From positions 1 through 64,000 of the forward strand of contig PLJH01000076.1 in assembly GCA_003139615.1 (NCBI GenBank): DNA of 64,000 bases. The letters are read 5' to 3'. Below, piece after piece: positions 1 to 64,000 of the stretch. The notes beneath the pieces are model-generated. The model had not been told where the DNA came from. It saw nothing but the letters and a program-made list of their open reading frames with translations, and did not search any database. This stretch comes from Alphaproteobacteria bacterium (GTDB taxonomy: Bacteria > Pseudomonadota > Alphaproteobacteria > Micropepsales > Micropepsaceae). The translations under genes and the position numbers were made by a program. The stretch's first letter is position 1, and each line of letters starts with the position of its first letter.

Positions 1-47
1 AGCGTAGCGAGGCGGAAGGGGGGGCCGCGGGCGAAAAGGCTACGCGC

Positions 48-2081
48 CTACCAGAGCTTCACGCGCTGATCGGGCGGAAGATACATTGCGTCGCCAGGTT
101 TCACATCGAAGGCCGCGTACCAGCCGTCGTCGTTCCGCACGACGCCGTTGACGCGGAATTTCGACGGGCTGTGAGGGTTCGACAGGACGATGCGGCGGGT
201 CAGTCCGTCGGTCCAGATTTCGCGCCAGCTCTGGCCGTAGGCGATGTAGAAGCGCTGGTCGCCGGTGAAACCGTTCAGCACCGGTGCAGGCTTGCCGTCC
301 AGCGCGATCTCATAAGCCTTGTGGGCGATGACGAGGCCTGCCAGATCGGCGATGTTCTCGCCCAGGGTCAAACGGCCGTTGATGTGCAGGCCGGGCAGCG
401 GCTCGTAGCCGTCATATTGTTTGGCGAGCATGGTGGTGCGCGCATCGAAATCTTTCCGGTCTGCGTCCGTCCACCAGTTCCGGAGCACGCCGAAGGCGTC
501 GTATTTGCTGCCCTGATCGTCGAAGCCGTGGCTGATTTCGTGGCCGATCGTGGCTCCGATTTCACCGTAATTCACCGCGTCGTCGGCGTTCGGATCGAAA
601 TAGGGCGGCTGCAGAATGCCCGCCGGAAAGACGATCTCGTTGAGCGTGGGATTGTAATAGGCGTTGTTGGTCGGCGGCGTCATGCCCCATTCGCTGCGGT
701 CGACCGGGGCATCGATGCGCGAGAGGCGCCTATTCCATTCGAACGCTTCGGTATTCTTGATGTCGCCGACGAGATCGTGAGGTGCGATCGCAAGCGCCGA
801 ATAATCGCGCCAAGTGTCGGGATAACCGACCTTGGGCGTGAAGTGCCGGATCTTTTCCAGCGCCTTCGCCTTCGTCTCCGGCGCCATCCAGGTGAGCGTC
901 TGGATGTCGGCCTCATAGGCTTTCAGGAGATTGGCGACGAGCAGTGCGGCCTTGGCTTTGGCCTCCGGCGGGAAATATTTGGCGGCATAAAGCTTGCCGA
1001 GCGCTTCGCCCATTTCCGCGTCGAGCAGATGCACGCCGCGCAGGTCGCGCGGGAGCTGGATCTTCTGACCGCCGATGATCGTGCCGTAGAACGCAAAGTC
1101 CGTGTCGTCGATCTTTTTCGGCAGATAGTCGGCAAAGGCGTGCAGATAATGCACGGTCAGATAATCCCGCCATACGGAAACAGGCGTCGCTGCGAAGATC
1201 GCCGCGAGTTTGGGGAATGCGGTCTTCTCCGCGACGACGACGCTGCGTTCGCCGACCGGCGCTTTGCGTGCGATTCCCGCCGCCCCAAAATATTCGTCCC
1301 ATGGAAATTGCGGTGCGAACTTCGCAAGCGCGGAGATGGTCATCGGGTTGTAGGTCTTGTCGGCATCGCGCCGATCTGCTGCCGGCCAATGCGCGTCGGC
1401 GATCTTCGCCTCGAGCGCATAGACCGCGGCGCCGCGCGCGGCCGCGTCTTTCACGCCGGCAAATGTCAGCATGTCGACGATGTATTTTTTGTAGGCCTCG
1501 CGCGTCGCCGCGATCTGCTTGTCGGTGCCGAGATAGTAGTCGCGGTCGGGCATGCCGAGGCCGGATTGCCCCAGCCTGATCGCATAGGCGTTCGGATTTT
1601 TCTGGTCGACGGTGATGCGCATCGCGAAAGGCCCGCCCACCTGGGTCGCGGGCGACGCCGTAAAAGCAGCGATTTCGGCGGGCGAACGGAGTGCTGCAAT
1701 CCGGGCGAGATCGGCTTTGACGGGCGAAAGTCCGGCCGCTTCGATCGCTTTGGTGTCTTCGAAAGCGTCGTAGAGATCGCGCAGCTTGCGCTCCTCGGCG
1801 CCGGCATCGGGCTTTGCTTCGAGAGCGGCAACGATCGATTGGAGCTTGGCTTCGTTTCCCTTGTCGAGTTCGAGGTTGACGCCGGCGACGGAGCGGTCAG
1901 GCGGGACAATTGCCGTCTTCAGCCAGCCGCCATTGGTATAAGAAAAGAAATTGTCGCCGGGTTTCACACTCGCATCGACGTAGCCGAGCGAAACGCCCCA
2001 GGGCCCGAAGACGGCGTCTCCGGCCGCAACGGCCGTGGTTGCGGCGCAGGCGAGCGCCAGAGCTATGACGATCTTTTTCAT
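48..2081 (-). CDS. M13 family (neprilysin/PepO-like) zinc metallopeptidase
   Basis: 677-residue secreted endopeptidase of the M13 family, close to the usual 650-700 residues. The first ~20 residues (MKKIVIALALACAATTAVAA) form a signal peptide, so it should act in the periplasm or outside. The zinc site is complete: HEISH at residues 514-518 and the third ligand Glu in ENIAD at 575-579. A NAYYNPTLNEIVFPAG-type stretch just before the zinc motif is also typical of the family. It lies 69 bp downstream of speE on the same strand, probably with its own promoter; I see no functional link to polyamines. Natural substrate unknown. Confidence 0.95.
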   Translation of the reverse strand: MKKIVIALALACAATTAVAAGDAVFGPWGVSLGYVDASVKPGDNFFSYTNGGWLKTAIVPPDRSVAGVNLELDKGNEAKLQSIVAALEAKPDAGAEERKLRDLYDAFEDTKAIEAAGLSPVKADLARIAALRSPAEIAAFTASPATQVGGPFAMRITVDQKNPNAYAIRLGQSGLGMPDRDYYLGTDKQIAATREAYKKYIVDMLTFAGVKDAAARGAAVYALEAKIADAHWPAADRRDADKTYNPMTISALAKFAPQFPWDEYFGAAGIARKAPVGERSVVVAEKTAFPKLAAIFAATPVSVWRDYLTVHYLHAFADYLPKKIDDTDFAFYGTIIGGQKIQLPRDLRGVHLLDAEMGEALGKLYAAKYFPPEAKAKAALLVANLLKAYEADIQTLTWMAPETKAKALEKIRHFTPKVGYPDTWRDYSALAIAPHDLVGDIKNTEAFEWNRRLSRIDAPVDRSEWGMTPPTNNAYYNPTLNEIVFPAGILQPPYFDPNADDAVNYGEIGATIGHEISHGFDDQGSKYDAFGVLRNWWTDADRKDFDARTTMLAKQYDGYEPLPGLHINGRLTLGENIADLAGLVIAHKAYEIALDGKPAPVLNGFTGDQRFYIAYGQSWREIWTDGLTRRIVLSNPHSPSKFRVNGVVRNDDGWYAAFDVKPGDAMYLPPDQRVKLW

Positions 2082-2150
2082 GATGTTCCCCCTTGTCGGC
2101 TGGCTCTTTCACGAGCCGGGAGGAATTCTATGGGCGGATGTCCGAGAGGC

Positions 2151-3023
2151 TCAAGGCACCAGCCGCTTGATCCATTCGGGGAGCGCGAAGCACGCCGCGT
2201 GGATGTCGGGGTTGTAATAGTCGGTCTTGATCTTGGACTTCGCGTAAGCCGCACGCGCGCGCTTGATGCCGGCGGGCGTTCCAAGCGGCTTGCCGGTTCC
2301 GGCCCAGGAGAGCGCCATGAAGCCGCCGATATAGCTCGGCACGACCGTCAGATAGAGACCCGATTGCGGGAAGAACTCGGCCAGTTCCTCCAGCGCGTCG
2401 GTGATCTCCCAAGGCTGGTAGAACGGCACGCCGGTCTGGAAGGTGGCATAGCCGCCTTGCTTCAACGCCGCCTTCACGCGGTCATAGAACGTCTCGCCGA
2501 ACAGCGCCTTGCCGGGGCCCACGGGATCGGGGCGGTCGGCGATGATGAGGTCGAAGCGGCCTTTGCTCTCGGGCCGGCCGAGATATTCGAACGCGTCGGC
2601 GATCTCGATCTTGAGGCGCTTGTCCTTGAACGCTTTGGCGTTGATCTCGCCGAAATGCGCCTTGCAGAGCTCCACCACGCGCCCGTCGATGTCGACGAGC
2701 ACGACCTCCTTCACGCTTCTGTGCTTCAGCGCCTCGTCGGCGATGGAGAGGTCGCCGCCGCCCACGATCATGATTCGCTCGGCGCGGCCATGCTCGAACA
2801 GCGGCAAATGTGTCAGCATTTCGGCATAGGCGGATTCGTCGCGCGTGGTAATCTGGACGATGTCGTCGAGCACCATGACGCGCCCGTTGGCGACGGTGTC
2901 GAAGATCTTGATGCGCTGGTAGCGGCTCTTTTCCTCGACCAGAGGTTCGCCCGCGAGCTCCATCGACTGGGCATAACCCTTGTGAAGCCGCTCCTTGAAG
3001 ACTTTCTGCACCGCTCTCTCCAC
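2151..3023 (-). CDS. speE: Polyamine aminopropyltransferase (spermidine synthase)
   Basis: 290 residues, full length for SpeE, which transfers an aminopropyl group from decarboxylated AdoMet to putrescine in the cytoplasm. The N-terminal beta-strand domain (to ~residue 60) is followed by a Rossmann methyltransferase-like fold. The nucleotide loop reads IVGGGDL (the E. coli enzyme has IIGGGDG) and the active-site motif reads ADRPDPVGPG, keeping the key Asp residues. The start is GTG (CAC at 3021-3023). The divergent neighbour speD makes the aminopropyl donor, which strongly supports the assignment. Exact amine specificity (putrescine or another diamine) cannot be read from the sequence. Confidence 0.93.
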   Translation of the reverse strand: MERAVQKVFKERLHKGYAQSMELAGEPLVEEKSRYQRIKIFDTVANGRVMVLDDIVQITTRDESAYAEMLTHLPLFEHGRAERIMIVGGGDLSIADEALKHRSVKEVVLVDIDGRVVELCKAHFGEINAKAFKDKRLKIEIADAFEYLGRPESKGRFDLIIADRPDPVGPGKALFGETFYDRVKAALKQGGYATFQTGVPFYQPWEITDALEELAEFFPQSGLYLTVVPSYIGGFMALSWAGTGKPLGTPAGIKRARAAYAKSKIKTDYYNPDIHAACFALPEWIKRLVP

Positions 3024-3068
3024 CTTATTTGGCCACTCTATTTAGATGCCGACAAAGCAAGGGGCGCC

Positions 3069-3097
3069 GATATAGGGCTCGCTGGTCGTTCTGTCTA
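3069..3097 (-). promoter_or_regulatory. Putative sigma-70 promoter of speE
   Basis: On the minus strand a TAGACA box (3092-3097) and a TATATC box (3069-3074) are separated by exactly 17 bp. Transcription would start near 3062, about 40 nt before the speE GTG start. Prediction from sequence only. Confidence 0.45.
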
Positions 3098-3214
3098 TCT
3101 CCGCGGTCTGTCTCCGCCTCCGGCGACACGTCTCTCGCGGAGAGGTTTGTGACACCGAGCGTGTCCTCACCGCCGACCGCTTAGAAAAAATTGACACTTG
3201 GGTGACAATAATTC

Positions 3215-3242
3215 TTGCATGGGGGGGCGACGCCCTTATATT
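3215..3242 (+). promoter_or_regulatory. Putative sigma-70 promoter of speD
   Basis: TTGCAT at 3215-3220 and TATATT at 3237-3242 with a 16-bp spacer. It would give a leader of about 125 nt before the speD ATG, and that leader contains the two hairpins annotated next. A perfect TTGACA at 3191-3196 has no partner -10 at a suitable distance. Confidence 0.4.
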
Positions 3243-3266
3243 CCGCTTCGTTCCGGCGACGGAACT

Positions 3267-3344
3267 AAGCGGCGCGGCGGAGGTTTCCCCTCCGCCCGCC
3301 GCTTTCTTCTTAGCGGTGCTCCAAGCTGCGAGGTGGCGAGCACC
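3267..3344 (+). promoter_or_regulatory. Structured 5' leader of speD (two stable hairpins)
   Basis: Hairpin 1: AAGCGGC and GGCGGAGG (3267-3283) pair with CCTCCGCC and GCCGCTT (3289-3304), interrupted by a small internal loop, and are followed by a pyrimidine-rich run (TTCTTCTT). Hairpin 2: GGTGCTC (3315-3321) pairs with GAGCACC (3338-3344). The speD ATG is 32 nt further on. A long GC hairpin with a U/C-rich tail inside the leader of a polyamine gene suggests a cis-acting control element. Alphaproteobacterial polyamine genes are known to carry such elements (the speF RNA motif upstream of ornithine decarboxylase), but identity with that motif is not established here. Confidence 0.45.
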
Positions 3345-3375
3345 ATGGTGTCAACGCTCTGGGAGGGTAGGCCAG

Positions 3376-3858
3376 ATGGCTCGACTCGGACTCAAAGTGG
3401 CGGCGACCAATGGAGTGCGAACGCTGAAAGCACGCACTCCGGCGAGGACCGTTCCGGTGCTCGTTCCGATGAGGGACGAGGATCAACAGAAGGATCACTT
3501 CATTACCCGCAACGGCCTGACTTACGCGGGTAGTCATCTGATCATCGACTTGTGGGATGCCGAAAGACTCGGCGACCGCGATCATATCGAACAGACGCTG
3601 ATCGATGCGGTGAATGCCGCCGGAGCGACGCTCCTGCACATTCATCTGCACACATTCACGGAAGGTGGTGGCGTCTCCGGCGTTGCCGTTCTGTCCGAGA
3701 GCCATATCAGCGTTCATACATGGCCGGAGCGCGGCTATGCGGCGTTCGACGTCTTTATGTGCGGTGATGCTGAACCGCGCAAGGCGCTGGACGTGTTCAA
3801 AGCGGCTTTCAATCCTGGCCGCATCGTGATCGGCGAGCACAAACGCGGCGTCCTCTAG
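3376..3858 (+). CDS. speD: S-adenosylmethionine decarboxylase proenzyme (SpeD/SpeH, short bacterial type)
   Basis: 160 residues. It decarboxylates AdoMet with a pyruvoyl cofactor made by self-cleavage. The processing site SESH is at residues 107-110 (cleavage between Glu108 and Ser109), followed by the conserved His114 and Cys129 in HISVHTWPERGYAAFDVFMC. The ATG at 3376 was chosen because it follows a GGGAGG ribosome site; an upstream in-frame ATG at 3202 would run back through the leader hairpins and adds no conserved sequence. The first ~40 residues are longer than in the shortest homologues, so Met32 is a less likely alternative start. Divergent from speE; followed by a strong terminator. 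Confidence 0.93.
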   Translation: MARLGLKVAATNGVRTLKARTPARTVPVLVPMRDEDQQKDHFITRNGLTYAGSHLIIDLWDAERLGDRDHIEQTLIDAVNAAGATLLHIHLHTFTEGGGVSGVAVLSESHISVHTWPERGYAAFDVFMCGDAEPRKALDVFKAAFNPGRIVIGEHKRGVL

Positions 3859-3889
3859 AACCGCAAAGCCTCGCACGAAATTAACCAAG

Positions 3890-3923
3890 GGCGGAAATGG
3901 CGAAAGTCGTTTCCGCCTTTTTT
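3890..3923 (+). terminator. Rho-independent terminator of speD
   Basis: GGCGGAAA (3890-3897) pairs with TTTCCGCC (3910-3917) around a 12-nt loop and is followed directly by a run of six T. It lies 31 nt after the speD stop codon. Confidence 0.85.
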
Positions 3924-4017
3924 CTGCGCCGTTATCCGTGTTTCATGAAAGTTAGCGACCGTTAACCCCGAACCAAGCGAGGCTCGGCGACAATGGGCGG
4001 GGGTAAGGCGAGGAACA

Positions 4018-5418
4018 GTGCGCTACGACGCTGCCATCATCGGCGCGGGCGCAGAGGGCCTGGCGGCAGCGGCATTGCTGGCCGGTGCCGGTGCCAGGAC
4101 CATTGTGGTCGAGCGAAGCGAACGTGCCGGAGGGCGCGCGACGACGCGCGAATTCCATCCGGGCTTCCGCGCCTCGCCCTTCGCCGATGAACTGCCTCCG
4201 ATTCCCGCCGACATCTATTGGGCGCTCGATCTCGCCCGCCGCGGCGCGATCTTTCGGCCCGCGCCCGTGTCGCCTGCGGCCCGACGGTTTCTGAGAGACG
4301 TCGAGCGTCGCGCGGCCGACATCCGGGCGCGAGCTGTCGCCGGGATCGACAGCGCGCCGGATCACTCTTTCTTCTCTAGGCCTGCCGTTCCAGCGCCGTG
4401 GCCGGGCGAGGACTGGATGGCGTTATCGCTCGCCGACGTGCTCGCGCGCGAGCCGCCTGACATCGCGGCCCATCTTGCGGCGGCGGCGCTCAGCGGCAGT
4501 GTCGCCGATCCCTACCTGGCAGGCAGCGCGCTTCATCTCCTGACTTTGCCCCGCTCCGGATTCGTCACGGGTGGGCTCGCAAGTCTGGCAAATGCACTCG
4601 TCGGTGCGGCGCACGAGGCGGGTGCCGACATCTCGCTGGGCCACGACGTGACGGACATCCGCCATGCGAAGGGCCGGGTGTCCGGCATCGGACTGGCCGA
4701 CGGCTCCGAGATCGAGGCGCGCGCAGTGATCTCAACGCTCGACCTGAAGCGCACCTTCCTCTCCTTCTTCCAGTGGAACGCGCTGCCGAAGGAGATCGTC
4801 CACGCCGTCGGCACGTTCCGAATGGCGGGCGCTGCGGCGCGCGTCCTGTTCGCGCTCGACACAATGCTCCCGGACGCAGCGCGCGACCGAATCCACGTCT
4901 CGTCCGATCTTGAGCAACTCGCGGCCGCCAACACCGTCTGGCGCACCGGCATGATCGCGCCGCGCTTGCCCGTCACGTTGCGAATCGTCTCGGCGGCCGA
5001 TGCGGGGCTCGCGCCTCTCGGCCAATCTGTCGTCACGGCGACGCTCGGCGCGGTGCCGTTCCGGCTGTTCGACGGCGCCTGGACACGCGAGAAGCGAGAG
5101 GTGTTGCGAATGCAGGCGCTGGCGGCTCTCGAGACTGCAATGCCGGGCGCAGGCGCGCATGTGATCGCCGCCGAGGTGATCGCGCCGCCGGATATCGAGG
5201 AGGCGCTTGGCGCGACCGACGGCGATCTCATGGGCGGCGCACTGGCGGCCGATCAAATGCTGAGTGCGGGACCCTGGCCTGACGTTCCGTTTCCGCGGTG
5301 CCCGTTGAAGGGCCTGTATCTCGCGGGTTCGTGGCTCGCGATGTCGGGGACGTGTGTTGCGGGCGCCGCGGCCGCGCGCACGGTTGCGGCCGATATCGCA
5401 AGTGGAACGCTCAAATGA
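4018..5418 (+). CDS. CrtI/COG1233-like FAD-dependent oxidoreductase (first of two)
   Basis: 466 residues with an N-terminal Rossmann motif (GAGAEGLAAA at ~residues 9-18, then the acidic VVERSERAGGRATT strand-turn that binds the FAD ribose) and a C-terminal FAD-closing segment (GLYLAGSWLAMSGTCVAGAA). This is the architecture of phytoene-desaturase-like and PYROXD2-like oxidases; no carotenoid genes are near, so the substrate is unknown. GTG start at 4018, preceded by AGGA. It is the first gene of a coupled operon: its stop overlaps the next start (ATGA at 5415-5418). The second gene encodes a protein of the same family, so the pair may form a heteromer. Confidence 0.85.
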   Translation: MRYDAAIIGAGAEGLAAAALLAGAGARTIVVERSERAGGRATTREFHPGFRASPFADELPPIPADIYWALDLARRGAIFRPAPVSPAARRFLRDVERRAADIRARAVAGIDSAPDHSFFSRPAVPAPWPGEDWMALSLADVLAREPPDIAAHLAAAALSGSVADPYLAGSALHLLTLPRSGFVTGGLASLANALVGAAHEAGADISLGHDVTDIRHAKGRVSGIGLADGSEIEARAVISTLDLKRTFLSFFQWNALPKEIVHAVGTFRMAGAAARVLFALDTMLPDAARDRIHVSSDLEQLAAANTVWRTGMIAPRLPVTLRIVSAADAGLAPLGQSVVTATLGAVPFRLFDGAWTREKREVLRMQALAALETAMPGAGAHVIAAEVIAPPDIEEALGATDGDLMGGALAADQMLSAGPWPDVPFPRCPLKGLYLAGSWLAMSGTCVAGAAAARTVAADIASGTLK

Positions 5419-6866
5419 GCGCCATCGTCGTGGGCGGCGGCGTGAACGGGCTCGTGGCGGCGACCTATCTCGCGCGCGCCGGCCGGAAGGTTGTGCTGCT
5501 CGAAGCGAAAGACGCGCTCGGCGGCGCTTGCGCGACCACGACGTTCGCAACGGGCTTCAAAGGTCCCACGATCGCGCATGCGCTCACGGCGCTTGATCCG
5601 CGCGTTGTCGCCGAGCTGAAACTTGCGCGTCGCGGCCTGAAATTCGCCGTGCGCGATATGCCGACGGTCGCGTTGCGTGCCGACGGCAAGCATCTCGTGA
5701 TCGGCCGGGATGTGCGGGCGACGGCGCGCGGCATCGCGGCCCATTCGCGTGCAGACGCCGAGGCGTGGCCCCGCTTTCGCCGCGAGTTGTTCGATCTCGC
5801 GCGCGCGATGCGGCCCTTCTGGTGGGACGAGCCGAAGCGTGGTTGGAATTTGCCGCCGACAATCGCAACGCTGCGGCGGCAAAATCTCGCCGCGTGGCTC
5901 GATTCAAGATTTGAATCCGATGCAGTGAAAGCGGCAGTCGCCTGTGACGCAAGCGGATTGTCTCCGCTCGTCCCCGGTTCGCCGCTGCTGCTTGTGTGGC
6001 GTGGGTGCCAAGAGATGTGCGGGCTGCAGAGCGCTGCGGCCATTCCGCTGGGCGGGCCGGGCGCGCTGGTCGATGCGCTGACGGCAGCGGCGAAAGTCGC
6101 CAGCGTCGAATTGCGCACCGGCGCGCATGTGGCCGACATCCTCGTAAAAGACGGTGCCGCCACCGGTGTGGTTCTGGAGTCCGGCGAGGAGATCGTCGCA
6201 AAGCGCGTGCTCGCAAGCCTGTCCCACAGTCAATTGCTCGCAACCAAAGCCGGCCGTTCGGCATTGGGCATCGGCGAAAGTACGGCGTTGGAACGTTCTG
6301 TTCCTGCCGTTGCATCCGCAAAGGTGCTGCTGGCGCTGAATGCGGCTCCCAATTTCGGCGGAAGCCCTTCGCGCGGGCGCTTCCTGCTGGCCGACAAGAT
6401 CGAAACATTTGTGACGGCGCACGCCGCGTCGCGCGCCGGATGCATGCCTGAAGAACTCGCGCTCGAGGTGGTTGTGCCGACCGCGGCCGATCCTGCGCTT
6501 GCGCCGATGGGACAACATGTGGTGAGCATCCGCATCGCGCCGTTGCCGCGACATCTGGCCGGTGGTTGGGATGCGGCTAAAGCGCCGCTTGCCGCGAAGG
6601 CCATCGCCGCGCTTGAACGTTGCGCGCCCGGCCTCGCGCGTCATGTGACGGCAGCACAGGTGTTGACACCGGACGACATCGCGAAGCGTTACGGTGAAGA
6701 AGATGAAGTGACTGTGGAGCGTGTGATGTCGGATTGGCCGTCGCGTATCCTGACGCCGATCAAAGGCCTCTTCCTGTGCGGTGCTGCGTCCGAACCTGTC
6801 GGCGCGGTGTCGGGCCGGGCAGGGCGCATCGCGGCGGCGCACGCCTTGCGGGAAGCGGCGAAATGA
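5415..6866 (+). CDS. CrtI/COG1233-like FAD-dependent oxidoreductase (second of two)
   Basis: 483 residues from the ATG at 5415. The FAD-binding Rossmann motif is VGGGVNGLVAATYLARAG followed by VVLLEAKDALGGAC, and the C-terminal segment is GLFLCGAASEPVGAVSGRAG. Same fold class as the preceding gene but clearly diverged from it, so not a recent duplication. Translation is coupled to both neighbours (ATGA overlaps at 5415-5418 and 6863-6866). Together with the downstream GcvT-like gene the arrangement recalls, without matching, oxidase plus folate-domain enzymes such as dimethylglycine or sarcosine dehydrogenases, whose oxidases are of a different (DAO) type. Function unknown. Confidence 0.85.
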   Translation: MSAIVVGGGVNGLVAATYLARAGRKVVLLEAKDALGGACATTTFATGFKGPTIAHALTALDPRVVAELKLARRGLKFAVRDMPTVALRADGKHLVIGRDVRATARGIAAHSRADAEAWPRFRRELFDLARAMRPFWWDEPKRGWNLPPTIATLRRQNLAAWLDSRFESDAVKAAVACDASGLSPLVPGSPLLLVWRGCQEMCGLQSAAAIPLGGPGALVDALTAAAKVASVELRTGAHVADILVKDGAATGVVLESGEEIVAKRVLASLSHSQLLATKAGRSALGIGESTALERSVPAVASAKVLLALNAAPNFGGSPSRGRFLLADKIETFVTAHAASRAGCMPEELALEVVVPTAADPALAPMGQHVVSIRIAPLPRHLAGGWDAAKAPLAAKAIAALERCAPGLARHVTAAQVLTPDDIAKRYGEEDEVTVERVMSDWPSRILTPIKGLFLCGAASEPVGAVSGRAGRIAAAHALREAAK

Positions 6867-7993
6867 AAAAGCCGGTCGTTCGCGCCACGCCGTTCCATGC
6901 CCGCGCCGCAGCCGCCAATCTCGAAAATACGTGGGTCACGCGCAACGGCATCACGCTTGCGTCTTCCTATGCCGATGCGAATGACGAAGCGCTGGCGGCG
7001 CGGCTGCGCGTTGTGATCGCCGATATCTCCTGGCGGTGGCGTGTGATGCTGGAAGGCCCGCGCGTGGTGGAGTTTCTTGCGAAGCTCGTGACCCGCGATG
7101 TGTCGAAGCTCGCGCCAGGTGCATCGCTTAAGGCGCTATGGCTTGCCGATGGCGGGGGTGTGCGGGGGGCCGGGGTGTTCGCGCGCTATGGCCGGGAATC
7201 GTTTCTGCTTGCTGCCTCCGCGCCAGATCCGGATTGGATTGCCGAGGCTGCGGCGCCCTATGACGTCAAGTTGCGCGACATGAACGAGGAAGGCGGCCTC
7301 GCAATCGTCGGCCCCACTGCGCAGGCGACTCTGCAGGCGGCGCAATTGCCCGTCGATCTCGAACCGCTCGCATTCCGCAAACTCTCCTGGCGCGGGATCG
7401 AAGTGACCCTGTCACGCTTTGGCGAGCATGGCGGTTTTGAAATCTGGTGTGCGCCGGACGACGGCGTTCTCGTCTGGGATCGCATCGCGCGTGCCGGCGA
7501 AAGCTTCGGACTCGAACCCGCAGGGGTTGCCGCGATGGACATGCTCGATCTCGAGGCAGGCATCGCGCGACCCGAGCGCGATTATGAGCCGGCACGGGAC
7601 GGCACCGCGAGCGGGCCGAGTCCCGTGGCGCTGGGACTGGAATCTTTGATCGATGTCGAGCATCAGGTATTCAACGGGCGTGCGGCTTATCTCGCGTCGC
7701 GCGAGAAAGAACCGAAGCGGCTTGCCGGCATCGAAATCGACTCCGACACGCCCGCGCCGTTCACGCCGCTGCTCCTGAAAGGCCGCGTGGTCGGCCACAC
7801 TTTGCGCTCGGTCTGGTCGCCGGTCCTGCGCCGCGCGATCGCGCTGGCGCAGATCGATGTCTCGTGTTTCGCGCCGGGCACGAAGCTGACGCTCACTCTC
7901 CCGCCGTCTCTGGCGGTCCCCGAACTGCGAACCGCATCGGCGTGCGTCACGGCATTGCCGTTTCTCAAGGTTCCTGATTCCATCGCCCCATGA
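6863..7993 (+). CDS. GcvT-like aminomethyltransferase-fold protein lacking the catalytic Asp
   Basis: 376 residues with GcvT/YgfZ-fold features: a VTRDVSKLAPGASLKALWLADGGG stretch-like N-domain core, MDMLDLEAGI in the central domain, and a C-terminal barrel containing GRVVGHTLRSVWSPVLRRAIALA. In the glycine-cleavage T-protein the segment after the Gly-Gly turn reads GGVIDDL and its first Asp is catalytic; here residues 97-104 read GGGVRGAG, so that Asp is missing. The Cys-containing motif of YgfZ (KGCYxGQE) is also absent. ATG at 6863 overlaps the previous stop. Likely a folate-binding or scaffolding partner of the two FAD proteins; that role is inference from the operon. Confidence 0.75.
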   Translation: MKKPVVRATPFHARAAAANLENTWVTRNGITLASSYADANDEALAARLRVVIADISWRWRVMLEGPRVVEFLAKLVTRDVSKLAPGASLKALWLADGGGVRGAGVFARYGRESFLLAASAPDPDWIAEAAAPYDVKLRDMNEEGGLAIVGPTAQATLQAAQLPVDLEPLAFRKLSWRGIEVTLSRFGEHGGFEIWCAPDDGVLVWDRIARAGESFGLEPAGVAAMDMLDLEAGIARPERDYEPARDGTASGPSPVALGLESLIDVEHQVFNGRAAYLASREKEPKRLAGIEIDSDTPAPFTPLLLKGRVVGHTLRSVWSPVLRRAIALAQIDVSCFAPGTKLTLTLPPSLAVPELRTASACVTALPFLKVPDSIAP

Positions 7994-8286
7994 AACATGC
8001 CGGACAAGCGGCGCTCGACCGGCTGGGGCCGCTGCTGGAGACATTGCGCCGGGAACCGCGCCTCAAGGAGAAATCGCGCGGCACGTTCTATAGCTCCGGC
8101 CGCGCTTTCCTGCATTTCCACGAGCATGGCGACGATTTGTTCGCCGATATCCGCCTCAGCGATGATTTCGAACGCTTGCCCGCGACCAAGGCCGCCGAAC
8201 GCGCGGCCCTTCTGAAGCTGGTTGCGAAGGCGCTCGGCGACGGAACCGCGGCGCCGGCCCGTTCAACCTCCCGGAAGCGCAAATAG
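7990..8286 (+). CDS. Small conserved hypothetical protein (last gene of FAD/GcvT-like operon)
   Basis: 98 residues, basic C-terminus (ARSTSRKRK), no signal peptide or membrane segment. The core GTFYSSGRAFLHFHEHGDDL followed by FADIRLSDDFERL is rich in His and aromatic residues and resembles a widespread alphaproteobacterial hypothetical family that I cannot name. Its ATG at 7990 overlaps the stop of the GcvT-like gene by 4 nt, so it is translated with that operon. Function unknown. Confidence 0.7.
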   Translation: MKHAGQAALDRLGPLLETLRREPRLKEKSRGTFYSSGRAFLHFHEHGDDLFADIRLSDDFERLPATKAAERAALLKLVAKALGDGTAAPARSTSRKRK

Positions 8287-8347
8287 GGAGGCCTCGCTGT
8301 CGACTGCTCTGGGCGATACCGTCGGCGCCTGGCCGAGGAGCCGCAGT

Positions 8348-8893
8348 TTGGCAAGCGATCCCGACGGCGAACTGGTGGCGAGGGTGGGCGCGGGCGACCG
8401 CGCCGCGGCCCGGCTGCTCGTCGCGCGCCATGTCGACAAGCTGCTGGCGCTCGCGCGGCGCATGCTGGGCGACGGCGCCGAAGCCGAAGATGCGGTGCAG
8501 GACACGTTCCTGAAATTGTGGACGCACGCCGCGCGCTGGCAGCCGGGCGGGGCGAAATTCGAGACCTGGCTGTTCCGCGTGGCGATCAACGCCTGTTACG
8601 ACCGGCTCCGGAAGCGGGGAACTGTCTCGCTCGACGAAGCGCCGGAATCGCCGGATCCGGGCCTCAGCCCCGAGCGCGTGTTGCAAAACGTCGAGTTGTC
8701 GAAATCGATTCAGGCGGCGCTCGATGCGCTGCCGCCGCGCCAGCGGGTCGCGATCCTGCTGTGTCATTACGAAGGCCGCGGCAATGCCGACGCGGCAGAG
8801 ATCCTGGGCATCGGCGTTGAAGCCGTGGAATCGCTGTTGTCGCGAGGACGACGCGCATTGCGTGCGAGTCTCGGGCATTTGCGGGAGGATTGA
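8348..8893 (+). CDS. ECF-subfamily RNA polymerase sigma factor (CnrH-like position)
   Basis: 181-182 residues with region 2 (GDGAEAEDAVQDTFLKLWTH and ETWLFRVAINACYDRLRK) and region 4 (LDALPPRQRVAILLCHYEG and the recognition helix GVEAVESLLSRGRRALRA). The TTG start at 8348 is chosen because GAGGAG lies at 8335-8340 with a 7-nt spacer and region 2 begins right after it; a TTG at 8222 would overlap the previous gene and adds only low-complexity basic residues. It is followed by a small one-pass membrane protein and a periplasmic sensor, the order expected of a CnrH-CnrY-CnrX type regulatory unit. Target genes are not visible here. Confidence 0.9.
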   Translation: MASDPDGELVARVGAGDRAAARLLVARHVDKLLALARRMLGDGAEAEDAVQDTFLKLWTHAARWQPGGAKFETWLFRVAINACYDRLRKRGTVSLDEAPESPDPGLSPERVLQNVELSKSIQAALDALPPRQRVAILLCHYEGRGNADAAEILGIGVEAVESLLSRGRRALRASLGHLRED

Positions 8894-8895
8894 CG

Positions 8896-9216
8896 ATGAA
8901 CGACGACGACGAAAGACTGATTGCGCTGTTGCAAGACGCCGGGACACGCGACCGCGCAGAGCCGGCGTCGTTGGCGTTGTCGGCGCGCATTCTTGCCGAT
9001 TTCGATGCCGCGTTGGCCCGGCGCTGGAGCGTGTCGCGGCTTGTCGATGCGGTGTGGCCCGGCGCGCCGGCATGGAAGCCGGCATTCGCGCTCGGCCTAT
9101 CGCTGGTGATCGGGCTCGGCGTGGGTGCGTTGCTGCCGGTCTATGGCGCGCCCGACGAAACGAGCATCGCGTCCGATGCGTCACCCGGGCTGGACTTCGG
9201 AGGAGATTTGCGATGA
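8896..9216 (+). CDS. Small single-pass membrane protein, putative anti-sigma factor (CnrY-like)
   Basis: 106 residues. The cytoplasmic N-terminal ~60 residues (NDDDERLIALLQDAGTRDRA onward) are helical and charged; one membrane segment (FALGLSLVIGLGVGALLPV) sits at about residues 66-85 with a short periplasmic tail. No zinc-binding HxxxCxxC is present. It begins 2 nt after the sigma gene stop (ATG at 8896, GGGAGG ribosome site upstream) and its stop overlaps the next start. Position and topology fit an anti-sigma factor of the CnrY/NccY class; that is inferred from context because such proteins share little sequence. Confidence 0.65.
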   Translation: MNDDDERLIALLQDAGTRDRAEPASLALSARILADFDAALARRWSVSRLVDAVWPGAPAWKPAFALGLSLVIGLGVGALLPVYGAPDETSIASDASPGLDFGGDLR

Positions 9217-9698
9217 GCGATCCGCGCCGCGGCGTCAGCACGATCCTGATCGTGTCGCTGTGCTTCAATTTCTTTCTCGCAGGCATCGTCGTGTTGGGAA
9301 CCTTGCGCGCCATCCAGCGCGCGCACGCCGCTATTCCCGTCCGCCAATTGCTGATGCCGCAGGCCGTGAAGCTTCTGTTGCCGGGCGACGAACAGGCCAA
9401 GCTCGACGGCATCATAGCGGCGCACAAAGATGCGCTGAACCGATATCGCGATGCGGCCGTCGAGACGCGCGCGGTCGCGTTCCGCGAATATGAGTCGAAG
9501 GATTTCGACGCTGCCAAGTTCGCCGCCGATCTCGAAGCGATTCGTGCAGCCGACGGCGCTCTGGAAGAGGAAGCGATCAAATCGATGGGCGAGACGGCCG
9601 CGAAACTCACACCCGAGGAACGCCGGACAGTCGCCGACCACCTGAAGCACGAACTCTGGGCCGCGCACTGGAAAGAGGGCCGTCCCACCGGCCAATAG
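9213..9698 (+). CDS. Periplasmic sensor with Metal_resist/CnrX-like helical hairpin
   Basis: 161 residues with an N-terminal membrane anchor (TILIVSLCFNFFLAGIVVLG) and a periplasmic, highly charged all-helical domain (PGDEQAKLDGIIAAHKDALN to AAKLTPEERRTVADHLKHEL), the signature of the Metal_resist (CnrX/ZraP) family. It would sense a metal or envelope signal and control the anti-sigma/sigma pair. Few His and no Met/Cys clusters occur in the domain, so metal binding is doubtful and a different ligand is possible. Start ATG at 9213 overlaps the previous stop; a weak terminator follows. Confidence 0.75.
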   Translation: MSDPRRGVSTILIVSLCFNFFLAGIVVLGTLRAIQRAHAAIPVRQLLMPQAVKLLLPGDEQAKLDGIIAAHKDALNRYRDAAVETRAVAFREYESKDFDAAKFAADLEAIRAADGALEEEAIKSMGETAAKLTPEERRTVADHLKHELWAAHWKEGRPTGQ

Positions 9699-9745
9699 CC
9701 GCAAACGCCTCGTAAACCCTCGGAATCGCTGGCCCTTTCGCCGCC

Positions 9746-9779
9746 TTAGCCGTCTCTTTATGATGGGCGGCTAATTTTT
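9746..9779 (+). terminator. Probable terminator after the ECF sigma locus
   Basis: TTAGCCG (9746-9752) pairs with CGGCTAA (9768-9774) around a 15-nt loop and is followed by TTTTTC. It separates the sigma/anti-sigma/sensor genes from the glutamine-synthetase-like gene starting at 9802. Confidence 0.55.
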
Positions 9780-9801
9780 CCGCGTCGATTCCGAGAGCAT
9801 C

Positions 9802-11202
9802 ATGAACAAACCGTCGCCTACCCCGAGTTTCGCACGTCTGGCTTTCGTGGCCGAGGCGCGCAAGGAATTCGACGCCTTCATGCACGCGCATCCCGACGTC
9901 ACGACGCTCGATGCCGTGCTGGCCGACATCTGCGGCACGCTCCGCGGCAAGCGCTTTCCGATTGCCGAAGTTTCGCGGCTGTTCGATTCCGGCATGCAGA
10001 TTCCCCGTTCGATCTATCTGATGGATGCGCATGGCGAGATGACCAATTCGCTGGGCCGCGGTTTCAGCGACGGCGATCCGGACGGCACGTCCTGGCCGAT
10101 CCCCGCAACGCTGTCGCGCGTGTGGGGCGACGGGCCGGCGCGCGCGCAAATGCTCATGAGCTTGCGCGACGAAGACGGCGTTGCCGATCCGGCCGAACCG
10201 CGCGCGGCGGTGGAGCGTGTGCTCGAACGCTTTCACGAAATGGCGCTCACGCCCGTGGCGGCGCTCGAACTCGAATTCTATCTGATCGATCGCGCGCGCA
10301 ATGTTGACGGCGCGCCGCAACCGCCGCTCGATCCGAGGAGCGGCCTGCGTGAGCGCGCGGCGTCCGTCTACGGCATCGACGATCTCGATCGTTACGCGGC
10401 GTTCCTGGGCGCGCTCGACGAGGCCGCGAAACTGCAGGGCGTGCCCGTCAGCGCGGCCAGCAAGGAATATGCGCCGGGACAATTCGAAGCCAATCTCAGG
10501 CATCAGAGCGATGTGCGGCTCGCTGCCGATCATGCCGTGTTCCTCAAGCAGATCGTGAAGGCGGCCGCACGCGCGCAAGGCTTCGAAGCGACCTTCATGG
10601 CGAAGCCCTATCCCGATCGTTCGGGCAGCGGGCTCCACATTCATGTGAGCGTACTCGACGCCGCGGGCCGCAACATCTTCAACGACGGCAGTTGGGGCGG
10701 GTCGGACAAATTGCGTCACGCCATCGGCGGCTTGCAGGCGCTGATGCCGGACTCGATGTCGCTGTTCGCGCCCAATGTGAATTCCTATCGCCGCTTCCAG
10801 CCCGACATGTTTGCGCCCGTCAATCGCCGCTGGGGTATCAACAACCGTTCGGCGGGATTGCGCGTGCCGGTGGGCGCGGAAGATGCGCGCCGCATCGAGC
10901 ATCGCGTGGCGGGCGCGGATGCGAACCCGTATCTCGCGCTCGCGGGCGTGCTGACCGGCGTCCATCACGGACTCGCGAACGGCATCGATCCGGGACCGGC
11001 CGCGGTGGGGAACGTCTCTCGCGAGCCGGATCTCGCGCTGCCCTTCGTCCTCGACGACGCGCTCGCGCGCCTCGACGCGGCGGAGATATTGAAAGCCTAT
11101 CTCGGCGAAGAAACGCTTACACTTTACCGGGAGACGAAGCGGATTGAGACGCAGCGGCTTCGGCGAGTGATGACGGCTGCGGAGTATGATTGGTATTTGT
11201 GA
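9802..11202 (+). CDS. Glutamine synthetase family protein (PuuA/gamma-glutamyl-amine ligase-like)
   Basis: 466 residues, the length of GS-family ligases. The beta-grasp N-domain is followed by the catalytic domain with metal-binding LELEFYLID, the GSGLHIHVSV motif, the ATP/substrate segment NRRWGINNRSAGLRVPVG and RIEHRVAGADANPYLALAG. The NNRSAGLRVP form and the lack of the adenylylation-site pattern of GlnA fit the GlnA-like/PuuA branch that glutamylates amines such as putrescine. Polyamine genes lie 6 kb upstream but are not in the same operon, so the amine substrate is a guess. Monocistronic, flanked by terminator-like hairpins. Confidence 0.85.
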   Translation: MNKPSPTPSFARLAFVAEARKEFDAFMHAHPDVTTLDAVLADICGTLRGKRFPIAEVSRLFDSGMQIPRSIYLMDAHGEMTNSLGRGFSDGDPDGTSWPIPATLSRVWGDGPARAQMLMSLRDEDGVADPAEPRAAVERVLERFHEMALTPVAALELEFYLIDRARNVDGAPQPPLDPRSGLRERAASVYGIDDLDRYAAFLGALDEAAKLQGVPVSAASKEYAPGQFEANLRHQSDVRLAADHAVFLKQIVKAAARAQGFEATFMAKPYPDRSGSGLHIHVSVLDAAGRNIFNDGSWGGSDKLRHAIGGLQALMPDSMSLFAPNVNSYRRFQPDMFAPVNRRWGINNRSAGLRVPVGAEDARRIEHRVAGADANPYLALAGVLTGVHHGLANGIDPGPAAVGNVSREPDLALPFVLDDALARLDAAEILKAYLGEETLTLYRETKRIETQRLRRVMTAAEYDWYL

Positions 11203-11320
11203 GTAGAATTCCACCCGCTCCTTGAGGGCGGGGCGAAATTTTCTTTGAGCGACGGCGAAAAGACAATTTCGGGGCGGGGGGCTGCACCAACATCACCCCT
11301 CCTCGAAAAATTCTTCGAAT

Positions 11321-11352
11321 TCTTCCATCCTCCCTCAAGGGAGGATGGAAGA
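11321..11352. terminator. Perfect 15-bp hairpin between convergent genes (bidirectional terminator)
   Basis: TCTTCCATCCTCCCT (11321-11335) is followed after 2 nt by its exact reverse complement (11338-11352). It sits 2 bp beyond the end of the minus-strand kinase gene and 118 bp beyond the GS-like gene. A second hairpin, CCCGCTCCT/AGGGCGGG-like, lies at about 11212-11230. The CTCCC/GGGAG-rich stem resembles other intergenic hairpins in this window. Confidence 0.6.
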
Positions 11353-11354
11353 AG

Positions 11355-13022
11355 TTAGCTTGTCTTTTCCTTCGGCAGATGCAGTTCCGCCAGCGCGCCT
11401 TCGCCGGGGGCGCCTGATATGCGGACCACGCCTCCCATGCGGCGGGCGAGCATCATGGCGGTGGCGAGGCCGAGGCCGGTGCCGGTTGTCGCACCCGGGC
11501 GATCGAAGCGGGTGAATGCTTCTCCTGCTTTCGCGCTTTCGTCGAGCGAGAATCCGAGTCCGCTGTCGCGTACACCGATCACTACGCTGCGTTGTTCGCT
11601 GCGCAACTGAATCCGCACCGATCCGTTCGGCGGGGTATATTGGATGGCGTTGGCGACGAGGTTGCCGAGGATGCGTTTCACGGCCGCGCCGTCAGCAAAC
11701 GCAACCGCTTCGCCGGGAATCGAGACCGTCAGTTTGATTTTCGCTGCGCGCGCCTTCACCGCGTTCTCATCGATCACCATGCGCAGGACTCCCGCCGCAT
11801 CGATCATGGCGGGTGCGAGCAGATGGCGGCGCGCTTCGAGATCGGCGAATTCGAGGATGTCGCCGATCTTGTCGTGCAGCTGGCGTCCGGCTTGCGCGAT
11901 GTCGTGCGCATATTCGACATATTTCGGATGGCCCGGCCGGCCGAAAAAACCCTGCTCGATCACCTCGGAGAAGCCGATGATCGCGTTCAGCGGCGTACGC
12001 AATTCATGGCTCATATGGGCGATGAATTCCGTCTTGGACCGCTCGGCTTCGATGGCGCGGCGTTCGGCATCGGCGAGGCGCACGAGCAGCCGCGCGTCTT
12101 CCGGCGCGGTCGCGCGCAAGGTTCGTATCGCTTCGGCGGTGCGCGCGCGGCGCTCGAATTCGCGCACGAATACGACCGCGAGGCCTGCACCTGCCAGCGC
12201 GGGGCCGAAGATGAAGAACAGATAAAGCGGCAGCGCGCCGTACCATGCGCCCAGCGCATCGCCGACCGCGACCGAAGAACCCACGCTGAGCGGCCAGCCG
12301 GGAACGGGCCTGAGCGAGATCAGTCGCGCGCCCCCTGCAACGTCCACAATGCGCGCGGCGGAGGGTGCACCGTCGAGTGCAAGCGGCGCCATGGCGGGCA
12401 CGTCGTTCCAGTCGGCTCCCAGCGCCACGACCTTTCCGTTCGGTGTGGCGACGAGCGAATCTTCCATGCTGGCAGGCGGCAGCAGTGCTGCGGGATCGAT
12501 CTGCATCGCCACAATATGCGCGCCCGCGCGGAAGACGAGCGCCATCGTGTGGGTAGTGGCGGAGGGAATGACGGCGCGCGCATTCGAAGCGAGCGTATCG
12601 GGCGGCAGCGGCAGCAGTCCTTCCGGCGAGCCTGTCATTTCGAACTGCAACTGTCCGGTGTCGTCGAGCACCGCGATGTTGCGCAGGCCGCGTCCGCCCG
12701 CTTCGGACAACGCCGCCGATGTTTCCGCCGAAGGCGCGGCATTTGCGAATGCGGTCCCCAGCGCCTCGTAACGGTCGAGGATGGACGAAAGGTCGGTGGC
12801 GATTTCCTGCGCGCGGCGGTCGTCGAAGGCCGCCGCCTGGGTCATCGCATGCATGCGGTCGAGCCGCATCTGGATCGCGCCGGCCGACGCAAAGCTGCCC
12901 GCAATCAGGAGAAGCGAGATGATCACCACGATGCGGATATGGCGCGTGCCCGCGCGTGCGGATTTCTGCACGGGGCTGGCGAGGGCATCGACTGGCCCTG
13001 TGAAGGTTCGGCTTTGCGCCAT
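11355..13022 (-). CDS. Membrane sensor histidine kinase with periplasmic sensor domain
   Basis: 555 residues from the ATG at 13022 (upstream in-frame sequence is not conserved-looking). Two membrane segments (about residues 30-52 and 264-286) enclose a ~210-residue periplasmic domain that probably has a dCache-like fold. The HisKA motif FIAHMSHELRTPLNAIIGFS has phospho-acceptor His339. The ATPase domain shows an N-box (ILGNLVANAIQYTP), G1 (VRDSGLGF) and G2 (GTGLGLATAMMLARRMGG). No response regulator is adjacent, so it is an orphan kinase in the PleC/DivJ-style HisKA class. It follows pepN on the same strand after a repeat-bearing 144-bp gap. Confidence 0.9.
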   Translation of the reverse strand: MAQSRTFTGPVDALASPVQKSARAGTRHIRIVVIISLLLIAGSFASAGAIQMRLDRMHAMTQAAAFDDRRAQEIATDLSSILDRYEALGTAFANAAPSAETSAALSEAGGRGLRNIAVLDDTGQLQFEMTGSPEGLLPLPPDTLASNARAVIPSATTHTMALVFRAGAHIVAMQIDPAALLPPASMEDSLVATPNGKVVALGADWNDVPAMAPLALDGAPSAARIVDVAGGARLISLRPVPGWPLSVGSSVAVGDALGAWYGALPLYLFFIFGPALAGAGLAVVFVREFERRARTAEAIRTLRATAPEDARLLVRLADAERRAIEAERSKTEFIAHMSHELRTPLNAIIGFSEVIEQGFFGRPGHPKYVEYAHDIAQAGRQLHDKIGDILEFADLEARRHLLAPAMIDAAGVLRMVIDENAVKARAAKIKLTVSIPGEAVAFADGAAVKRILGNLVANAIQYTPPNGSVRIQLRSEQRSVVIGVRDSGLGFSLDESAKAGEAFTRFDRPGATTGTGLGLATAMMLARRMGGVVRISGAPGEGALAELHLPKEKTS

Positions 13023-13107
13023 GAAGCCGGCGCACCCCTCAAGTGATTCGCAACGGCCGATTATGCGAATCTGCGAGTCAGGGGGACAGGGGCGATCCCA
13101 TTTCTTC

Positions 13108-13160
13108 ACCTCCCCCTTGCAGAGAGGTCGAAATCGCGAAGCGATTTCGGGAGGGGGTTT
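13108..13160. repeat. Intergenic nested hairpin (REP-like element)
   Basis: An outer inverted repeat (CCTCCCCC near 13109-13116 with GGGAGGGGG at 13149-13157) encloses a perfect inner one, CGAAATCG (13129-13136) and CGATTTCG (13142-13149). It lies between pepN and the kinase gene. The composition matches other CCCTCCC/GGGAGGG hairpins in this window, as expected of a dispersed repeat family. Confidence 0.55.
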
Positions 13161-13166
13161 GCTCGA

Positions 13167-15782
13167 CTACCCCAGCATCTTGCCCACGACCTCGTACAAA
13201 TTCGAGGAAAGTCCCGGCATTTTGGCGATGGCCTCCAGTTCGGCGCGCATCAGGGCCTGCCTGCCTGAGTCATAGCGTCGCCAGTTCTCGAAAGCGCCGG
13301 ACATGCGCGCGGCCACCTGGGGGTTGATGGTGTCGAGCGCGCGAATGGTTTCGGCGACGAGCGCATAGCCCGCGCCGTCCTTGCCGTGGAAGCGCAGTTG
13401 GTTACCCGCGAAGGCGCCGATCAGCGAGCGGACACGATTGGGATTCTTCATGTCGAAGGCCGGATGCTTCGTCAGCGCGCGCACGCCCGCGACGGTTCCC
13501 GGCAGCGGCGAGCTTGCCTGGAGCGCGAGCCACTTGTCGAGCACCAGCGGGTTCTGGCGGAAGCGATCGTGGAAATGCGCAAATGCCGCGTCGCGCTTCG
13601 CCGAATTCATGCGGCTGAGAGCGGCCAGCGCCGCGATCATGTCGGTCATATTCGAGGCGTTGCGATAATGCGCGTCCGCGAGCGTGGCCGCGTCTTCGTC
13701 ATCCGCCGCGGTGAGGAAACGCAGGCACGCATTGCGCAGACTGCGCGCACCTGCAGATGCGGCACCGGGATTGTATTCGCCCGTCTGCTCGAATTTCCGA
13801 TAGAGCGCGTCGAGGCGTTTGCCGTAGGCGCCGGCGATGGCGCGGATCAGCGAAACGCGCGCGGTGTGAATCGCATCGGGATCTGGCGGCGACATCGCAA
13901 GCGCAAGCTCGCCTTCGGACGGCGGCAGCAGCATCTGCACAGCGAACGCAGGATCCTTCTCGGCATCTTCGAGCACGCGGCCGATGGCGGCGAGATAGGT
14001 TTCATCGGGTGCTTTGCCCGCCGCCATCTCCCGCAATGTTTCGGTTGCGAGCGTCTGTGCCGCTTCCCAGCGATTGAACGGATCCGCATCATGCGCCATC
14101 AGCGCCGCGCGATCCCTGGCGCTCAGCGGCACCTTGAAATGCGCGGGCGCGGAAAACCGGCGTCCAACCGACGGCAAGGGCGCTTCGAGCACGTCGACGA
14201 AGGTGAAGGTCTGCTGCGAATCCGTCAGTTCAAGCACACGCTCTTCCGGCCCCGCCGCATTCTCGCCTTCCAGCGTAAGCGGCAGCGGCTTGCCGCTGGC
14301 GCCTATGAGACCAAGCCGGACGGGAATCTGCATCGGCTTCTTCTCGGGCTGGCCCGGCGTCGGCCCCAGAGTCTGCTTCAACGTCAGCGCATAGGTTTTC
14401 TTCGCGGGATCGTAGACGCCTTTCGCTTCGACGGTCGGCGTGCCGGATTGCCGGTACCAGAGGCGAAACTGCTTGAGGTCGCGCCCGCAGGCATCTTCGA
14501 AACATTTCACCCAATCTTCGACGGTGGCGGCCTGTCCGTCGTGACGCGCGAAATAGAGATCGGTCGCCTTGCGATAGCCTTCGTCGCCCACGAGCGTCTT
14601 GAGCATGCCGATCACTTCGGAGCCCTTCTCGTAAATGGTCGCGGTATAGAAATTGTCGATGGTGATATATTCCTGCGGCTGCACCGGATGGGCGAGCGGC
14701 CCCGCATCTTCCACGAACTGACGCATGCGCAGCATCTGCACGTTTTCGATGCGCTGGACGGCAGCGGAGCGCATGTCGGCCGAGAAGCCCTGATCGCGGA
14801 AGACGGTGAGGCCTTCCTTCAGCGAAAGCTGGAACCAGTCGCGGCAGGTGATGCGGTCGCCCGTCCAGTTGTGGAAATATTCGTGGGCGACGACGCTTTC
14901 GATGCGCGCGAAATCGTCGTCGGTCGCGGTTTCGGGACTCGCGAGCAGCAGCTTGTCGTTGAAGATGTTGAGGCCTTTGTTCTCCATCGCGCCGAAATTG
15001 AACGCGGAGACCGCCACGATCATGAAGATGTCGAGATCGTATTCGCGTCCGTAAGCCTCTTCGTCCCAGCGCATCGCGCGCTTGAGCGAATCCGTCGCAT
15101 AAGCGACTTTGGGCTCGTTGCCGTGCTCGACATAAATCGCGAGCGCCACCTTGCGGCCCGACATGGTGACGAATTCGTCGCGCAGCACGCCCAGATCGCC
15201 CGCGACCAGCGCGAACAGATAGCAGGGCTTCGGGAATGGATCGTTCCACACCGCGAAGTGCCGGCCGCCTGCGAGATCGCCGGACTGGATCAGATTTCCG
15301 TTCGACAAGAGCACGGGATAGTCGCGCTTCGAGGATTCGATGCGGGTGGTGTAAACGGTCAGTACATCGGGGCGGTCGAAGAAATAGGTGATGCGGCGAA
15401 ACCCTTCCGCCTCGCATTGCGTGCAGAAGATGCCTTTCGACACATAGAGGCCTTCCAGCGCCGTGTTGTTTGCGGGCGAAATCTCGGTCGCGATTTCCAG
15501 GGTGAAGTGGTCGGGAACGCGATAGATGGTGAGCGTCTCGTCGCCGAGCTTGTAACCCTCCGCCGGCACCTTCTTGCCGTCGATCGCGACGGACAGAAGC
15601 TTCAGGTGTTCGCCGTTGAGCACGACGGCCGCGTCTGCCGCGCCCGTGCGCACGATCTGCATCGTCGCGGTGACGCGCGTCGCTTCGGGCTCCAGGTTGA
15701 AATCGAGCGACAGTTTTTCGACGCGGAAATCGGGCGCGCGATAATCCGTGAGGCGAATGGCGCGCGGCTCTTCGGTACGCAT
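13167..15782 (-). CDS. pepN: Aminopeptidase N (M1 family)
   Basis: 871 residues, the same length as E. coli PepN (870). It removes N-terminal residues from peptides in the cytoplasm. The exopeptidase motif GAMEN is followed by the zinc site HEYFH at residues 300-304 with the third ligand Glu323 in LKEGLTVFRD. N-terminal sequence has no signal peptide. The central beta-domain and long C-terminal helical domain are intact through the end. Start ATG at 15782. Monocistronic or leading the downstream kinase gene. Confidence 0.97.
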   Translation of the reverse strand: MRTEEPRAIRLTDYRAPDFRVEKLSLDFNLEPEATRVTATMQIVRTGAADAAVVLNGEHLKLLSVAIDGKKVPAEGYKLGDETLTIYRVPDHFTLEIATEISPANNTALEGLYVSKGIFCTQCEAEGFRRITYFFDRPDVLTVYTTRIESSKRDYPVLLSNGNLIQSGDLAGGRHFAVWNDPFPKPCYLFALVAGDLGVLRDEFVTMSGRKVALAIYVEHGNEPKVAYATDSLKRAMRWDEEAYGREYDLDIFMIVAVSAFNFGAMENKGLNIFNDKLLLASPETATDDDFARIESVVAHEYFHNWTGDRITCRDWFQLSLKEGLTVFRDQGFSADMRSAAVQRIENVQMLRMRQFVEDAGPLAHPVQPQEYITIDNFYTATIYEKGSEVIGMLKTLVGDEGYRKATDLYFARHDGQAATVEDWVKCFEDACGRDLKQFRLWYRQSGTPTVEAKGVYDPAKKTYALTLKQTLGPTPGQPEKKPMQIPVRLGLIGASGKPLPLTLEGENAAGPEERVLELTDSQQTFTFVDVLEAPLPSVGRRFSAPAHFKVPLSARDRAALMAHDADPFNRWEAAQTLATETLREMAAGKAPDETYLAAIGRVLEDAEKDPAFAVQMLLPPSEGELALAMSPPDPDAIHTARVSLIRAIAGAYGKRLDALYRKFEQTGEYNPGAASAGARSLRNACLRFLTAADDEDAATLADAHYRNASNMTDMIAALAALSRMNSAKRDAAFAHFHDRFRQNPLVLDKWLALQASSPLPGTVAGVRALTKHPAFDMKNPNRVRSLIGAFAGNQLRFHGKDGAGYALVAETIRALDTINPQVAARMSGAFENWRRYDSGRQALMRAELEAIAKMPGLSSNLYEVVGKMLG

Positions 15783-15883
15783 GATGCATCCTTGGCGAGG
15801 TTGGGGCGTGAGGTATAGCGACTATTGGCAATGCGGAAAAGCGCTGCGCTTACACACGATAATGATATATCATCGGCGAAATC

Positions 15884-15951
15884 GGACCGCGGGCATCCTG
15901 CCCGCATGGAGTTCAAAATCTGCGCCAAGGCTGGCGGGACGCCCGCGGTCC
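15884..15951. repeat. Palindromic intergenic repeat element (about 68 bp)
   Basis: GGACCGCGGGC (15884-15894) is the reverse complement of GCCCGCGGTCC (15941-15951). Within the arms are two smaller palindromes: GCGGGC/GCCCGC (15889-15905) and GGCGGG/CCCGC (15933-15945). It lies upstream of the small secreted-protein gene at 15985, away from the pepN start. Such nested GC palindromes are typical of REP/REPIN-type mobile repeats. Confidence 0.6.
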
Positions 15952-15984
15952 AAAGGCTGCCGAACAAAGTGGCGATAGGGGAAA

Positions 15985-16389
15985 ATGAGAAAGAAGTCAG
16001 CGCTTAGCGTTTGGGTAATTCTGGTACCGCTGTTTGTGGCTTGCGCGGCTCATTCTGCGGGGCTCGCGCTCAAGAAAGGCCAGCCGTTGGTTCAAATGCG
16101 CGTGGCACTGTTGAGCGAAGGGTGGCAACCAGTAGAAACATACAAAGCCTCTACTGGAGAGATGGAACACTCTTGGGGAGACGCGGGGGCTATCTTTCGC
16201 GCCGGCTATCGCGAAGTCGAATCCTGTACGGGCACTGGGTTGAATTTCTGCATCTTGAATTACCGACGACGCGGTCGCTGCCTTCGGATTGTAACCCAGG
16301 GTGAATATATTTTGGAGATACCCAGGGCTCGACCCAGAGTGTGGTCGTGGGGATACGAATGCCCGCAGACACAGATATCTGCCAGCTAG
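15985..16389 (+). CDS. Small secreted cysteine-containing protein, unknown function
   Basis: 134 residues. Residues 1-25 (MRKKSALSVWVILVPLFVAC then AAHSAG) form a signal peptide; a lipobox reading (LFVAC) is also possible. The mature part contains a GMR-like ALLSEGWQPVE segment and four Cys (ESCTGTG, NFCILNY, RGRCLRI, GYECPQT) that could form two disulfides in the periplasm. The GC content is lower than that of neighbours, a hint of recent acquisition. Only gene on the plus strand between pepN and 16.4 kb. I do not recognise the family. Confidence 0.6.
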   Translation: MRKKSALSVWVILVPLFVACAAHSAGLALKKGQPLVQMRVALLSEGWQPVETYKASTGEMEHSWGDAGAIFRAGYREVESCTGTGLNFCILNYRRRGRCLRIVTQGEYILEIPRARPRVWSWGYECPQTQISAS

Positions 16390-16399
16390 GAACCAGCGT

Positions 16400-16933
16400 T
16401 CAGCTCTCGATCTCGTTCACATGCGCGAGAAGGTCTTGCGCCTGGTGCGCGAGGTCGGCCAGCGAGCTCGGCATCTCTTCGCCGGATTTGCGGGCCCAAT
16501 CGACCAGCGACTTCGCGAAGATTTCGAATTGGGGCGCATTGGCGATCAATCGCGCCTGGCGTTCGACTCTGGCGGGATCGAGATCGTATTCCGCGCCGGG
16601 CACGCGCCAGCCGCCCCATTCGGCCTGGCCGGTGATCACGATGGGATAAGTCCCCGGCACGGGATGGCGGGCGCAATCTTCCGCCGGTTGCCATTTGTTG
16701 CGGGCGCGGACGACGCGCCATGATTCGGTGTCGCCGACCGCGGTTTCGGCCGCCGGTTGCTCGGCCTGCAATTCGTCGGCGGAGAATTCGCGGCCCAAGC
16801 CTACGTCGTAATAGATGCGCAGCGGCTCATCGAGGCCCTTGGTCCATTGCGGCAACACGCGCTCCACCAGAGCCCATGTTCCCACGGGCTTCACATAGAC
16901 GCGCTGGTTCTTGTGGAACTGTGCTTTGGCCAT
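16400..16933 (-). CDS. Conserved hypothetical cytoplasmic protein
   Basis: 177 residues from the ATG at 16933 (MAKAQFHKNQRVYVKPVGTW); the longer in-frame start at 16963 adds ten unlikely residues. The N-terminal part (QRVYVKPVGTWALVERVLPQ then YYDVGLGREFSADEL) looks like a small SH3/Tudor-like beta-barrel of the kind seen in KOW/CarD-like modules, but this is only an impression. The C-terminal third is a long helix (LADLAHQAQDLLAHVNEIES). No signal peptide or membrane segment. Converges with the secreted-protein gene, ending 11 bp from it. Confidence 0.65.
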   Translation of the reverse strand: MAKAQFHKNQRVYVKPVGTWALVERVLPQWTKGLDEPLRIYYDVGLGREFSADELQAEQPAAETAVGDTESWRVVRARNKWQPAEDCARHPVPGTYPIVITGQAEWGGWRVPGAEYDLDPARVERQARLIANAPQFEIFAKSLVDWARKSGEEMPSSLADLAHQAQDLLAHVNEIES

Positions 16934-17067
16934 TCGCGGCAAACCTTGGCTAGTGCCGGGCAAGGGTAGGAAACCTGCATTAAGCCGGAGTTAAGAACCC
17001 CAGTTGCGGAACCCGGCAGGGTCTCTATCGTGGCCGGCAACCAGCCACTCCAGACGGGACGAAACCC

Positions 17068-18195
17068 ATGAATTTCGACTTTTCCGACGACCAGAAAATG
17101 CTCCGCGAGCAGGCCCGCAAGTTCCTGGCCGAGAAATGCACCAACAAAGTGGTCCGCCGCGTTTTCGAAGGCGAGCATGGCCATGACAGCGCGCTGTGGA
17201 AGGGCGTGGCCGAAATGGGCTGGCTCGGGACTGCGATCCCCGAGAATTACGGTGGCCTCGGCCTCGGCTATCTCGAGCTTTGCGTGGTGGCCGAGGAACT
17301 GGGCCGCGTGCTGGCGCCCGTGCCGTTCTCCTCGACCGTATATCTGTTCGCGGAAGCGCTGCTTGCGGCCGGCAGCGAAGAACAGAAGACGCGCCTCCTG
17401 CCCAAGCTTGCGGAAGGCAAGCTGATCGGAACCTTCGCGCGCGCCGAAGGCGTGGGCGCGGTGACACCGAAATCCATCCGCGCCAGCTTCAAGGGCGGCA
17501 AGCTTTCGGGCACCAAGATCGCGGTGGTTGACGGCATGGATGCAGACTACGCCGTCGTGCTGGCGCGCGCCTCCGACGAACCGGGCGAACGCGGGCTCGC
17601 ACTCGCGTTGGTCGATCTGAAAGGCGCGGGCGTCACGCGCCGCGCGGAAGATTCCATCGACCCCTCGCGCAAGCATGCCGAGATCAAATTCGACGGCGCC
17701 GCCGCCGAGGCGCTGGACAAGCCGGGCGAAGGCTGGTCGATCACCAGCCGCGTGCTCGATCGCGCCGCGATCCTCACCGCTTTCGAGCAGGTGGGCGGCG
17801 CGGATCAATGCCTCGTGATGGCGAAAGATTATGCGATGACGCGCTATGCCTTCGGCCGTCCCATCGGTTCGTTCCAGGCGATCAAGCACAAGCTCGCCGA
17901 CATGTATGTGAACAACGAGCTCGCGCGTTCCAACGCCTATTACGGCGCCTGGGCGCTTTCGACGAATGCGCGCGAATTGCCGCTCGCAGCCGCCGCAGCC
18001 CGCGTCTCCGCCACGCAGGCATTCGACTATGCCTCGAAGGAAAGCACGCAGACGCATGGCGGCATCGGCTTCACCTGGGAAGTGGATTGCCATCTCTTCT
18101 ACAAGCGCTCGCGCGAGCTGGGTCTGTCGCTCGGTCCGCAGCGCAGCTGGAAAGAGAAGCTCGTCACCCAGCTGGAATTGAGCAACGCGGCGTAA
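17068..18195 (+). CDS. Acyl-CoA dehydrogenase, small-subunit type
   Basis: 375-residue FAD flavoprotein that would introduce the alpha-beta double bond into an acyl-CoA. The N-domain starts MNFDFSDDQKMLREQARKFL, the central part has AMTRYAFGRPIGSFQAIKHK, and the C-terminal helix bears STQTHGGIGFTWE. The usual YEGT Glu position near the C-terminus is not conserved (FYKRSREL instead), as in the non-catalytic or alternative-base subunit of heteromeric ACADs. The next gene is a 412-residue ACAD 50 bp away, so the two likely form an alpha2beta2-type enzyme as known for steroid and dicarboxylate side-chain oxidation. Confidence 0.9.
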   Translation: MNFDFSDDQKMLREQARKFLAEKCTNKVVRRVFEGEHGHDSALWKGVAEMGWLGTAIPENYGGLGLGYLELCVVAEELGRVLAPVPFSSTVYLFAEALLAAGSEEQKTRLLPKLAEGKLIGTFARAEGVGAVTPKSIRASFKGGKLSGTKIAVVDGMDADYAVVLARASDEPGERGLALALVDLKGAGVTRRAEDSIDPSRKHAEIKFDGAAAEALDKPGEGWSITSRVLDRAAILTAFEQVGGADQCLVMAKDYAMTRYAFGRPIGSFQAIKHKLADMYVNNELARSNAYYGAWALSTNARELPLAAAAARVSATQAFDYASKESTQTHGGIGFTWEVDCHLFYKRSRELGLSLGPQRSWKEKLVTQLELSNAA

Positions 18196-18245
18196 CGCGG
18201 CTCCTCGAAGCAATTCAAAAAAAAAAACGAACCGGAGAAACGACC

Positions 18246-19484
18246 ATGGATTTCGATGACACCGCCGAAGAGGCAAAATTCCGCAGCGAAGTGCGCGCGT
18301 GGCTCGATGCGAATGCGAAGCTGAAGACGGGAGCCGAAGGCGCTGACGAAATGGAAGTGGAAGAAGACGGCGCCTCCATGCAGGCCGCGAAAGCCTGGCA
18401 GAAGAAGAAGGCAGCGAAAGGTTACGCGCGTATTTCATGGCCCAAGGAAGTGGGTGGCCTCGGCGGCACGCCGCTGCAGCAGATCATCTTCAACCAGGAG
18501 GAATCCAAATACGACATTGCGCCCGGCGCGCCGTTTGCGATCGGCCTCGGCATGTGCATCCCGACCCTCATGCATTACGGCTCGAAGGACAGCATCGGGC
18601 GCTATGTGAAGCCCGCGCTCGCCGGCGACGAGGTATGGTGCCAACTCTTTTCCGAACCCGCGGGCGGCTCCGACGTGGCGGGCCTGCGCACGCGCGCGGA
18701 GAGGAACGGCGACGAATGGACGATCAACGGCCAGAAGATCTGGACCTCCGGCGCGCATTATTCCGATTACGGCATCGTGCTCACGCGTACCGACCCAAAC
18801 GCGCAGAAGCACAAGGGCCTCACGATGTTTTACTTGTCGATGAAGTCGCCGGGTGTGGACGTGCGGCCGATCAAGCAGGCGTCCGGGCAATCGAACTTCA
18901 ACGAAGTGTTCTTCACCGATGTGAAGATTCCGGATTCGCAACGGCTGGGCGAAGTGGGACAGGGCTGGACGGTCGCGCTCACCACGCTCATGCATGAGCG
19001 CCTCGCCGTCGGCGGCGGCACGGGCGGCGGTATCGATGTGAACGAGTTGCTCTCGCTTGCGCGCACGCTCGAGCTGGAAGACGGCCCTGCGATCAAGAAC
19101 GCCGCGGTGCGTGAGCGCATCGCAGACTGGTATGTGAGAACCGCCGGCCTCAAATACACGACGCTCCGCACCATGACCGCGTTGTCGCGCGGCCAGCAGC
19201 CGGGGCCGGAAGCGTCGATCGCAAAAGTCGTCGTCGCCTCCAAGCTGCAGGATCTGTCGGCGTTCGCGATGGAGCTTGAAAGCGAAGCGGGCGCGCTCAA
19301 GGGCGAAGACGCCGCGATGGGCGGCCTCTTCCAGGCGGGCTGGATGGGCGCGCCGGGATTGCGGATCGCGGGCGGCACCGACGAAATCCTGCGCAACATC
19401 ATAGCAGAGCGCGTGCTCGGCCTGCCGCCGGATATACGTGTGGACAAGGACATCCCCTTCAACAAACTCCCCAGCGGTCGGTGA
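18246..19484 (+). CDS. Acyl-CoA dehydrogenase, large-subunit type
   Basis: 412 residues from the ATG at 18246 (MDFDDTAEEAKFRSEVRAWL; GGAGA ribosome site at about 18233). ACAD motifs: QLFSEPAGGSDVAGLRTRAE for FAD binding, INGQKIWTSGAHYSDYG, and the C-terminal RIAGGTDEILRNIIAERVLG, where Thr/Asp occupy the positions around the usual base. The acidic insertion at residues 30-50 (GADEMEVEEDGASMQ) is longer than normal. Follows the small-subunit gene after a gap containing an 11-A tract (18217-18227). Its stop overlaps a small DUF1289 gene. Substrate unknown; probably a bulky acyl-CoA. Confidence 0.9.
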   Translation: MDFDDTAEEAKFRSEVRAWLDANAKLKTGAEGADEMEVEEDGASMQAAKAWQKKKAAKGYARISWPKEVGGLGGTPLQQIIFNQEESKYDIAPGAPFAIGLGMCIPTLMHYGSKDSIGRYVKPALAGDEVWCQLFSEPAGGSDVAGLRTRAERNGDEWTINGQKIWTSGAHYSDYGIVLTRTDPNAQKHKGLTMFYLSMKSPGVDVRPIKQASGQSNFNEVFFTDVKIPDSQRLGEVGQGWTVALTTLMHERLAVGGGTGGGIDVNELLSLARTLELEDGPAIKNAAVRERIADWYVRTAGLKYTTLRTMTALSRGQQPGPEASIAKVVVASKLQDLSAFAMELESEAGALKGEDAAMGGLFQAGWMGAPGLRIAGGTDEILRNIIAERVLGLPPDIRVDKDIPFNKLPSGR

Positions 19485-19660
19485 TCGAAACTCCCTGCAT
19501 CAAAGTCTGCGTGCTCGACCCCGCGAGCGGCCTCTGCCAAGGCTGCGGCCGCTCGCTGGACGAGATCGCGCGCTGGGGGACGATGAGTGCGGAGGAGAGA
19601 GGAAGGATTATGGGGGCGTTGCAGGGACGGATGGTGGGGGCGAAGGCTGGCGAGCGCTGA
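19481..19660 (+). CDS. DUF1289 (YdhL-type) four-cysteine small protein
   Basis: 59 residues starting with GTG at 19481, overlapping the ACAD stop by 4 nt. The sequence reads VIETPCIKVCVLDPASGLCQ then GCGRSLDEIARWGTMSAEER, the complete DUF1289 signature with CxxxC and CxxC that suggests metal or Fe-S binding. Family members are small cytoplasmic proteins of unknown role often placed at the end of metabolic operons. It is shorter than 60 codons and lies in a frame dominated by a competing ORF, so it is easily missed. Confidence 0.85.
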   Translation: MIETPCIKVCVLDPASGLCQGCGRSLDEIARWGTMSAEERGRIMGALQGRMVGAKAGER

Positions 19661-19717
19661 CTTGATCTTTCCTTCGCCTTTCCCAGTTCGGCGGAGAGGC
19701 GAAAGTTCCGGCGGCGT

Positions 19718-20263
19718 TCACCGACTCCGCACGAACTTCGCGACAAAGTAAGGCTGCCAGGTTCTGCCGCCGTCATCGGAAGAGCTTTCTTCAAAATCCT
19801 GCGAGTCGGGTGTGATGTTCGACCAGACGGCGCGCAGCAGCGCGACTTTTCCGTGAAGGGATTCCTGATCGTAGAATTCGCCGCGGCGGTCCCTGAATTC
19901 CCCGAACATCGGTGGCCCGAGTTGCCCGTCGCCGCCGGCGGCAAACGCCTTGCTCCATTGATTCGATTGCGGATCGTACAGAAACAGCACCATCGCCTCG
20001 AGATGACCGGCCGCTCCGTCCGCCTCGATTTCCTCGAGTTGCGCGCGGCCGTCCCAGACCTTCCGGACGACGGCGGTCCCGTCGAATTTATTCCAGCTGT
20101 CGGGACCACTGGCGGGCCTGTGCAGGGATTCAATGTGAACATTCCACATGCCGATGTTGAAATCGAAATCGTGCTGGCCGTCGCGCGGCGCCGGCTCCGC
20201 GCAAACCGCCGCTTGCGCGACGAGGCACAAAAGGAGTCCCAGTTTCAGAGAGTTCGCGCGCAT
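19718..20263 (-). CDS. Secreted DUF1579-like protein
   Basis: 181 residues from the ATG at 20263. Residues 1-22 (MRANSLKLGLLLCLVAQAAV then CAEPA) are a signal peptide. The mature part begins QHDFDFNIGMWNVHIESLHR and contains GTAVVRKVWDGRAQLEEIEA and LYDPQSNQWSKAFAAGGDG, a calycin-like beta-barrel pattern (D/EFDFxxGxW) seen in DUF1579 and related proteins of unknown function. Periplasmic location expected. Upstream in-frame Met codons at 20338 are rejected because they precede the signal peptide. Confidence 0.75.
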   Translation of the reverse strand: MRANSLKLGLLLCLVAQAAVCAEPAPRDGQHDFDFNIGMWNVHIESLHRPASGPDSWNKFDGTAVVRKVWDGRAQLEEIEADGAAGHLEAMVLFLYDPQSNQWSKAFAAGGDGQLGPPMFGEFRDRRGEFYDQESLHGKVALLRAVWSNITPDSQDFEESSSDDGGRTWQPYFVAKFVRSR

Positions 20264-20510
20264 GTTTGTCCCCTTGTGCATCTGCAATCGTTCGCCGGCT
20301 TCAAAGATTTCGAGACGGCTGTCATTGCGATGCCCCACGGAATTTTGCGCCCGTCACGGGATTCCGGAAATGGCGTCTCCCGCCGCCTCACTCAAACTTT
20401 ACCGGTTCTGGCACTCGGCTTCGCATCCGGCTCCGGTCGGGCGAAGAGGCATGGGTGTATGTCAGGGCGTGATGTTCCGAAGTTGCTCAAGCAGGCGAAC
20501 GGCAACTGAA

Positions 20511-20543
20511 CCTCTTTCCCCTCTTCGCCGACGGGGAGAGAGG
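20511..20543. terminator. Hairpin downstream of the DUF1801 gene
   Basis: CCTCTTTCCCC (20511-20521) pairs with GGGGAGAGAGG (20533-20543) with one G-U pair and an 11-nt loop. It is 14 bp beyond the end of the minus-strand DUF1801 gene, so it may end the ArsR operon. It lacks a T run and resembles the other CTCCC/GGGAG hairpins. The surrounding 20264-20557 gap holds no gene I can support. Confidence 0.4.
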
Positions 20544-20557
20544 AAATACGCAGAGTT

Positions 20558-20986
20558 TCACACCTTCTTGCTCCTGCCCGTCTTCTTCGGCACAGACGCC
20601 TTCTTCTTCAATTTGCTCTGATTGCGCGCGACGGCGGCGCGGAAGAGGGTCTTCAGAGCACGTTCGTTGATCTTGTCGCCGTCGTGGATATCGATCGCGC
20701 GCCGCACATTGCCGTCAAGGCTGGAGTTGAAAAGTCCGGCAGGGTCCTCGAGCGCAGCGCCGTTGGCGAAGGTCAGCTTCACGACGCTCTTGTGGGTCTC
20801 GCCGGTGCAGATCATGCCGTCGCGATACCACACCGGCACGCCGCGCCACTTCCACTCCTCGACCACTCCGGGGAGAGCCTGTTTGATGAGCGCGCGGACC
20901 TGGGCGAGCGTCTTGCCCCGCCAGTCGCCCAGTTCCCTGATCCGCCCGTCGATCTTTTCCGAGGGGGTCTTTTCAGATGAAGTCAT
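20558..20986 (-). CDS. DUF1801 domain protein
   Basis: 142 residues from the ATG at 20986. The core VRALIKQALPGVVEEWKWRG then VPVWYRDGMICTGETHKSVV, followed by LTFANGAALEDP, is the DUF1801/YdhG-like fold, a small cytoplasmic alpha-beta domain of unknown role. The C-terminal tail is Lys-rich (KLKKKASVPKKTGRSKKV) and might bind nucleic acid. It starts 4 bp after the VOC gene and is the last gene of an operon led by an ArsR regulator; this gene set recurs in many soil bacteria. Confidence 0.85.
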   Translation of the reverse strand: MTSSEKTPSEKIDGRIRELGDWRGKTLAQVRALIKQALPGVVEEWKWRGVPVWYRDGMICTGETHKSVVKLTFANGAALEDPAGLFNSSLDGNVRRAIDIHDGDKINERALKTLFRAAVARNQSKLKKKASVPKKTGRSKKV

Positions 20987-20990
20987 GGGG

Positions 20991-21383
20991 CTACCAGCGC
21001 GCGATCTGGCTGATTTGAATGAGGTTGCCACAGGTGTCGTTGACCTGGGCGATGGTCGCGCCGGTGACCGTTGTCGGCGGCATGGCGAATTCACCGCCGC
21101 GCGCCTTGATGCGCTCGTAATCGGCCTTCACGTCGTCCGTCTGGAACATGAGCGCCGGCTTGTGCTGCTGGAACATGGCCTGCTGATAGGCCTTGGCCGC
21201 GGGGTCGTCGTTGAGCGCGAGCTGCAATTCGAGTCCGTTCGGCTCGTCGGATGCGGCCACGGTCAGCCAGCGAAACGGTCCGTTGCTGAAATCGGCCTTT
21301 TTGGCGAGGCCGAGCACTTCAGTGTAGAAGCGCAGCGCTTTGTCCTGGTTGTCCACATAGATGCTGGTCACTTTGATCTTCAT
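20991..21383 (-). CDS. VOC (glyoxalase/bleomycin-resistance fold) protein
   Basis: 130 residues, one VOC module pair: MKIKVTSIYVDNQDKALRFY, LELQLALNDDP in the middle and FQTDDVKADYERIKARGGEF at the end. The fold supports metal-dependent enzymes or ligand binders. Position-1 metal ligand is not evident (SIYVDN where a His is common), and the last Glu is replaced by QISQIARW, so it may not bind metal. Third gene in the ArsR-led operon, 28 bp after the SRPBCC gene. Confidence 0.85.
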   Translation of the reverse strand: MKIKVTSIYVDNQDKALRFYTEVLGLAKKADFSNGPFRWLTVAASDEPNGLELQLALNDDPAAKAYQQAMFQQHKPALMFQTDDVKADYERIKARGGEFAMPPTTVTGATIAQVNDTCGNLIQISQIARW

Positions 21384-21411
21384 CGCATTTCTCCTTCCAT
21401 CGGTTTTGCGG

Positions 21412-21831
21412 TCAATCGATCCGCGTCAAGACCTGCTCCAGATTCGCAAAGAATTTCTGCCACCCATATTTTGCGCCCTGGTAATTCTGCTGTTGATCCG
21501 GCCGGAAGCCCGAATGCTCCATGCGCAGATGCGTTCCGGCGGCTGTGGACGTGAGAGTCCAGGTGACGACGCTGCCGACACCGAAGGCGCCCCAAGTGTA
21601 AGTCAGCGTCCTGTTCGGCTCGACGGACATGACTTCGCAGTCGATGACGCCATTCCAGTTGGGCACCGGGTCCCTTCGAAAATTGAATCTGCGGCCCACG
21701 ACAGGCTGGAAATCGTTCTTCATGAGCCACTCCTCGATCAGGTGCGGCTGCGTAAGCGCGCGCCAGATTTTCTCCGGCGGAAAGGGAATCTCGCGCTCGA
21801 CGACGACGGAGCGCATTTCGGTCTCGCTCAC
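21412..21831 (-). CDS. SRPBCC/AHSA1-like (START-fold) protein
   Basis: 139 residues with the Aha1/START-fold pattern: VVEREIPFPPEKIWRALTQP, HLIEEWLMKNDFQPVVGRRF, and the C-terminal helix GAKYGWQKFFANLEQVLTRI. These proteins form a hydrophobic ligand cavity; the ligand is unknown. Its start overlaps the ArsR stop by 4 nt (ATGA), so both are translated together. ArsR-AHSA1 pairs are common and the AHSA1 protein is usually the regulated partner. Confidence 0.88.
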   Translation of the reverse strand: MSETEMRSVVVEREIPFPPEKIWRALTQPHLIEEWLMKNDFQPVVGRRFNFRRDPVPNWNGVIDCEVMSVEPNRTLTYTWGAFGVGSVVTWTLTSTAAGTHLRMEHSGFRPDQQQNYQGAKYGWQKFFANLEQVLTRID

Positions 21832-22151
21832 TGGTCCATCCTCCGAAGCAGATCTTCGAGTTTGTCGAAGCGGCTTTGCCAGAAGCCGGTCATCCGGCTT
21901 GTCCAGTCCATCAGCGGAGCGAGTGCGCCGAGCTGCGCGCGATAGTGCGTCTGGCGACCGTCCTGGCGATCGCGCACCAGCCTCGCCCGCTTCAGGATGC
22001 CGAGATGCTTCGAGACGGCCGGCTGCGAGACTCCGGATTGGGCCGTCAGTGCCCCGACGGTTTGTTCGCCTTCACGGCACAACCGCTCGAAGATGGCCCG
22101 CCGCGTCGGATCGGCAAGCGTTCGGAAGAGCACGTTGTGCGCGTTTGGCAT
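21828..22151 (-). CDS. ArsR/SmtB-family transcriptional repressor
   Basis: 107 residues with a winged helix: FRTLADPTRRAIFERLCREG, then the recognition helix QSGVSQPAVSKHLGILKRAR and the wing LVRDRQDGRQTHYRA. The Cys/His metal sites of ArsR and SmtB (ELCVCDL) are missing, so the ligand is probably not a metal. It leads the operon SRPBCC-VOC-DUF1801. A palindrome (ATAACC-4-GGTTAT) ends 2 bp before its start codon, a probable operator for autorepression. Confidence 0.92.
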   Translation of the reverse strand: MPNAHNVLFRTLADPTRRAIFERLCREGEQTVGALTAQSGVSQPAVSKHLGILKRARLVRDRQDGRQTHYRAQLGALAPLMDWTSRMTGFWQSRFDKLEDLLRRMDQ

Positions 22152-22153
22152 CG

Positions 22154-22169
22154 ATAACCTGTCGGTTAT
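22154..22169 (-). promoter_or_regulatory. Palindromic operator at the ArsR gene start
   Basis: ATAACC TGTC GGTTAT is a perfect 6-4-6 palindrome directly upstream of the ArsR ATG (22149-22151). A related half-site pair, GTTATTGATTAACGTATAAC, extends to 22185, and the AT-rich stretch would hold the promoter. Position suggests autorepression. Confidence 0.5.
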
Positions 22170-22223
22170 TGATTAACGTATAACCACTGAGATATGTGTG
22201 AGTCAAGCAGGAGCCAGCCGGTT

Positions 22224-22745
22224 CTAATGTTCCCGCTTGTTTGCGCCGTACCGAGTCTCCGCGACCCGCACCAGCAATTCCCAGGAGATGGCGGTTGCGG
22301 AGCTCAGGAGCACGAGGGCGCCCAGCGCGATGACGGGCTGAATCTGCATGTCCATCATCATTTGCGCGCCGCCGATCGCGAACATGAGGAAGCCGGCCAA
22401 TGTCGAGCCATATCTGCGCACCGCGCCGATCCGAGATTCGACCGCGAGCGGCGTGCGCAGGGAGAGATAAAATCGAACGAGCACCCGGATCGAATAAAGG
22501 CCCGACAGCAACAGGATCGAGAATCCCAGGCTGCTGTTCGAGATGCCCGGATAGAACGTGAGGAGCGAGACAACGACGACCGCGATGTAATTGTGGAACG
22601 CCTGCTCGGCCAGGTGCATCGAATGCTTGTGCGTGGCGCCGAGGATAATGTCGGCATTGATCGACACAGAGACAAACAGGAGCCCCAGCAAGGTCGCTGC
22701 GATTGCGCCCATCATTCCGAAATAGTCGTGCCAGGCTTGGATCAT
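22224..22745 (-). CDS. Small polytopic membrane protein, unknown function
   Basis: 173 residues from the ATG at 22745. Four hydrophobic segments are visible: AIAATLLGLLFVSVSINADI, FHNYIAVVVVSLLTFYPGI, SSLGFSILLLSGLYSIRVLV and later TLAGFLMFAIGG plus VIALGALVLLSSATAIS. Charged residues between them fit a four- to five-helix inner-membrane protein. His residues near the second segment (THKHSMHLAEQAFHNY) are notable. No family recognised. Stands alone, 72 bp upstream of the ArsR gene on the same strand. Confidence 0.65.
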   Translation of the reverse strand: MIQAWHDYFGMMGAIAATLLGLLFVSVSINADIILGATHKHSMHLAEQAFHNYIAVVVVSLLTFYPGISNSSLGFSILLLSGLYSIRVLVRFYLSLRTPLAVESRIGAVRRYGSTLAGFLMFAIGGAQMMMDMQIQPVIALGALVLLSSATAISWELLVRVAETRYGANKREH

Positions 22746-23398
22746 GATATATCTCCGACAGGGACGGTGCATGCGCCGGCTGCGAGTCGCGCCGCATCAT
22801 ACGGATATTGAGGCGATAAGTGCAGCACGATTGAATTCGGCAAGGTGTAGCGATGCCCACCGGAACCGCGCAGAAGAAAATGTGATCGTCCTGTCGTTAT
22901 TCTTCTGGTTGGAGAAACACTCTAACATTGATAAGTCACTCCCTCTCTTCCCCTACCCATGAGAGGGAGCGGATTTGAGTTCGCAATTAAGTGATAGTTG
23001 CCGTTAAGTGCATAGGGCGTATGCGCTATTCGCAAAGTTGTACGATGCTTGTTCCAACTATTTTCGATTGTTCGAATTTCGCTGCATTGAATCTGCGCGC
23101 ATCATCGCTATTGAATCGATGACGTGCATCGCCTCGGCGCGCGACGACTCGAACGTGGCTTAAAGACGACAGTGATGCAGAACCGCCCCCTGTTATTTTC
23201 CCGTTTAACAGAAGACGACGCGGATCGAGGCGCAGTGCTGTTGTGGGAAAACAACGCGTGTTTCGCTGCGAAAACTCAGACATTCAGCAGCGTTTTGGCA
23301 AGGCTCTTTGCAGGGCTGCCAATCCCCTGCACCGCGCGCGAAGACCATTGGAATCATTGGCGTTTTTGCGTGCAGCCACCGCGAATTTTTTTTCGCGT
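22746..23398. other. Gene-free stretch of about 650 bp
   Basis: No ORF here has convincing protein character on either strand. Visible structure: a CTCCCTCTC/GAGAGGGAG inverted repeat (22939-22947 and 22961-22969), a CTGTTA/TAACAG pair (23190-23195 and 23206-23211), and a CGCGAA-6T-TTCGCG palindrome (about 23380-23397) abutting the cobA stop. The part from 22970 to 23150 is more AT-rich than its surroundings. It could hold a small RNA or decayed gene; neither can be shown. Confidence 0.4.
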
Positions 23399-24283
23399 TT
23401 ATCCCGCGTGTTTGATGTCGATGCGACCCAGCGGATCGGGGTTGAGTGTGCGGCCCGATTGCAACACGCCCAGCCAGTCGAGGCCTTCGCGCAGGCGCAC
23501 ATTTTCGCCTATGACGAGGATCGCGGGTGCCGTGCTTTCCTTCGCATCGCGTCCCAGATGCTCCAGCGTTGTCACGCGCACGGATTGTTCGTCATGCGTC
23601 GCGTCGCTGACGATGGCTGCCGGCTCGTGAGCATCGCGTCCCGCTTCGATCAGTTTCGCGGCCAGTTCATCGGTATTCGCGAGCGCCATGTAAACCACAA
23701 TGGTCGGCGAACCGCGCGAGATCGCGCTCCAGTCGAGGGCGGGCAGTTTGCCGTCGATGCCGTGCCCGGTGATGAAGGTGACGGCGTGATTGGTGTCGCG
23801 ATGCGTGACGGGAATGCCGGCATAGGCAAGCCCGCCGATTCCTGCGGTCACACCCGGCACGATGCGAAACGGAATACCCGCGCGCGCAAGCTCGAGGGCT
23901 TCTTCCGCCCCGCGCCCGAACACGAACGGATCGCCGCCCTTCAGCCGCAGCACGCGCTTGCCCTTGCGTGCGAGCAAAACAAGCGTGTGCGAAATGTCCG
24001 CCTGCTTCCACGAAGGTTTGCCGCGCCGCTTGCCGGCGTAGACAAGCTCCGCGCCGGGACGGGCGAGCTTCAGCAGCGCCTCATTGGCGAGCGCGTCAAA
24101 GAGAATGACATCGGCTTCCGCGATCGCATGCAGCCCGAGCATCGTGATCAACCCCGGATCGCCAGGCCCCGCGCCCGCCAGCCACACCCAACCGGGTTCG
24201 AAAGCGGGCAGACCGAGAGAAGCAGCCAGCTTCGCACTGGCCGCGCGAGCCGCGGAATTCAGAATGGTCGGCATATCAAACAT
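23399..24283 (-). CDS. cobA: Uroporphyrinogen-III C-methyltransferase (SUMT)
   Basis: 294 residues. It methylates uroporphyrinogen III at C2 and C7 with AdoMet to give precorrin-2 for siroheme or cobalamin. Motifs of the family: VWLAGAGPGDPGLITM, the KRLKGGDPFVFGRGAEEA-type AdoMet loop (here LRLKGGDPFVFGRGAEEALE), PGVTAGIGGLAYAGIPVTHR, and the C-terminal GENVRLREGLDWL. Residues 1-28 are an extra N-terminal stretch relative to short SUMTs, so Met5 (24271) is an alternative start. It stands alone; no cob or cys genes are adjacent, so its use in siroheme versus B12 synthesis is undecided. Confidence 0.93.
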   Translation of the reverse strand: MFDMPTILNSAARAASAKLAASLGLPAFEPGWVWLAGAGPGDPGLITMLGLHAIAEADVILFDALANEALLKLARPGAELVYAGKRRGKPSWKQADISHTLVLLARKGKRVLRLKGGDPFVFGRGAEEALELARAGIPFRIVPGVTAGIGGLAYAGIPVTHRDTNHAVTFITGHGIDGKLPALDWSAISRGSPTIVVYMALANTDELAAKLIEAGRDAHEPAAIVSDATHDEQSVRVTTLEHLGRDAKESTAPAILVIGENVRLREGLDWLGVLQSGRTLNPDPLGRIDIKHAG

Positions 24284-24426
24284 TCAACACCTGTAAGACG
24301 TATTTCTCGTTATACCACATTATATGACTGGACAAATAGCCTTCCGGGCTGGAAATGCAAGGACGCCGCGTTGCGCGCAGCCGCGCGAGGCGGCAAAGGT
24401 GGCGCGCCGATAGAAGCGAGTTTTCC

Positions 24427-25920
24427 ATGAAGCCGCGCAGCGACCTGAAGCCCAACACCTATGAGTATGAAACCGAGGCGCTCGTCACGCCGAACGGCTT
24501 CCGGGAATATGACGCGCGCTGGCTGTTCGGGAGCGAACTCAATCTGCTGGGCGTCGAGGCGCTGGGTCTGGGGCTCGGCACGTTGCTGCACGAGATGGGT
24601 GTGCCGCCGAAAATCGTCACGGGTCATGATTACCGATCCTATTCGCTGTCGATCAAGCAATCGCTGGCGCTGGGCCTGATGCGCGCGGGCTGCGACGTGA
24701 TCGATATCGGCATGGTGACGACTCCTGTTTCCTATTTCGCGCAGTTTGCGCTTGACGCGCCTGCGGTTGCGATGGTGACGGCAAGCCACAATGAGAACGG
24801 CTGGACGGGCGTGAAGATGGGCGCGCAACGCCCGCTCACCTTCGGGCCGGATGAGATGACCCGCCTGAAGGCGATCGTGCTGGGCGGCGCGGGCAAGGTG
24901 CGCGCGGGTGGTGCCTATACGCATGTCGGCGACATGCGCGCGCGCTATCTCGACGATGCAACGCGCGGCCACAAGCTCTCGCGGCCCATCAAGATTGTGG
25001 CGGCGTGCGGCAACGGCACGGCAGCGGCGTTCGCGCCTGAAGCGCTGCGGCGTATCGGCGCGGAGGTCGTGCCGCTCGATGCCGAGTTGGATTTCACCTT
25101 CCCCCGCTACAATCCCAATCCCGAAGACATGCACATGCTGCATGCCATGGCCGATGCCGTGCGCACGCATAAGGCCGATATCTGTCTCGGCTTCGACGGC
25201 GACGGCGACCGCTGCGGCGTGGTCGATGATCGCGGCGAGGAAATCTTCGCGGATAAAATCGGTGTGCTCATCGCCCGCGATCTTTCCGCGCGCCATCCGA
25301 ATGCGAAATTCGTGGTCGATGTGAAATCGACAGGGCTGTTCGAAACCGATCCCGTGCTGAAGAAAAACGGCGTCGTCACGGATTACTGGAAGACCGGTCA
25401 TTCCTATATCAAGCGGCGCACGGCGGAGCTTGGCGCGCTCGCGGGCTTCGAAAAGAGCGGACATTACTTCTTCAATCCACCTATCGGCCGCGGCTATGAC
25501 GACGGCATCGTGTCGGCGATTGCGATTCTCGAAATGCTCGATCGCGCGGGCGGAAAGAAGATGTCGGAGCTCGTCGACGGCCTTCCGAAAACCTGGGGCT
25601 CGCCCACCATGGCGCCTTATTGTCCCGACGATCGCAAATATGAAGTGGTCGATGCGCTGACGAAGGATTACAGCGAGCTCAAAGCGCGGGGCGGAAAAAT
25701 TCTTGGACAGAGCATCACGCGACTCATCACGGTCAACGGGATCCGCGTTGTGCTGGAAGACGGCACCTGGGGGCTCGTGCGCGCGTCGTCCAACAAGCCG
25801 TCGCTCGTCGTCGTGGTGGAAAGCCCGGCCAATGAAGCGAATATGCGCGCAATGTTCCAGGATATCGATGCGCGGCTCGGCAAACATCCGGAGGTCGGCG
25901 AATACGATCAGAAGATCTGA
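24427..25920 (+). CDS. Phosphomannomutase/phosphoglucomutase
   Basis: 497 residues, four-domain alpha-D-phosphohexomutase that interconverts hexose 1- and 6-phosphates. The phosphoserine loop TASHN has Ser120; the Mg-binding loop GFDGDGDRCG has Asp257, 259 and 261; the sugar-specificity loop is EKSGHYFFN; the C-terminal phosphate loop is VRASSNKPSLVVVVES. GEKSGH-like loops fit the dual PMM/PGM (AlgC-like) branch that supplies mannose-1-P or glucose-1-P for envelope sugars. ATG at 24427 preferred over an in-frame start at 24355 that would add unrelated basic residues. Divergent from cobA. Confidence 0.93.
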   Translation: MKPRSDLKPNTYEYETEALVTPNGFREYDARWLFGSELNLLGVEALGLGLGTLLHEMGVPPKIVTGHDYRSYSLSIKQSLALGLMRAGCDVIDIGMVTTPVSYFAQFALDAPAVAMVTASHNENGWTGVKMGAQRPLTFGPDEMTRLKAIVLGGAGKVRAGGAYTHVGDMRARYLDDATRGHKLSRPIKIVAACGNGTAAAFAPEALRRIGAEVVPLDAELDFTFPRYNPNPEDMHMLHAMADAVRTHKADICLGFDGDGDRCGVVDDRGEEIFADKIGVLIARDLSARHPNAKFVVDVKSTGLFETDPVLKKNGVVTDYWKTGHSYIKRRTAELGALAGFEKSGHYFFNPPIGRGYDDGIVSAIAILEMLDRAGGKKMSELVDGLPKTWGSPTMAPYCPDDRKYEVVDALTKDYSELKARGGKILGQSITRLITVNGIRVVLEDGTWGLVRASSNKPSLVVVVESPANEANMRAMFQDIDARLGKHPEVGEYDQKI

Positions 25921-26028
25921 CGCGAAAACCCGCGGAAACGCTGGATTCGCCAGCGCGACTTGCGCGCAATCTTGCGTCCCGCCTGCGCCGCTCCTATCGT
26001 CAACCTGGGCAAGCTTTGGGGGCGCCTT

Positions 26029-26199
26029 ATGGTTGGGAAGCGTATTCTGGTCGCGGCGATGGCCGTGTGGTTCCTTGGCACCGTCGGCGCATCGGCGCAA
26101 CAAACCGGCAAGCCGCCTTCGCCGCCGCCCACGCACAAATCGAGCCATGTCAGTCGCGATGTCTGCGCGACGCATCCCAACCTGCCGCAGTGTTCGTGA
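26029..26199 (+). CDS. Small secreted Pro-rich protein
   Basis: 56 residues: a signal peptide (MVGKRILVAAMAVWFLGTVG then ASAQQ) and a short mature tail (GKPPSPPPTHKSSHVSRDVC and ATHPNLPQCS) with two Cys that could form one disulfide. Its stop codon shares a base with the start of the next gene (TGATG), implying co-translation. No known family; the compact operon-like setting is the main support for it being real. Confidence 0.5.
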   Translation: MVGKRILVAAMAVWFLGTVGASAQQTGKPPSPPPTHKSSHVSRDVCATHPNLPQCS

Positions 26200-26759
26200 T
26201 GGCCACGCACATCTCGCGCGCGGCGATAGCGACGATCGCCATCCTGGCCTTCGCCGCCTGGGCTATATTGAATCTCATTCAGACACAGGTCGCGCGCAAC
26301 GACGCGATGGGAGCCCGCGTGTTCGACATGTCGCGGGAATATCGCGGCCATCTGGGACCGGCGAACGCGGCATTTTCGGCGAACTGGAACAATTACCTCA
26401 ACGCGACGATCGATCCCACCAATAACGGCCAGTTGGATGAGCAGGCTTATTCGGATCTGGTCGACCGTTTCCTCGCAATGGACGACAACAACGACAGCTT
26501 CGCTGCGCTGTCATCCTTCTACGAAGAAGTGGGCGAGTGCGTGGACGCCGATCTGTGCGATTTCTGGACCGCGCGTTCGCTGTTCGGCAGCGACATCGTG
26601 ACGTTCTATCACAACATGTATCCGGTGCTAGAGCGCGAGTCGCAGTCCGGCGGCAATGTGGTCGGGCTGTTGCATTTCGTGGATCGCATGCGCGATGCCG
26701 ATCGCGGCGTCCTGCATCGCCGCTTCGAATGGCATTGGCTGCGAGCCAATCCGGATTAG
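26199..26759 (+). CDS. Membrane-anchored periplasmic protein, unknown function
   Basis: 186 residues from the ATG at 26199. One N-terminal membrane segment (AAIATIAILAFAAWAILNLI) is followed by a soluble, helical, mostly acidic domain with DQMSREYRGHLG-like (FDMSREYRGHLGPANAAFSA) and LDEQAYSDLVDRFLAMDDNN. Two Cys (GECVDADLCDFW) could pair. The domain probably faces the periplasm. Coupled by TGATG to the small secreted protein before it. Converges with the TauE transporter gene with a 4-bp overlap. Family not recognised. Confidence 0.65.
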   Translation: MATHISRAAIATIAILAFAAWAILNLIQTQVARNDAMGARVFDMSREYRGHLGPANAAFSANWNNYLNATIDPTNNGQLDEQAYSDLVDRFLAMDDNNDSFAALSSFYEEVGECVDADLCDFWTARSLFGSDIVTFYHNMYPVLERESQSGGNVVGLLHFVDRMRDADRGVLHRRFEWHWLRANPD

Positions 26760-27586
26760 CCGAGCGCGTCGTAAAGCATCCGCCCCGTCATCAGCACGAT
26801 GAAAAGCGCCAGCAGGATGCGGAAGCGATTGGCGTCCGTCATCTGGCCGAGTGCCGAGCCGGCACGCGCGGTCGCGAAAGAGATGGGCGCGATGAGCAAT
26901 ACGCCGAGCAGGTTCACATAGCCGAACGAATAAGGCGGAAGGCCCGGCGCATGCCAGCCCAGCACGATGGCCGCGATCGTTCCGGGAATCGTAATGATCG
27001 CGCCGAACAAAGTTGCCGACGCAATCGCGCGCGGCGCCGGCATGCCGAACGAGGTCAACGCCGGCACGCCCAATGTGCTGACGCCAGTCCCCATCATGGC
27101 GGAGACACCGCCCGTGAGCGCAGGTATTGCGAGGCCGCCCGCGCCGGACGGCAAACGATACGCCAGGCGCCGCTTCTCGCCGCTGAACGCGAACCACAGC
27201 GCCACGACAAGCGCCACACATGCAAAGTTCAGCGCAAGCGTGCGATCGCTCAGGACGCCAACCAGCGCACATCCGATGAGTGCTCCGACAAACATCGGAA
27301 TGCTCCAGCCGCGCAGCAGATCTCGATCCACAGCATCGCCACTCTGCGTTGCGAGAATGGACGCGAGCGACACCGGAAGGATTGCGGCGAGCGAGGTTCC
27401 GATCGCCAGATGCATGCGCAGCGATTCATCGACACCGATCAGCACCAGCACATGATAGAGCACCGGCACGACCACGATGCCGACATCGACGCCCAACGTG
27501 CCGGCGATTAGTCCACCGAAGACCGCCGCGATCGCAAGCCCCAGTGCAAGCGTGCCCAATTCGCCGGACGCAAGGACAAAATGCAT
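26756..27586 (-). CDS. TauE/SafE-family membrane transporter
   Basis: 276 residues from the ATG at 27586; about eight membrane helices in two repeats, with the typical glycine-rich starts (AAVFGGLIAGTLGVDVGIVV and ALTGGVSAMMGTGVSTLGVP). Family members export or import sulfite, sulfoacetate, sulfonates or related anions; the substrate cannot be told. The start lies 1 bp downstream of the dusA stop, so it may be co-transcribed with dusA. C-terminus (ANRFRILLALFIVLMTGRML) is the last helix. Confidence 0.88.
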   Translation of the reverse strand: MHFVLASGELGTLALGLAIAAVFGGLIAGTLGVDVGIVVVPVLYHVLVLIGVDESLRMHLAIGTSLAAILPVSLASILATQSGDAVDRDLLRGWSIPMFVGALIGCALVGVLSDRTLALNFACVALVVALWFAFSGEKRRLAYRLPSGAGGLAIPALTGGVSAMMGTGVSTLGVPALTSFGMPAPRAIASATLFGAIITIPGTIAAIVLGWHAPGLPPYSFGYVNLLGVLLIAPISFATARAGSALGQMTDANRFRILLALFIVLMTGRMLYDALG

Positions 27587-27587
27587 C

Positions 27588-28595
27588 TCAGGCAGCCGCA
27601 AGGTCGCCGGCGCGTTGCAGATGTGCAAGCGCATCGCGCAAAACGCCGATCCCTGCGCCGGCCCGCGTCGCGTTCTCGCTCAGATGGCGGCGGAACAGCC
27701 GCGCGCCGGGCCTTCCGCTGAAGAGACCGAGCATATGCTTTGTCATCGCGTGCAGCGGCACGCCTTTCGCGAGTTGTGCACCTACATAGTCGCAATACGC
27801 GTCCGTCGCCGCATCGATCTCGCGCGCATCGCCGCCGAAGAAGCGTGCATCTACCTGTGCGAGGATGGCGGGCGACTGATAGGCGGCGCGCCCCAGCATC
27901 ACGCCGTCGGCATGTTCGAGGTGTCGCGCCGCCTCGTCGAGAGTGGCGATGCCGCCATTGACAACGATAGTAAGTTCGGGCCGCTCGCGCTTGACGCGAT
28001 AGACGAGGTCGTAATCGAGTGGCGGCTTCTCGCGATTGTCTTTGGGCGACAGACCTTCGAGCCAAGCCTTGCGCGCGTGAACGGCAAAGATCGTCACACC
28101 GGCTTGCGCGCAGGCATCGATCAGCGTGCGCAAACTCTCCTCGGGGTTTTGATCGTCGACGCCGAGCCGGCATTTCACGGTGACGGGCACGGGCACCGCT
28201 GCACGCATCGCTGCCACGCAATCGGCCACCAGCGCGGGCTCGCGCATCAGGCACGCGCCGAAGCGACCCGACTGCACGCGATCCGAAGGGCACCCGACAT
28301 TGAGATTGATTTCGCTGTAACCGAATTCCGCGCCGATGCGTGCCGCTTCTGCGAGCCGTGTCGGCTCCGCGCCGCCGAGCTGCAGAGCGACGGGGTGCTC
28401 GACCGCATCGAAACCGAGCAGCCTCGCGCGATCGCCGCGGATCACCGCCTCAGCCGTCACCATCTCGGTGTAGAGAAGCGCCTGCGACGACAACAGACGG
28501 TGCAACACCCGGCAATGCCGGTCCGTCCACTCCATCATGGGGGCGACCGCGAAGATTTTCTGCCCGGCCGCCAACGGTTTAGAGATCGCAGTCAT
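27588..28595 (-). CDS. dusA: tRNA-dihydrouridine(20/20a) synthase
   Basis: 335 residues from the ATG at 28595. FMN-dependent reduction of uridine 20/20a in the tRNA D-loop. The TIM-barrel start VAPMMEWTDRHCRVLHRLLS is diagnostic for DusA, and the catalytic Cys is in NLNVGCPSDRVQSGRFGACL. KCRLGVDDQ and FAVHARKAWLEGLSPKDNRE are FMN/tRNA contact segments also typical of DusA. The C-terminal helical tRNA-binding domain is present. Upstream in-frame sequence to 28913 does not look coding. Confidence 0.95.
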   Translation of the reverse strand: MTAISKPLAAGQKIFAVAPMMEWTDRHCRVLHRLLSSQALLYTEMVTAEAVIRGDRARLLGFDAVEHPVALQLGGAEPTRLAEAARIGAEFGYSEINLNVGCPSDRVQSGRFGACLMREPALVADCVAAMRAAVPVPVTVKCRLGVDDQNPEESLRTLIDACAQAGVTIFAVHARKAWLEGLSPKDNREKPPLDYDLVYRVKRERPELTIVVNGGIATLDEAARHLEHADGVMLGRAAYQSPAILAQVDARFFGGDAREIDAATDAYCDYVGAQLAKGVPLHAMTKHMLGLFSGRPGARLFRRHLSENATRAGAGIGVLRDALAHLQRAGDLAAA

Positions 28596-29283
28596 GGCAG
28601 AAATCGCAATTCGGCGGTTGTCCGGGTGGTTCGCGCCGTTCATCTCCACGATATCGAGGAAATTGGCAAGCGTATCCCGCGCTGGTGCGTTAACCCTTGG
28701 CGCTGTGCTCGCCGTCAATGCGACTGCGAAATGCTCCGAATCCGGATATCGGAAGGCGATGCGCCGAAGCGGCGACAGAACGCCGCTCAATGTGGGCTGG
28801 TCATAGGAACCCGAAGCCGCACAGGAGGTGAGGCAGGCGTCGCCTGCGCCGAGCGAAACTCCGCGCCCGTTCTGGGTTACGATCGGTTTGCGTACTGACA
28901 ACGAAGCTCGCACCAGTGACTTGGTCTCCCGTAAGGCGCACGCGCGAACTCGCGGGCGAGCACCGCCGCACCGAATTGCCGGGAGGTTATTCGCGCGATT
29001 TTCGGGATTCTTGGCGAGGAACGAACGGATTGGTATGGCGCGATCAAGCCGGAAAAATGCGATCTGTGTACTGCGGCGCCGCGGAATCGATCCGCAGGGT
29101 CGACGAAGTCAGGGCGTTTTGGCGAGCCCAGAATGAAGTCCATCTTCTCTTGAAAAGGACTTCTCGCAGCTTGCAATTGTCATCCGTCCCATACAATGTG
29201 TGGTTGAGTATTGGCGCGACTAGCGTATTTCGAGTGTTCGTTGAGACTGTTGATTCGTAGTCGTTTCGGGGCTTTGGACTCGC
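28596..29283. other. Gene-poor stretch of about 690 bp upstream of the DyP/P450 operon
   Basis: ORFs exist in several frames, for example 28916-29260 on the plus strand, but none has a clear start, ribosome site or recognisable protein character. A short palindrome GCAGGCG-T-CGCCTGC is near 28832-28846. The sequence between 29100 and 29260 is more AT-rich and may contain the promoter of the following operon. I see nothing else that can be supported. Confidence 0.35.
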
Positions 29284-29952
29284 ATGTCGAACATCGCCGG
29301 CAAGGCGTACGCCATGAACGTCATCACGCCGGTGCCGCCGGCTTTGACGTGGCTTCAGTGGTTGATTTTCATGGTATCGCGAGCTCTGCCGAGTAAATTG
29401 CAGGGTCTTCTGGGATTGAGCCTCATCCATTTTGCGCGCTGGGTCATCATTCGCCGCGACCAATGGCCGGATCTGGGGCAGGGCAAGCAGGCGCTTCGAT
29501 ATGACTACATGCTCTTCTGCAGCAATTTCAACGGCACCTGGGATCAGTACATCGACGCGTTCTCCGACGGAATTCCGGCCGGTCTTGATTTGTATTGGTA
29601 CGCCAGCGCCAAATATCCCCATTCGATCCCGATCACGCCATTCAAGACGTACATCGTCTACAATCAGATCGATACGGATTACTATTATAACGCGACGCCG
29701 GGCGCGGCGCAGCGCGATATTAAATCCGCGCTGAAAGTGCTCATAGAAATACGCGATTTGGCCGATCTTCACGCGCGCGGCGACGCACATACCTTTGCCG
29801 TTGCTTATCGAAAATCGCTTCTCAAGGTTCAGGCGTGCCTCGGCTCACACGGCGTTGCGCCGACTGCGAGCCTCGACACCGAAAACGCCGAACGCATCCG
29901 GTACGGCATGGGACGCGTGACCGACCCGAGCCAAGAATCCGGGAGGCCGTAG
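29284..29952 (+). CDS. Unrecognised protein, first gene of the DyP/P450 cluster
   Basis: 222 residues. Residues 20-56 are strongly hydrophobic (LTWLQWLIFMVSRALPSKLQ then GLLGLSLIHFARWVII) and may lie in or on the membrane. The core contains YDYMLFCSNFNGTWDQYIDA (residues 73-92) and NQIDTDYYYNATPGAA (127-142), giving a compact alpha-beta domain rich in aromatic residues. A similar but weaker pattern occurs in the next gene, so the two may be distant relatives. Weak ribosome site; Met11 is a possible alternative start. Stop is one base before the next start. Function unknown; context implies work with a peroxidase and a P450. Confidence 0.7.
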   Translation: MSNIAGKAYAMNVITPVPPALTWLQWLIFMVSRALPSKLQGLLGLSLIHFARWVIIRRDQWPDLGQGKQALRYDYMLFCSNFNGTWDQYIDAFSDGIPAGLDLYWYASAKYPHSIPITPFKTYIVYNQIDTDYYYNATPGAAQRDIKSALKVLIEIRDLADLHARGDAHTFAVAYRKSLLKVQACLGSHGVAPTASLDTENAERIRYGMGRVTDPSQESGRP

Positions 29953-29953
29953 G

Positions 29954-30889
29954 ATGCCGAACTACGATGCGGGTCATTACTTTCTGACGGCGCTTGTGCC
30001 GGTAAAGCTCGATTCGGTGCTCGTCGACGGGCAGAGTCGCTCTCGTCGTCATGCAATCAAAGGCGTGCTCGATGCGGCGCCGGCCGGCGAGACCACGGCA
30101 GGTTTACGTGGAAAGGTCATCCCCAATCCATTTGCCGACAGCATGAGGACGCATTTCGCCCGCTTCTTCGTGTTGGACGATGTCGTATTCAATGGCCGGG
30201 TTTCATGCAATTCGCTGGTCTCGACAATTCTCGGGATCGATCCGCTGAAAGCGCAGCCCGTCGATCGCCTGTCGAGCCCCTTTTTGATCTTCGCTGTGGA
30301 CTTCGACGCGGCCAGCGGCGCGGACACCGAGCTGAAGAGCTATCTCGTCGAGCTTTGGGGCACTATGCGGGTTAAATTGGCCCAGGTATTTCAACATTGT
30401 GTCGGCTTTGATTCGATCTCCGATGCAAATGGCTTTTTTGCCTACATCAAGAAATGCCAGATCGAGACGACGATGCCGTTCAATGATTATTGGGCCACGC
30501 CGCCGAAACTGAGCGACATCAATTTGCTCGCATATCTGATCGCAGGGCTTGCCGCGCTGGCGGCCGCAATCGTGGGCGCATTCGGTTGGCAACCCTGGTT
30601 AATGCCCGCCGGTCTTTTGGCTCTGGCCGCCGTCTTGTTGCTGTTCATCGTAAACCTCCTCAGAAAAGCAAAGGCGCCGTTCCCGAAATCTCCTCCGCCG
30701 GGACCGAGTTCGGACCTGCCGACTGTTCTCAAGGCGCTCTTTCTGCAACGCGCGTTCACGCAATTTGCGATCGACGCGCAGGGTCTGGACGATCAGGCGA
30801 TATATGACCGGTTCGGCGCGTTCATCGCCGATAACAAGCCGCAAAGTATCGGTGCGCCGACGCAACCGCCGGGCGTCGTCGGCACATGA
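29954..30889 (+). CDS. Unrecognised membrane-anchored protein, second gene of the DyP/P450 cluster
   Basis: 311 residues. A soluble N-terminal domain (1-185) has THFARFFVLDD (66-76), LIFAVDFDA (111-119) and FQHCVGF (146-152), a beta-alpha-beta pattern reminiscent of the ferredoxin-like halves of DyP-type proteins. Two membrane helices follow (about 191-212 and 216-236), then a Pro-rich linker (KSPPPGPSSDLP) and a C-terminal helical part. It starts 1 bp after the previous stop and ends 13 bp before the DyP gene, so all are surely co-transcribed. I do not recognise the family; a membrane partner for the DyP or P450 enzyme is an inference. Confidence 0.75.
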   Translation: MPNYDAGHYFLTALVPVKLDSVLVDGQSRSRRHAIKGVLDAAPAGETTAGLRGKVIPNPFADSMRTHFARFFVLDDVVFNGRVSCNSLVSTILGIDPLKAQPVDRLSSPFLIFAVDFDAASGADTELKSYLVELWGTMRVKLAQVFQHCVGFDSISDANGFFAYIKKCQIETTMPFNDYWATPPKLSDINLLAYLIAGLAALAAAIVGAFGWQPWLMPAGLLALAAVLLLFIVNLLRKAKAPFPKSPPPGPSSDLPTVLKALFLQRAFTQFAIDAQGLDDQAIYDRFGAFIADNKPQSIGAPTQPPGVVGT

Positions 30890-30902
30890 TCGGGAATATC
30901 CG

Positions 30903-32546
30903 ATGACACGAGGACTCGATCTCGCCGACATCCAGGGCAATATCGTGCGGCCTTATGGCCGTTTCGGATTTCCGTTCGCACGTCACTTTTTCTTCCATAT
31001 CGGAACTCCCGCCGCCGGACGGAAATTCGTTGAGCAAATCCGTCATCGCGTCACGACGGCGGAACGGTGGCGCGACACGGACAGTGGAACAACCGAAGAT
31101 TCGCCGCCCCGGCCGAAAGTCACGATCAATATCGGCTTCTGTCACCAGGGTCTGATTGCCCTGGCGCTTCCGACAGAAACCCTCAGCGGTCTGCCGGAAG
31201 AATTCGTTGACGGCATGGAAAAGCGCTGGAGTATCCTCGGCGATATTGGCGACAGTGCGCCCGGCAAGTGGGATCCGATCTGGTGCGACTCTCACAGCAC
31301 GCCCGAAAAGCGGATTCATATCTGGGTTTCGTTGAATGCGCAGATCGAAGCGAACGGCCAGCCGGTCGCGGAACTCGCCGCGCTGACGCAGTGGCTGTAC
31401 GATATCGCCGGAAATTCTGGTGGCGTGATCCCGTTGTCGGGGCATAGAGGACCTTCGGGCGATTTTCAGGACTCGGCCGCGCTTATGCAGACACTGCCCG
31501 ATGGCCGTTGCGTTCCCACGTCTCAAATATTCTTCGGTTTCACGGACGGCATCGCGGATCCCGTCTTTGCCGATCAATACGACCCGAAGGATGAGCCGGA
31601 TGAGGTGGTCGGCGGCGGCAAGCTGGAATCCGGCGATGAAGGCTGGAGTCCGCTCGCCACGGGTGAATTCATTCTCGGACATGCGAACGAGGCGCAGGAG
31701 TTGCCGCCGACCCCGCAGCCCTGGTCGCTCATGCGAAACGGGACGTTCATGGTCTATCGAAAGGTGCACCAAAACGTTGCCAGTTTCAGTGAATATGTCT
31801 TGTCGCAGGCTTCTTTGCTGAAACAAGTTGGCGGGGCTGCGAGCCGCGAAGAGGCCGAGGATACGATCCGGGCAAAGATGGTGGGCCGTTGGCCGAACGG
31901 CATCCCTCTGATCGCTGCACCAACCTGGACTGACGCCCAAGCTCTCGGAGCACAATGGAAAGACATTCCCGCGATACAACTCAAACGAACCGGAGAGCGG
32001 ACCGATGCCGCGAAAGCCCGGCTGGCGGATTACGAGAAGCTCGTCACCGACATTCGCTACCGCGACGATGTTTCGGGCGCAAAATGCCCTGTCTCGGCGC
32101 ATATCCGGCGGGCCAATCCTCGCGATGCGCTCGACCCATTCTTCGGCGTATCTGGAAAATCGCCCGGTTCGGCGCTGACCAATCGCCGCCGCATCATGCG
32201 CCGCGGTCTGCCTTATGGCGGCTCATCTCCTTGTGACAATACGAGCGAGCACGGCGTGATCTTCATGGCGCTCTGCGCGAGCTTGTTCCGGCAATTCGAG
32301 TTCATCCAGCAACAATGGATTCAATATGGGTCGAGCTTCAATCTCGGAAACGATACCGATCCCGTAATAGGGCTTCACCGCGAGGGTGCGAAATTCGTGG
32401 TCCCTGCCGATCCCGACAAGGCCGACGCGCCTTTCATTTGCGCAAACATGCCGCAATTCGTGGAGACGCGCGGCGGCGAATATTTCTTCATACCGAGCTT
32501 GACGGCGTTGCGCGAAATCGCCCAAGGCAGCGTCGATCCGACCTGA
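30903..32546 (+). CDS. DyP-type heme peroxidase
   Basis: 547 residues from the ATG at 30903, long for the family (300-450 in short classes), so closest in size to the extended (C/D, or V) class. N-domain begins LDLADIQGNIVRPYGR. The distal motif GFTDGIADP places catalytic Asp at residue 215; the proximal heme ligand is His400 in KCPVSAHIRRANPRD; distal Arg lies in NRRRIMRRGLPYG (427-439). No signal peptide or Tat motif, so probably cytoplasmic. Oxidises an organic substrate with peroxide. Located between an unknown membrane protein and a P450 in one operon, which is an unusual combination. Confidence 0.93.
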   Translation: MTRGLDLADIQGNIVRPYGRFGFPFARHFFFHIGTPAAGRKFVEQIRHRVTTAERWRDTDSGTTEDSPPRPKVTINIGFCHQGLIALALPTETLSGLPEEFVDGMEKRWSILGDIGDSAPGKWDPIWCDSHSTPEKRIHIWVSLNAQIEANGQPVAELAALTQWLYDIAGNSGGVIPLSGHRGPSGDFQDSAALMQTLPDGRCVPTSQIFFGFTDGIADPVFADQYDPKDEPDEVVGGGKLESGDEGWSPLATGEFILGHANEAQELPPTPQPWSLMRNGTFMVYRKVHQNVASFSEYVLSQASLLKQVGGAASREEAEDTIRAKMVGRWPNGIPLIAAPTWTDAQALGAQWKDIPAIQLKRTGERTDAAKARLADYEKLVTDIRYRDDVSGAKCPVSAHIRRANPRDALDPFFGVSGKSPGSALTNRRRIMRRGLPYGGSSPCDNTSEHGVIFMALCASLFRQFEFIQQQWIQYGSSFNLGNDTDPVIGLHREGAKFVVPADPDKADAPFICANMPQFVETRGGEYFFIPSLTALREIAQGSVDPT

Positions 32547-32600
32547 TCGAGGCGACTTCGAGAGACCCAAGCTCGGCGAAGTTCGCGAAAGGGCCAGAAC

Positions 32601-33965
32601 ATGTCGGCAATCAAATCGTTCTTTGTAGCGCTCTGGACGCAGCTTCGGATTTTCATGTCCGGAATCGCAGGACTTGCACGGCTGATCGCGATGGCGATCG
32701 AAAGCCTCATCGGCAGCGGCGGGAGCATACGATCGCGGCTTACGGCACGCCTCACTTCGGCGGACGGGCAGCGCGCGATTTTCGATATCGCTCGCGCGTT
32801 CGCTCCGAATGTCGTGCTTTCGACAAAATTAATCGCCGCCTACGACAATAGCGGCACTGTCCTGGTGACGCGGTTCGACGATGTGAAAGACGTTCTGAGT
32901 CGAGACCAGGATTTCGAAGTCGTCTACGCTCCGCGCATGATGCAGATCACTGCCGGGCGAAACTTCTTTCTCGGCATGCAGGACACGCCGGACTATACGC
33001 GCGATACGACCAATATGCGCCTCGCAGTGCGCCGCGACGACGTTCTTACGATCGTGAAGCCGTTCGCCGCGAAAAGGGCTGCGGAACTTGTCGAAGCAAA
33101 GACCGGGCGGATCGATGTGCCGCAGGATCTGACTCTGCGCGTGCCGGCACAACTTCTCGGCGCCTATTTCGGAACGCCGGGCCCGTCCGAACGGCAGATG
33201 ATCGAATGGACCACGCTGATGTTCTGGTACCTCTTCATCGATCTCGGTGCCGACACGGAGCTCGATGCACGGGCTCTCGACGCCGCTGCGCAATGCCGGT
33301 CCTATCTCGATGCGGCGATACAGGATCGGAAGGCGCACCCCAGCTCGAATGACGATGTGCTCAATCGCTGCCTCGCGATGCAGCAGGCCGGGTTACCGGG
33401 TATGGACGATCTGGGAATTCGCGACAACCTCATCGGATTGATCATCGGCGCGATTCCAACAACGTCCAAGGCGGCCGTTCAAGCGCTGGATCAGCTGCTC
33501 GATCGTCCGGATGCGCTGGCCGGTGCCCAGGGCGCGGCGCAATCGGACGACGATGAATTATTTGCGCGCTATGCGTTCGAGGCGTTGCGGTTCAATCCGG
33601 TGAACCCCGTGATCTATCGACGTGCCACGCGCAAGACCGTAATTGCGCCGCATACCTTGCGATCCGTCGAAGTTCCGCAATCGAGCATGGTTCTTGCCGC
33701 AAATTTGTCGGCCATGTTCGACCGTCTAAAAATCGATGATCCCAATGGATTTCGAATTGATCGGCCGGCGGACAATTACATTCTTTGGGGTGACGGGCTT
33801 CATGCGTGTTTCGGCGCGCATATCAATCGCGCGCTTATTCCCGCCATCCTGAAGCCCCTGTTGCGGCAACGGAAGCTGCGTCGCGCCGCGGGTCCCGCCG
33901 GCCGGATCGATTCCGACAACACGCCGTTTCCGGTGCACATGTGGCTCGAATTCGAAGCGGTTTAG
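32601..33965 (+). CDS. Cytochrome P450 with an altered I-helix
   Basis: 454 residues. The heme loop ILWGDGLHACFG gives the thiolate ligand Cys403; the K-helix ExxR is FEALR (Glu327, Arg330). The I-helix segment reads IIGAIPTTS (281-289): where most monooxygenases have (A/G)GxD/ET, the acidic residue is Pro286. The N-terminal 40 residues are hydrophobic and amphipathic (FFVALWTQLRIFMSGIAGLA), suggesting membrane attachment. No ferredoxin or reductase gene is near. Loss of the acid residue plus the neighbouring DyP gene raises the chance of a peroxide-linked or isomerase/lyase-type reaction. Last gene of the operon, 54 bp after the DyP gene. Confidence 0.9.
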   Translation: MSAIKSFFVALWTQLRIFMSGIAGLARLIAMAIESLIGSGGSIRSRLTARLTSADGQRAIFDIARAFAPNVVLSTKLIAAYDNSGTVLVTRFDDVKDVLSRDQDFEVVYAPRMMQITAGRNFFLGMQDTPDYTRDTTNMRLAVRRDDVLTIVKPFAAKRAAELVEAKTGRIDVPQDLTLRVPAQLLGAYFGTPGPSERQMIEWTTLMFWYLFIDLGADTELDARALDAAAQCRSYLDAAIQDRKAHPSSNDDVLNRCLAMQQAGLPGMDDLGIRDNLIGLIIGAIPTTSKAAVQALDQLLDRPDALAGAQGAAQSDDDELFARYAFEALRFNPVNPVIYRRATRKTVIAPHTLRSVEVPQSSMVLAANLSAMFDRLKIDDPNGFRIDRPADNYILWGDGLHACFGAHINRALIPAILKPLLRQRKLRRAAGPAGRIDSDNTPFPVHMWLEFEAV

Positions 33966-34186
33966 AAGCGACAGCGGAACAGGCCCGCGGGCGAATGTCT
34001 TCGCGCCGATCTGTGGGGAGACTATGGTCGCCGAACCGCGGACTCTCGATGGGAAGCGGTGCCATCGGTGCCCAGTGCCCATCGCGCGCGAATTGCAATA
34101 GGATTGCAACGCGACTGCACCGAACTCGAGGGTGATCTATGCGCGACTGGAAGGGCACCAGCCGGACCTCTGAGCGTTTGAGCTAA

Positions 34187-34540
34187 GGCGTCTTCGGAAT
34201 GGACAGGACGCCGCGATGGGCAGGCTGGCTCACGGCGAGCGACGCTGTCACGGGTGCGCAGAGATGGCAATTCAAAGCGCTCGCGCCCGTCCTGGGTGGC
34301 GTCACGCCGACGAAGGGCGGCATCGTTCTGTTCGGAGATATCAGCGGGAATTTCTATGCCTTCGATTCCGCGACAGGAAAGCAACTCTGGACAAGCAATC
34401 TTGGCGGCGCCGTTGCCGGCGGAGTCATCACCTACGACACGGGCAAAGGACAGAAGGTCGCCGTTGCCGCCGGTATGACATCGCCCATCTGGCCGACGGC
34501 GCCAGTGACGGCCAAGATCGTCGTGCTTGGAATCAAGTAG
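34187..34540 (+). pseudogene. C-terminal remnant of a PQQ-dependent dehydrogenase
   Basis: An open frame of ~118 codons preceded by an in-frame TAA (34184-34186) encodes only the last blades of a PQQ-type beta-propeller: GWLTASDAVTGAQRW, GGIVLFGDISGNFYAFDSAT and GKQLWTSNLGGAVAGGVI, ending SPIWPTAPVTAKIVVLGIK. Intact enzymes have ~550-700 residues and a signal peptide; both are missing, and the preceding 33966-34186 stretch shows no matching sequence in any frame that I can see. It is therefore a 5'-deleted relic. The first Met in frame (34199) lacks a ribosome site. Confidence 0.75.
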
Positions 34541-34621
34541 GCGCAGCCCCATCTTTGGGGCACCTCTTCGAATATGTTAGAAAGAGGATTGCCGTTTGGC
34601 ACTATTTCCGCGGAGACCAAT

Positions 34622-35020
34622 ATGTCCGACAAGATCAAAAAGACCGACGAAGAGTGGCGCAGCCAATTGACGCCGACGCAGTTTGCCGTGACGCGGGAGA
34701 AGGCGACCGAGCGGCCCCATACCGGCGAATACGACAAAGTGACGACACCGGGCACCTATCGCTGCATCTGCTGCGGCGAAACGCTGTTCGAATCCGATCA
34801 GAAGTTCGACGCGGGTTGCGGCTGGCCGAGTTTCTCGAAGCCGGCCGTCGCCGGGAACGTCGCCGAAGAATCCGATCGCAGCCACGGCATGGTGCGTACG
34901 GAAGTGATGTGCGCCAAATGCGACGCGCATCTGGGTCATGTGTTCGACGACGGCCCCGGACCGACGGGACTGCGCTATTGCATCAATTCGGCGTCTTTGA
35001 AGCTCGATCCAAAGAAATAG
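34622..35020 (+). CDS. msrB: Peptide-methionine (R)-S-oxide reductase
   Basis: 132 residues. Reduces Met-R-sulfoxide in oxidised proteins. Zinc site: Cys48/Cys51 in [11 protein letters not shown] and Cys97/Cys100 in [13 protein letters not shown]. Catalytic Cys120 is in [21 protein letters not shown] is the substrate pocket segment. ATG at 34622 chosen over 34574 because the family starts near residue [16 protein letters not shown]. No signal peptide, so cytoplasmic. The stop region is repeated three times downstream (35011-35051). Confidence 0.96.
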
Positions 35021-35051
35021 GCCCGAAGAAATAGGCCTAAAGAAATAGGTC
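35011..35051 (+). repeat. Short tandem repeat over the msrB stop codon
   Basis: Three copies of a unit containing AAGAAATAGG followed by CC, CC and TC occur at 35011-35025, 35026-35038 and 35039-35051. Each copy recreates the Lys-Lys-stop end of msrB, as expected from local slippage duplication. Confidence 0.7.
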
Positions 35052-35124
35052 AGGCCGCAATTTCTGTCAGGTGAAGATGCTATCGGGATGCTTTGCTCTC
35101 CGCGTCTGAAAACCGGAGTTTGAT

Positions 35125-35958
35125 ATGCAGCTTGCAACCAAGGCCGTCTGGGTCATCGAGCGAAACCTGAACGGCGATCTTACGTTGAGCGGAATCGCCA
35201 GATCGTGTCAGGTTTCGTCGTTCCATCTTGCGCACGCTTTCGGTGCGGCCACCGGCCAACCGGTCATGAGTTATGTCCGCGGCCGGCGCTTGAGCGAAGC
35301 CGCGCGCAAGCTGGCGGATGATGCGCCGGACATTCTCGCGCTTGCGCTCGAGTCCGGTTACGCGTCGCATGAAGCGTTCACGCGCGCATTCAGGGAGCAG
35401 TTCGGCGCGACACCGGAGACGGTGAAACGCAACCATTCCACGGCATCGCTCGTGCTGGTGTCGCCGTTGGAACTGCCGGAAGGAACGCCCACGAAGCTGG
35501 ACGATCCGGAGATCGTCAAGAGCGATGCCATGTCGGTGGTGGGATTGGCGGAACGCCACGCCTTCGACGCGCCGTACAAAATTCCCGCGCAATGGCAGCG
35601 CTTCATGGGTGTGTACGGCCTGATCGAACGGAAGGTTGCCGAAATACCGGTCGGCGTGAGTTGCAATCTCGATGACGATGGCACATTCGACTATGTGTGC
35701 GGCGTGGAAGTCGCGCGCGGCAGTGAGGCGCCGAAAGGCTTGCAGAAAATCGCGATCCCCGCGCAGACCTATGCCGTGTTCCAGCATCTCACTCACATTG
35801 CGGGAATTGGGAACACCTATCTCGCGATCTGGAACTCCTGGCTCACTGATCACAACCGCACGATGGCCGACGGCCCCAGCATCGAACGCCACAAGAAAAC
35901 GTTCGATCCGCGCACCGGCGAGGGGGGCGTGGAAATCTGGATACCGCTGGCGGAGTGA
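35125..35958 (+). CDS. AraC-family regulator with C-terminal GyrI-like ligand domain
   Basis: 277 residues. The N-terminal ~100 residues are a double helix-turn-helix (LTLSGIARSCQVSSFHLAHA and ILALALESGYASHEAFTRAF, then REQFGATPETVKR). The C-terminal domain (MSVVGLAERHAFDAPYKIPA and FDYVCGVEVARG, ending GEGGVEIWIPL) matches the GyrI/Rob effector-binding fold for small hydrophobic ligands. This HTH-first, GyrI-second order is that of Rob-like activators. It converges with the enoyl-CoA hydratase gene (1 bp apart). Targets unknown. Confidence 0.92.
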   Translation: MQLATKAVWVIERNLNGDLTLSGIARSCQVSSFHLAHAFGAATGQPVMSYVRGRRLSEAARKLADDAPDILALALESGYASHEAFTRAFREQFGATPETVKRNHSTASLVLVSPLELPEGTPTKLDDPEIVKSDAMSVVGLAERHAFDAPYKIPAQWQRFMGVYGLIERKVAEIPVGVSCNLDDDGTFDYVCGVEVARGSEAPKGLQKIAIPAQTYAVFQHLTHIAGIGNTYLAIWNSWLTDHNRTMADGPSIERHKKTFDPRTGEGGVEIWIPLAE

Positions 35959-36747
35959 TTACGTTCCCGTGAAATTGCCTGCGCGGCGTTCGGCGACGGC
36001 CCGGACGCCTTCGGCGAAATCGGCCGTCTTGCGAAGGATCGCTTGTTCGGCGAATTCGTGATCGGTCTGCGATTTCACTTTGGCCGCGAGATCGCGACGC
36101 ATGGTGGCGCGTGTCGCCTGGACGGCAAGGGGCGCGTTCTCCGCGATCTCGCGCGCGAGTTTCAGCGCGGCATCGCGAAGCTGATCGAGCGGCGCGATCT
36201 CGTCGACCAGGCCCCAGGCGAGCGCTTCATCGGCCTTGATTCTGCGGCCTGTCAGGCACATCAGCGCGGCGCGCTGCTCGCCGATGAGACGCGGAAGCGT
36301 GTGCGTGATAGCGAAGCCCGGATGGAATCCGAGCTTCACGAAATTGGCCGTGAAGCGCGCTTCGGGGGCGGCCACACGAAAGTCCGCCACCAGCGCGAGG
36401 CCGAGACCGGCGCCGACCGCTGCACCCTGGACAGCGGCCACGATCGGTTTCTTCACGGAAAACAGCCGTACCGCCTCGATATAGAGCCCGCTGATGCCGG
36501 TGCCGCCTTCCGCATGCGCGATACCGGTAGGAGCCACCAGATCTGCGCCGGCGCAAAAGCTCTTGCCGGCCGTCGCGAGCACGGTTGCGCGCAAATCGCG
36601 TTCCGCATCGACGATGGCGAGCGCGTTGGCGAGATTGTGCATCAACTCGACCGTGACGTGATTGTGAGGCGGCCGGTCGATCTCGATCAGCGCCACATGT
36701 CCGTCGCGATGCAGCGACACCTCACCGAATTTGCTGTCCGTCGTCAT
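35959..36747 (-). CDS. Enoyl-CoA hydratase/isomerase family protein
   Basis: 262 residues from the ATG at 36747. Crotonase fold: oxyanion-hole segment SFCAGADLVAPTG, then VAAVQGAAVGAGLGLALVAD with the second oxyanion Gly. The glutamates of classical hydratases are replaced in part (FVKLGFHPGF rather than a Glu pair), so substrate and reaction may differ from bulk fatty acids. The ATGA overlap (36744-36747) with the upstream acyl-CoA dehydrogenase shows the two act in one pathway: dehydrogenation followed by hydration. Confidence 0.9.
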   Translation of the reverse strand: MTTDSKFGEVSLHRDGHVALIEIDRPPHNHVTVELMHNLANALAIVDAERDLRATVLATAGKSFCAGADLVAPTGIAHAEGGTGISGLYIEAVRLFSVKKPIVAAVQGAAVGAGLGLALVADFRVAAPEARFTANFVKLGFHPGFAITHTLPRLIGEQRAALMCLTGRRIKADEALAWGLVDEIAPLDQLRDAALKLAREIAENAPLAVQATRATMRRDLAAKVKSQTDHEFAEQAILRKTADFAEGVRAVAERRAGNFTGT

Positions 36748-37910
36748 CTCTTTGCTCCCAGAAGGTTTCGCGCCACGACCCATTTGTGCACTTCAGTCGG
36801 GCCGTCATAGATGCGCATGGTGCGGATTTTCGACGCCATCAGCTGAAGCGGCAATTCCTTCGTCATGCCCATCGCGCCATACATCTGCATCGCGTGATCG
36901 ATCACTTCCCAGGCCATTTCCGTGGCGTACGCCTTGATCATCGAGATTTCGAGGCGCACGTCGCGGCCCGTGTCGAGCTTCCAGGCGCAATCGTAAGTCA
37001 TCAGCCGCGTCGCATGGATTTTCGTAGCGGCATCCGCCACCCACCATTGCATCGCCTGGCGCTCGGCGAGCGGATGGCCAAACGTCACGCGGAGCGGCGC
37101 ATATTCGCACATCATGTCGAGCGCACGCTGCGCCATGCCGATGGACCATGCCGCCATCTCCAGCCGGCGTGTGCCGAGACGAAGCTGCATCGGCGCGAAG
37201 CCCTGGCCTTCCGTGCCAAGCAGCTTCCAGCCTTCCACTTTGCAATCTTCAAATGCGATCTCGTAGGTATATGCGCCGCCGATCATGGGGATGCGGCGCA
37301 GCACGTTGAAGCCGGGCGTGCCTTTGTCGACAAGGAATGCGGAAATGCCGCCGCGCGCGCGTTTCTCCTTGTCGGTGATCGCCATCAGGATCGTGAAGTC
37401 CGCATGGTCCGCGCGGCTGATCCATATCTTGCGACCGTTGATGATCCAGTCATCGCCCGCGCGTTCGGCGTGCGTCGTCATCGCGGCGGGATCGGAACCT
37501 GCACCCGGCTCGGAGATTCCTATGGCCGACACCGTTTCGCCGCGCACGTAAGGCGCGAGATAGGCTTCGCGCTGGCGCGGCGTAACGGTCGCCATCAGCA
37601 TGCGCAGATTGGGCGAGTCGGGCGGCAACGTGTAAGGCGTGATCGTGCGGCCAAGTTCCTCGTTGACGCCGATCAGCGCAACAGCGGGCAGATCCGAACC
37701 GCCGATATCCGCCGGCGCGTCGAGCCCCCACAGACCGAGCTTCCGCGAAATGTCGTCGATACGTTTGTGCTCGGCCGGCGCCAGGAACATGCCCTGGCCG
37801 GCAGCTTCGCGCGCAAGCACACCCGCTTCGAGCGGCATCAACTCGTCGGTGACAAAGCGGTGCACCAGATCCTTCAGCATCCGGTGTTCTTCGGCGAGTT
37901 CGAATTCCAT
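36744..37910 (-). CDS. Acyl-CoA dehydrogenase
   Basis: 388 residues from the ATG at 37910 (MEFELAEEHRMLKDLVHRFV). ACAD motifs: AIGISEPGAGSDPAAMTTHA for FAD/acyl binding, INGRKIWISRADHADF, RVTFGHPLAERQAMQWWVAD, and the C-terminal MQMYGAMGMTKELPLQLMA and RIYDGPTEVHKWVVARNLLG, where the YDGPTE arrangement puts Asp at the usual catalytic Glu site and is typical of a FadE/ACAD-10/11-like subgroup. Four-base overlap with the enoyl-CoA hydratase. The 288-bp region before it is AT-rich near 38100-38160 and contains a TTCCAAC/GTTGGAA inverted repeat (38041-38060). Confidence 0.93.
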   Translation of the reverse strand: MEFELAEEHRMLKDLVHRFVTDELMPLEAGVLAREAAGQGMFLAPAEHKRIDDISRKLGLWGLDAPADIGGSDLPAVALIGVNEELGRTITPYTLPPDSPNLRMLMATVTPRQREAYLAPYVRGETVSAIGISEPGAGSDPAAMTTHAERAGDDWIINGRKIWISRADHADFTILMAITDKEKRARGGISAFLVDKGTPGFNVLRRIPMIGGAYTYEIAFEDCKVEGWKLLGTEGQGFAPMQLRLGTRRLEMAAWSIGMAQRALDMMCEYAPLRVTFGHPLAERQAMQWWVADAATKIHATRLMTYDCAWKLDTGRDVRLEISMIKAYATEMAWEVIDHAMQMYGAMGMTKELPLQLMASKIRTMRIYDGPTEVHKWVVARNLLGAKR

Positions 37911-38040
37911 GGTCCTCACGCTTTTCGCTATTGCGTCGCATTGAATCCGGCGCGGCCGCGCTCTTGGGCGCTTCGCGGAACCTACAAAGCGCAGCCGGCC
38001 GGTCGCGCGCAACCTCGCTCACGCAGAATCCTCCAGGATG

Positions 38041-38060
38041 TTCCAACAGAGCCGTTGGAA
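38041..38060. promoter_or_regulatory. Inverted repeat in the divergent ACAD/HTH promoter region
   Basis: TTCCAAC (38041-38047) and GTTGGAA (38054-38060) form a perfect 7-bp dyad with a 6-bp centre. A second dyad, CATATT/AATATG (38133-38158), lies in AT-rich DNA close to the start of the HTH gene. Either could be a regulator site; I cannot tell for which protein. Confidence 0.35.
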
Positions 38061-38198
38061 GCTGCTTCCGCACAGTCCGGCCAAGTCCTTCGCTTGGAAG
38101 CAAAACTTCTATATAACGCTCTATTTTCCAAACATATTGACATATATAGGATAATATGAGGTACATTAGGCAGAAATCGAGGTCGTTTGAGGCGTGTC

Positions 38199-38636
38199 AT
38201 GTCGCAGGAGCTTTATTCGGTCGAGCAGGTTGCCGAGCATCTCGGCCTGCATGTGCGGACGGTGCGGAATTATGTGCGCGACGGGCGGCTCAAGGCCGTC
38301 CGCATCGGCAAGCAATACAGAATCGCGCGCGATGCGATCGAGGCACTGACCGGCCGACCGATGGAGGCGCCGGCGCGAGACACGGTCCGCCGTCATCGCC
38401 ACATCGATGTGTCGAGCATCGTCGAGATCGACGCGATCGATCCCGATTCTGTGACCCGCGTGACGACGTTCCTGATGGCCGCCGCAAACGGCCGCCGCGA
38501 TGGCGACGAGAAATTGCGTATCGAGACGATTCACGATCCGGAGCGCGCGCGACTGAAGATCATCATCGTGGGCGGATGTGAGGCGAGCGCGTCGTTGCTC
38601 AAGGTCGTCGGCGCAATTGTCGAGGCGGGATCATGA
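38199..38636 (+). CDS. Excisionase/MerR-type HTH DNA-binding protein
   Basis: 145 residues from the ATG at 38199. The N-terminal 50 residues are an excisionase-type winged helix (YSVEQVAEHLGLHVRTVRNY then VRDGRLKAVRIGKQYRIARD). The rest (VSSIVEIDAIDPDSVTRVTT and LKIIIVGGCEASASLLKVVG) looks like a small alpha-beta ligand-sensing or dimerisation domain. Its stop overlaps the alpha/beta hydrolase start by 4 nt. No phage genes nearby, so it is a transcription regulator rather than a recombination factor, perhaps for the hydrolase or the divergent ACAD. Confidence 0.85.
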   Translation: MSQELYSVEQVAEHLGLHVRTVRNYVRDGRLKAVRIGKQYRIARDAIEALTGRPMEAPARDTVRRHRHIDVSSIVEIDAIDPDSVTRVTTFLMAAANGRRDGDEKLRIETIHDPERARLKIIIVGGCEASASLLKVVGAIVEAGS

Positions 38637-39484
38637 GCGCGATCTACAAATCCGAAGCGGGTAGGCTCGCCGTCGAAGCGCACTATCGTGAATTCCTGAG
38701 CCGGTGGCCTGTGTCAAGCACGCAGTTCAGCGTGAAGACGCGCGAAGGCGATACCTTTATCGTCGCGTGCGGTCCCGAAACGGCGCCCCCTCTGCTGCTG
38801 TTTCATGGCTCGGGGGCCAATTCGACGGCGTGGCTGGCAGATATCGCAGCGTTGTTCGCGCATTTCCGTGTCTACGCCGTCGACATGATCGGCGAGCCTG
38901 GCCTGAGCGCGCCGTCGCGGCCGCCGCTCGCGTCGGATGCCTATGCGCTGTGGCTCGACGATGTGATGGCGGCGCTGTCGCTCACGCGCGTATCGATCGT
39001 GGGTGTGTCGCTCGGCGGCTGGCTCGCGCTCGATTATGCGACGCGGCGGCCGAAGTGGGTGAAAAAACTCGCGCTGATGTGCCCGGCCGGCGTTGGCCGC
39101 CAAAAGAATTTCCTGATCAAGGCGCTACCATTGATGCTGCTGGGTTCCTGGGGCCATCGCAAAGTGCGCGAAATGGTGTTCGGCCGCGCGTCTGCGCAGA
39201 TCACACCAGGCCAGGCGCAAATGCGTGACTTCATGGTCCTGATCTTCAAGCACTTTCGTCCGCGAATGGTGAAGATCCCGATCTTCAGTGACGAAACGTT
39301 GCAGCGGCTGACAATGCCGGTGCTCGCAATCGTTGGCGGTAAGGACGTGATGCTGGATTCCGAAGGAACGTGCAATCGACTCGCGCGCGTCGTCCCGCAC
39401 GCCGACATACGATTCCTGCCCGACGCGCGGCATTACATTCCCGGGCAGACGGAAACGACCCTGGAATTCCTTCGCGCTTCTTAG
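38633..39484 (+). CDS. Alpha/beta hydrolase
   Basis: 283 residues. Alpha/beta hydrolase fold with oxyanion loop LLLFHGSGANSTAWLADIAA, nucleophile elbow GVSLGG (Ser), acid near GGKDVML and the C-terminal His in DARHYIPGQTE. Typical of carboxylesterase/carbon-carbon bond hydrolases of 270-290 residues. No signal peptide. Coupled to the HTH regulator; ends 4 bp inside the convergent epoxide-hydrolase-like gene. Substrate unknown. Confidence 0.9.
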   Translation: MSAIYKSEAGRLAVEAHYREFLSRWPVSSTQFSVKTREGDTFIVACGPETAPPLLLFHGSGANSTAWLADIAALFAHFRVYAVDMIGEPGLSAPSRPPLASDAYALWLDDVMAALSLTRVSIVGVSLGGWLALDYATRRPKWVKKLALMCPAGVGRQKNFLIKALPLMLLGSWGHRKVREMVFGRASAQITPGQAQMRDFMVLIFKHFRPRMVKIPIFSDETLQRLTMPVLAIVGGKDVMLDSEGTCNRLARVVPHADIRFLPDARHYIPGQTETTLEFLRAS

Positions 39485-40446
39485 AGTGCCGCAAGCCAGG
39501 GCAACAGAAGCGCATTTACGTCTTTGGCGCGTTCCTGTTGCGTCCAGTGCCCGCAACCATCCAGCACATGCGCGCCGCGCAGGTCGGTGACGTGATTACG
39601 CATGGTCGCAATCGGATCGCCGCGGCCCAGCATGTTGAAAGCCGGATCGCGCGTGCCGGACATGAATAAGGCGGGTTGCGCAATTTTGCGGTCGGCAAAG
39701 CCGCGCAGGAATTCGAAGTCGCGCGTGTGGTTACGATAACGGTTGATCGGTCCGCGAAAACCCGAGCGTTCGAATTCGCCGACGTAATAATCAAGATCGG
39801 CTTGTGTCAGCCATCCGGGAAACGGATCGGGATCGACGAGGCCGTCGAGCAGCTTTTCGCCGACCTTCTTGTTTGCGGGCCACGCTCCGTCCGGCGCATC
39901 GCCGCAAATCGCAAAGTAGAATTTGCGCAGGAAATCGCGCGGGTTCGCCTCGGCCTCGGCTTCCGCCACGCCTTCGTCCTGGAAATGGACCTGATAGAAA
40001 AAGAGCCCGCGTTTGGTGAAGATGTCGTTCGCCACATCGATGAAGGAGCGCGTGCCTATGCCGAGATACGGCACCGACAGTGCACACACTGCGCGCACGC
40101 GATCCGGTCGCACGAGCGCGGTGTTCCAGACGATGGGCGCACCCCAATCGTGGCCGATCAGAATGGCGCGACCGTCCGGGCTCAGTGCTTCGGCGACGCC
40201 GATCACATCGGCAATCATTCGCTCCATTGCATAGGCTTCGATCGGATAGGGTTTGTCCGAACCGCCATAGCCGCGCACATCGATGGCGCACGCCGTGAAT
40301 CCCGCCTTCGCGATCGGCCCGATCTGATGCCGCCAGGAATACCAGGACTCCGGAAAACCGTGGACCATGATCACCAGTGGTCCGCTGCCCTCGACGGCGA
40401 CGCGTAGCTTTACATCGGGCAGTTGGATGAATCGGAATTCCGGCAC
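39481..40446 (-). CDS. Epoxide-hydrolase-like alpha/beta hydrolase
   Basis: 321 residues from GTG at 40446 (VPEFRFIQLPDVKLRVAVEG), preceded by an AAAGGA ribosome site; the longer upstream frame has no family similarity. The oxyanion motif HGFPESWYSWRHQI and nucleophile GHDWGAP (Asp, not Ser) are the marks of soluble epoxide hydrolases, which open epoxides through an alkyl-enzyme intermediate. The general-base His is in DGCGHWTQQERAKDV. A cap domain lies at ~residues 135-230. Substrate unknown; xenobiotic or fatty-acid epoxide possible. Confidence 0.9.
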   Translation of the reverse strand: MPEFRFIQLPDVKLRVAVEGSGPLVIMVHGFPESWYSWRHQIGPIAKAGFTACAIDVRGYGGSDKPYPIEAYAMERMIADVIGVAEALSPDGRAILIGHDWGAPIVWNTALVRPDRVRAVCALSVPYLGIGTRSFIDVANDIFTKRGLFFYQVHFQDEGVAEAEAEANPRDFLRKFYFAICGDAPDGAWPANKKVGEKLLDGLVDPDPFPGWLTQADLDYYVGEFERSGFRGPINRYRNHTRDFEFLRGFADRKIAQPALFMSGTRDPAFNMLGRGDPIATMRNHVTDLRGAHVLDGCGHWTQQERAKDVNALLLPWLAAL

Positions 40447-40540
40447 GTCCGGCGTCCTTTTGTTGCCGGAGCCTAGCGCGGCACTTGCGTTTGCGGAAGC
40501 CGTGCTATGCTGAACGGCTCCCGTTCCTTCCGGAGGATAT

Positions 40541-40774
40541 GTGAAAACCGTTCGAAAGAAGAAAACTCGCGCAACACAGTCTGCAAAGAAACCAAAGGCG
40601 AAAAAATCGCGGATGCGGACTTCGGCGGCAAAAAAGTTATCTGCTACCCTCCTGGACGCACAGCTCGACCGCGAACTTGAAGGCACGTTTCCGGCCAGTG
40701 ATCCGCTGGAATTGACGGAGCCGGGCGGTGCCAGAAAGCCCTTGCCCCGGAAGAAGACGCGTCGCCGCTCTTGA
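40541..40774 (+). CDS. Small Lys/Arg-rich protein with FPASDP motif
   Basis: 77 residues from GTG at 40541 with a strong GGAGGATAT ribosome site. Two parts: a very basic N-terminal half (MKTVRKKKTRATQSAKKPKA and KKSRMRTSAAKK) and a C-terminal acidic-then-basic tail around LDRELEGTFPASDPLELTEP, ending RKKTRRRS. ExFPASDP is a recurrent motif of short alphaproteobacterial proteins of unknown function. Composition suggests nucleic-acid binding. Divergent from the epoxide-hydrolase-like gene. Confidence 0.65.
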   Translation: MKTVRKKKTRATQSAKKPKAKKSRMRTSAAKKLSATLLDAQLDRELEGTFPASDPLELTEPGGARKPLPRKKTRRRS

Positions 40775-40779
40775 GCGGC

Positions 40780-41082
40780 TCAGACCCTTACCTTGGTCGC
40801 GTCGTAGACATCCATCCGATCTCCGCTGTCCGGCGCGGACAGTTCGCGAAGGCGGCGCGCAAAGGCTCGCGATTCCGGTACCGCAAAATGCTTGCGCAGT
40901 GCGTCTGCATTCGCCCATTGCTCGAAGAACATCAGCCGCAAGGGGTTTTCGCAAGCGATATGAACATTGTGGGAGATGCAGCCTTCCTCGATCCGCGAAC
41001 GATGGACATGTTCGAGACTGATGGCGGTCATCTCCGCGAGAGTCTCGGGCGATGCAGTGGCGGTGCCGGTCACGATGATCAT
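40780..41082 (-). CDS. ABM-domain protein (putative quinol monooxygenase)
   Basis: 100 residues. ABM ferredoxin-like fold: MIIVTGTATASPETLAEMTA, EEGCISHNVHIACENPLRLM and FFEQWANADALRKHFAVPES. Small ABM proteins act as cofactor-free quinol monooxygenases, heme-degrading enzymes or ligand binders. The conserved FEQW-x(7)-H pattern is present. A second ABM gene is at 51134. It lies 5 bp from the end of the convergent small basic gene. Confidence 0.88.
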   Translation of the reverse strand: MIIVTGTATASPETLAEMTAISLEHVHRSRIEEGCISHNVHIACENPLRLMFFEQWANADALRKHFAVPESRAFARRLRELSAPDSGDRMDVYDATKVRV

Positions 41083-41122
41083 GACCGCATGTCTAGCAAA
41101 TCGAGTGGATGCGGACGAGCGG

Positions 41123-41548
41123 CTAAAGCAGCTTCGCCGTCAGCTTGATGTCGACACCGGCGAGTGCCTTGGAAACGGGGCAGGTCTTCTTCGCCGTCTC
41201 GGCCTGCTCTTTGAATGCTTCCGGAGTGATCCTGGGGATGCTCGCTTCCGTGTCGAGCTCGATGGTGTCGATCGACCACGCGCCGTCCTTCTGGTCGAAA
41301 TGAACCTTCGCCGTGGTGTGAATTTTTTCGGGCGGGAAACCGGCTTTGGTGAGTTGCGCCGCCAAGGCCATCGAAAAGCAGCCGGCATGGGCGGCGCCGA
41401 TCAGTTCCTCCGGATTGGTGCCTTTTTCACTGCCCATTCGCGAGCCGACGCCATAGACGCCTTCAAACGCCCCGCTGCCCACTTTCATGCGGCCGCTGCC
41501 ATGGGGGACGTCGCCATTCCATTCCGCTTCGCCGGTTCTGGTCGCCAT
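41123..41548 (-). CDS. OsmC-family thiol peroxidase
   Basis: 141 residues, full length for OsmC. Reduces organic hydroperoxides with two cysteines: Cys57 in AHAGCFSMALAAQL and Cys123 in KKTCPVSKALAG; Arg near the N-terminal part (GTNPEELIGAAHAGCF context) supports the active site. It belongs to the OsmC rather than Ohr branch by the GEAEWNGDVPHGSG start. Fits the other oxidative-defence genes in this region (msrB, DyP, peroxiredoxin). Confidence 0.92.
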   Translation of the reverse strand: MATRTGEAEWNGDVPHGSGRMKVGSGAFEGVYGVGSRMGSEKGTNPEELIGAAHAGCFSMALAAQLTKAGFPPEKIHTTAKVHFDQKDGAWSIDTIELDTEASIPRITPEAFKEQAETAKKTCPVSKALAGVDIKLTAKLL

Positions 41549-41643
41549 GATGTTCTCCCTGGGCTATGAAATTCGGCAGCCCACGCCATGGACACAACGC
41601 GCACATGTGCGTTTGGCTGCCAGCGCGGATGTCAGGAGACTAC

Positions 41644-42222
41644 ATGCCAGGCCCGGAAGTCGAGAAGACGGAAATCGCCCATCGCGGCTGGACGAATCTG
41701 TCCGTCGTGACATTCGTGCTGCCGGACGGCACACGATTTAACCGCGAGATCGAGGATCATGGCCGGGCTGCCTGCGTGCTGGCCTACGATCCTGAGCGAC
41801 GGACCGCGTTGCTGGTGAGCCAGTTCCGGGCAGCGGTGTTTCTGACCTCCGGCGAAATTGATCTGCTGGAAGTCGTCGCGGGCGTGATCGATGCCGGCGA
41901 TGGGGCCGACACGGCGAAGCGCGAGGCGATGGAAGAGGCGGGTGTGCAACTCCGCAATCTCGAGACGGTTGCGACCGTTTGGACTTCGCCGGGCATTTCG
42001 ACGGAGCGATCCGAGATGTTTCTCGCAGCGTATTCGGTAGCCGACTGCACGGGCGCGGGTGGCGGACTTGCCGCGGAACATGAAAAGATCACTGTTGTCG
42101 AGATTGCGCTGACCGAGCTTGCGGAAATGGTCGACACCGGCCGCATCACCGACATGAAAACGCTCGCGCTGGTTCAAACATTGCGCCTTCGCCATCCGGC
42201 GCTGTTCCGCGAATTGTCGTGA
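41644..42222 (+). CDS. Nudix hydrolase (ADP-ribose/ADP-sugar pyrophosphatase-like)
   Basis: 192 residues from the ATG at 41644, which has AGGAG with a 6-nt spacer (an in-frame ATG at 41629 is the alternative). The Nudix box is GVIDAGDGADTAKREAMEEA followed by GV: the REUxEExGU half is perfect, but the first conserved Glu is Asp and the loop is one residue short. The upstream LLEVVAGVID segment and RGWTNLSVVTFVL N-domain match NudF-like ADP-ribose pyrophosphatases. Cytoplasmic. Preceded divergently by the OsmC gene. Confidence 0.88.
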   Translation: MPGPEVEKTEIAHRGWTNLSVVTFVLPDGTRFNREIEDHGRAACVLAYDPERRTALLVSQFRAAVFLTSGEIDLLEVVAGVIDAGDGADTAKREAMEEAGVQLRNLETVATVWTSPGISTERSEMFLAAYSVADCTGAGGGLAAEHEKITVVEIALTELAEMVDTGRITDMKTLALVQTLRLRHPALFRELS

Positions 42223-42283
42223 CGGGACTCTGCCCAGTTTCCGGCGCGTGATAGGTTGACGAATTCGGCAGCGGGGCTTGACG

Positions 42284-43255
42284 ATGAAATACAATGATTT
42301 CGGCACAGTCGGGAAAGTCAGCCGCCTCACATTGGGGGGCGGAGGGATCGGGCTCATCTGGGGGCAATCGACCCGGGAAGAGGCCGTCGCCACGATCAAG
42401 GCTGCCCTCGATGGCGGCATCGATCTGCTGGACACCGCGCCGATGTACGGTCAGTGCGAGTCGATCGTGGCCGATGCGTTCGGCGGCAAGCTGCCGTCCC
42501 ATCTGAGGATTACGACGAAGTTCCAGCTGGGATCGCCGGCGCCGGAAGACGTGGGGCCCAAACTCGCACAATCTCTCGATGCGAGCTTTGCCGCCATGAA
42601 GCTCGATCGCGTCGACGTTTTCTTCCTGCACACCAATATCTGCCCGGACGACTATGTTTATGCGTTCCATCCTGAAACCCAGGACCGTCTTGCGACGCGG
42701 TGGTCGCTCTATACCGAACGCGTCATCCCTGCGATGGAGTCATTGAAGGCGCAGGGCAAGATCGGACATTGGGGCATCACCGGCGTGGGCGTGCCCGACG
42801 CCATTCTGCGCGCGATTGGCGCCGCGAAACCGCCGGCCGTGATCCAGGCTGTCACCAATCTGCTCGACAGCGCGGGCAGCCTGCGCCGTTTTGCCGAGAG
42901 TGCCGATCCGCGCAGGATCATTGCCACCGCAAAAGCGCGCGGTATCGCCGTGATGGGCATACGCGCCGTGCAGGCCGGCGCGCTGACCGCTCAGATCGAC
43001 CGCACGCTTTCTCCCAACAATCCAGATGCCAAGGATTACACGCGCGCCAAACCCTATCGCGCGCTGTGCCGCGAGTTGGGCGAAGACCCGGCCATACTTG
43101 CTCACCGCTATGCACTGTCGCTCGCGGACGTGGACACTGTTGTGCTGGGCGTGAAAAATCGCGCCGAGCTTGAGCAATGTCTGGCCGCCGAGAAATCCGG
43201 CCCGTTGGAACCGGCATTGATGGCAAAAATCGACGGACTCGGTCTGAAGGTTTAG
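42284..43255 (+). CDS. Aldo/keto reductase
   Basis: 323 residues from the ATG at 42284. TIM-barrel AKR with LTLGGGGIGLIWG, the catalytic tetrad Asp/Tyr in LLDTAPMYG, Lys in LRITTKFQLG and His in DVFFLHTNICP. The C-terminal NADP-binding part contains ADVDTVVLGVKNRAELEQCL. Closest in layout to the YghZ/D-threo-aldose dehydrogenase branch. Substrate unknown. Followed 8 bp later by the secreted DUF4919-like gene, so probably co-transcribed. Confidence 0.92.
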   Translation: MKYNDFGTVGKVSRLTLGGGGIGLIWGQSTREEAVATIKAALDGGIDLLDTAPMYGQCESIVADAFGGKLPSHLRITTKFQLGSPAPEDVGPKLAQSLDASFAAMKLDRVDVFFLHTNICPDDYVYAFHPETQDRLATRWSLYTERVIPAMESLKAQGKIGHWGITGVGVPDAILRAIGAAKPPAVIQAVTNLLDSAGSLRRFAESADPRRIIATAKARGIAVMGIRAVQAGALTAQIDRTLSPNNPDAKDYTRAKPYRALCRELGEDPAILAHRYALSLADVDTVVLGVKNRAELEQCLAAEKSGPLEPALMAKIDGLGLKV

Positions 43256-43263
43256 GGCGTGCG

Positions 43264-43929
43264 ATGGCACATCTCGTGCGGAACACAAGCATCGGATTAA
43301 TATTCGCTCTTTCGGGCGCCGCCTGGGCTGAAGAGCCACCCCCATCGGGAAATGTTCCGTCTGCAGCGCTCTACAGCAAACTGGTCGAGAAGGCGCGGAA
43401 CGGCGACACGGATACCAATTACACAGCTCTGCGCCTCTCCTATGCTCAAAGCGACGGCTACGATCCTTACAGCACCAGGACACACCCGTTGTTCGAAGAC
43501 ACCTGGCAGGCGCTGAACGCGAAAGATTGTGCCGCGGCAATCGCGAAATCGAACGAGCTTCTCCGGATCGATTTCACGCGCATCGTGATACATGCGCTTC
43601 GTAGCGATTGTTTCGAACAACTCGGCGATGCCGCCAATGCTTCGCGTGAATCGGCCATCGGCCGCGGGCTCGCGGCATCTTTGCTGTCAAGCGGCGACGG
43701 TAAAAGTCCATCCTCGGCCTATGTGGTCGTCACCCTGAACGAGGAGGGTTTCGTGCTGCACCAGTTGGGCGTCAGGCAAAAGCAGCAATCGCTCGTGAGC
43801 GACGGCGGACACGAATACGACCTGGTATCGGGAACCGACAAAACGGGCCAGAAAACAAGTGTCTATTTCGAAGTCAGCAATCTGTTCGCAGGCCTGTCCC
43901 GCGAATTCGGCGCGTTGGGACACCGCTGA
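43264..43929 (+). CDS. Secreted DUF4919-like protein
   Basis: 221 residues from the ATG at 43264. Signal peptide (MAHLVRNTSIGLIFALSGAA then WAEEP) with cleavage after residue ~22. The mature part has DTDTNYTALRLSYAQSDGYD then PYSTR, followed by a helical TPR-like stretch (DCAAAIAKSNELLRIDFTRI and HALRSDCFEQLGDAANASRE) and a C-terminal beta segment (AYVVVTLNEEGFVLHQLGVR). This resembles DUF4919 proteins of unknown function. Periplasmic. Confidence 0.65.
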   Translation: MAHLVRNTSIGLIFALSGAAWAEEPPPSGNVPSAALYSKLVEKARNGDTDTNYTALRLSYAQSDGYDPYSTRTHPLFEDTWQALNAKDCAAAIAKSNELLRIDFTRIVIHALRSDCFEQLGDAANASRESAIGRGLAASLLSSGDGKSPSSAYVVVTLNEEGFVLHQLGVRQKQQSLVSDGGHEYDLVSGTDKTGQKTSVYFEVSNLFAGLSREFGALGHR

Positions 43930-44000
43930 AACGCGCCTGGCTTGCCTGCGGCGCAAGCAATTTATATGAGTGATGCAATCTTCCGTCAGCGAGACTCCAT

Positions 44001-44297
44001 ATGACACAACAAACCGATCCCGAACTCCTGCGCCTGCGCGACAGCATCGACAATATCGATGCGGCGCTCGTCCATCTGTTGGCGGAACGCTTCAAATGTA
44101 CACAGCAGGTAGGCGAGTATAAGGCGCAGCACGGCTTGCCGCCGGCCGATCCGTCGCGCGAAGCCGAACAGATCGCGCGGTTGCGGGCGCTCGCCAGGAC
44201 AGCCAAGCTCGATCCCGATTTTGCAGAAAAATTCCTGTCCTTTATCGTCCAGGAAGTGATCCGCCATCACGAAGCAATAAAAACGCGGCGCGGTTGA
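44001..44297 (+). CDS. Chorismate mutase (AroQ type)
   Basis: 98 residues, the size of stand-alone AroQ. Converts chorismate to prephenate for Phe and Tyr synthesis. Three helices with the active-site Arg/Lys set: LLRLRDSIDNIDAALVHLLA, ERFKCTQQVGEYKAQHGLPP and AEKFLSFIVQEVIRHHEAIK. No signal peptide, so the cytoplasmic biosynthetic form. Monocistronic, ~70 bp after the DUF4919-like gene; AT-rich sequence before it may hold the promoter. Confidence 0.93.
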   Translation: MTQQTDPELLRLRDSIDNIDAALVHLLAERFKCTQQVGEYKAQHGLPPADPSREAEQIARLRALARTAKLDPDFAEKFLSFIVQEVIRHHEAIKTRRG

Positions 44298-44389
44298 AAA
44301 ACTCTTTCGCGCGTTGGGGCTTGGCGTGCAGAATGGGTCTCACGATATAAACGTCGGGCTGGACCGCCCATCGACGAATAGGAGCACAC

Positions 44390-45049
44390 ATGAGCTTGCG
44401 TATTGGCGATATCGCACCCGATTTCGAAGCCCAAACCACCGAAGGGAAAATTCGTTTCCACGATTGGCTCGGGTCCAGTTGGGGTGTGCTGTTTTCGCAT
44501 CCGAAGGATTTCACGCCAGTTTGCACCACCGAACTTGGCTATATGGCGAAGCTGAAGCCGGAGTTCGACAAGCGTGACGTCAAGATCATCGGCCTGTCCG
44601 TCGATCCGGTCGACGATCACGCGCGTTGGGCCAACGACATTAAGGAGACGCAAGGTCACGCGCCGAACTATCCCATGATCGGTGACGCCGATTTCAAGGT
44701 TTCGAAACTTTACGGAATGTTGCCTGCGGAAGTTTCCGGCGATCCGGCAAAACGTACGCCGGCGGACAATCAGACCGTGCGCAATGTCTTCGTCGTCGGT
44801 CCCGACAAGAAGATCAAATTGATCCTCATTTATCCTATGACAACGGGACGCAATTTCGACGAAGTGCTCCGTGTGATCGATTCATTACAATTGACCGCAA
44901 AGCACAAGGTTGCGACGCCCGTGAACTGGAAACAGGGCGAAGACGTGATTATCGCGGGCTCCGTGTCCGAAGAAGAGGCGAAAAAGGCCTACCCGCAGGG
45001 ATGGAAATCGCCACGTCCTTATCTGCGTATCGTTCCTCAACCACGATAA
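44390..45049 (+). CDS. 1-Cys peroxiredoxin (Prx6 type)
   Basis: 219 residues. Thioredoxin-fold peroxidase with peroxidatic Cys45 in HPKDFTPVCTTELGYMAKLK and the long Prx6-type C-terminal domain (VATPVNWKQGEDVIIAGSVS then EEEAKKAYPQGWKSPRPYLR). No second resolving Cys is present in the chain, so an external thiol is needed. Ribosome site AGGAG at ~44378. Followed by a CsbD gene 68 bp later, a typical general stress pairing. Confidence 0.94.
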   Translation: MSLRIGDIAPDFEAQTTEGKIRFHDWLGSSWGVLFSHPKDFTPVCTTELGYMAKLKPEFDKRDVKIIGLSVDPVDDHARWANDIKETQGHAPNYPMIGDADFKVSKLYGMLPAEVSGDPAKRTPADNQTVRNVFVVGPDKKIKLILIYPMTTGRNFDEVLRVIDSLQLTAKHKVATPVNWKQGEDVIIAGSVSEEEAKKAYPQGWKSPRPYLRIVPQPR

Positions 45050-45117
45050 AAATTTCGTGCAGGAACTCCCTCGGGGCGGTCGCGTTTTATCTGCGAACCC
45101 ACGAAGAGGAATTCCAC

Positions 45118-45291
45118 ATGGACAAGGATCGTATCAAGGGCAGCGCGGATCAGGCCAAGGGCGCCGCCAAGGAAACCACCGGCAAGGTTCTCGGCGACGA
45201 GAAGCTGAAAGCCGAAGGCCAGATGGATAAAGCCAAGGGCAAAGTCGAAAGCGCCGTCGGCGGTGCCAAGGATGCCCTGCGCGGCAAATAA
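45118..45291 (+). CDS. CsbD-family stress protein
   Basis: 57 residues from the ATG at 45118: MDKDRIKGSADQAKGAAKET, then EGQMDKAKGKVESAVGGAKD and ALRGK. The whole chain is the CsbD signature, a small, charged, largely disordered cytoplasmic protein induced by general stress. A ribosome site GAGGAATT precedes it. Its terminator follows. Function of the family is unknown. Confidence 0.93.
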   Translation: MDKDRIKGSADQAKGAAKETTGKVLGDEKLKAEGQMDKAKGKVESAVGGAKDALRGK

Positions 45292-45321
45292 TACCGTCTC
45301 TCAAAAAGAGATTGGAAATAG

Positions 45322-45353
45322 CGCCAAAGTCCGGTTCGTGCCGGGCTTTGGCG
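45322..45353 (+). terminator. Hairpin after the CsbD gene
   Basis: CGCCAAAG (45322-45329) pairs with CTTTGGCG (45346-45353), extended by CCGG/CCGG inside. The tail (TGTTTGCGCTTG) is only partly T-rich, so efficiency is uncertain. It separates CsbD from the following ACAD pair. Confidence 0.55.
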
Positions 45354-45423
45354 TGTTTGCGCTTGCGGCCGCCCGCGTCGCCTGTATCATCCGGCTTAGC
45401 TGACAATTTGTCGGAGAGCCGCC

Positions 45424-46623
45424 ATGGATATGTCCTTTTCACCCGAAGAAGAAGCGTTTCGCGCCGAAGTGCGCAGCTTCATTGCGGAGAATCTTCCCAA
45501 AAACCTCGCGGGCAAGAGGCGCAGCGAATATACGACACGCGAGGAATATCTCGCCTGGCACAAGATTCTCTACAAAAAGGGTTGGATCGCGCCGCTGTGG
45601 CCGACGGAATATGGCGGCACGAGCTGGAATGTCACGCAGCGCTATATCTTCAATGAGGAATGCGCACGGGCGGAAACGCCGATGGTGCTGCCCTTCGGCG
45701 TCGCGATGGTAGGGCCGGTCATCTATACCTTCGCCAATGAAGAACAGAAAAAGAAGTATTTGCCGCGCATCCTGTCCGGGGAGGATTGGTGGTGCCAGGG
45801 CTATTCCGAACCGGGTGCGGGCTCCGACCTCGCCAGCTTGAAGACGCGCGCCGTTCGTGAAGGCGATCATTACATCGTGAACGGCCAGAAGACCTGGACC
45901 ACGCTGGCGCAGTTCGCCGATTGGATATTCTGTCTGGTGCGAACCGATATGGGACGCGACACCGCGAGCACGAAAGTTCAGGAAGGCATCACGTTTCTGC
46001 TGATCGATATGAAAACGCCCGGCATCACCGTGAAGCCGATCATCGTTCTCGACGGCGCCCATGAAGTGAACGAAGTGTTCTTCGACAATGTGAAAGTGCC
46101 GGTGGAGAACCGCGTCGGCGAAGAGAACAAGGGCTGGACCTACGCCAAATTCCTTCTTGTGCATGAGCGCTCCGGTATTGCCGGCGTGGCGCGGTCGAAA
46201 AAGGCGGTCGAGCGGCTGCGCGAGATCGCGGCCTCGGAAACGGTCGACGGCAAGCCGCTGATGGGCACCGACGAATTCTCCCGCAAGATCGCCGAATTGC
46301 AGATCGATCTTTCGGCGCTCGAATTCACCGAACTGCGCACGCTGGCAGCCGAATCGAAGGGCCAGCATGCCGGACCGCAAAGCTCGATCCTCAAGATCAA
46401 GGGCACGGAGATTCAGCAGCGGATCACCGAACTGACCGTCGAGGCTGTCGGCTACTACGCCTATCCCGATGCGCGCGGCTTCGGCGACAATGAGTATCCG
46501 GTGGGGCCGGATTACGCTGTGGGTCAGTCCGGGCATTATTTCAACATGCGCAAAGCCTCGATCTATGGCGGGTCGAACGAGATCCAGCGCAACATCATCG
46601 CCAAGGCCGTGCTCGGGCTTTGA
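45424..46623 (+). CDS. Acyl-CoA dehydrogenase, PimC-like large subunit
   Basis: 399 residues. ACAD with MDMSFSPEEEAFRAEVRSFI, the FAD/acyl segment CQGYSEPGAGSDLASLKTRA, VNGQKTWTTLAQFADWIFCL, and C-terminal RKASIYGGSNEIQRNIIAKA. The RKKGWIAPLWPTEYGGTSWN-like N-domain and a Gly in place of the usual C-terminal Glu are seen in the pimeloyl-CoA dehydrogenase large subunit of Rhodopseudomonas. The next gene, 95 bp on, is a PimD-like small subunit, so the pair likely oxidises a dicarboxyl- or branched acyl-CoA as a heteromer. Substrate assignment is inference. Confidence 0.93.
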   Translation: MDMSFSPEEEAFRAEVRSFIAENLPKNLAGKRRSEYTTREEYLAWHKILYKKGWIAPLWPTEYGGTSWNVTQRYIFNEECARAETPMVLPFGVAMVGPVIYTFANEEQKKKYLPRILSGEDWWCQGYSEPGAGSDLASLKTRAVREGDHYIVNGQKTWTTLAQFADWIFCLVRTDMGRDTASTKVQEGITFLLIDMKTPGITVKPIIVLDGAHEVNEVFFDNVKVPVENRVGEENKGWTYAKFLLVHERSGIAGVARSKKAVERLREIAASETVDGKPLMGTDEFSRKIAELQIDLSALEFTELRTLAAESKGQHAGPQSSILKIKGTEIQQRITELTVEAVGYYAYPDARGFGDNEYPVGPDYAVGQSGHYFNMRKASIYGGSNEIQRNIIAKAVLGL

Positions 46624-46718
46624 AGACGCGCCGGCAATAGAATTTCCGGCTTGCGCCGGACAAAAGCGGTCGCACAAACCGCTCACGGTATCCAGGGACA
46701 TATCGAGGGACGACGCTT

Positions 46719-47846
46719 ATGGATTTTTCTTTCACCGAGGAGCAGACGCTGCTCCGCAATTCGGTCTCCAAATTCCTGGCCGACAATTATAAATTCGAAT
46801 TCTTCAAGAAGAATTCCCGTACCGATCCCGGCTGGAGCCCGAGCGTCTGGAAGCAATTCGCCGAACTGGGCCTGATGGCAGCGCCATTGCCGGAAGAGTA
46901 TGGCGGACTCGGAGGCGGCGCCGTCGATACGATGATCGTCACGGAGGAATTGGGCCGTAGCCTGGTGGTCGAACCTTATGTACAGACGGTCGTAGTCGGC
47001 GGCGGCTTTATCGGGCGCGGCACCGAGGCGCAGAAAGCGGAATGGCTTCCACGCATTGCGGCCGGCGAAATGGTGATCGCATTTGCATTTGCGGAACCGC
47101 AGGGGCGTTTCAACTATGCGGATCTTGTAACGACGGCAAAAAAGCAGGGGTCGAACTATGTGCTGAATGGCCAGAAGGCGGTTGTGCTGGGCGGCCCGTG
47201 GGCGGACACGCTCATCGTGACGGCTCGCACCGCGGGCGGGCAACGCGATGCCAAGGGTGTCAGCGTATTTCTCGTCGATAAGAAATCGAAGGGTGTCGTC
47301 ACGCGGGATTATCCAACAGTCGATGGCCTGCGCGCCTCGGAAGTCACATTCGAGAATGTGGAAGTCCCGGCAGCAAATCTGATCGGCGCGCTCGACAACG
47401 GACTCGAGCTCGTCGAACTTGTGACGGACACGGCCATTGCCGCCCATGCCTCGGAAGCGGTCGGCGCGATGAAGGTGCTGTTGGACGCGACCGTCGAATA
47501 TTCCAAGACCCGCAAGCAGTTCGGCGTGCCGATCGGCAAATTCCAGGCGCTGCAGCACCGCATGGTCGACATGTTCATGAACTACGAGCAGTCGGCGTCG
47601 ATTGCGCTGATGGTGACTCTCAAGCTGGGCGAAGACACGGTCGAGCGGAAGAAAGCGGCCTCGGCGGCCAAGGTTCAGATCGGCAAGGCCGGGCGATTCA
47701 TCGGCCAGAATGCGGTGCAGATCCATGGCGGCATGGGCATGACCGACGAACTCAATGTTGGGCATTATTTCAAGCGGCTGACTATGCTCGACACGCTGTA
47801 CGGCAATGTCGGTCACCATCTGAAGCGCTACGCGCAGCTCAGTTAA
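46719..47846 (+). CDS. Acyl-CoA dehydrogenase, PimD-like small subunit
   Basis: 375 residues. Begins MDFSFTEEQTLLRNSVSKFL; has the LGLMAAPLPEEYGGLGGGAV active-site strand, VEYSKTRKQFGVPIGKFQAL and the C-terminal AVQIHGGMGMTDELNVGHYF with a His/Phe in place of the YEGT base. This matches small subunits of heterodimeric ACADs such as PimD. It shares the operon with the large-subunit gene; an ATG-proximal GAGGGACG serves as ribosome site. The next gene is convergent, so transcription ends near 47850. Confidence 0.92.
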   Translation: MDFSFTEEQTLLRNSVSKFLADNYKFEFFKKNSRTDPGWSPSVWKQFAELGLMAAPLPEEYGGLGGGAVDTMIVTEELGRSLVVEPYVQTVVVGGGFIGRGTEAQKAEWLPRIAAGEMVIAFAFAEPQGRFNYADLVTTAKKQGSNYVLNGQKAVVLGGPWADTLIVTARTAGGQRDAKGVSVFLVDKKSKGVVTRDYPTVDGLRASEVTFENVEVPAANLIGALDNGLELVELVTDTAIAAHASEAVGAMKVLLDATVEYSKTRKQFGVPIGKFQALQHRMVDMFMNYEQSASIALMVTLKLGEDTVERKKAASAAKVQIGKAGRFIGQNAVQIHGGMGMTDELNVGHYFKRLTMLDTLYGNVGHHLKRYAQLS

Positions 47847-47852
47847 GACGAT

Positions 47853-49349
47853 TCAGCCTGCGGCTTTCAGGTGATCTAACCGCGTGCGTTCAATGGGCAG
47901 ATAAACCGTCACGCGTGTGCCGGCGCCCAGCGTGCTCTCGAGCTTCACTTCGCCGTCATGGGCTTCCGCGAAACCTTTGACGATGGCGAGACCGAGGCCC
48001 GTGCCGCGATCGGTCGTCGTGATGTCGTGTCGGGACCGGCCGAAACGCTCGAACACGTTGGGCTGATCGTCGGTTGAAATACCGATGCCGGTATCTTCTA
48101 CGCCGAAGGCGATCCGTCCGCCGCGCTCCGCGCGGGCGAACGCCACGACGCAGCCGCCGGAGGGCGTGAATTTCAGCGAGTTCGAGAGGAGGTTGACGAA
48201 AATCTGGCGCAGCGCCCGCTCGTCGGCCCAGATGCGCGGCAAGCCGGGCCCCAGGCTTTTCGACAGCGAGATTTGCGATGCGCGTGCGGTGTCTTCGCTC
48301 GTCTGCACGGAGTCGCCGATCAATTGCGCAATATTGATCTCGGATTCACGAAGGCCGATCCGCCCGCTTTCGATCTTCGCGAGATCGAGCATGTCGTCGA
48401 TCAGACTGAGAAGATGTTGTCCCGATTCGTGTATGATCCCGGCATATTCGGCATATTTGTCGATGGCTGCGCCGAACGATTTGTTCTTGATCAGCTCCGA
48501 GAAGCCGAGGATCGCGTTCATCGGCGTCCGCAACTCGTGGTTCATGTTGGAGAGGAATTGCGATTTGGTACGGCCGGCAGATGACGCGCGGGCGCGATCC
48601 CTGTTGGCGTCTTCTGTCGCGATCTTCAGTCCCTCGACCAGCCCTTCGCGTTCATGCTCAAGCCTGAGCAGTTTCCGCGTTGCAACGTTCAGCGCGTAGA
48701 ATTGTCCGGCAAGTAGCAGAACATAGATCGCTGCGAGCCGGCCCAGCGTCGTATCGAGCCGCAGGCGCGATGCCGCGAGAGGTCCGACGATAAATGCCGC
48801 GTGCATCACGAACGTCGTCGCGGCGACGGCAGGATGCGCCGAACTGATCGCGATCGAACCGGCCAACGAGCAGGCGAGGATCAGCACGATGAACATGTGA
48901 TCGACGACGACATCGGGCGACCACAGAAAAACGCTCATGGAGCACCAGGCCATCAGGAATATAACGGTCAGCGCAACGTAACTGCTTGCCCGAAGTCTGA
49001 TCGACCCCAGCGACGCATCGCCGGTTTGCTCGATGCGTGTGCCCAGCAGATGGACGAAAATGGACGTCGCCGTCAGGCAAAGCCACCATGTCAGCCGGGT
49101 AGACCTCGGCGCCCAATCGCTGCAGGCTTCCGCGATGAAGAACCCGGCGACGGGCAATCCCAGCGCGGTGTAGCGCGTGCTCCGGCTGTAGAGTTGCAAC
49201 TGAGCTTTAGCGAGCCATGCGGTATCCTGCGAAGGCCAGACGGAGCGGAAGATGTTCTCGAACATGGCGCGCATGTTTGCGATCGCATGGCCCAAACCGC
49301 CTGCGATCGCGTCACGCGAAGATTGTTGCGGCTTGTGCGCGGATGACAC
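47853..49349 (-). CDS. Polytopic membrane sensor histidine kinase
   Basis: 498 residues. About six membrane helices between residues 60 and 225 (for example LGLPVAGFFIAEA, SSYVALTVIFLMAWC, IVLILACSLAGSIAIS and LAAIYVLLLAGQFYAL) form an integral sensor, then a coiled linker, HisKA (FLSNMNHELRTPMNAILGFS, His271) and the ATPase domain with N-box FVNLLSNSLKFTP, G1 VEDTGIGIS and G2 GTGLGLAIVKGFAEAHDG. No receiver domain and no adjacent regulator gene. Same layout as the next kinase gene at 49510, from which it is separated by 160 bp. Confidence 0.93.
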   Translation of the reverse strand: MSSAHKPQQSSRDAIAGGLGHAIANMRAMFENIFRSVWPSQDTAWLAKAQLQLYSRSTRYTALGLPVAGFFIAEACSDWAPRSTRLTWWLCLTATSIFVHLLGTRIEQTGDASLGSIRLRASSYVALTVIFLMAWCSMSVFLWSPDVVVDHMFIVLILACSLAGSIAISSAHPAVAATTFVMHAAFIVGPLAASRLRLDTTLGRLAAIYVLLLAGQFYALNVATRKLLRLEHEREGLVEGLKIATEDANRDRARASSAGRTKSQFLSNMNHELRTPMNAILGFSELIKNKSFGAAIDKYAEYAGIIHESGQHLLSLIDDMLDLAKIESGRIGLRESEINIAQLIGDSVQTSEDTARASQISLSKSLGPGLPRIWADERALRQIFVNLLSNSLKFTPSGGCVVAFARAERGGRIAFGVEDTGIGISTDDQPNVFERFGRSRHDITTTDRGTGLGLAIVKGFAEAHDGEVKLESTLGAGTRVTVYLPIERTRLDHLKAAG

Positions 49350-49375
49350 GGCTTGTCCGGATTCAAAATATGACG

Positions 49376-49395
49376 ACTGTTATATTATGGACAGT
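49376..49395 (-). promoter_or_regulatory. ACTGT/ACAGT dyad upstream of the 47853-49349 kinase
   Basis: ACTGT (49376-49380) and ACAGT (49391-49395) flank TATATTATGG in AT-rich DNA, 27 bp before the kinase start. It may be a promoter or operator; the boxes do not match sigma-70 well. Confidence 0.3.
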
Positions 49396-49509
49396 AGGGG
49401 TTAAGGGACGATTGAGCTTGTCATAAGAGAGGCGCAGAACCCGTCATGTATCGCGGGAATCCGGGCGAGACGCATTGTCTGTTTCAAAATGGCACGGCGA
49501 ATGCGAGCG

Positions 49510-50934
49510 TCAGGATGCGGCCTTCAGCATTTGCGGCGGACAAAAGCGCGCGGCCGGCAATGTTGCCGTCACGCATGTGCCGTCGCCGACGCGGCTGGAA
49601 AGCGTCACACGGCCGCCATGCGCTTCGATCAGCCCTTTGACGATGGGCAGGCCCAGGCCGGTGCCCTTGTCGACCAGAACAACATCGTGCCGGCCCTGGC
49701 CGAAATTCTGAAACACGCGCACGCGATCCTCCTCGGCGATGCCGAGTCCGGTGTCGCTCACGCCGAACGCTGCGTCGCCGCCGGGCTCGATGCGCGCAAA
49801 TGCGATCACGCGCCCATAAGGAGGCGTGAATTTCAGGGCATTCGAGAGGAGATTGAGCAGCACCTGCTTGAGCGCGCGCTCGTCGGCACGCAACGGCGCC
49901 ATGCCGGCCGGCAGGTCCACGCAGAGTTCCAGATGCCCTTCCTGCGCTTTGGCGCCCAGCAATTTGACACACTCTTCGATCAGGTCGGGCAGATCGACAA
50001 GCGTTTCCCGCAGTTGAAAGCCGCCGGCCTCGATTTTTGCCAGATCCAGGATATCGTTGATCAGGGTCAACAGGTGATGCCCGGATTGATGGATGATTTT
50101 AGCGTATTCGACATGCTTGTAGACATTGGCGCCGGCCGCACCGGTATGGATCATTTCGGAGAAGCCGAGGATGGCATTGAGCGGCGTTCGCAGCTCATGG
50201 CTCATATTGGCGAGGAATTGCGATTTGGCGCGGCTTGCCGCTTCCGCGCGCTCCAGCGCGTTGTCTGACGCCGCTTTGGATTTGCCCAGTGCGTCGATCA
50301 ATTCGTTCTTGTCGTCGCGCAGCAGCAGCATGTCGCGCGCGGTTTCATAAATCTGGCGCGACATATAGGCGAGATAGCAGACATAGATAAAAGCCATCAG
50401 CGACAGGCCGTCATAGATGATGCCGCCTTCGAAGAGCGGGAGCGCGACCAAGGTCATCCCATAGATCGCATAACCTATAACGGCGAGGGGTTTGCTCGCG
50501 CCGACCAGAGCGGAGTTGCCCGCCAGCGTCGCGGCAACCAGAAGCATGATCAGCATATGGTTGAGGTCGTCGCCTATACGCCAGAAAATGAAGCCGAACG
50601 ACGCCCAACTGACCGCGAACAGAAAATACGAAGCGGTCGCCGTCTGCACCCAGCGGGTCCCACCGGAAATTTCGCCGGGCTCTTCCTGCAGGAAGCGGTG
50701 GCAGATGATTCCGAGCGGAATGCCGCCGGCCGCGACAATCGCCCACCACAGAGCGAGTGTCGGGATCGAAATCCAGCGCGCGAACATCACCAGCATGATC
50801 GCCGCGAAAACCGGCATCAGCCAGCAATTCGGCTTCAGATTGCGAAGCGCAAGCCGCAATTGGTCGAGCGCAAGCTTTCCGCCCGGCAGTTGCGCATTCG
50901 CAGTGTTGGGAAGGGCATTGATTGTCATTGCCAT
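49510..50934 (-). CDS. Polytopic membrane sensor histidine kinase, paralogue
   Basis: 474 residues from the ATG at 50934. Membrane part with about six helices between residues 37 and 192 (for example LMPVFAAIMLVMFARW, TLALWWAIVAAGGIPLG, AVIGYAIYGMTLVALP and LMAFIYVCYLAYMSRQI). HisKA FLANMSHELRTPLNAILGFS has His247; ATPase motifs are LLNLLSNALKFTP, VSDTGLGI and GTGLGLPIVKGLIEAHGGRV. It lines up with the neighbouring kinase in fold order and motifs but differs in the sensor, suggesting an old tandem duplication. No cognate response regulator nearby. Confidence 0.93.
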   Translation of the reverse strand: MAMTINALPNTANAQLPGGKLALDQLRLALRNLKPNCWLMPVFAAIMLVMFARWISIPTLALWWAIVAAGGIPLGIICHRFLQEEPGEISGGTRWVQTATASYFLFAVSWASFGFIFWRIGDDLNHMLIMLLVAATLAGNSALVGASKPLAVIGYAIYGMTLVALPLFEGGIIYDGLSLMAFIYVCYLAYMSRQIYETARDMLLLRDDKNELIDALGKSKAASDNALERAEAASRAKSQFLANMSHELRTPLNAILGFSEMIHTGAAGANVYKHVEYAKIIHQSGHHLLTLINDILDLAKIEAGGFQLRETLVDLPDLIEECVKLLGAKAQEGHLELCVDLPAGMAPLRADERALKQVLLNLLSNALKFTPPYGRVIAFARIEPGGDAAFGVSDTGLGIAEEDRVRVFQNFGQGRHDVVLVDKGTGLGLPIVKGLIEAHGGRVTLSSRVGDGTCVTATLPAARFCPPQMLKAAS

Positions 50935-51133
50935 GCCGCTTGCGCTACCCAGGGTTCGGCCTCGATGACCGCGATACAGTATGGCGGACGAGCGTTAAGC
51001 CCGGCTTCAGGTTCTTGGTCACCGCCGGGTTAATGGCCGCGCCGGACGGCAGGGCACTGGCGCCATTGCGCGGCCGAAGCGCCGCGGTCTAGCCTGTGGG
51101 CGAACAGCAATTCTGCAATCGAGGGAGAGACAC

Positions 51134-51424
51134 ATGACCATCGGGATTGTCGCCACATTGAAGGTTCAAGAGGGCAAGGAAGCCGATTTCGAGGCGACAT
51201 TCGGCGAACTGGCCAAGGCCGTGCGCGCCAACGAGCCGGGCAACAAGCTCTATCAGGTGTTCAAGTCCCGGAAGGACAAGAACACCTATATCGTGATGGA
51301 AATGTATGACAGCGAAGAGGCGCTGAAGGCCCACGGAAAGACCGATCATTTCCGTACGATCGGCGCAAAGCTCGGGCCCACGATGGCCGGCGCCCCGGAC
51401 ATCCACTATCTGGATTCGATCTGA
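51134..51424 (+). CDS. ABM-domain protein (putative quinol monooxygenase)
   Basis: 96 residues: MTIGIVATLKVQEGKEADFE, then KAVRANEPGNKLYQVFKSRK and YIVMEMYDSEEALKAHGKTD HF. It has the ABM fold and the conserved F/M-E-x-Y/W plus H pattern of small cofactor-free monooxygenases. Starts after GAGGGAGA. Its stop is 3 bp before the next ACAD start, so it is co-translated with that enzyme, which suggests it serves the same acyl-CoA pathway. Role unknown. Confidence 0.88.
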   Translation: MTIGIVATLKVQEGKEADFEATFGELAKAVRANEPGNKLYQVFKSRKDKNTYIVMEMYDSEEALKAHGKTDHFRTIGAKLGPTMAGAPDIHYLDSI

Positions 51425-51427
51425 GCC

Positions 51428-52636
51428 ATGGACCTGGCCTTTTCGAAAGACGATCTCGCGTTCCGTGAAGAGGTGCGCCGGTTCATCGACGAGAATTTCG
51501 ACGCCGAAATGCGGGCGAAGCTCGCGCAGTCCAAAAACGGCTATCTCGACAAGGACGGCCAGCTCAAATGGCAACGCGCGCTCTACAAGCGCGGCTGGGC
51601 CGCGCCCAATTGGCCGGTCGAGTATGGCGGCACGGGCTGGACGCCGTCGCAGAAATATATTTTCGAATCCGAGACCGCCGCCGCGGGTACGCCGCTCGTC
51701 AGTCCCATGGGCCTCAAGATGGTGGCGCCCGTGCTCATGGCGTTCGGCAGCGACGCGCAAAAGAAGAAATACTTGCCGCCGGTTCTCGCATCCGAAGTTT
51801 GGTGGTGTCAGGGCTACTCGGAGCCCGGCTCGGGTTCCGATCTCGCTTCCCTGCAGATGCGCTGCGAGGACAAGGGCGATCACTATCTGCTCAACGGATC
51901 GAAGATCTGGACGACCCATGCGCAATGGGCGGATTGGATGTTCAACCTCGTGCGCACAAAGCAGGGTTCCAAACCGCAGGAAGGCATCAGTTTCATTCTC
52001 GTCGATATGCGCACGCCGGGGATCAAAGTTGAAGCAATCGTCACGACGGATTATCCCATGCCGGGCCAGCAGGAGATCAACCAGGTCTTCTACGACGACG
52101 TGAAAGTGTCCAAGGAGAATCTTGTCGGCACGGAAAACGAAGGCTGGACCTACGCGAAATACCTGCTGGAGTTCGAACGCGGCAATGCGGGCGCCCCCGG
52201 CCTCAAACGTGCCATCGGAAAGGTGCGCAAGATGGCGAGCCAGACCGACGCGAGCGGCGTGAAGCTGATCGACGATCCGTCGTTCCGCGCCCGTCTCGAT
52301 GATCTCGCAATCCAGGTTTCGGCCATGGAGTTCACGGAACTTCGCATCTTTGCGAGTTTGTCGGCCGGACAGCGCCCCGGACCGGAATCTTCCATGATCA
52401 AGTGCCGGAATACCGATCTGCAGCAGGAGATTTCGGAATTGTCGGTCGAGGCGATCGGCTATTACGCAATGCCCTTCGTGCGCGATACCTGGGCGAATGT
52501 GAACGAGCCGCGCCCGGGCCCGGACTACGCGGCACCCGTTGCGCCCTATTATTTCAATATCCGCAAGGCCTCGATTTACGCCGGCTCCAACGAGATCCAG
52601 CGCAACATCATGGCGAAGGCGGTTTTGGGATTGTGA
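51428..52636 (+). CDS. Acyl-CoA dehydrogenase, PimC-like
   Basis: 402 residues. Very similar in motif order to the large-subunit gene at 45424: MDLAFSKDDLAFREEVRRFI, CQGYSEPGSGSDLASLQMRC, LNGSKIWTTHAQWADWMFNL and C-terminal RKASIYAGSNEIQRNIMAKA. A Gly/Ala again replaces the usual YEG Glu. No small-subunit gene is adjacent; the partner may be encoded elsewhere or shared. Preceded by the coupled ABM gene. Confidence 0.93.
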   Translation: MDLAFSKDDLAFREEVRRFIDENFDAEMRAKLAQSKNGYLDKDGQLKWQRALYKRGWAAPNWPVEYGGTGWTPSQKYIFESETAAAGTPLVSPMGLKMVAPVLMAFGSDAQKKKYLPPVLASEVWWCQGYSEPGSGSDLASLQMRCEDKGDHYLLNGSKIWTTHAQWADWMFNLVRTKQGSKPQEGISFILVDMRTPGIKVEAIVTTDYPMPGQQEINQVFYDDVKVSKENLVGTENEGWTYAKYLLEFERGNAGAPGLKRAIGKVRKMASQTDASGVKLIDDPSFRARLDDLAIQVSAMEFTELRIFASLSAGQRPGPESSMIKCRNTDLQQEISELSVEAIGYYAMPFVRDTWANVNEPRPGPDYAAPVAPYYFNIRKASIYAGSNEIQRNIMAKAVLGL

Positions 52637-52643
52637 GGAAAGA

Positions 52644-53174
52644 TTACTCGGCGATTTCGGGCGGGTCCGTCTCGGCAGGCGCGCCGACAGAGAGCCGTAC
52701 GAATTCGTAATGCTGACGTACCCTGGCAAGTTCGCCGAGAATGTGCGCCACCGCGTCCTCGCTCAATCCCGCGCCGCCGGGCATCATCAACCGCATGGAT
52801 TGCACATGCACGATGACGGGCGCCGCATCCGACATACCGCGGGAGATGAGACCGTCCGCGACGTCGCAGAGGCTTTTTGCGGCCTCTTCAAGACCGGCAA
52901 AATTGAATGTCGCCGCCATCGTAACGATATGATCGGCCTGGCGCAGAATGTTCTGCATGTCTCCCGGTTGCAGCTCGCCGTTTTTGGCCGAGTAGGTGAT
53001 CGTCTCGATCGAAGTCAGGGCATGGTGAGTTGTCTCAAGCCCGATATCGAGCATGCTCTGGACGGACTTCGCCGCTTCTTCGAGCGCCGTCGTGCGCGTC
53101 ACGCCGCCGGGCCGGGCCGCAAGCTCGGCGAGCCGTGTCGTGGGGAAGTGAATCTTCTTGGCGACGCGCGTCAT
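52644..53174 (-). CDS. Helical protein of unknown function, coupled to a receiver-domain gene
   Basis: 176 residues, nearly all helical: TTALEEAAKSVQSMLDIGLE, TTHHALTSIETITYSAKNGE, LQPGDMQNILRQADHIVTMA and FAGLEEAAKSLCDVADGLIS, then a C-terminal helix pair (LSEDAVAHILGELARVRQHY). The arrangement could be a four-helix bundle as in Hpt or CheZ-like partners of receivers, but no conserved phospho-His motif is clear. Four-base overlap with the upstream receiver gene (ATGA at 53171-53174). I do not recognise the family. Confidence 0.7.
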   Translation of the reverse strand: MTRVAKKIHFPTTRLAELAARPGGVTRTTALEEAAKSVQSMLDIGLETTHHALTSIETITYSAKNGELQPGDMQNILRQADHIVTMAATFNFAGLEEAAKSLCDVADGLISRGMSDAAPVIVHVQSMRLMMPGGAGLSEDAVAHILGELARVRQHYEFVRLSVGAPAETDPPEIAE

Positions 53175-53770
53175 GAAGCAATGGCCTTTTTTGTGGGCTC
53201 TAGAGGGGCTTGCGAACTCTGTTCGGCGATATTCTCTGCGCTTTCGCCGTCTACGAAATCGGTCTCGCGCTTATGTTTGCCATCCAAAGGTTCAAGAGTT
53301 CTGAAGCGCCGATCCGGACCTGCATATTTCGCAGTTTCGATGAACGGCCGCGAGGTTTTGGCCACCCAGGCGATTCGGTCGTACAACACCCGCGGAGATA
53401 CCGGCTTCTTCACGATGAGGTTGGCTCCCGCATCGCGCGCCATTGCGACGTGACGATGCTGCGTATAGCTGGTCAGAACGATGATCGGAATGAAGCGCAG
53501 CGGGCTCTTGTCCTGACGGCGGATCCAGCGGATCAATTGGGCGCATTCCATATCCGGTAAGACGGCTTCGAGAATGCACAAATCGATATAGTGGTGGAGA
53601 AGGTGAGCCTTGGCGGCCGCGCCGGTGTCGTAGGTGGTGGGGGTTTCCATGCCGAAGCCGCGCACCATGTTTGCGATCAAGCCGCGCGTGAAGGCGTCGC
53701 TGTCTACGAGCAGCGTCGTCGCACCGCGCAAATTCAGCCGAGATTGAGCCACCTGGAATCCGCCTGACAA
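53171..53770 (-). CDS. Single-domain response-regulator-like protein with Glu at the phosphorylation site
   Basis: 199 residues: a receiver domain (about 16-135) and a 60-residue hydrophilic, probably disordered tail. The acidic pair is present (VDSDAF, Asp23/Asp25), as are the switch Thr/Ser (VLTSYTQ) and the Lys (IVKKPVSP). The phospho-acceptor position, normally Asp in the DLCILDxxxP pattern, is Glu68 in DLCILEAVLPDM. Glu mimics a phosphorylated Asp in several receivers, so this protein may be constitutively active or unable to be phosphorylated. A palindrome with TTGACA lies just upstream. Acts presumably with the coupled helical protein. Confidence 0.85.
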   Translation of the reverse strand: MSGGFQVAQSRLNLRGATTLLVDSDAFTRGLIANMVRGFGMETPTTYDTGAAAKAHLLHHYIDLCILEAVLPDMECAQLIRWIRRQDKSPLRFIPIIVLTSYTQHRHVAMARDAGANLIVKKPVSPRVLYDRIAWVAKTSRPFIETAKYAGPDRRFRTLEPLDGKHKRETDFVDGESAENIAEQSSQAPLEPTKKAIAS

Positions 53771-53825
53771 TGGAGGCGTTCTATCGCAGGTTGATTAAAA
53801 TAGAGTTCTTGTCCGAAATTAAAAT

Positions 53826-53841
53826 TGTCAAATAATTGACA
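53826..53841 (-). promoter_or_regulatory. Palindrome upstream of the receiver-domain operon
   Basis: TGTCAA ATAA TTGACA is a perfect 6-4-6 dyad, 56 bp before the ATG at 53770, in an AT-rich stretch (53790-53845). On the minus strand it also presents a TTGACA -35-like box. Could be a regulator binding site or part of the promoter. Confidence 0.4.
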
Positions 53842-53917
53842 GTTAGCGGATCGAAAATGCGGGGAACTTTGTAGCTTTGCGCCCGATTTCAACCGCCATG
53901 CGTTCGGCGCGCAGCGC

Positions 53918-54829
53918 TTATCCCACAACCGGTTTTTCCTGTAGGCGCTCCATGAATTTCTGCGTCTGTTCGCCGCCCATCGTGAAGTGCTTGGCGCCCG
54001 TGAAATCGCTGATCTTCGCCCAATATTGCGCGACCGTGTCGGCATCGGCGCCATGGCCGAGATTGATGCCGTTCGACTCGATGATCTGCGCGGCGGAAAA
54101 GATTCCCGCGCCTGCCGTCAGGATCGTGCCGGTCGGCGCATCTTCGCTCGCCAGAAACACGACGCCCGGCGTGACGTATTCCGGCTTCAGCATCTCCAGC
54201 ATCTGCGGCGGCATGAGGTTTTCCGTCATGCGCGTGGCGGCAACTGGGCAGATCGCGTTGACCTTGATGTTGTCCTTCGCGCCTTCGAGCTTCAGCGTGT
54301 TCATGAAGCCGACGAGTCCGAGCTTGGCGCAGCCGTAATTCGTCTGTCCGAAATTCCCGTAGAGACCCGTCGAAGAGGTGGTCACGACGATGCGCCCATA
54401 TTGCTGGTCCCGCATGATCTGCCACAGCGCCTTGGCGGACTTCACCGTGCCCATCACATGCACCGCCATCACGGCATTGAAATCGGCGAACTCCATTTTC
54501 GCGAAACTCTTGTCGCGCAGGATGCCGGCATTGGCGATGAGGATGTCCGCGCGGCCGAATGCATCCATCGTCTGCTTGACGAGATGGGCGACACCGGCGT
54601 CGTCGGTGACCGATGCGCCGTTCGCAATCGCCGTGCCGCCGGCCGCGGTGATTTCGGCCACGACCTTCTGCGCCGCGTCCGACGAGCCGCCGGTTCCGTC
54701 GACCGCGCCGCCCAGATCATTGACCACCACCTTGGCGCCGCGCTTCGCGAAATCGAGCGCATGGGCGCGACCGAGGCCACCGCCGGCGCCTGTCACAATG
54801 GCAACTTTGCCGTCGAAGCGGATGGTCAT
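53918..54829 (-). CDS. SDR-family (3R)-hydroxyacyl-CoA dehydrogenase-like oxidoreductase
   Basis: 303 residues. Classical SDR Rossmann fold: VAIVTGAGGGLGRAHALDFA, the NDLGGAVDG turn, ILIANAGILRDKSFAKMEFA, catalytic Ser in VVTTSSTGLYGNF and Tyr-x3-Lys in NYGCAKLGL. The TGAGGGLGRxxAxxFAxxGA start with NDLGG and the IxRDKSF segment is typical of the dehydrogenase domain of peroxisomal MFE-2/17-beta-HSD4 and its bacterial relatives. With the ACADs and hydratase nearby it fits beta-oxidation, though it is a separate transcript. Confidence 0.92.
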   Translation of the reverse strand: MTIRFDGKVAIVTGAGGGLGRAHALDFAKRGAKVVVNDLGGAVDGTGGSSDAAQKVVAEITAAGGTAIANGASVTDDAGVAHLVKQTMDAFGRADILIANAGILRDKSFAKMEFADFNAVMAVHVMGTVKSAKALWQIMRDQQYGRIVVTTSSTGLYGNFGQTNYGCAKLGLVGFMNTLKLEGAKDNIKVNAICPVAATRMTENLMPPQMLEMLKPEYVTPGVVFLASEDAPTGTILTAGAGIFSAAQIIESNGINLGHGADADTVAQYWAKISDFTGAKHFTMGGEQTQKFMERLQEKPVVG

Positions 54830-54892
54830 GGGAAGCCTCCTTGAGAGATACGATATCGCGCGGGCGAGTGATGGCCGAGCACGCCCGAAGCG

Positions 54893-56089
54893 TCAAGCCG
54901 CCGCCGCGTCGCCCTTGGGTCTGCCCGCAAAATAGCGCCTTAGGGCCGCGTTGGCGGGCCGTTCGACGGCCGTGAATAGAACCCATCCCCACAGGATCGC
55001 GGCAAAGACCAGAAGCGTCGGCTCCAGCCAATGCCAGATGGGCTCCCACGCGGCCCAGGGACGGCCGAGCACGATATCGCCGGGGGCAGGATAAAGATGC
55101 AGCTGCGCGTGGCGCAGCAGCTGGAGCAGCGCGGTCTGGCCGATATAGATCGCGTAGGACAATTCACCGAGTTTGAGCAGGACACGTGTCTGAAAAAATT
55201 GCGCGAGCAGGCCACGGTCGAAGGCAAGCGTGAAGACCAGCGCCATCATCGGCAGCACTGTGTAGATGTCCTCGGGGCGATGCGCCCAGCCCGTGTCGTA
55301 GATGCCGACGAGCAGGAGCGCGAACACGGCGACCTGCGCGAGCGAGAACACGAAGTCGGGAAGCCCGTCCGCGCCATGCGCGATCGCGAGACGGTAAAGC
55401 GTCGAAACGCCGACGCCGACGGCGAACGCCGCCATGCCACGATACATGCCGTTGTGGAAGGTGAGATCGAGACCGTGCTTCGACGACGCCGCGAGCAGCG
55501 CAAGCGTCACGCTTCCAACCGCGATCAATCCGATTGCGCCAAGCCAGCCGCCGCGCGAGATCACGAGGTAGACCGGAAACAGCAGGCACAACAGGAATTC
55601 GACGCTGACAAACCAGGATGCGCCGTTCCACGACAGGTAAGGGAATAGATTCCATCCCTGCACGAGAAACAGGTTCGCGATGAAGGTGGGCCATGTGTTG
55701 ATCGGGTGATAGGGCTCGTCATAGATCGAGACATAGCCGCCGCGTGCCGCCAGCCACCTCAGCACAATCACCATCGCGAGGATGACGAACAGCATCGTCA
55801 GGTGCAGCGGATAGAGCCGCGCCAGACGCGCTTTCAGGAAAGGCACATAGGCGCCGCCGCGCCAGAATTCGCGCCATTTCGCGCCATAGACATAGACAAG
55901 CACGAAACCCGACAGGGCGAAGAAGAACTCGACCCACAGATAGCCTTTGCCGACCGGCAGATCGAACCACTTCGCGCCAAGATATTTGTGACCCTCGCAA
56001 TAATGGAACAGCACAAGAATCAATGGCGGAATAGCCCGCGCGCCGGCAAGCGCGACGATTTCCTTGGGACGGGCATTGGGTTCGGTCAT
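54893..56089 (-). CDS. Acyltransferase family 3 membrane protein (OafA-like)
   Basis: 398 residues. About ten membrane helices; the N-terminal signature IVALAGARAIPPLILVLFHY and the motif GYLWVEFFFALSGFVLVYVY identify the acyltransferase_3 family, which transfers O-acyl groups (acetyl or longer) to sugars of LPS, capsule or other surface glycans at the inner membrane. The His in LFHY is the likely catalytic residue. There is no C-terminal SGNH domain, so it is the membrane-only type. Divergent from the CNT transporter across a repeat-rich gap; target glycan unknown. Confidence 0.9.
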   Translation of the reverse strand: MTEPNARPKEIVALAGARAIPPLILVLFHYCEGHKYLGAKWFDLPVGKGYLWVEFFFALSGFVLVYVYGAKWREFWRGGAYVPFLKARLARLYPLHLTMLFVILAMVIVLRWLAARGGYVSIYDEPYHPINTWPTFIANLFLVQGWNLFPYLSWNGASWFVSVEFLLCLLFPVYLVISRGGWLGAIGLIAVGSVTLALLAASSKHGLDLTFHNGMYRGMAAFAVGVGVSTLYRLAIAHGADGLPDFVFSLAQVAVFALLLVGIYDTGWAHRPEDIYTVLPMMALVFTLAFDRGLLAQFFQTRVLLKLGELSYAIYIGQTALLQLLRHAQLHLYPAPGDIVLGRPWAAWEPIWHWLEPTLLVFAAILWGWVLFTAVERPANAALRRYFAGRPKGDAAAA

Positions 56090-56113
56090 GGCCAGCCGCG
56101 AGTCGAACGGTTA

Positions 56114-56237
56114 TTCCTTCTCCCCTTGTGGGAGAAGGAACGCGCGACGATAGTCGCGCGCAGGATGAGGTCCGCGCGCATCCGCGCGCGAAGACTCTTT
56201 ATCCCCCCACCCCAACCCTCCCCACAAGGGGGAGGGG
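56114..56237. repeat. Cluster of three intergenic hairpins in a divergent gap
   Basis: Three nested dyads: TTCCTTCTCCC/GGGAGAAGGAA (56114-56124 and 56130-56140), CGCGCGAC/GTCGCGCG (56141-56148 and 56153-56160), and CCCTCCCC/GGGGGAGGGG (56216-56223 and 56228-56237). The CCTTCTCCCCTTGTGGGAGA core is a motif widely repeated in proteobacterial genomes. It lies between two divergent genes, so it is not a terminator; the promoters must overlap it. Confidence 0.55.
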
Positions 56238-56279
56238 TTCATTTGCGTTTTCCGCGCCTCTAACGCTCCGAGGTAATTG

Positions 56280-57533
56280 ATGCTCCTTCTCCACCTTCAA
56301 TCTGCGCTCGGGATTTTGGTCATCCTCACGGCGGCATGGGTATTCTCGGAGGACCGCCGCGCTTTTCCGGTCAGGACGGTCGCCGTCGGTTTCGCGCTTC
56401 AGATCGGACTTGCACTGTTGCTCCTCAAAGTCCCGTTTGCGCGAACTCTTTTGTTCTCGCTGAACGGTGTTGTCGACGCACTCGCTGCTGCGACGAAAGC
56501 AGGAACGTCTTTCGTATTCGGCTATGTCGGCGGAGCGCCGGCGCCTTTCGCTGTCGCCAATCCGGCCGGCATGACGAGCTTTGCATTTCAGATTCTGCCG
56601 CTGGTGATCGTGATCTCGGCGTTGGCTGCGCTGCTCTGGCATTGGAAAATCCTGCCGATCTTCGTCAACGGCTTCGCGTGGGGCTTGCGCAAGACCATGG
56701 GCATTGGCGGCGCGATTGGATTGGGCGCTGCGGCCACCATATTCCTCGGCATGATCGAAGCGCCGCTACTGATACGGCCCTATCTCGCGAAGCTTTCGCG
56801 CTCCGAAATGTTCATGCTGTTTTCCGTAGGCCTCGCGACGGTCGCAGGTACCGTGTTCGTGCTTTACGCGACGATCCTCGAACCCGCGGTGCCGGGAGCG
56901 CTCGGACATATCCTCGTGGCCTCGGTTCTGTCGCTGCCCGGCGCAATCATGATCGGACGCATCATGATCCCCGGCGATGCGCAAACCACCGCTGAAGCTG
57001 CTCCGGGTTTCACCTATCGCTCCAGCATGGACGCCATCGCGCGCGGTACGGAGGATGGTCTCAAACTCTGGCTCGGCATCGTCGCGATGCTGCTCGTCAT
57101 CGTGGCGCTAGTCGCGCTGGCCGATATCATCCTGGGCCATCTTCCCGCTGTAGCGGGCGCGCCCATCACGGTCGAGCGGGTGTTCGGCTGGATCTTTGCG
57201 CCTGTGGTGTGGCTTTTCGGCATCCCGTGGGACAAGGCCGCGACGGCGGGCTCACTAATGGGCGAAAAGACCGTGCTCAACGAGTTCGTCGCCTATCTCA
57301 AGCTGGCGGCATTGCCTGCGGGTGCGCTCGATCCGCGTTCCCGCCTCATTATGCTTTACGCCATGTGCGGCTTCGCCAATCTGGGTTCGGTGGGTATCAT
57401 GATCGCAGGTGTGGGCAGCCTCGTTCCGGAGCGTCGGGACGAGATTGTGCCTCTTGCCATGCGTGCGCTTTTGTCCGGCACGATGGCAAGCGGTATGACA
57501 GGCGCGATCATCGGGCTGTTGCCCGTGAGTTAG
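56280..57533 (+). CDS. Concentrative nucleoside transporter (CNT/NupC family)
   Basis: 417 residues from the ATG at 56280 (GAGG ribosome site nearby). Membrane symporter of the CNT family with about eleven helices. Signature segments are GYVGGAPAPFAVANPAGMTS and FAFQILPLVIVISALAALLW, FLGMIEAPLLIRPYLAKLSR with SEMFMLFSVGLATVAGT, and C-terminal AMCGFANLGSVGIMIAGVGS. These carry the residues for nucleoside and sodium/proton binding in known CNTs. Imports nucleosides for salvage. The CPBP gene 15 bp later may be co-transcribed. Confidence 0.94.
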   Translation: MLLLHLQSALGILVILTAAWVFSEDRRAFPVRTVAVGFALQIGLALLLLKVPFARTLLFSLNGVVDALAAATKAGTSFVFGYVGGAPAPFAVANPAGMTSFAFQILPLVIVISALAALLWHWKILPIFVNGFAWGLRKTMGIGGAIGLGAAATIFLGMIEAPLLIRPYLAKLSRSEMFMLFSVGLATVAGTVFVLYATILEPAVPGALGHILVASVLSLPGAIMIGRIMIPGDAQTTAEAAPGFTYRSSMDAIARGTEDGLKLWLGIVAMLLVIVALVALADIILGHLPAVAGAPITVERVFGWIFAPVVWLFGIPWDKAATAGSLMGEKTVLNEFVAYLKLAALPAGALDPRSRLIMLYAMCGFANLGSVGIMIAGVGSLVPERRDEIVPLAMRALLSGTMASGMTGAIIGLLPVS

Positions 57534-57548
57534 AACAAGAGCTTTGGG

Positions 57549-58346
57549 ATGGACGAACCGGGATTTGGCAGGGCGAGCACGCCTGATGCGCGGCCGCCGC
57601 TGTTTCGCATCGACGGCGTGAAGCTGCGCGCATTGCCGCTCCTTATCGCGGTCCTGCTTGGCTTCGGGTTACCCGCTCTGGCGCAATTGATCATTGAGGT
57701 CGTCCAACATTTCGTTGCGCTGCCCGATCGGCCGGCCAATCCGTGGATGGAATATTACTATGTCGGCACGGCACAACTCGTTCTCACGCTGATAGCGATT
57801 GCCGTCATGAAAGGGTTTGTGAAGGCCGATTTCGGCCTGCATGCGCCGCGCGGCGACAGCTATGTCGCGTCCGCGATTTTCTGGGGACTGGTTATCGGGG
57901 CCGCGATGACTCTGATCGATTTTGCGCCGCAGATCGCTGCGCACCAGGCCCCCTCGCGCCCCTACGAGCTCAACCCGCTCAACATTGCGGGCTGGCTCTC
58001 CTATAGGGCCGGATTTCTTGGCATCACGGATGAGACCCTGTTTCGGGGACTGCTCGTCACCTATCTCGCCGCCACAATTCCCGGCCGTGTCTCGTTCCTG
58101 CGTCTGCAGATGAATGCGGCCGGCGTGATTGTTGCGCTGGTTTTGGCGCTACCCTATCTCGGCGGCTTTGTCGGGCATCCCCTCGGTATTGCGCTCGCCG
58201 CAATCGCCTGCATTTTCGTGCAGGGCGTTTTCTTCGCGTATTGGTTCGAAAAATCGCGAAGCCTGCTCGCGCCTGTGATCGGTCACGATATTTGTTACGG
58301 CATCTACCAGATGCTCATCTTTGCGATGGCCGCGGCCTGGTATTGA
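57549..58346 (+). CDS. CPBP (CAAX protease/bacteriocin-processing) family membrane protein
   Basis: 265 residues. About seven membrane helices. The CPBP motif 1 appears as TDETLFRG (Asp-Glu instead of the usual Glu-Glu, followed by xxxR), and motif 2/3 His residues lie in FVGHPLGIALA and VIGHDICYGIYQML. The Asp-for-Glu change and the absence of the usual EExxxR form leave protease activity uncertain; some CPBP proteins are non-proteolytic. Co-directional with the nucleoside transporter and may be coupled to it. Function unknown. Confidence 0.85.
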   Translation: MDEPGFGRASTPDARPPLFRIDGVKLRALPLLIAVLLGFGLPALAQLIIEVVQHFVALPDRPANPWMEYYYVGTAQLVLTLIAIAVMKGFVKADFGLHAPRGDSYVASAIFWGLVIGAAMTLIDFAPQIAAHQAPSRPYELNPLNIAGWLSYRAGFLGITDETLFRGLLVTYLAATIPGRVSFLRLQMNAAGVIVALVLALPYLGGFVGHPLGIALAAIACIFVQGVFFAYWFEKSRSLLAPVIGHDICYGIYQMLIFAMAAAWY

Positions 58347-58349
58347 CGT

Positions 58350-59366
58350 TCAGCCGATGCCGAATTCCCGCGCGAGCAACTCGTAGGATTTCAGGCGCGA
58401 CTCGTAGTCATAGGTGATGGTCACGATCACCAACTCTTCCGCGCCGTGGCGTTCGGCAAGTGTCTGCAATTTCCTGCGCACGAGATCGGACGTGCCGACG
58501 ACGGAGCGTGCTTCGATAGTGCCGAGCAGTGCGCGCTCCTGTTCCGTGAACGGATAGGCGAGTGCTTCTTCCGCCGAAGGAAACGGAATCGGCCGTCCGG
58601 TCAGAAGCCGCACGACCCATAAATTTCGCGATGCCGCGAGCCGGCGAGCCTGTTGTTCGGTTTCCGCCGCGAGCGCCGCCACGCCCATCGAGATGGTGGG
58701 CTTGTCGCACCAGCCGCTGGGCTTGAAGCGCTGGCGATAGGCCTCGCAGGCCTCTTCGCTGCCTTCGGGGCTGATGAAATAGGCGTGGGAGAAGGGGAGG
58801 CCCAGTTCACCGGCATAGACCGCGCTGTGAATACCCGAGCCCAGCATCCACAATTCCGGGCGGCCGGGACCGCGCGGGTTCGCGTGGATGCCGCGATAGG
58901 GATGGTCGTCGGGCAACGGTGCGACACCTGCGGAATCGTCGAGGAACTGACGCAGCAGATTTACCTGGCTCGGAAATGCTTCGATGCCCCAGCCTTGCGG
59001 TCCAGCTTATAATGCCATGGCCGTGCGTTGATCGCTACCTGGCGCGCGCCCCACGCCCAGATCGATGCGGCCGGGCGACAGCAATTCCAGCATGCGGAAC
59101 TGCTCGGCCACCTTCAGCGGGCTGTAATGGGTGAGCATCACGCCGCCCGAGCCGACACGGATGGATTTCGTCTCGGCCGCCACACGGGCTATCAGCACCT
59201 CGGGGCAGGAGCCGGCAAAGGAATTCGTGTTGTGGTGCTCGGCCAGCCAATAGCGGTGATAGCCCAGCGCCTCGGTTGCCTTGGCGAGCGCAATGGTCTC
59301 GGCGATAGCCGCTGCGGCTGAGCCGTCCTTCCGGATGGGCGATTGGTCGAGAACGGAAAGTCGCAT
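58350..59366 (-). pseudogene. LLM-class flavin-dependent monooxygenase interrupted by one in-frame stop
   Basis: The frame 59366 to 58350 encodes a ~338-residue luciferase-like monooxygenase: MRLSVLDQSPIRKD, HHNTNSFAGSCPEVLIARVA, SIRVGSGGVMLTHYSPLKVA and DLGVGRAPGSDQRTAMAL in the first part; GRPELWMLGSGIHSAVYAGE and C-terminal REFGIG in the second. A TAA at 59009-59007 (codon 120) follows AMAL and the frame continues unbroken on the other side, where homologues have Gln or Arg. It is therefore a single nonsense change, not a frameshift. Either a recent pseudogene, a read error, or a rare readthrough site. A second ATG at 58916 could give a partial C-terminal protein without function. Confidence 0.85.
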
Positions 59367-59446
59367 GGGGTGTCCAGTTTGCAATCTTTGCAATCGTTTA
59401 ATCATTAAGACCCAGTGTCGAGCCATGGTCCACCCAGGACGGCCTG

Positions 59447-59971
59447 ATGCCCGATCGCGAGCAGAATTCCGGAACTTTCACTCGACCGCCGACAGAGCGG
59501 ATCGATACGAGCGATATCCAGAGCGCGCAATTGCGCAAGGCCTTCGACCTGTGGACCAAGCTCAAGGGTTCGCGCCCCTTTCCGCCGCGCAGCGAAATCT
59601 CGCCGCGCGATCTCGCCGATTTCCTGCGCAATATCGTGCTGGTTCGTGTGCTTGATGGGGGCAACGAGTTTCAGTTCCGGATCGTGGGCGACGCGATCGT
59701 GCTCGCGCAAGGTCAGGCTTTTCAGGGTCTGACCACCGCCGAAATCGAAGTCCGCCTTCCGGGCTACGGCAAGATGGTCAAGCGCGCCTATCAACGCGTC
59801 TATACCGACCGTAAGCCTCTCCTGCTGCGCGGCTGGTTCGAGCATCCCAGCACGCAACGCGCCTTTTTCCACGAGACGCTGGGACTGCCGCTCGGACCGG
59901 ACGCGGAGACGATCGATCATATCCTGGTCGTAGCCGTGTACGCCTTTAGCCACGACAAGTCGCCATCCTGA
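59447..59971 (+). CDS. PAS_5-type (DUF1488-size) regulatory-like protein
   Basis: 174 residues. The central part (LRKAFDLWTKLKGSRPFPPR, DLADFLRNIVLVRVLDGGNE, FQFRIVGDAIVLAQGQAFQG and LTTAEIEVRLPGYGKMVKRA) is the PAS_5 family found widely in alphaproteobacteria, a PAS-like sensor without an output domain. The N-terminal 25 residues are disordered. No membrane segment. It starts 80 bp before the ACAD at 60036 and on the same strand, so it may be co-transcribed. Ligand and partner unknown. Confidence 0.85.
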   Translation: MPDREQNSGTFTRPPTERIDTSDIQSAQLRKAFDLWTKLKGSRPFPPRSEISPRDLADFLRNIVLVRVLDGGNEFQFRIVGDAIVLAQGQAFQGLTTAEIEVRLPGYGKMVKRAYQRVYTDRKPLLLRGWFEHPSTQRAFFHETLGLPLGPDAETIDHILVVAVYAFSHDKSPS

Positions 59972-60035
59972 AACGACCGTTGCTTTTTCTCCGAATGCGC
60001 TAATCTCCGGCGAAACGATATTGCCGGAGGCAGGA

Positions 60036-61184
60036 ATGGCGCTCGATCTGGATACCCGCAACGCACTCATCGAAACGGTGCGCCGCTTCGTGCGCGAAAA
60101 ATGCGTACCCATCGAATCGAAAGTTTCGGAAGACGACCGCGTACCCGATTCAATCATCGCGGAGATGCGCGAGCTAGGGCTCTTCGGTCTCTCCATCCCG
60201 CAGGACTATGGCGGCCTCGGCCTCACCATGGAGGAGGAGGTTCTCGTTTGCTTCGAACTGGGCCAGACTTCGCCGGCTTTCCGCTCCGTCATCGGCACCA
60301 ATGTCGGCATCGGCAGCCAGGGTGTGGTGATGTTCGGGACCGAGGCCCAGAAAGCGGAGTGGCTGCCGAAGCTCGCCAGCGGCGAGATCGTGGCGAGCTT
60401 CGCGTTGACCGAACCGGGCGCGGGCTCGGATGCCGCGTCCGTGCGCACCGCAGCAATCCGGGACGGCGATCATTATGTCGTCAACGGCACCAAGCGCTTC
60501 ATCACCAATGCCAATCGGGCGGGCATGTTCACTTTGCTTGCGCGCAGCGATCCGTCCAGGAAAGGCGCCGGCGGAATTTCCGCGTTCATCGTGCCCGCGA
60601 AAACACCCGGCATCACCATAGGCAAGCCCGAGAAAAAGATGGGCCAGCAGGGCGCGCATATCTGCGACGTGATCTTCGAGAATGCGCGCGTGTCGGAGAA
60701 TCTCCGGCTCGGCGCGGAAGGCGAGGGCTTCAAGGTGGCCATGCAGGTGCTCGATCGCGGGCGGCTGCACATCTCGGCGGTTTGTGTCGGCGTGGCGGAG
60801 CGGTTGATTCGCGAATGCGTCACCTATGCCCGCGAGCGCGAGCAGTTCGGCAGCCGGATCGGCGATTTCCAGCTGATCCAGGCGATGCTCGCGGATTCGA
60901 AAACGGATGCGTATGCCGCGCGTTGCATGGTGATGGATGCTGCGAAGACGCGCGATACGGGCGCGAGCGTAACGATGGAGGCAGCCTGCACCAAATATTT
61001 CGCATCCGAGATGGTGGGCCGCGTGGCGGATCGCGCTGTGCAGATCTTCGGCGGCGCAGGCTATGTCGCCGATTACGGTATCGAGCGCTTCTACCGCGAT
61101 GTTCGCATCTTCCGCATCTATGAAGGCACGAGCCAGATCCAGCAGCTTGTGATTGCACGCAACCTGCTGCGGGCCGAGGATTAG
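60036..61184 (+). CDS. Acyl-CoA dehydrogenase (canonical, with catalytic Glu)
   Basis: 382 residues from the ATG at 60036, preceded by GGAGGCAGGA (an upstream TTG at 60021 is rejected). Motifs: ASFALTEPGAGSDAASVRTA, YVVNGTKRFITNANRAGMFT, QMFGSRIGDFQLIQAMLADS-like AREREQFGSRIGDFQLIQAM, and the catalytic base Glu363 in RIYEGTSQIQQLVIARNLLR. It is therefore a fully equipped medium/branched-chain ACAD, unlike the heteromer-type ones in this window. Followed 3 bp later by the lipoprotein hydrolase gene. Confidence 0.95.
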   Translation: MALDLDTRNALIETVRRFVREKCVPIESKVSEDDRVPDSIIAEMRELGLFGLSIPQDYGGLGLTMEEEVLVCFELGQTSPAFRSVIGTNVGIGSQGVVMFGTEAQKAEWLPKLASGEIVASFALTEPGAGSDAASVRTAAIRDGDHYVVNGTKRFITNANRAGMFTLLARSDPSRKGAGGISAFIVPAKTPGITIGKPEKKMGQQGAHICDVIFENARVSENLRLGAEGEGFKVAMQVLDRGRLHISAVCVGVAERLIRECVTYAREREQFGSRIGDFQLIQAMLADSKTDAYAARCMVMDAAKTRDTGASVTMEAACTKYFASEMVGRVADRAVQIFGGAGYVADYGIERFYRDVRIFRIYEGTSQIQQLVIARNLLRAED

Positions 61185-61187
61185 AGC

Positions 61188-62150
61188 GTGGCATTGGCTT
61201 GCATCGGTCGTAGTGCGAGCGTCGGCGCGTTGCTGTTCGCGCTTTCCGCTTGCGCGCCCGCGCTTGCGCCGCAGGGGCTTGAAAACACGTCACCGATTAT
61301 CGAGAACGACGCGTTTGTGACGCGCGACGGTTTGCACCTGCCGCTACGCGAATGGGACGCGAAGAATCCCAAGGCCGTGATCGTCGCACTGCACGGCATG
61401 AGCGATTATTCCGAGGCGTTCGAGATGCCCGCGCCCTGGTGGGCGGAGCATGGCATCACCACCATCGCCTATGACCAGCGCGGGTTCGGCCGCGCGCCGG
61501 ATCCCGGACTCTGGGGTGGCGCGGACGCGATGCGCGCAGACCTTTCCGATTGCGTAAACGCCGCGCACGAAAAATTCCCCGGGCTGCCCATCTATGCGCT
61601 GGGCGAAAGCATGGGCGGTGCTGTCGTATTGTCGGCACTCGCGAATTCACATCCTCCGCAAATCGCCGGCGCAATTTTGGTGGCTCCGGCCGTTTGGTCG
61701 CGCGCGGATATGCCGATGTCCTATCGCGCGGCGCTTTGGCTCACGGCGCATCTCGTGCCGTGGCTGCATGTGTCCGGCAACGGGCTCAACATCTGGCCCT
61801 CCGACAACATTCCCATGCTGCGCAAGCTGTCGCGCGATCCGCTGTTCCAGCACGATGCCCGCACCGATCAGGTTTACGGTCTCGTGGGCTTGATGGACGA
61901 TGCGCGTCACGCACCCGAACACCTCACATCGCTGCCTCCCATTCTGTTCGTCTACGGCGCAAAGGATCAGGTGATCCCGCGCGAACCGACCGAGGCTGTG
62001 ATCAAGGAGCTCGATGGCAAAGTCGCTGTGCGCCGCTATGACAATGGCTTCCACATGCTGCTGCGCGATCTCGAGGGTGAGCGGGTGTGGAGCGATATCG
62101 CGGGCTGGGTCGCGACCGGAACTCTACCGTCCGAACAGGTGACGAAATGA
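61188..62150 (+). CDS. Lysophospholipase/monoacylglycerol-lipase-like lipoprotein
   Basis: 320 residues from GTG at 61188. N-terminal signal with lipobox LSAC at about residue 20-22 (MALACIGRSASVGALLFALS AC), so anchored in the outer or inner membrane. Hydrolase_4 domain with ALHGMSDYSEAFEMPAPWWA, nucleophile GESMGGAVVLSAL, acid near YGAKDQVIPR and His in NGFHMLLRDLEG. The fold is that of monoacylglycerol lipases. Its stop overlaps the panE-like gene by 4 nt. A lipid substrate fits the neighbouring acyl-CoA dehydrogenase; this is an inference. Confidence 0.9.
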   Translation: MALACIGRSASVGALLFALSACAPALAPQGLENTSPIIENDAFVTRDGLHLPLREWDAKNPKAVIVALHGMSDYSEAFEMPAPWWAEHGITTIAYDQRGFGRAPDPGLWGGADAMRADLSDCVNAAHEKFPGLPIYALGESMGGAVVLSALANSHPPQIAGAILVAPAVWSRADMPMSYRAALWLTAHLVPWLHVSGNGLNIWPSDNIPMLRKLSRDPLFQHDARTDQVYGLVGLMDDARHAPEHLTSLPPILFVYGAKDQVIPREPTEAVIKELDGKVAVRRYDNGFHMLLRDLEGERVWSDIAGWVATGTLPSEQVTK

Positions 62151-63118
62151 AGGCCTGTATCGTCGGCGCGGGCGCTATCGGCGGCTGGATCGCGGGACTT
62201 CTCGCCGATGCCGGCTGGGAGGTTTCGCTCTTTGCGCGCGGCACAACTCTCGCTGCCTATCGCGCGCACGGCTTGCGTGTGCGGCGCGGCGGCGCTGAGA
62301 AGGTCTATCGTCTCGCGGCCAGCGATTGTGCCGAGGATTTGCCGAAACCCGATTACGCGATCATCGGTGCCAAGGGGCAGTCGATTCCGGACCTCGCACC
62401 CGCAATCGCGGCTTTGCTCGCGCCGCAGACGTCGGTGGTTCCGGCGATCAACGGGATTCCTTGGTGGTTTTTTCAGGTGCCGGAGATTCCATTGTCGGGG
62501 CTGGCGTTAGCATCCGTCGATCCAGCCGGCGCAATCGCGCGCGCGATCTCTCCCGAACGCGTGATCGGCTGCGTGGTGCATGCGAGTGCCTGGATGGGCG
62601 AGCCCGGCGTGATAGAGGTGCAAGGCGAAGACCGGCTCATTTTCGGGGAGCCCAGTGGTGCATCGTCCGCGCGTTGCGAAACGCTGGCGAAAGCCCTTGC
62701 GGGAAGCACGGTTTCGCCGGTTGTGAGCCCAGACATTCGGCTCGCGATCTGGACCAAGCTCTGGGGTAACATGGCGATGAACCCGCTGAGCGTGCTGACC
62801 GGCGCCACGACGGGCGCGATGCTCGACGATCCCGGCGTATGCGAACTTGTGCGCATGATGATGCTCGAGATGAAGGCGCTCGGGGCACGCATCGGGCTTG
62901 CGCTTGACATGACGCCCGAAGGTCGCATGGAGATCACCCGCAAGCTGGGCGATTTCAAAACTTCGATGTTGCGCGACGTGGAAGCCGGTCGCAGCATCGA
63001 GATCGAACCGATTCTTGGTGCGCTTGTGGAGATCGCGGATCGGCTCGACGAGTCCGTGCCGAATTTGCGCGCGGTGCTCGGGCTTGTGAGAGTGCGCGAG
63101 GCTGCAATTCGAAGTTAG
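62147..63118 (+). CDS. panE: 2-Dehydropantoate 2-reductase-like protein (ApbA/PanE family)
   Basis: 323 residues. NADPH-Rossmann start MKACIVGAGAIGGWIAGLLA, catalytic Lys/Asn in LAIWTKLWGNMAMNPLSVLT, and the C-domain KTSMLRDVEAGRSIEIEPIL, all conserved in the family. It reduces ketopantoate to pantoate in coenzyme A synthesis if it is the true PanE; divergent paralogues act on other 2-oxoacids, so the symbol is provisional. Translated with the upstream hydrolase (ATGA overlap). Confidence 0.88.
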   Translation: MKACIVGAGAIGGWIAGLLADAGWEVSLFARGTTLAAYRAHGLRVRRGGAEKVYRLAASDCAEDLPKPDYAIIGAKGQSIPDLAPAIAALLAPQTSVVPAINGIPWWFFQVPEIPLSGLALASVDPAGAIARAISPERVIGCVVHASAWMGEPGVIEVQGEDRLIFGEPSGASSARCETLAKALAGSTVSPVVSPDIRLAIWTKLWGNMAMNPLSVLTGATTGAMLDDPGVCELVRMMMLEMKALGARIGLALDMTPEGRMEITRKLGDFKTSMLRDVEAGRSIEIEPILGALVEIADRLDESVPNLRAVLGLVRVREAAIRS

Positions 63119-63123
63119 AATTC

Positions 63124-63585
63124 GTGGAGTTGCGGGAGGGGACCATCGCCGAGGGCGAGACCGCATTGCTGACTACGATCGCGATATTCCGCGAGCCTTG
63201 GGAGGCGCACATGTTCTATGGGCGACTGCAGTTCGAAGCCATTCCAGCGGTGATCGTCCACGAGTGCCACATATCGGTGAATTGGCAATGGTCGACCGCG
63301 TTGGGTGGCGTCAAGGTTCAGGTGCCGCGAAGCTGGGCGCGCGAGGCTCAAATTATTGAGACACGCTGTCGTATGGGGGAATTCGAGGCCGACTTAAAAG
63401 CCGAATTCGGCGATCTCGACGGGATAAAGTGCCCCAACTTCGGATCGGAATATTATTCGGAAAGATGGCCCATCCTGGAGACAGTGTTGTGCATGTTGCT
63501 TGCATTCGCGTTTGGAGGTCCACCGCCCCGCATGAGGAGGTTTCACTGCAAGACTTGCGGTGCTGACTGGAAGCACCCGGGATAG
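63124..63585 (+). CDS. DUF2007-domain protein with C-terminal zinc-ribbon-like Cys pairs
   Basis: 153 residues from GTG at 63124. N-terminal DUF2007 pattern: LLTTIAIFREPWEAHMFYGR, LQFEAIPAVIVHECHISVNW and GGVKVQVPRSWAREAQIIE, a small putative signal-transducing fold. After a linker come a hydrophobic segment (ILETVLCMLLAFAFGG) and Cys pairs (KCPNFGSEYYSER and HCKTCGADWKHPG) that look like a zinc ribbon. Six bases after the panE-like stop. Function unknown. Confidence 0.75.
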   Translation: MELREGTIAEGETALLTTIAIFREPWEAHMFYGRLQFEAIPAVIVHECHISVNWQWSTALGGVKVQVPRSWAREAQIIETRCRMGEFEADLKAEFGDLDGIKCPNFGSEYYSERWPILETVLCMLLAFAFGGPPPRMRRFHCKTCGADWKHPG

Positions 63586-63674
63586 CAGTGCCGCGAATAG
63601 CGAATTCTGCGGTATCAGGTTGAGGCTGCCGCATTCTGCGTGCAAGATGCGTGCTCATCGAACCGCGGCTGCGC

Positions 63675-64000
63675 ATGACGAAGCCTCTCAACATCCTCTT
63701 CATCACCGCCGACCAATGGCGCGCGGAATGCCTGTCCGCGCTCGGCCACCCGATGGTGAAGACTCCGAATCTCGATGCGCTGGCGCAAGAGGGCGTGCTG
63801 TTCCGCAATCACTTCGCCAATGCCGTGCCGTGCGGGCCGTCGCGCACGTCGCTGCACACGGGCATGTATCTGCAGAACCATCGCTCGGGCACGAACGGGA
63901 CGCCGCTCGACGCGCGCCACACCAACTGGGCCAAGGAAGCGGCGAAGATCGGCTACGATCCGGTGCTGTTCGGCTACACCGACACAAGCCTCGATCCGCG
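63675..64000 (+). CDS. Sulfatase/phosphonate monoester hydrolase (5' part, runs off the window)
   Basis: Only the first 108 residues are present; the frame is open to the window end. Alkaline-phosphatase-superfamily start with metal-binding Asp13 in NILFITADQWRAECLS and the formylglycine motif CGPSR with Cys53 (C-x-P-x-R), which is modified to formylglycine by a separate enzyme. The GTNGTPLDARHTNWAKEA then YDPVLFGYTDTS segment matches phosphonate monoester hydrolase-type enzymes that cleave sulfate, phosphate or phosphonate esters. No signal peptide. ATG at 63675. Confidence 0.9.
   Translation, partial: MTKPLNILFITADQWRAECLSALGHPMVKTPNLDALAQEGVLFRNHFANAVPCGPSRTSLHTGMYLQNHRSGTNGTPLDARHTNWAKEAAKIGYDPVLFGYTDTSLDP

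Follow-up and report, generated by a model that had tools for sequence, protein, structure and literature searches.

Fungal dioxygenase-P450 pairs have been described in which the P450s are called self-sufficient, and in the Ppo enzymes, or linoleate diol synthases, a haem peroxidase-type enzyme and a reductase-independent P450 lie in one polypeptide (PMC13049297, available part). The available part of a further paper mentions only a fungal peroxidase-P450 fusion (PMC4420034). In Pseudomonas aeruginosa, the oleate diol synthase operon encodes two haem enzymes, the first of which makes a fatty-acid hydroperoxide that is converted by the second, and the RoxA clade includes the hydroperoxide-forming oleate 10S-dioxygenase of this species (PMC4496055, available part). 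The two RoxA-related proteins (PA2077/PA2078) are both dihaem cytochromes c, with neither a P450 nor a DyP-type peroxidase between them. No DyP-P450 unit or fusion is described in the titles and abstract openings listed by searches of an open-access collection, which is weak evidence, as subscription papers lie mostly outside such a search. To our knowledge, no DyP acts as a fatty-acid dioxygenase, and few bacterial DyPs have a known physiological substrate.

Fungi and animals oxidise fatty acids with paired enzymes, and the locus described here looks like a bacterial equivalent that has not been described before. The reading that we prefer, at a probability of about 0.5, is that of two enzymes docked at the membrane for lipid oxidation: DyP would make or activate a lipid hydroperoxide, which a P450 working without redox partners would rearrange. 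The locus lies in the window (the whole stretch of DNA analysed, 64,000 nucleotides) and comprises four intact ORFs:

29284-29952, + strand: g1, 222 aa; family without a Pfam entry; homologue of g2
29954-30889, + strand: g2, 311 aa; family without a Pfam entry; modelled ferredoxin-like alpha+beta domain and predicted two-helix membrane hairpin
30903-32546, + strand: DyP-type haem peroxidase (gene 3), 547 aa from the ATG at 30903; Pfam DyP_N and Dyp_perox_C
32601-33965, + strand: cytochrome P450 (gene 4), 454 aa; Pfam p450; hydrophobic N-terminal segment

The intergenic gaps of 1, 13, and 54 nt bear out the tight one-strand packing reported in the initial annotation, and its naming of the last two genes agrees with Pfam scores above the cut-offs (DyP_N, 31.8 vs. 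27.5 bits gathering; Dyp_perox_C, 23.2 vs. 20 bits; p450, 27.5 vs. 22.8 bits). A single promoter-like site falls within the unit, in the P450 gene, where chance alone would give 1.9, which speaks neither for nor against separate promoters. There were no Rfam matches in positions 28000-36000 of the window, and no relatives of g1 or g2 were found on viral contigs.

Conservation, linkage, and fusion across genomes

The four-gene arrangement is a conserved system, far beyond chance, since in the best 80 of 536 confirmed g1 loci the gene after g1 is always g2 (80/80), and DyP comes next in all 76 loci with room for it. These 80 loci span three proteobacterial classes, and the g1-g2-DyP linkage also occurs in Granulicella (Acidobacteriota). 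Similarly, g1 was found in 22 of 299 Pseudomonadota genomes surveyed, with DyP beside it in 22/22, and the occurrence within the window's own family is 4 of 60 genomes. That g1 and g2 travel with DyP, as the initial annotation expected of a true system, is borne out in both sets, and their homologues did not occur mainly away from the DyP and P450 genes. The further idea that the two proteins are dedicated partners of a DyP-P450 pair was not supported in that form: in the same best 80 of 536 loci, a P450 follows in 53 of the 73 with room and is missing next to DyP in the other 20, and it is absent at the g1-DyP locus in 9 of the 22 survey genomes with g1. The P450 is accessory, not obligatory, and g1 and g2 are therefore regarded as dedicated to DyP rather than to the pair. 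Five of the 20 genomes with a P450-less triad carry the P450 subfamily elsewhere, four times again with DyP and once (L145) at a contig end, and inspection by eye of the first ORFs after DyP in P450-less loci revealed no constant gene in its place. The DyP tree (66 rows, 49 with and 17 without P450, excluding loci without room and near-duplicates) requires at least nine changes of P450 presence and does not tell gain from loss. Pairwise distances between components correlate across 47 loci (DyP-P450, r 0.81; DyP-g2, 0.91; permutation maximum, 0.20), with shared organism history contributing to these values.

Sequence organization also varies through fusion. A haem peroxidase fused to a P450 had been cited from fungal Ppo enzymes; such fusion is not confined to fungi, as bacterial relatives join all parts of the unit in single chains of about 1410-1540 residues with the order P450-[g2/g1-like region]-DyP. 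For example, the chain measures 1443 aa on pNL2 of Novosphingobium aromaticivorans DSM 12444 (SARO_RS19865) and 1423 aa in Pararhizobium, and single-chain frames of 1410-1542 and 1442-1443 residues occur in five survey genomes and three Mesorhizobium genomes, respectively. In addition, g1 and g2 lie within one frame in loci L011 and L077, and DyP and P450 share one 1067-residue frame in locus L142. Single-sequence tblastn over plasmids detected g1/g2 in Granulicella only, and a profile search added g1-like regions, diverged in sequence, on plasmids of Skermanella, Novosphingobium, and Pararhizobium. The unit differs from fungal Ppo in that the bacterial single chains start with the P450 and end with DyP, in that two extra related proteins (g1 and g2) are present, and in that the fungal partner belongs to the peroxidase-cyclooxygenase superfamily, whereas the partner here is a DyP, with no Pfam An_peroxidase match in the window protein.

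The g1 and g2 proteins and the DyP peroxidase

The first two proteins had been left unrecognised, and no Pfam or NCBIfam family comes near its cut-off for either; among PDB sequences, g1 has no match at E ≤ 1 and g2 a single one, at E 0.41. The strand pattern noted in both reflects homology, as judged from profile comparison (hhalign probability 94% for A1 vs. A4, only 64.5% for A3 vs. A4) and from HMMs of g1 and g2 that cross-match each other. Residues H49-F50-A51-R52-W53 and the block from S80 to D91 are invariant in g1. The g2 model (pLDDT 86.7) predicts a ferredoxin-like alpha+beta domain at about residues 6-180 and a hairpin at about 184-243, with hydrophobic helices at 191-209 and 216-239. 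The fold rows that cover the domain are mostly of the dimeric alpha+beta barrel superfamily (ABM, EthD, methylmuconolactone isomerase), with Z of 5-6.6 over about 95-110 residues, below the tool's secure-match level; the highest-scoring rows (Z 7.0) cover nothing but the hairpin, and the best Foldseek E with this model is 0.19. With these middling fold scores, g2 is modelled as a ferredoxin-like domain with a membrane hairpin attached, and it would differ from the barrel proteins in the added hairpin as well as in the PDB sequence comparisons, in which g1 lacks a match and g2 has only the one at E 0.41.

The suggestion that g2 resembles the ferredoxin-like halves of DyP proteins is supported by the modelled alpha+beta domain, at middling fold scores, and not by the sequence, as profile comparison of g2 with DyP gave no relationship (hhalign probability 0.2%); DyP structures are also absent among the g2 fold rows, although such absence does not exclude likeness. 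For g1, the model is poor (pLDDT 65.7) and gives no informative fold match, so that a ferredoxin-like fold is suggested solely through its homology to g2. The membrane features proposed earlier stand for the two g2 helices, whereas the N-terminal hydrophobic stretch of g1 is considered weak, since no 19-residue stretch exceeds 1.6 on the Kyte-Doolittle scale and a helix at 19-34 is predicted only in the poor model.

The assignment of gene 3 to the DyP superfamily is made from Pfam and from alignment to 8re3; its match to NCBIfam TIGR01413 (Dyp_perox_fam; E 4.9e-23) scores 81.9 bits, below the cut-off of 100.5. In 67 aligned rows, the catalytic Asp215 of GxxDG, the proximal His400, and Arg 428-430, 433, and 434, the candidates for the distal Arg, are invariant, and the counterparts of D215, H400, and the Arg region in 8re3 are GYKDG, GSHIRR, and the RIIRR region. 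The protein shares its sequence family and catalytic residues with DyP-type peroxidases and differs from them in its company (g1 and g2 at the examined loci, a fused P450 at some) and in length (547 residues vs. 442-493 in the solved relatives listed). Because the window DyP keeps the ordinary DyP catalytic residues, it may perform plain peroxidase chemistry, which counts against the lipid-oxidation reading.

The P450, its alternative partners, and proposed lipid oxidation

Cys403, Glu327, and Arg330 of the P450 are invariant in 46 rows, and the first residue of its haem loop (FxxGxxxCxG-like) is Trp396 in place of Phe. In the I helix, the acid is replaced by Pro286 in the window protein and lost in 67/67 DyP-partnered P450s (65 Pro, 1 Ala, and 1 Val), with Thr kept in 64 of these 67; the acid-alcohol pair of a classical O2-activating P450 is absent from all of them. 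The RoxA- and COX-partnered P450s keep the acid in 7/7, so its loss is not needed for work beside a dioxygenase. The CYP152 peroxygenases carry Arg-Pro in the I helix, and the acid-to-Pro change could accordingly recall a peroxygenase driven by H2O2, in which the P450 would use H2O2 itself and DyP would buffer peroxide to protect it. Such an enzyme would be expected to form the core of its locus, and the observed core is DyP with g1/g2 and the P450 the accessory, the opposite of the prediction, which leaves this explanation highly improbable.

An ordinary catabolic monooxygenase is a further explanation, in which the P450 would hydroxylate an external hydrophobic compound (terpene, steroid, or aromatic) and draw on redox partners from other parts of the genome, and DyP would remove peroxide or oxidise the product. 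The nearest solved relatives of the window P450, bacterial monooxygenases and uncharacterised P450s, favor it, as do two Skermanella relatives from oil-contaminated desert sites, but an I helix with Pro where the acid would stand poorly fits a classical O2-activating P450. The reported lack of a ferredoxin nearby agrees with a cysteine-motif scan of the window, which gave one match (- strand at 27236, in a frame that overlaps a different ORF), judged by eye to be chance. The same scan of 51 loci revealed no plausible ferredoxin gene, which likewise fits a classical P450 poorly; matches arose in 9/51 and were put down, on inspection by eye, to chance frames or large Fe-S proteins. No recurrent catabolic gene was recognised beside the unit either, in a noisy neighbour clustering that gave clusters in 5-7 loci without identity, and the catabolic explanation is considered distinctly unlikely.

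The partners of the P450 subfamily vary among genomes. At a threshold of E ≤ 1e-35, the subfamily was found in 16 of the 299 survey genomes, 13 times at g1-DyP loci and three times with a RoxA-like dihaem cytochrome c adjoining or one gene away. Among 13 plasmid records with a match covering at least 80% of the P450, the partner is DyP in four, RoxA-like in five, and COX-like in three, and one record (H45) starts only 126 nt from the P450 and is cut off there. The COX-like (An_peroxidase-type) partners lie on Rhizobium and Sinorhizobium plasmids; COX-2 is the best solved relative (E 4.6e-53), and both partners examined retain Y-x-W-H. For one RoxA-like partner, the only PDB match is RoxA-type 4b2n (E 7.6e-7 over 47 residues). 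In having RoxA-like proteins as one kind of alternative partner, the P450 subfamily resembles the P. aeruginosa operon. Streptomyces record H56 served as a control: its P450 (profile E 3e-21) does not belong to the subfamily and is part of a polyketide cluster, where neither DyP nor RoxA-like nor COX-like matches occur. The analogy with Ppo drawn in the initial annotation gains independent strength from this pairing of one P450 subfamily with COX-like and RoxA-like haem enzymes as well, and the natural fusion of the P450 to DyP, together with these other partners, makes lipid hydroperoxide chemistry the thing to look for.

A GST-like gene directly follows the P450 in 21 of the 80 loci (best 80 of 536), and this neighbour, the intact DyP active site, and an optional P450 would also suit a lipid-hydroperoxide defence, in which a membrane DyP with g1/g2 would reduce lipid hydroperoxides or H2O2 from oxidative stress, P450 and GST would detoxify secondary products, and no dedicated product would be made; katG and a Fur-family regulator lie a few genes from the Granulicella triad. 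Such a defence would hardly be expected to fuse P450 and DyP into one chain or to let a COX-like or RoxA-like enzyme take the place of DyP next to this P450, and the patchy occurrence (22/299 genomes; 4/60 in the window's family) better fits a specialised trait, so that we hold it to be rather unlikely.

Under the preferred lipid-oxidation reading, the unit would encode a complex docked on the inner membrane, in which the two homologous ferredoxin-like proteins g1 and g2 would pair and hold DyP at the membrane, with the helical hairpin of g2 as its anchor. DyP would act on an unsaturated lipid with a long chain, a fatty acid being the likeliest, and would oxidise it or activate its hydroperoxide. 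The P450, which lacks the I-helix acid of the proton relay and has no recognised ferredoxin gene nearby, would use the lipid hydroperoxide (or peroxide) directly and rearrange it to the final product, as the P450 half does in fungal Ppo; a GST-like protein may then take over the product in some bacteria. Conservation, linkage, fusion, the homology of g1 and g2, the exchange of partners by the P450, and its loss of the acid are observed; complex formation, membrane docking, the class of substrate, and the order of the two reactions are inferred. A DyP subfamily with fixed protein partners offers a testable handle on lipid hydroperoxide chemistry, and the findings suggest oxylipin-like routes in many Alphaproteobacteria, among them species associated with plants and the sea; g1 and g2 in addition define two protein families that Pfam does not cover.

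A bolder version, tentative and somewhat doubtful, is that DyP and the two ferredoxin-like subunits form a lipid dioxygenase of the membrane. Together with the P450, joined in some species by patatin, FadL, or GST, it would be a further, independently evolved version of the phospholipase-dioxygenase-P450-GST oxylipin route of COX/Ppo systems, one P450 subfamily having been combined with haem enzymes of three unrelated kinds (DyP, COX-like, and RoxA-like). We know of no membrane lipid dioxygenase in the DyP superfamily, and this would be the first. The preferred reading, too, gains from a patatin gene that lies between DyP and P450 in L128 and L129 (the patatin scan covered L128 only) and from a FadL-type porin that follows the P450 in both (both scanned); these are two similar genomes, and patatin and FadL were seen in these only.

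Conservation of the four-gene unit

The four open reading frames and the gaps of 1, 13 and 54 nt between them are as the initial annotation had placed them, and its naming of genes 3 and 4 as a DyP and a P450 is borne out by Pfam:

29284..29952, + strand: g1 (222 aa)
29954..30889, + strand: g2 (311 aa)
30903..32546, + strand: DyP (547 aa)
32601..33965, + strand: P450 (454 aa)
34574-35020: MsrB-like methionine sulfoxide reductase ORF (by eye)

No Pfam or NCBIfam family matched g1 or g2 near its cut-off, and no GST, patatin or FadL gene stands beside the unit in the window. Downstream of the P450, at 34199-35020, a short PQQ-dehydrogenase-like fragment precedes the MsrB-like ORF (by eye).

A five-row g1 alignment searched against one genome from each of 84,980 species gave at least 592 pattern matches, of which 536 were confirmed. 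The best 80 of these 536 (L010-L089), a sample biased toward the window's g1, comprise 67 Alpha-, 6 Beta- and 5 Gammaproteobacteria and 2 loci without a class, and their neighbours were located by tblastn with the four proteins of the window's unit and traced as reading frames. In these best 80 loci, g2 follows g1 throughout (80/80), DyP lies downstream in 76, the other four contigs ending before it, and a P450, in some cases fragmentary or cut, lies downstream in 53; it is missing in 20 although 1.6 kb or more of sequence was available, and seven are not judgeable. The expectation that g1 and g2 travel with both enzymes thus holds for DyP but only in part for the P450, and the unit is a conserved, DyP-centred system, at times fused, in which the P450 is accessory. 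Median gaps along the unit are 9.5, 3 and 13 nt (approximate, as starts were chosen automatically), and a single open frame holds g1 and g2 in two loci (L011 and L077). Pairwise distances among the four proteins correlate in the 47 complete loci (r 0.73-0.91; permutation maximum 0.20), in part also through common descent of the hosts.

A DyP tree of 66 rows requires at least nine changes of P450 presence, and no common substitute gene was seen in the place of the P450 in the P450-less loci. Five of the 20 P450-less genomes carry a P450 of the subfamily elsewhere: in three, all Mesorhizobium, it shares a frame of 1442-1443 residues with regions resembling g1 and DyP, in one it adjoins a 1002-residue g1-like/DyP frame, and in one it lies at a contig end.

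Survey genomes and fused versions

Among 299 Pseudomonadota genomes (the window's own included), g1 was found at E ≤ 0.001 in 22, and scanning of 20 regions and then eight more with family HMMs, taken together with the window, placed a DyP beside g1 in all 22 and a P450 in 13. One of the nine P450-less genomes (G111) has a RoxA-like gene instead: at 4391-7954 of its locus L134, a g1-like gene and DyP are followed on the same strand by a RoxA-like dihaem cytochrome c, with no P450 of the subfamily in this stretch. Within the family to which the window belongs, a g1-like match occurs in 4 of 60 genomes (the window's included), with DyP beside it in the other three as well (L140-L142), and this patchy occurrence suggests loss or horizontal movement of the unit. 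L140, from the window's genus (G317), has three tandem g1-like domains ahead of DyP and no P450. Phyla beyond Pseudomonadota were covered through the best 80 of the 536 g1 loci, and the only case noticed outside Pseudomonadota is a Granulicella tundricola plasmid (pACIX901, L002) with g1-g2-DyP and no P450, where a TonB receptor follows the triad and a Fur-family regulator and katG lie a few genes on. In two survey genomes (L124 and L127), the P450-less g1-DyP unit is preceded upstream by a GMC-type flavin oxidoreductase ORF (by eye).

The components may also form a single chain of P450, middle region and DyP, as in Novosphingobium aromaticivorans pNL2 (1443 aa) and Pararhizobium qamdonense (1423 aa). 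Both middle regions hold membrane stretches with a g2-like part, aligned by eye without an HMM match, and a g1-like part, which a g1 HMM built without these two sequences matches at 3e-4 and 3.6e-7, respectively. The same HMM matches stop-to-stop frames of 1410-1542 in five survey genomes (L117-L120 and L122; four from one genus) and, likewise, three Mesorhizobium frames. Other arrangements include three separate genes on two Skermanella plasmids (a g2+g1-like protein, DyP and P450), a 1067-residue DyP-P450 frame beside a separate g1-like gene (L142), and a 1599-residue frame containing g1-like and DyP regions (L144). Searches of the open-access literature (titles and abstract starts, weak evidence) found no description of a DyP-P450 unit or fusion. 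Genes belonging to one cluster directly precede the fused gene in L008 (annotated SARP regulator) and L009 (annotated adenylate/guanylate cyclase); a similar ORF precedes that of L117 (by eye), and another member lies two ORFs ahead of g1 in L074.

The g1, g2 and DyP proteins

The g1 and g2 proteins are homologous, with hhalign probabilities of 94% (alignments A1 vs A4) and 64.5% (A3 vs A4), and the g1 HMM matches g2 of L002, L131, L132 and L133. The g2 model (pLDDT 86.7) has a putative ferredoxin-like domain followed by a helical hairpin, and residues 6-180 match mostly dimeric alpha+beta barrel proteins (Z 5-6.6); the g1 model is poor. Apart from one row for g2 (E 0.41), neither protein has a sequence relative in the PDB. 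The DyP scores below the NCBIfam cut-off for TIGR01413; all 67 aligned rows share its catalytic Asp, its proximal His and a block of Arg residues, which line up with those of the solved DyP 8re3, so it should be active as a haem enzyme.

P450 partners and further neighbours

One P450 subfamily adjoins three unrelated haem enzymes: DyP, a COX-like enzyme and a RoxA-like dihaem cytochrome c. With a profile match at E ≤ 1e-35 as definition, the subfamily occurs in 16 of the 299 survey genomes, 13 times within g1-DyP loci and three times (L137-L139) with a RoxA-like gene adjacent or one gene away. In all 13 plasmid records with a tblastn match over at least 80% of the P450, the partner is DyP in four (two Skermanella, Novosphingobium, Pararhizobium), RoxA-like in five (Bradyrhizobium and four Methylobacterium, the latter with a single regulator gene between), COX-like in three (two Rhizobium, Sinorhizobium) and not seen in one, which is cut at its start. 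No DyP, RoxA-like or COX-like gene accompanies a Streptomyces P450 from outside the subfamily. The top solved relative of the Sinorhizobium COX-like protein is COX-2 (E 4.6e-53), with peroxinectin a distant second choice (4e-20), and both the Sinorhizobium protein and the R. etli protein (L006 and L007) retain Y-x-W-H, the site of the COX catalytic Tyr and proximal His. The adjacent P450 and COX-like genes on the Rhizobium and Sinorhizobium plasmids (L006, L007 and L155) form a bacterial counterpart of the fungal Ppo enzymes in which the two parts are not fused.

Across 74 aligned P450s, with partner class taken from HMM matches within the locus, the I-helix Asp/Glu position is Pro in 65, Ala in one and Val in one of the 67 DyP-partnered proteins and Glu in all five RoxA-partnered and both COX-partnered ones, a count that includes the close relatives L004 and L137 and precedes the later-examined plasmid loci. 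Loss of this acid argues against classical O2 activation by the DyP-partnered P450. When 51 loci with a P450 were scanned for ferredoxin motifs, nine gave matches, by eye chance frames or large Fe-S proteins.

We infer that the system carries out lipid hydroperoxide reactions at the membrane. We know of no precedent for a DyP as a fatty-acid dioxygenase, which, with the numerous P450-less triads, is the weakest point of this reading. Its strongest indirect argument is that the other P450 partners are dioxygenase-type: two of the three partner types have members that make fatty-acid hydroperoxides, and the oleate 10S-dioxygenase of P. aeruginosa belongs to the RoxA clade (PMC4496055).

In 21 of the 80 loci, a gene encoding GST C-terminal domains (scanned in three members) begins within 170 nt past the P450 match, whereas none of the 20 loci lacking a P450 has it; L131 also carries one. 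In two similar genomes (L128 and L129), a patatin-like phospholipase (Pfam-confirmed in L128) separates DyP from the P450, and a FadL-type porin lies downstream of the P450. In L058 the unit appears to be decaying: its g1, DyP and P450 frames look broken, while its GST-like gene is full-length.
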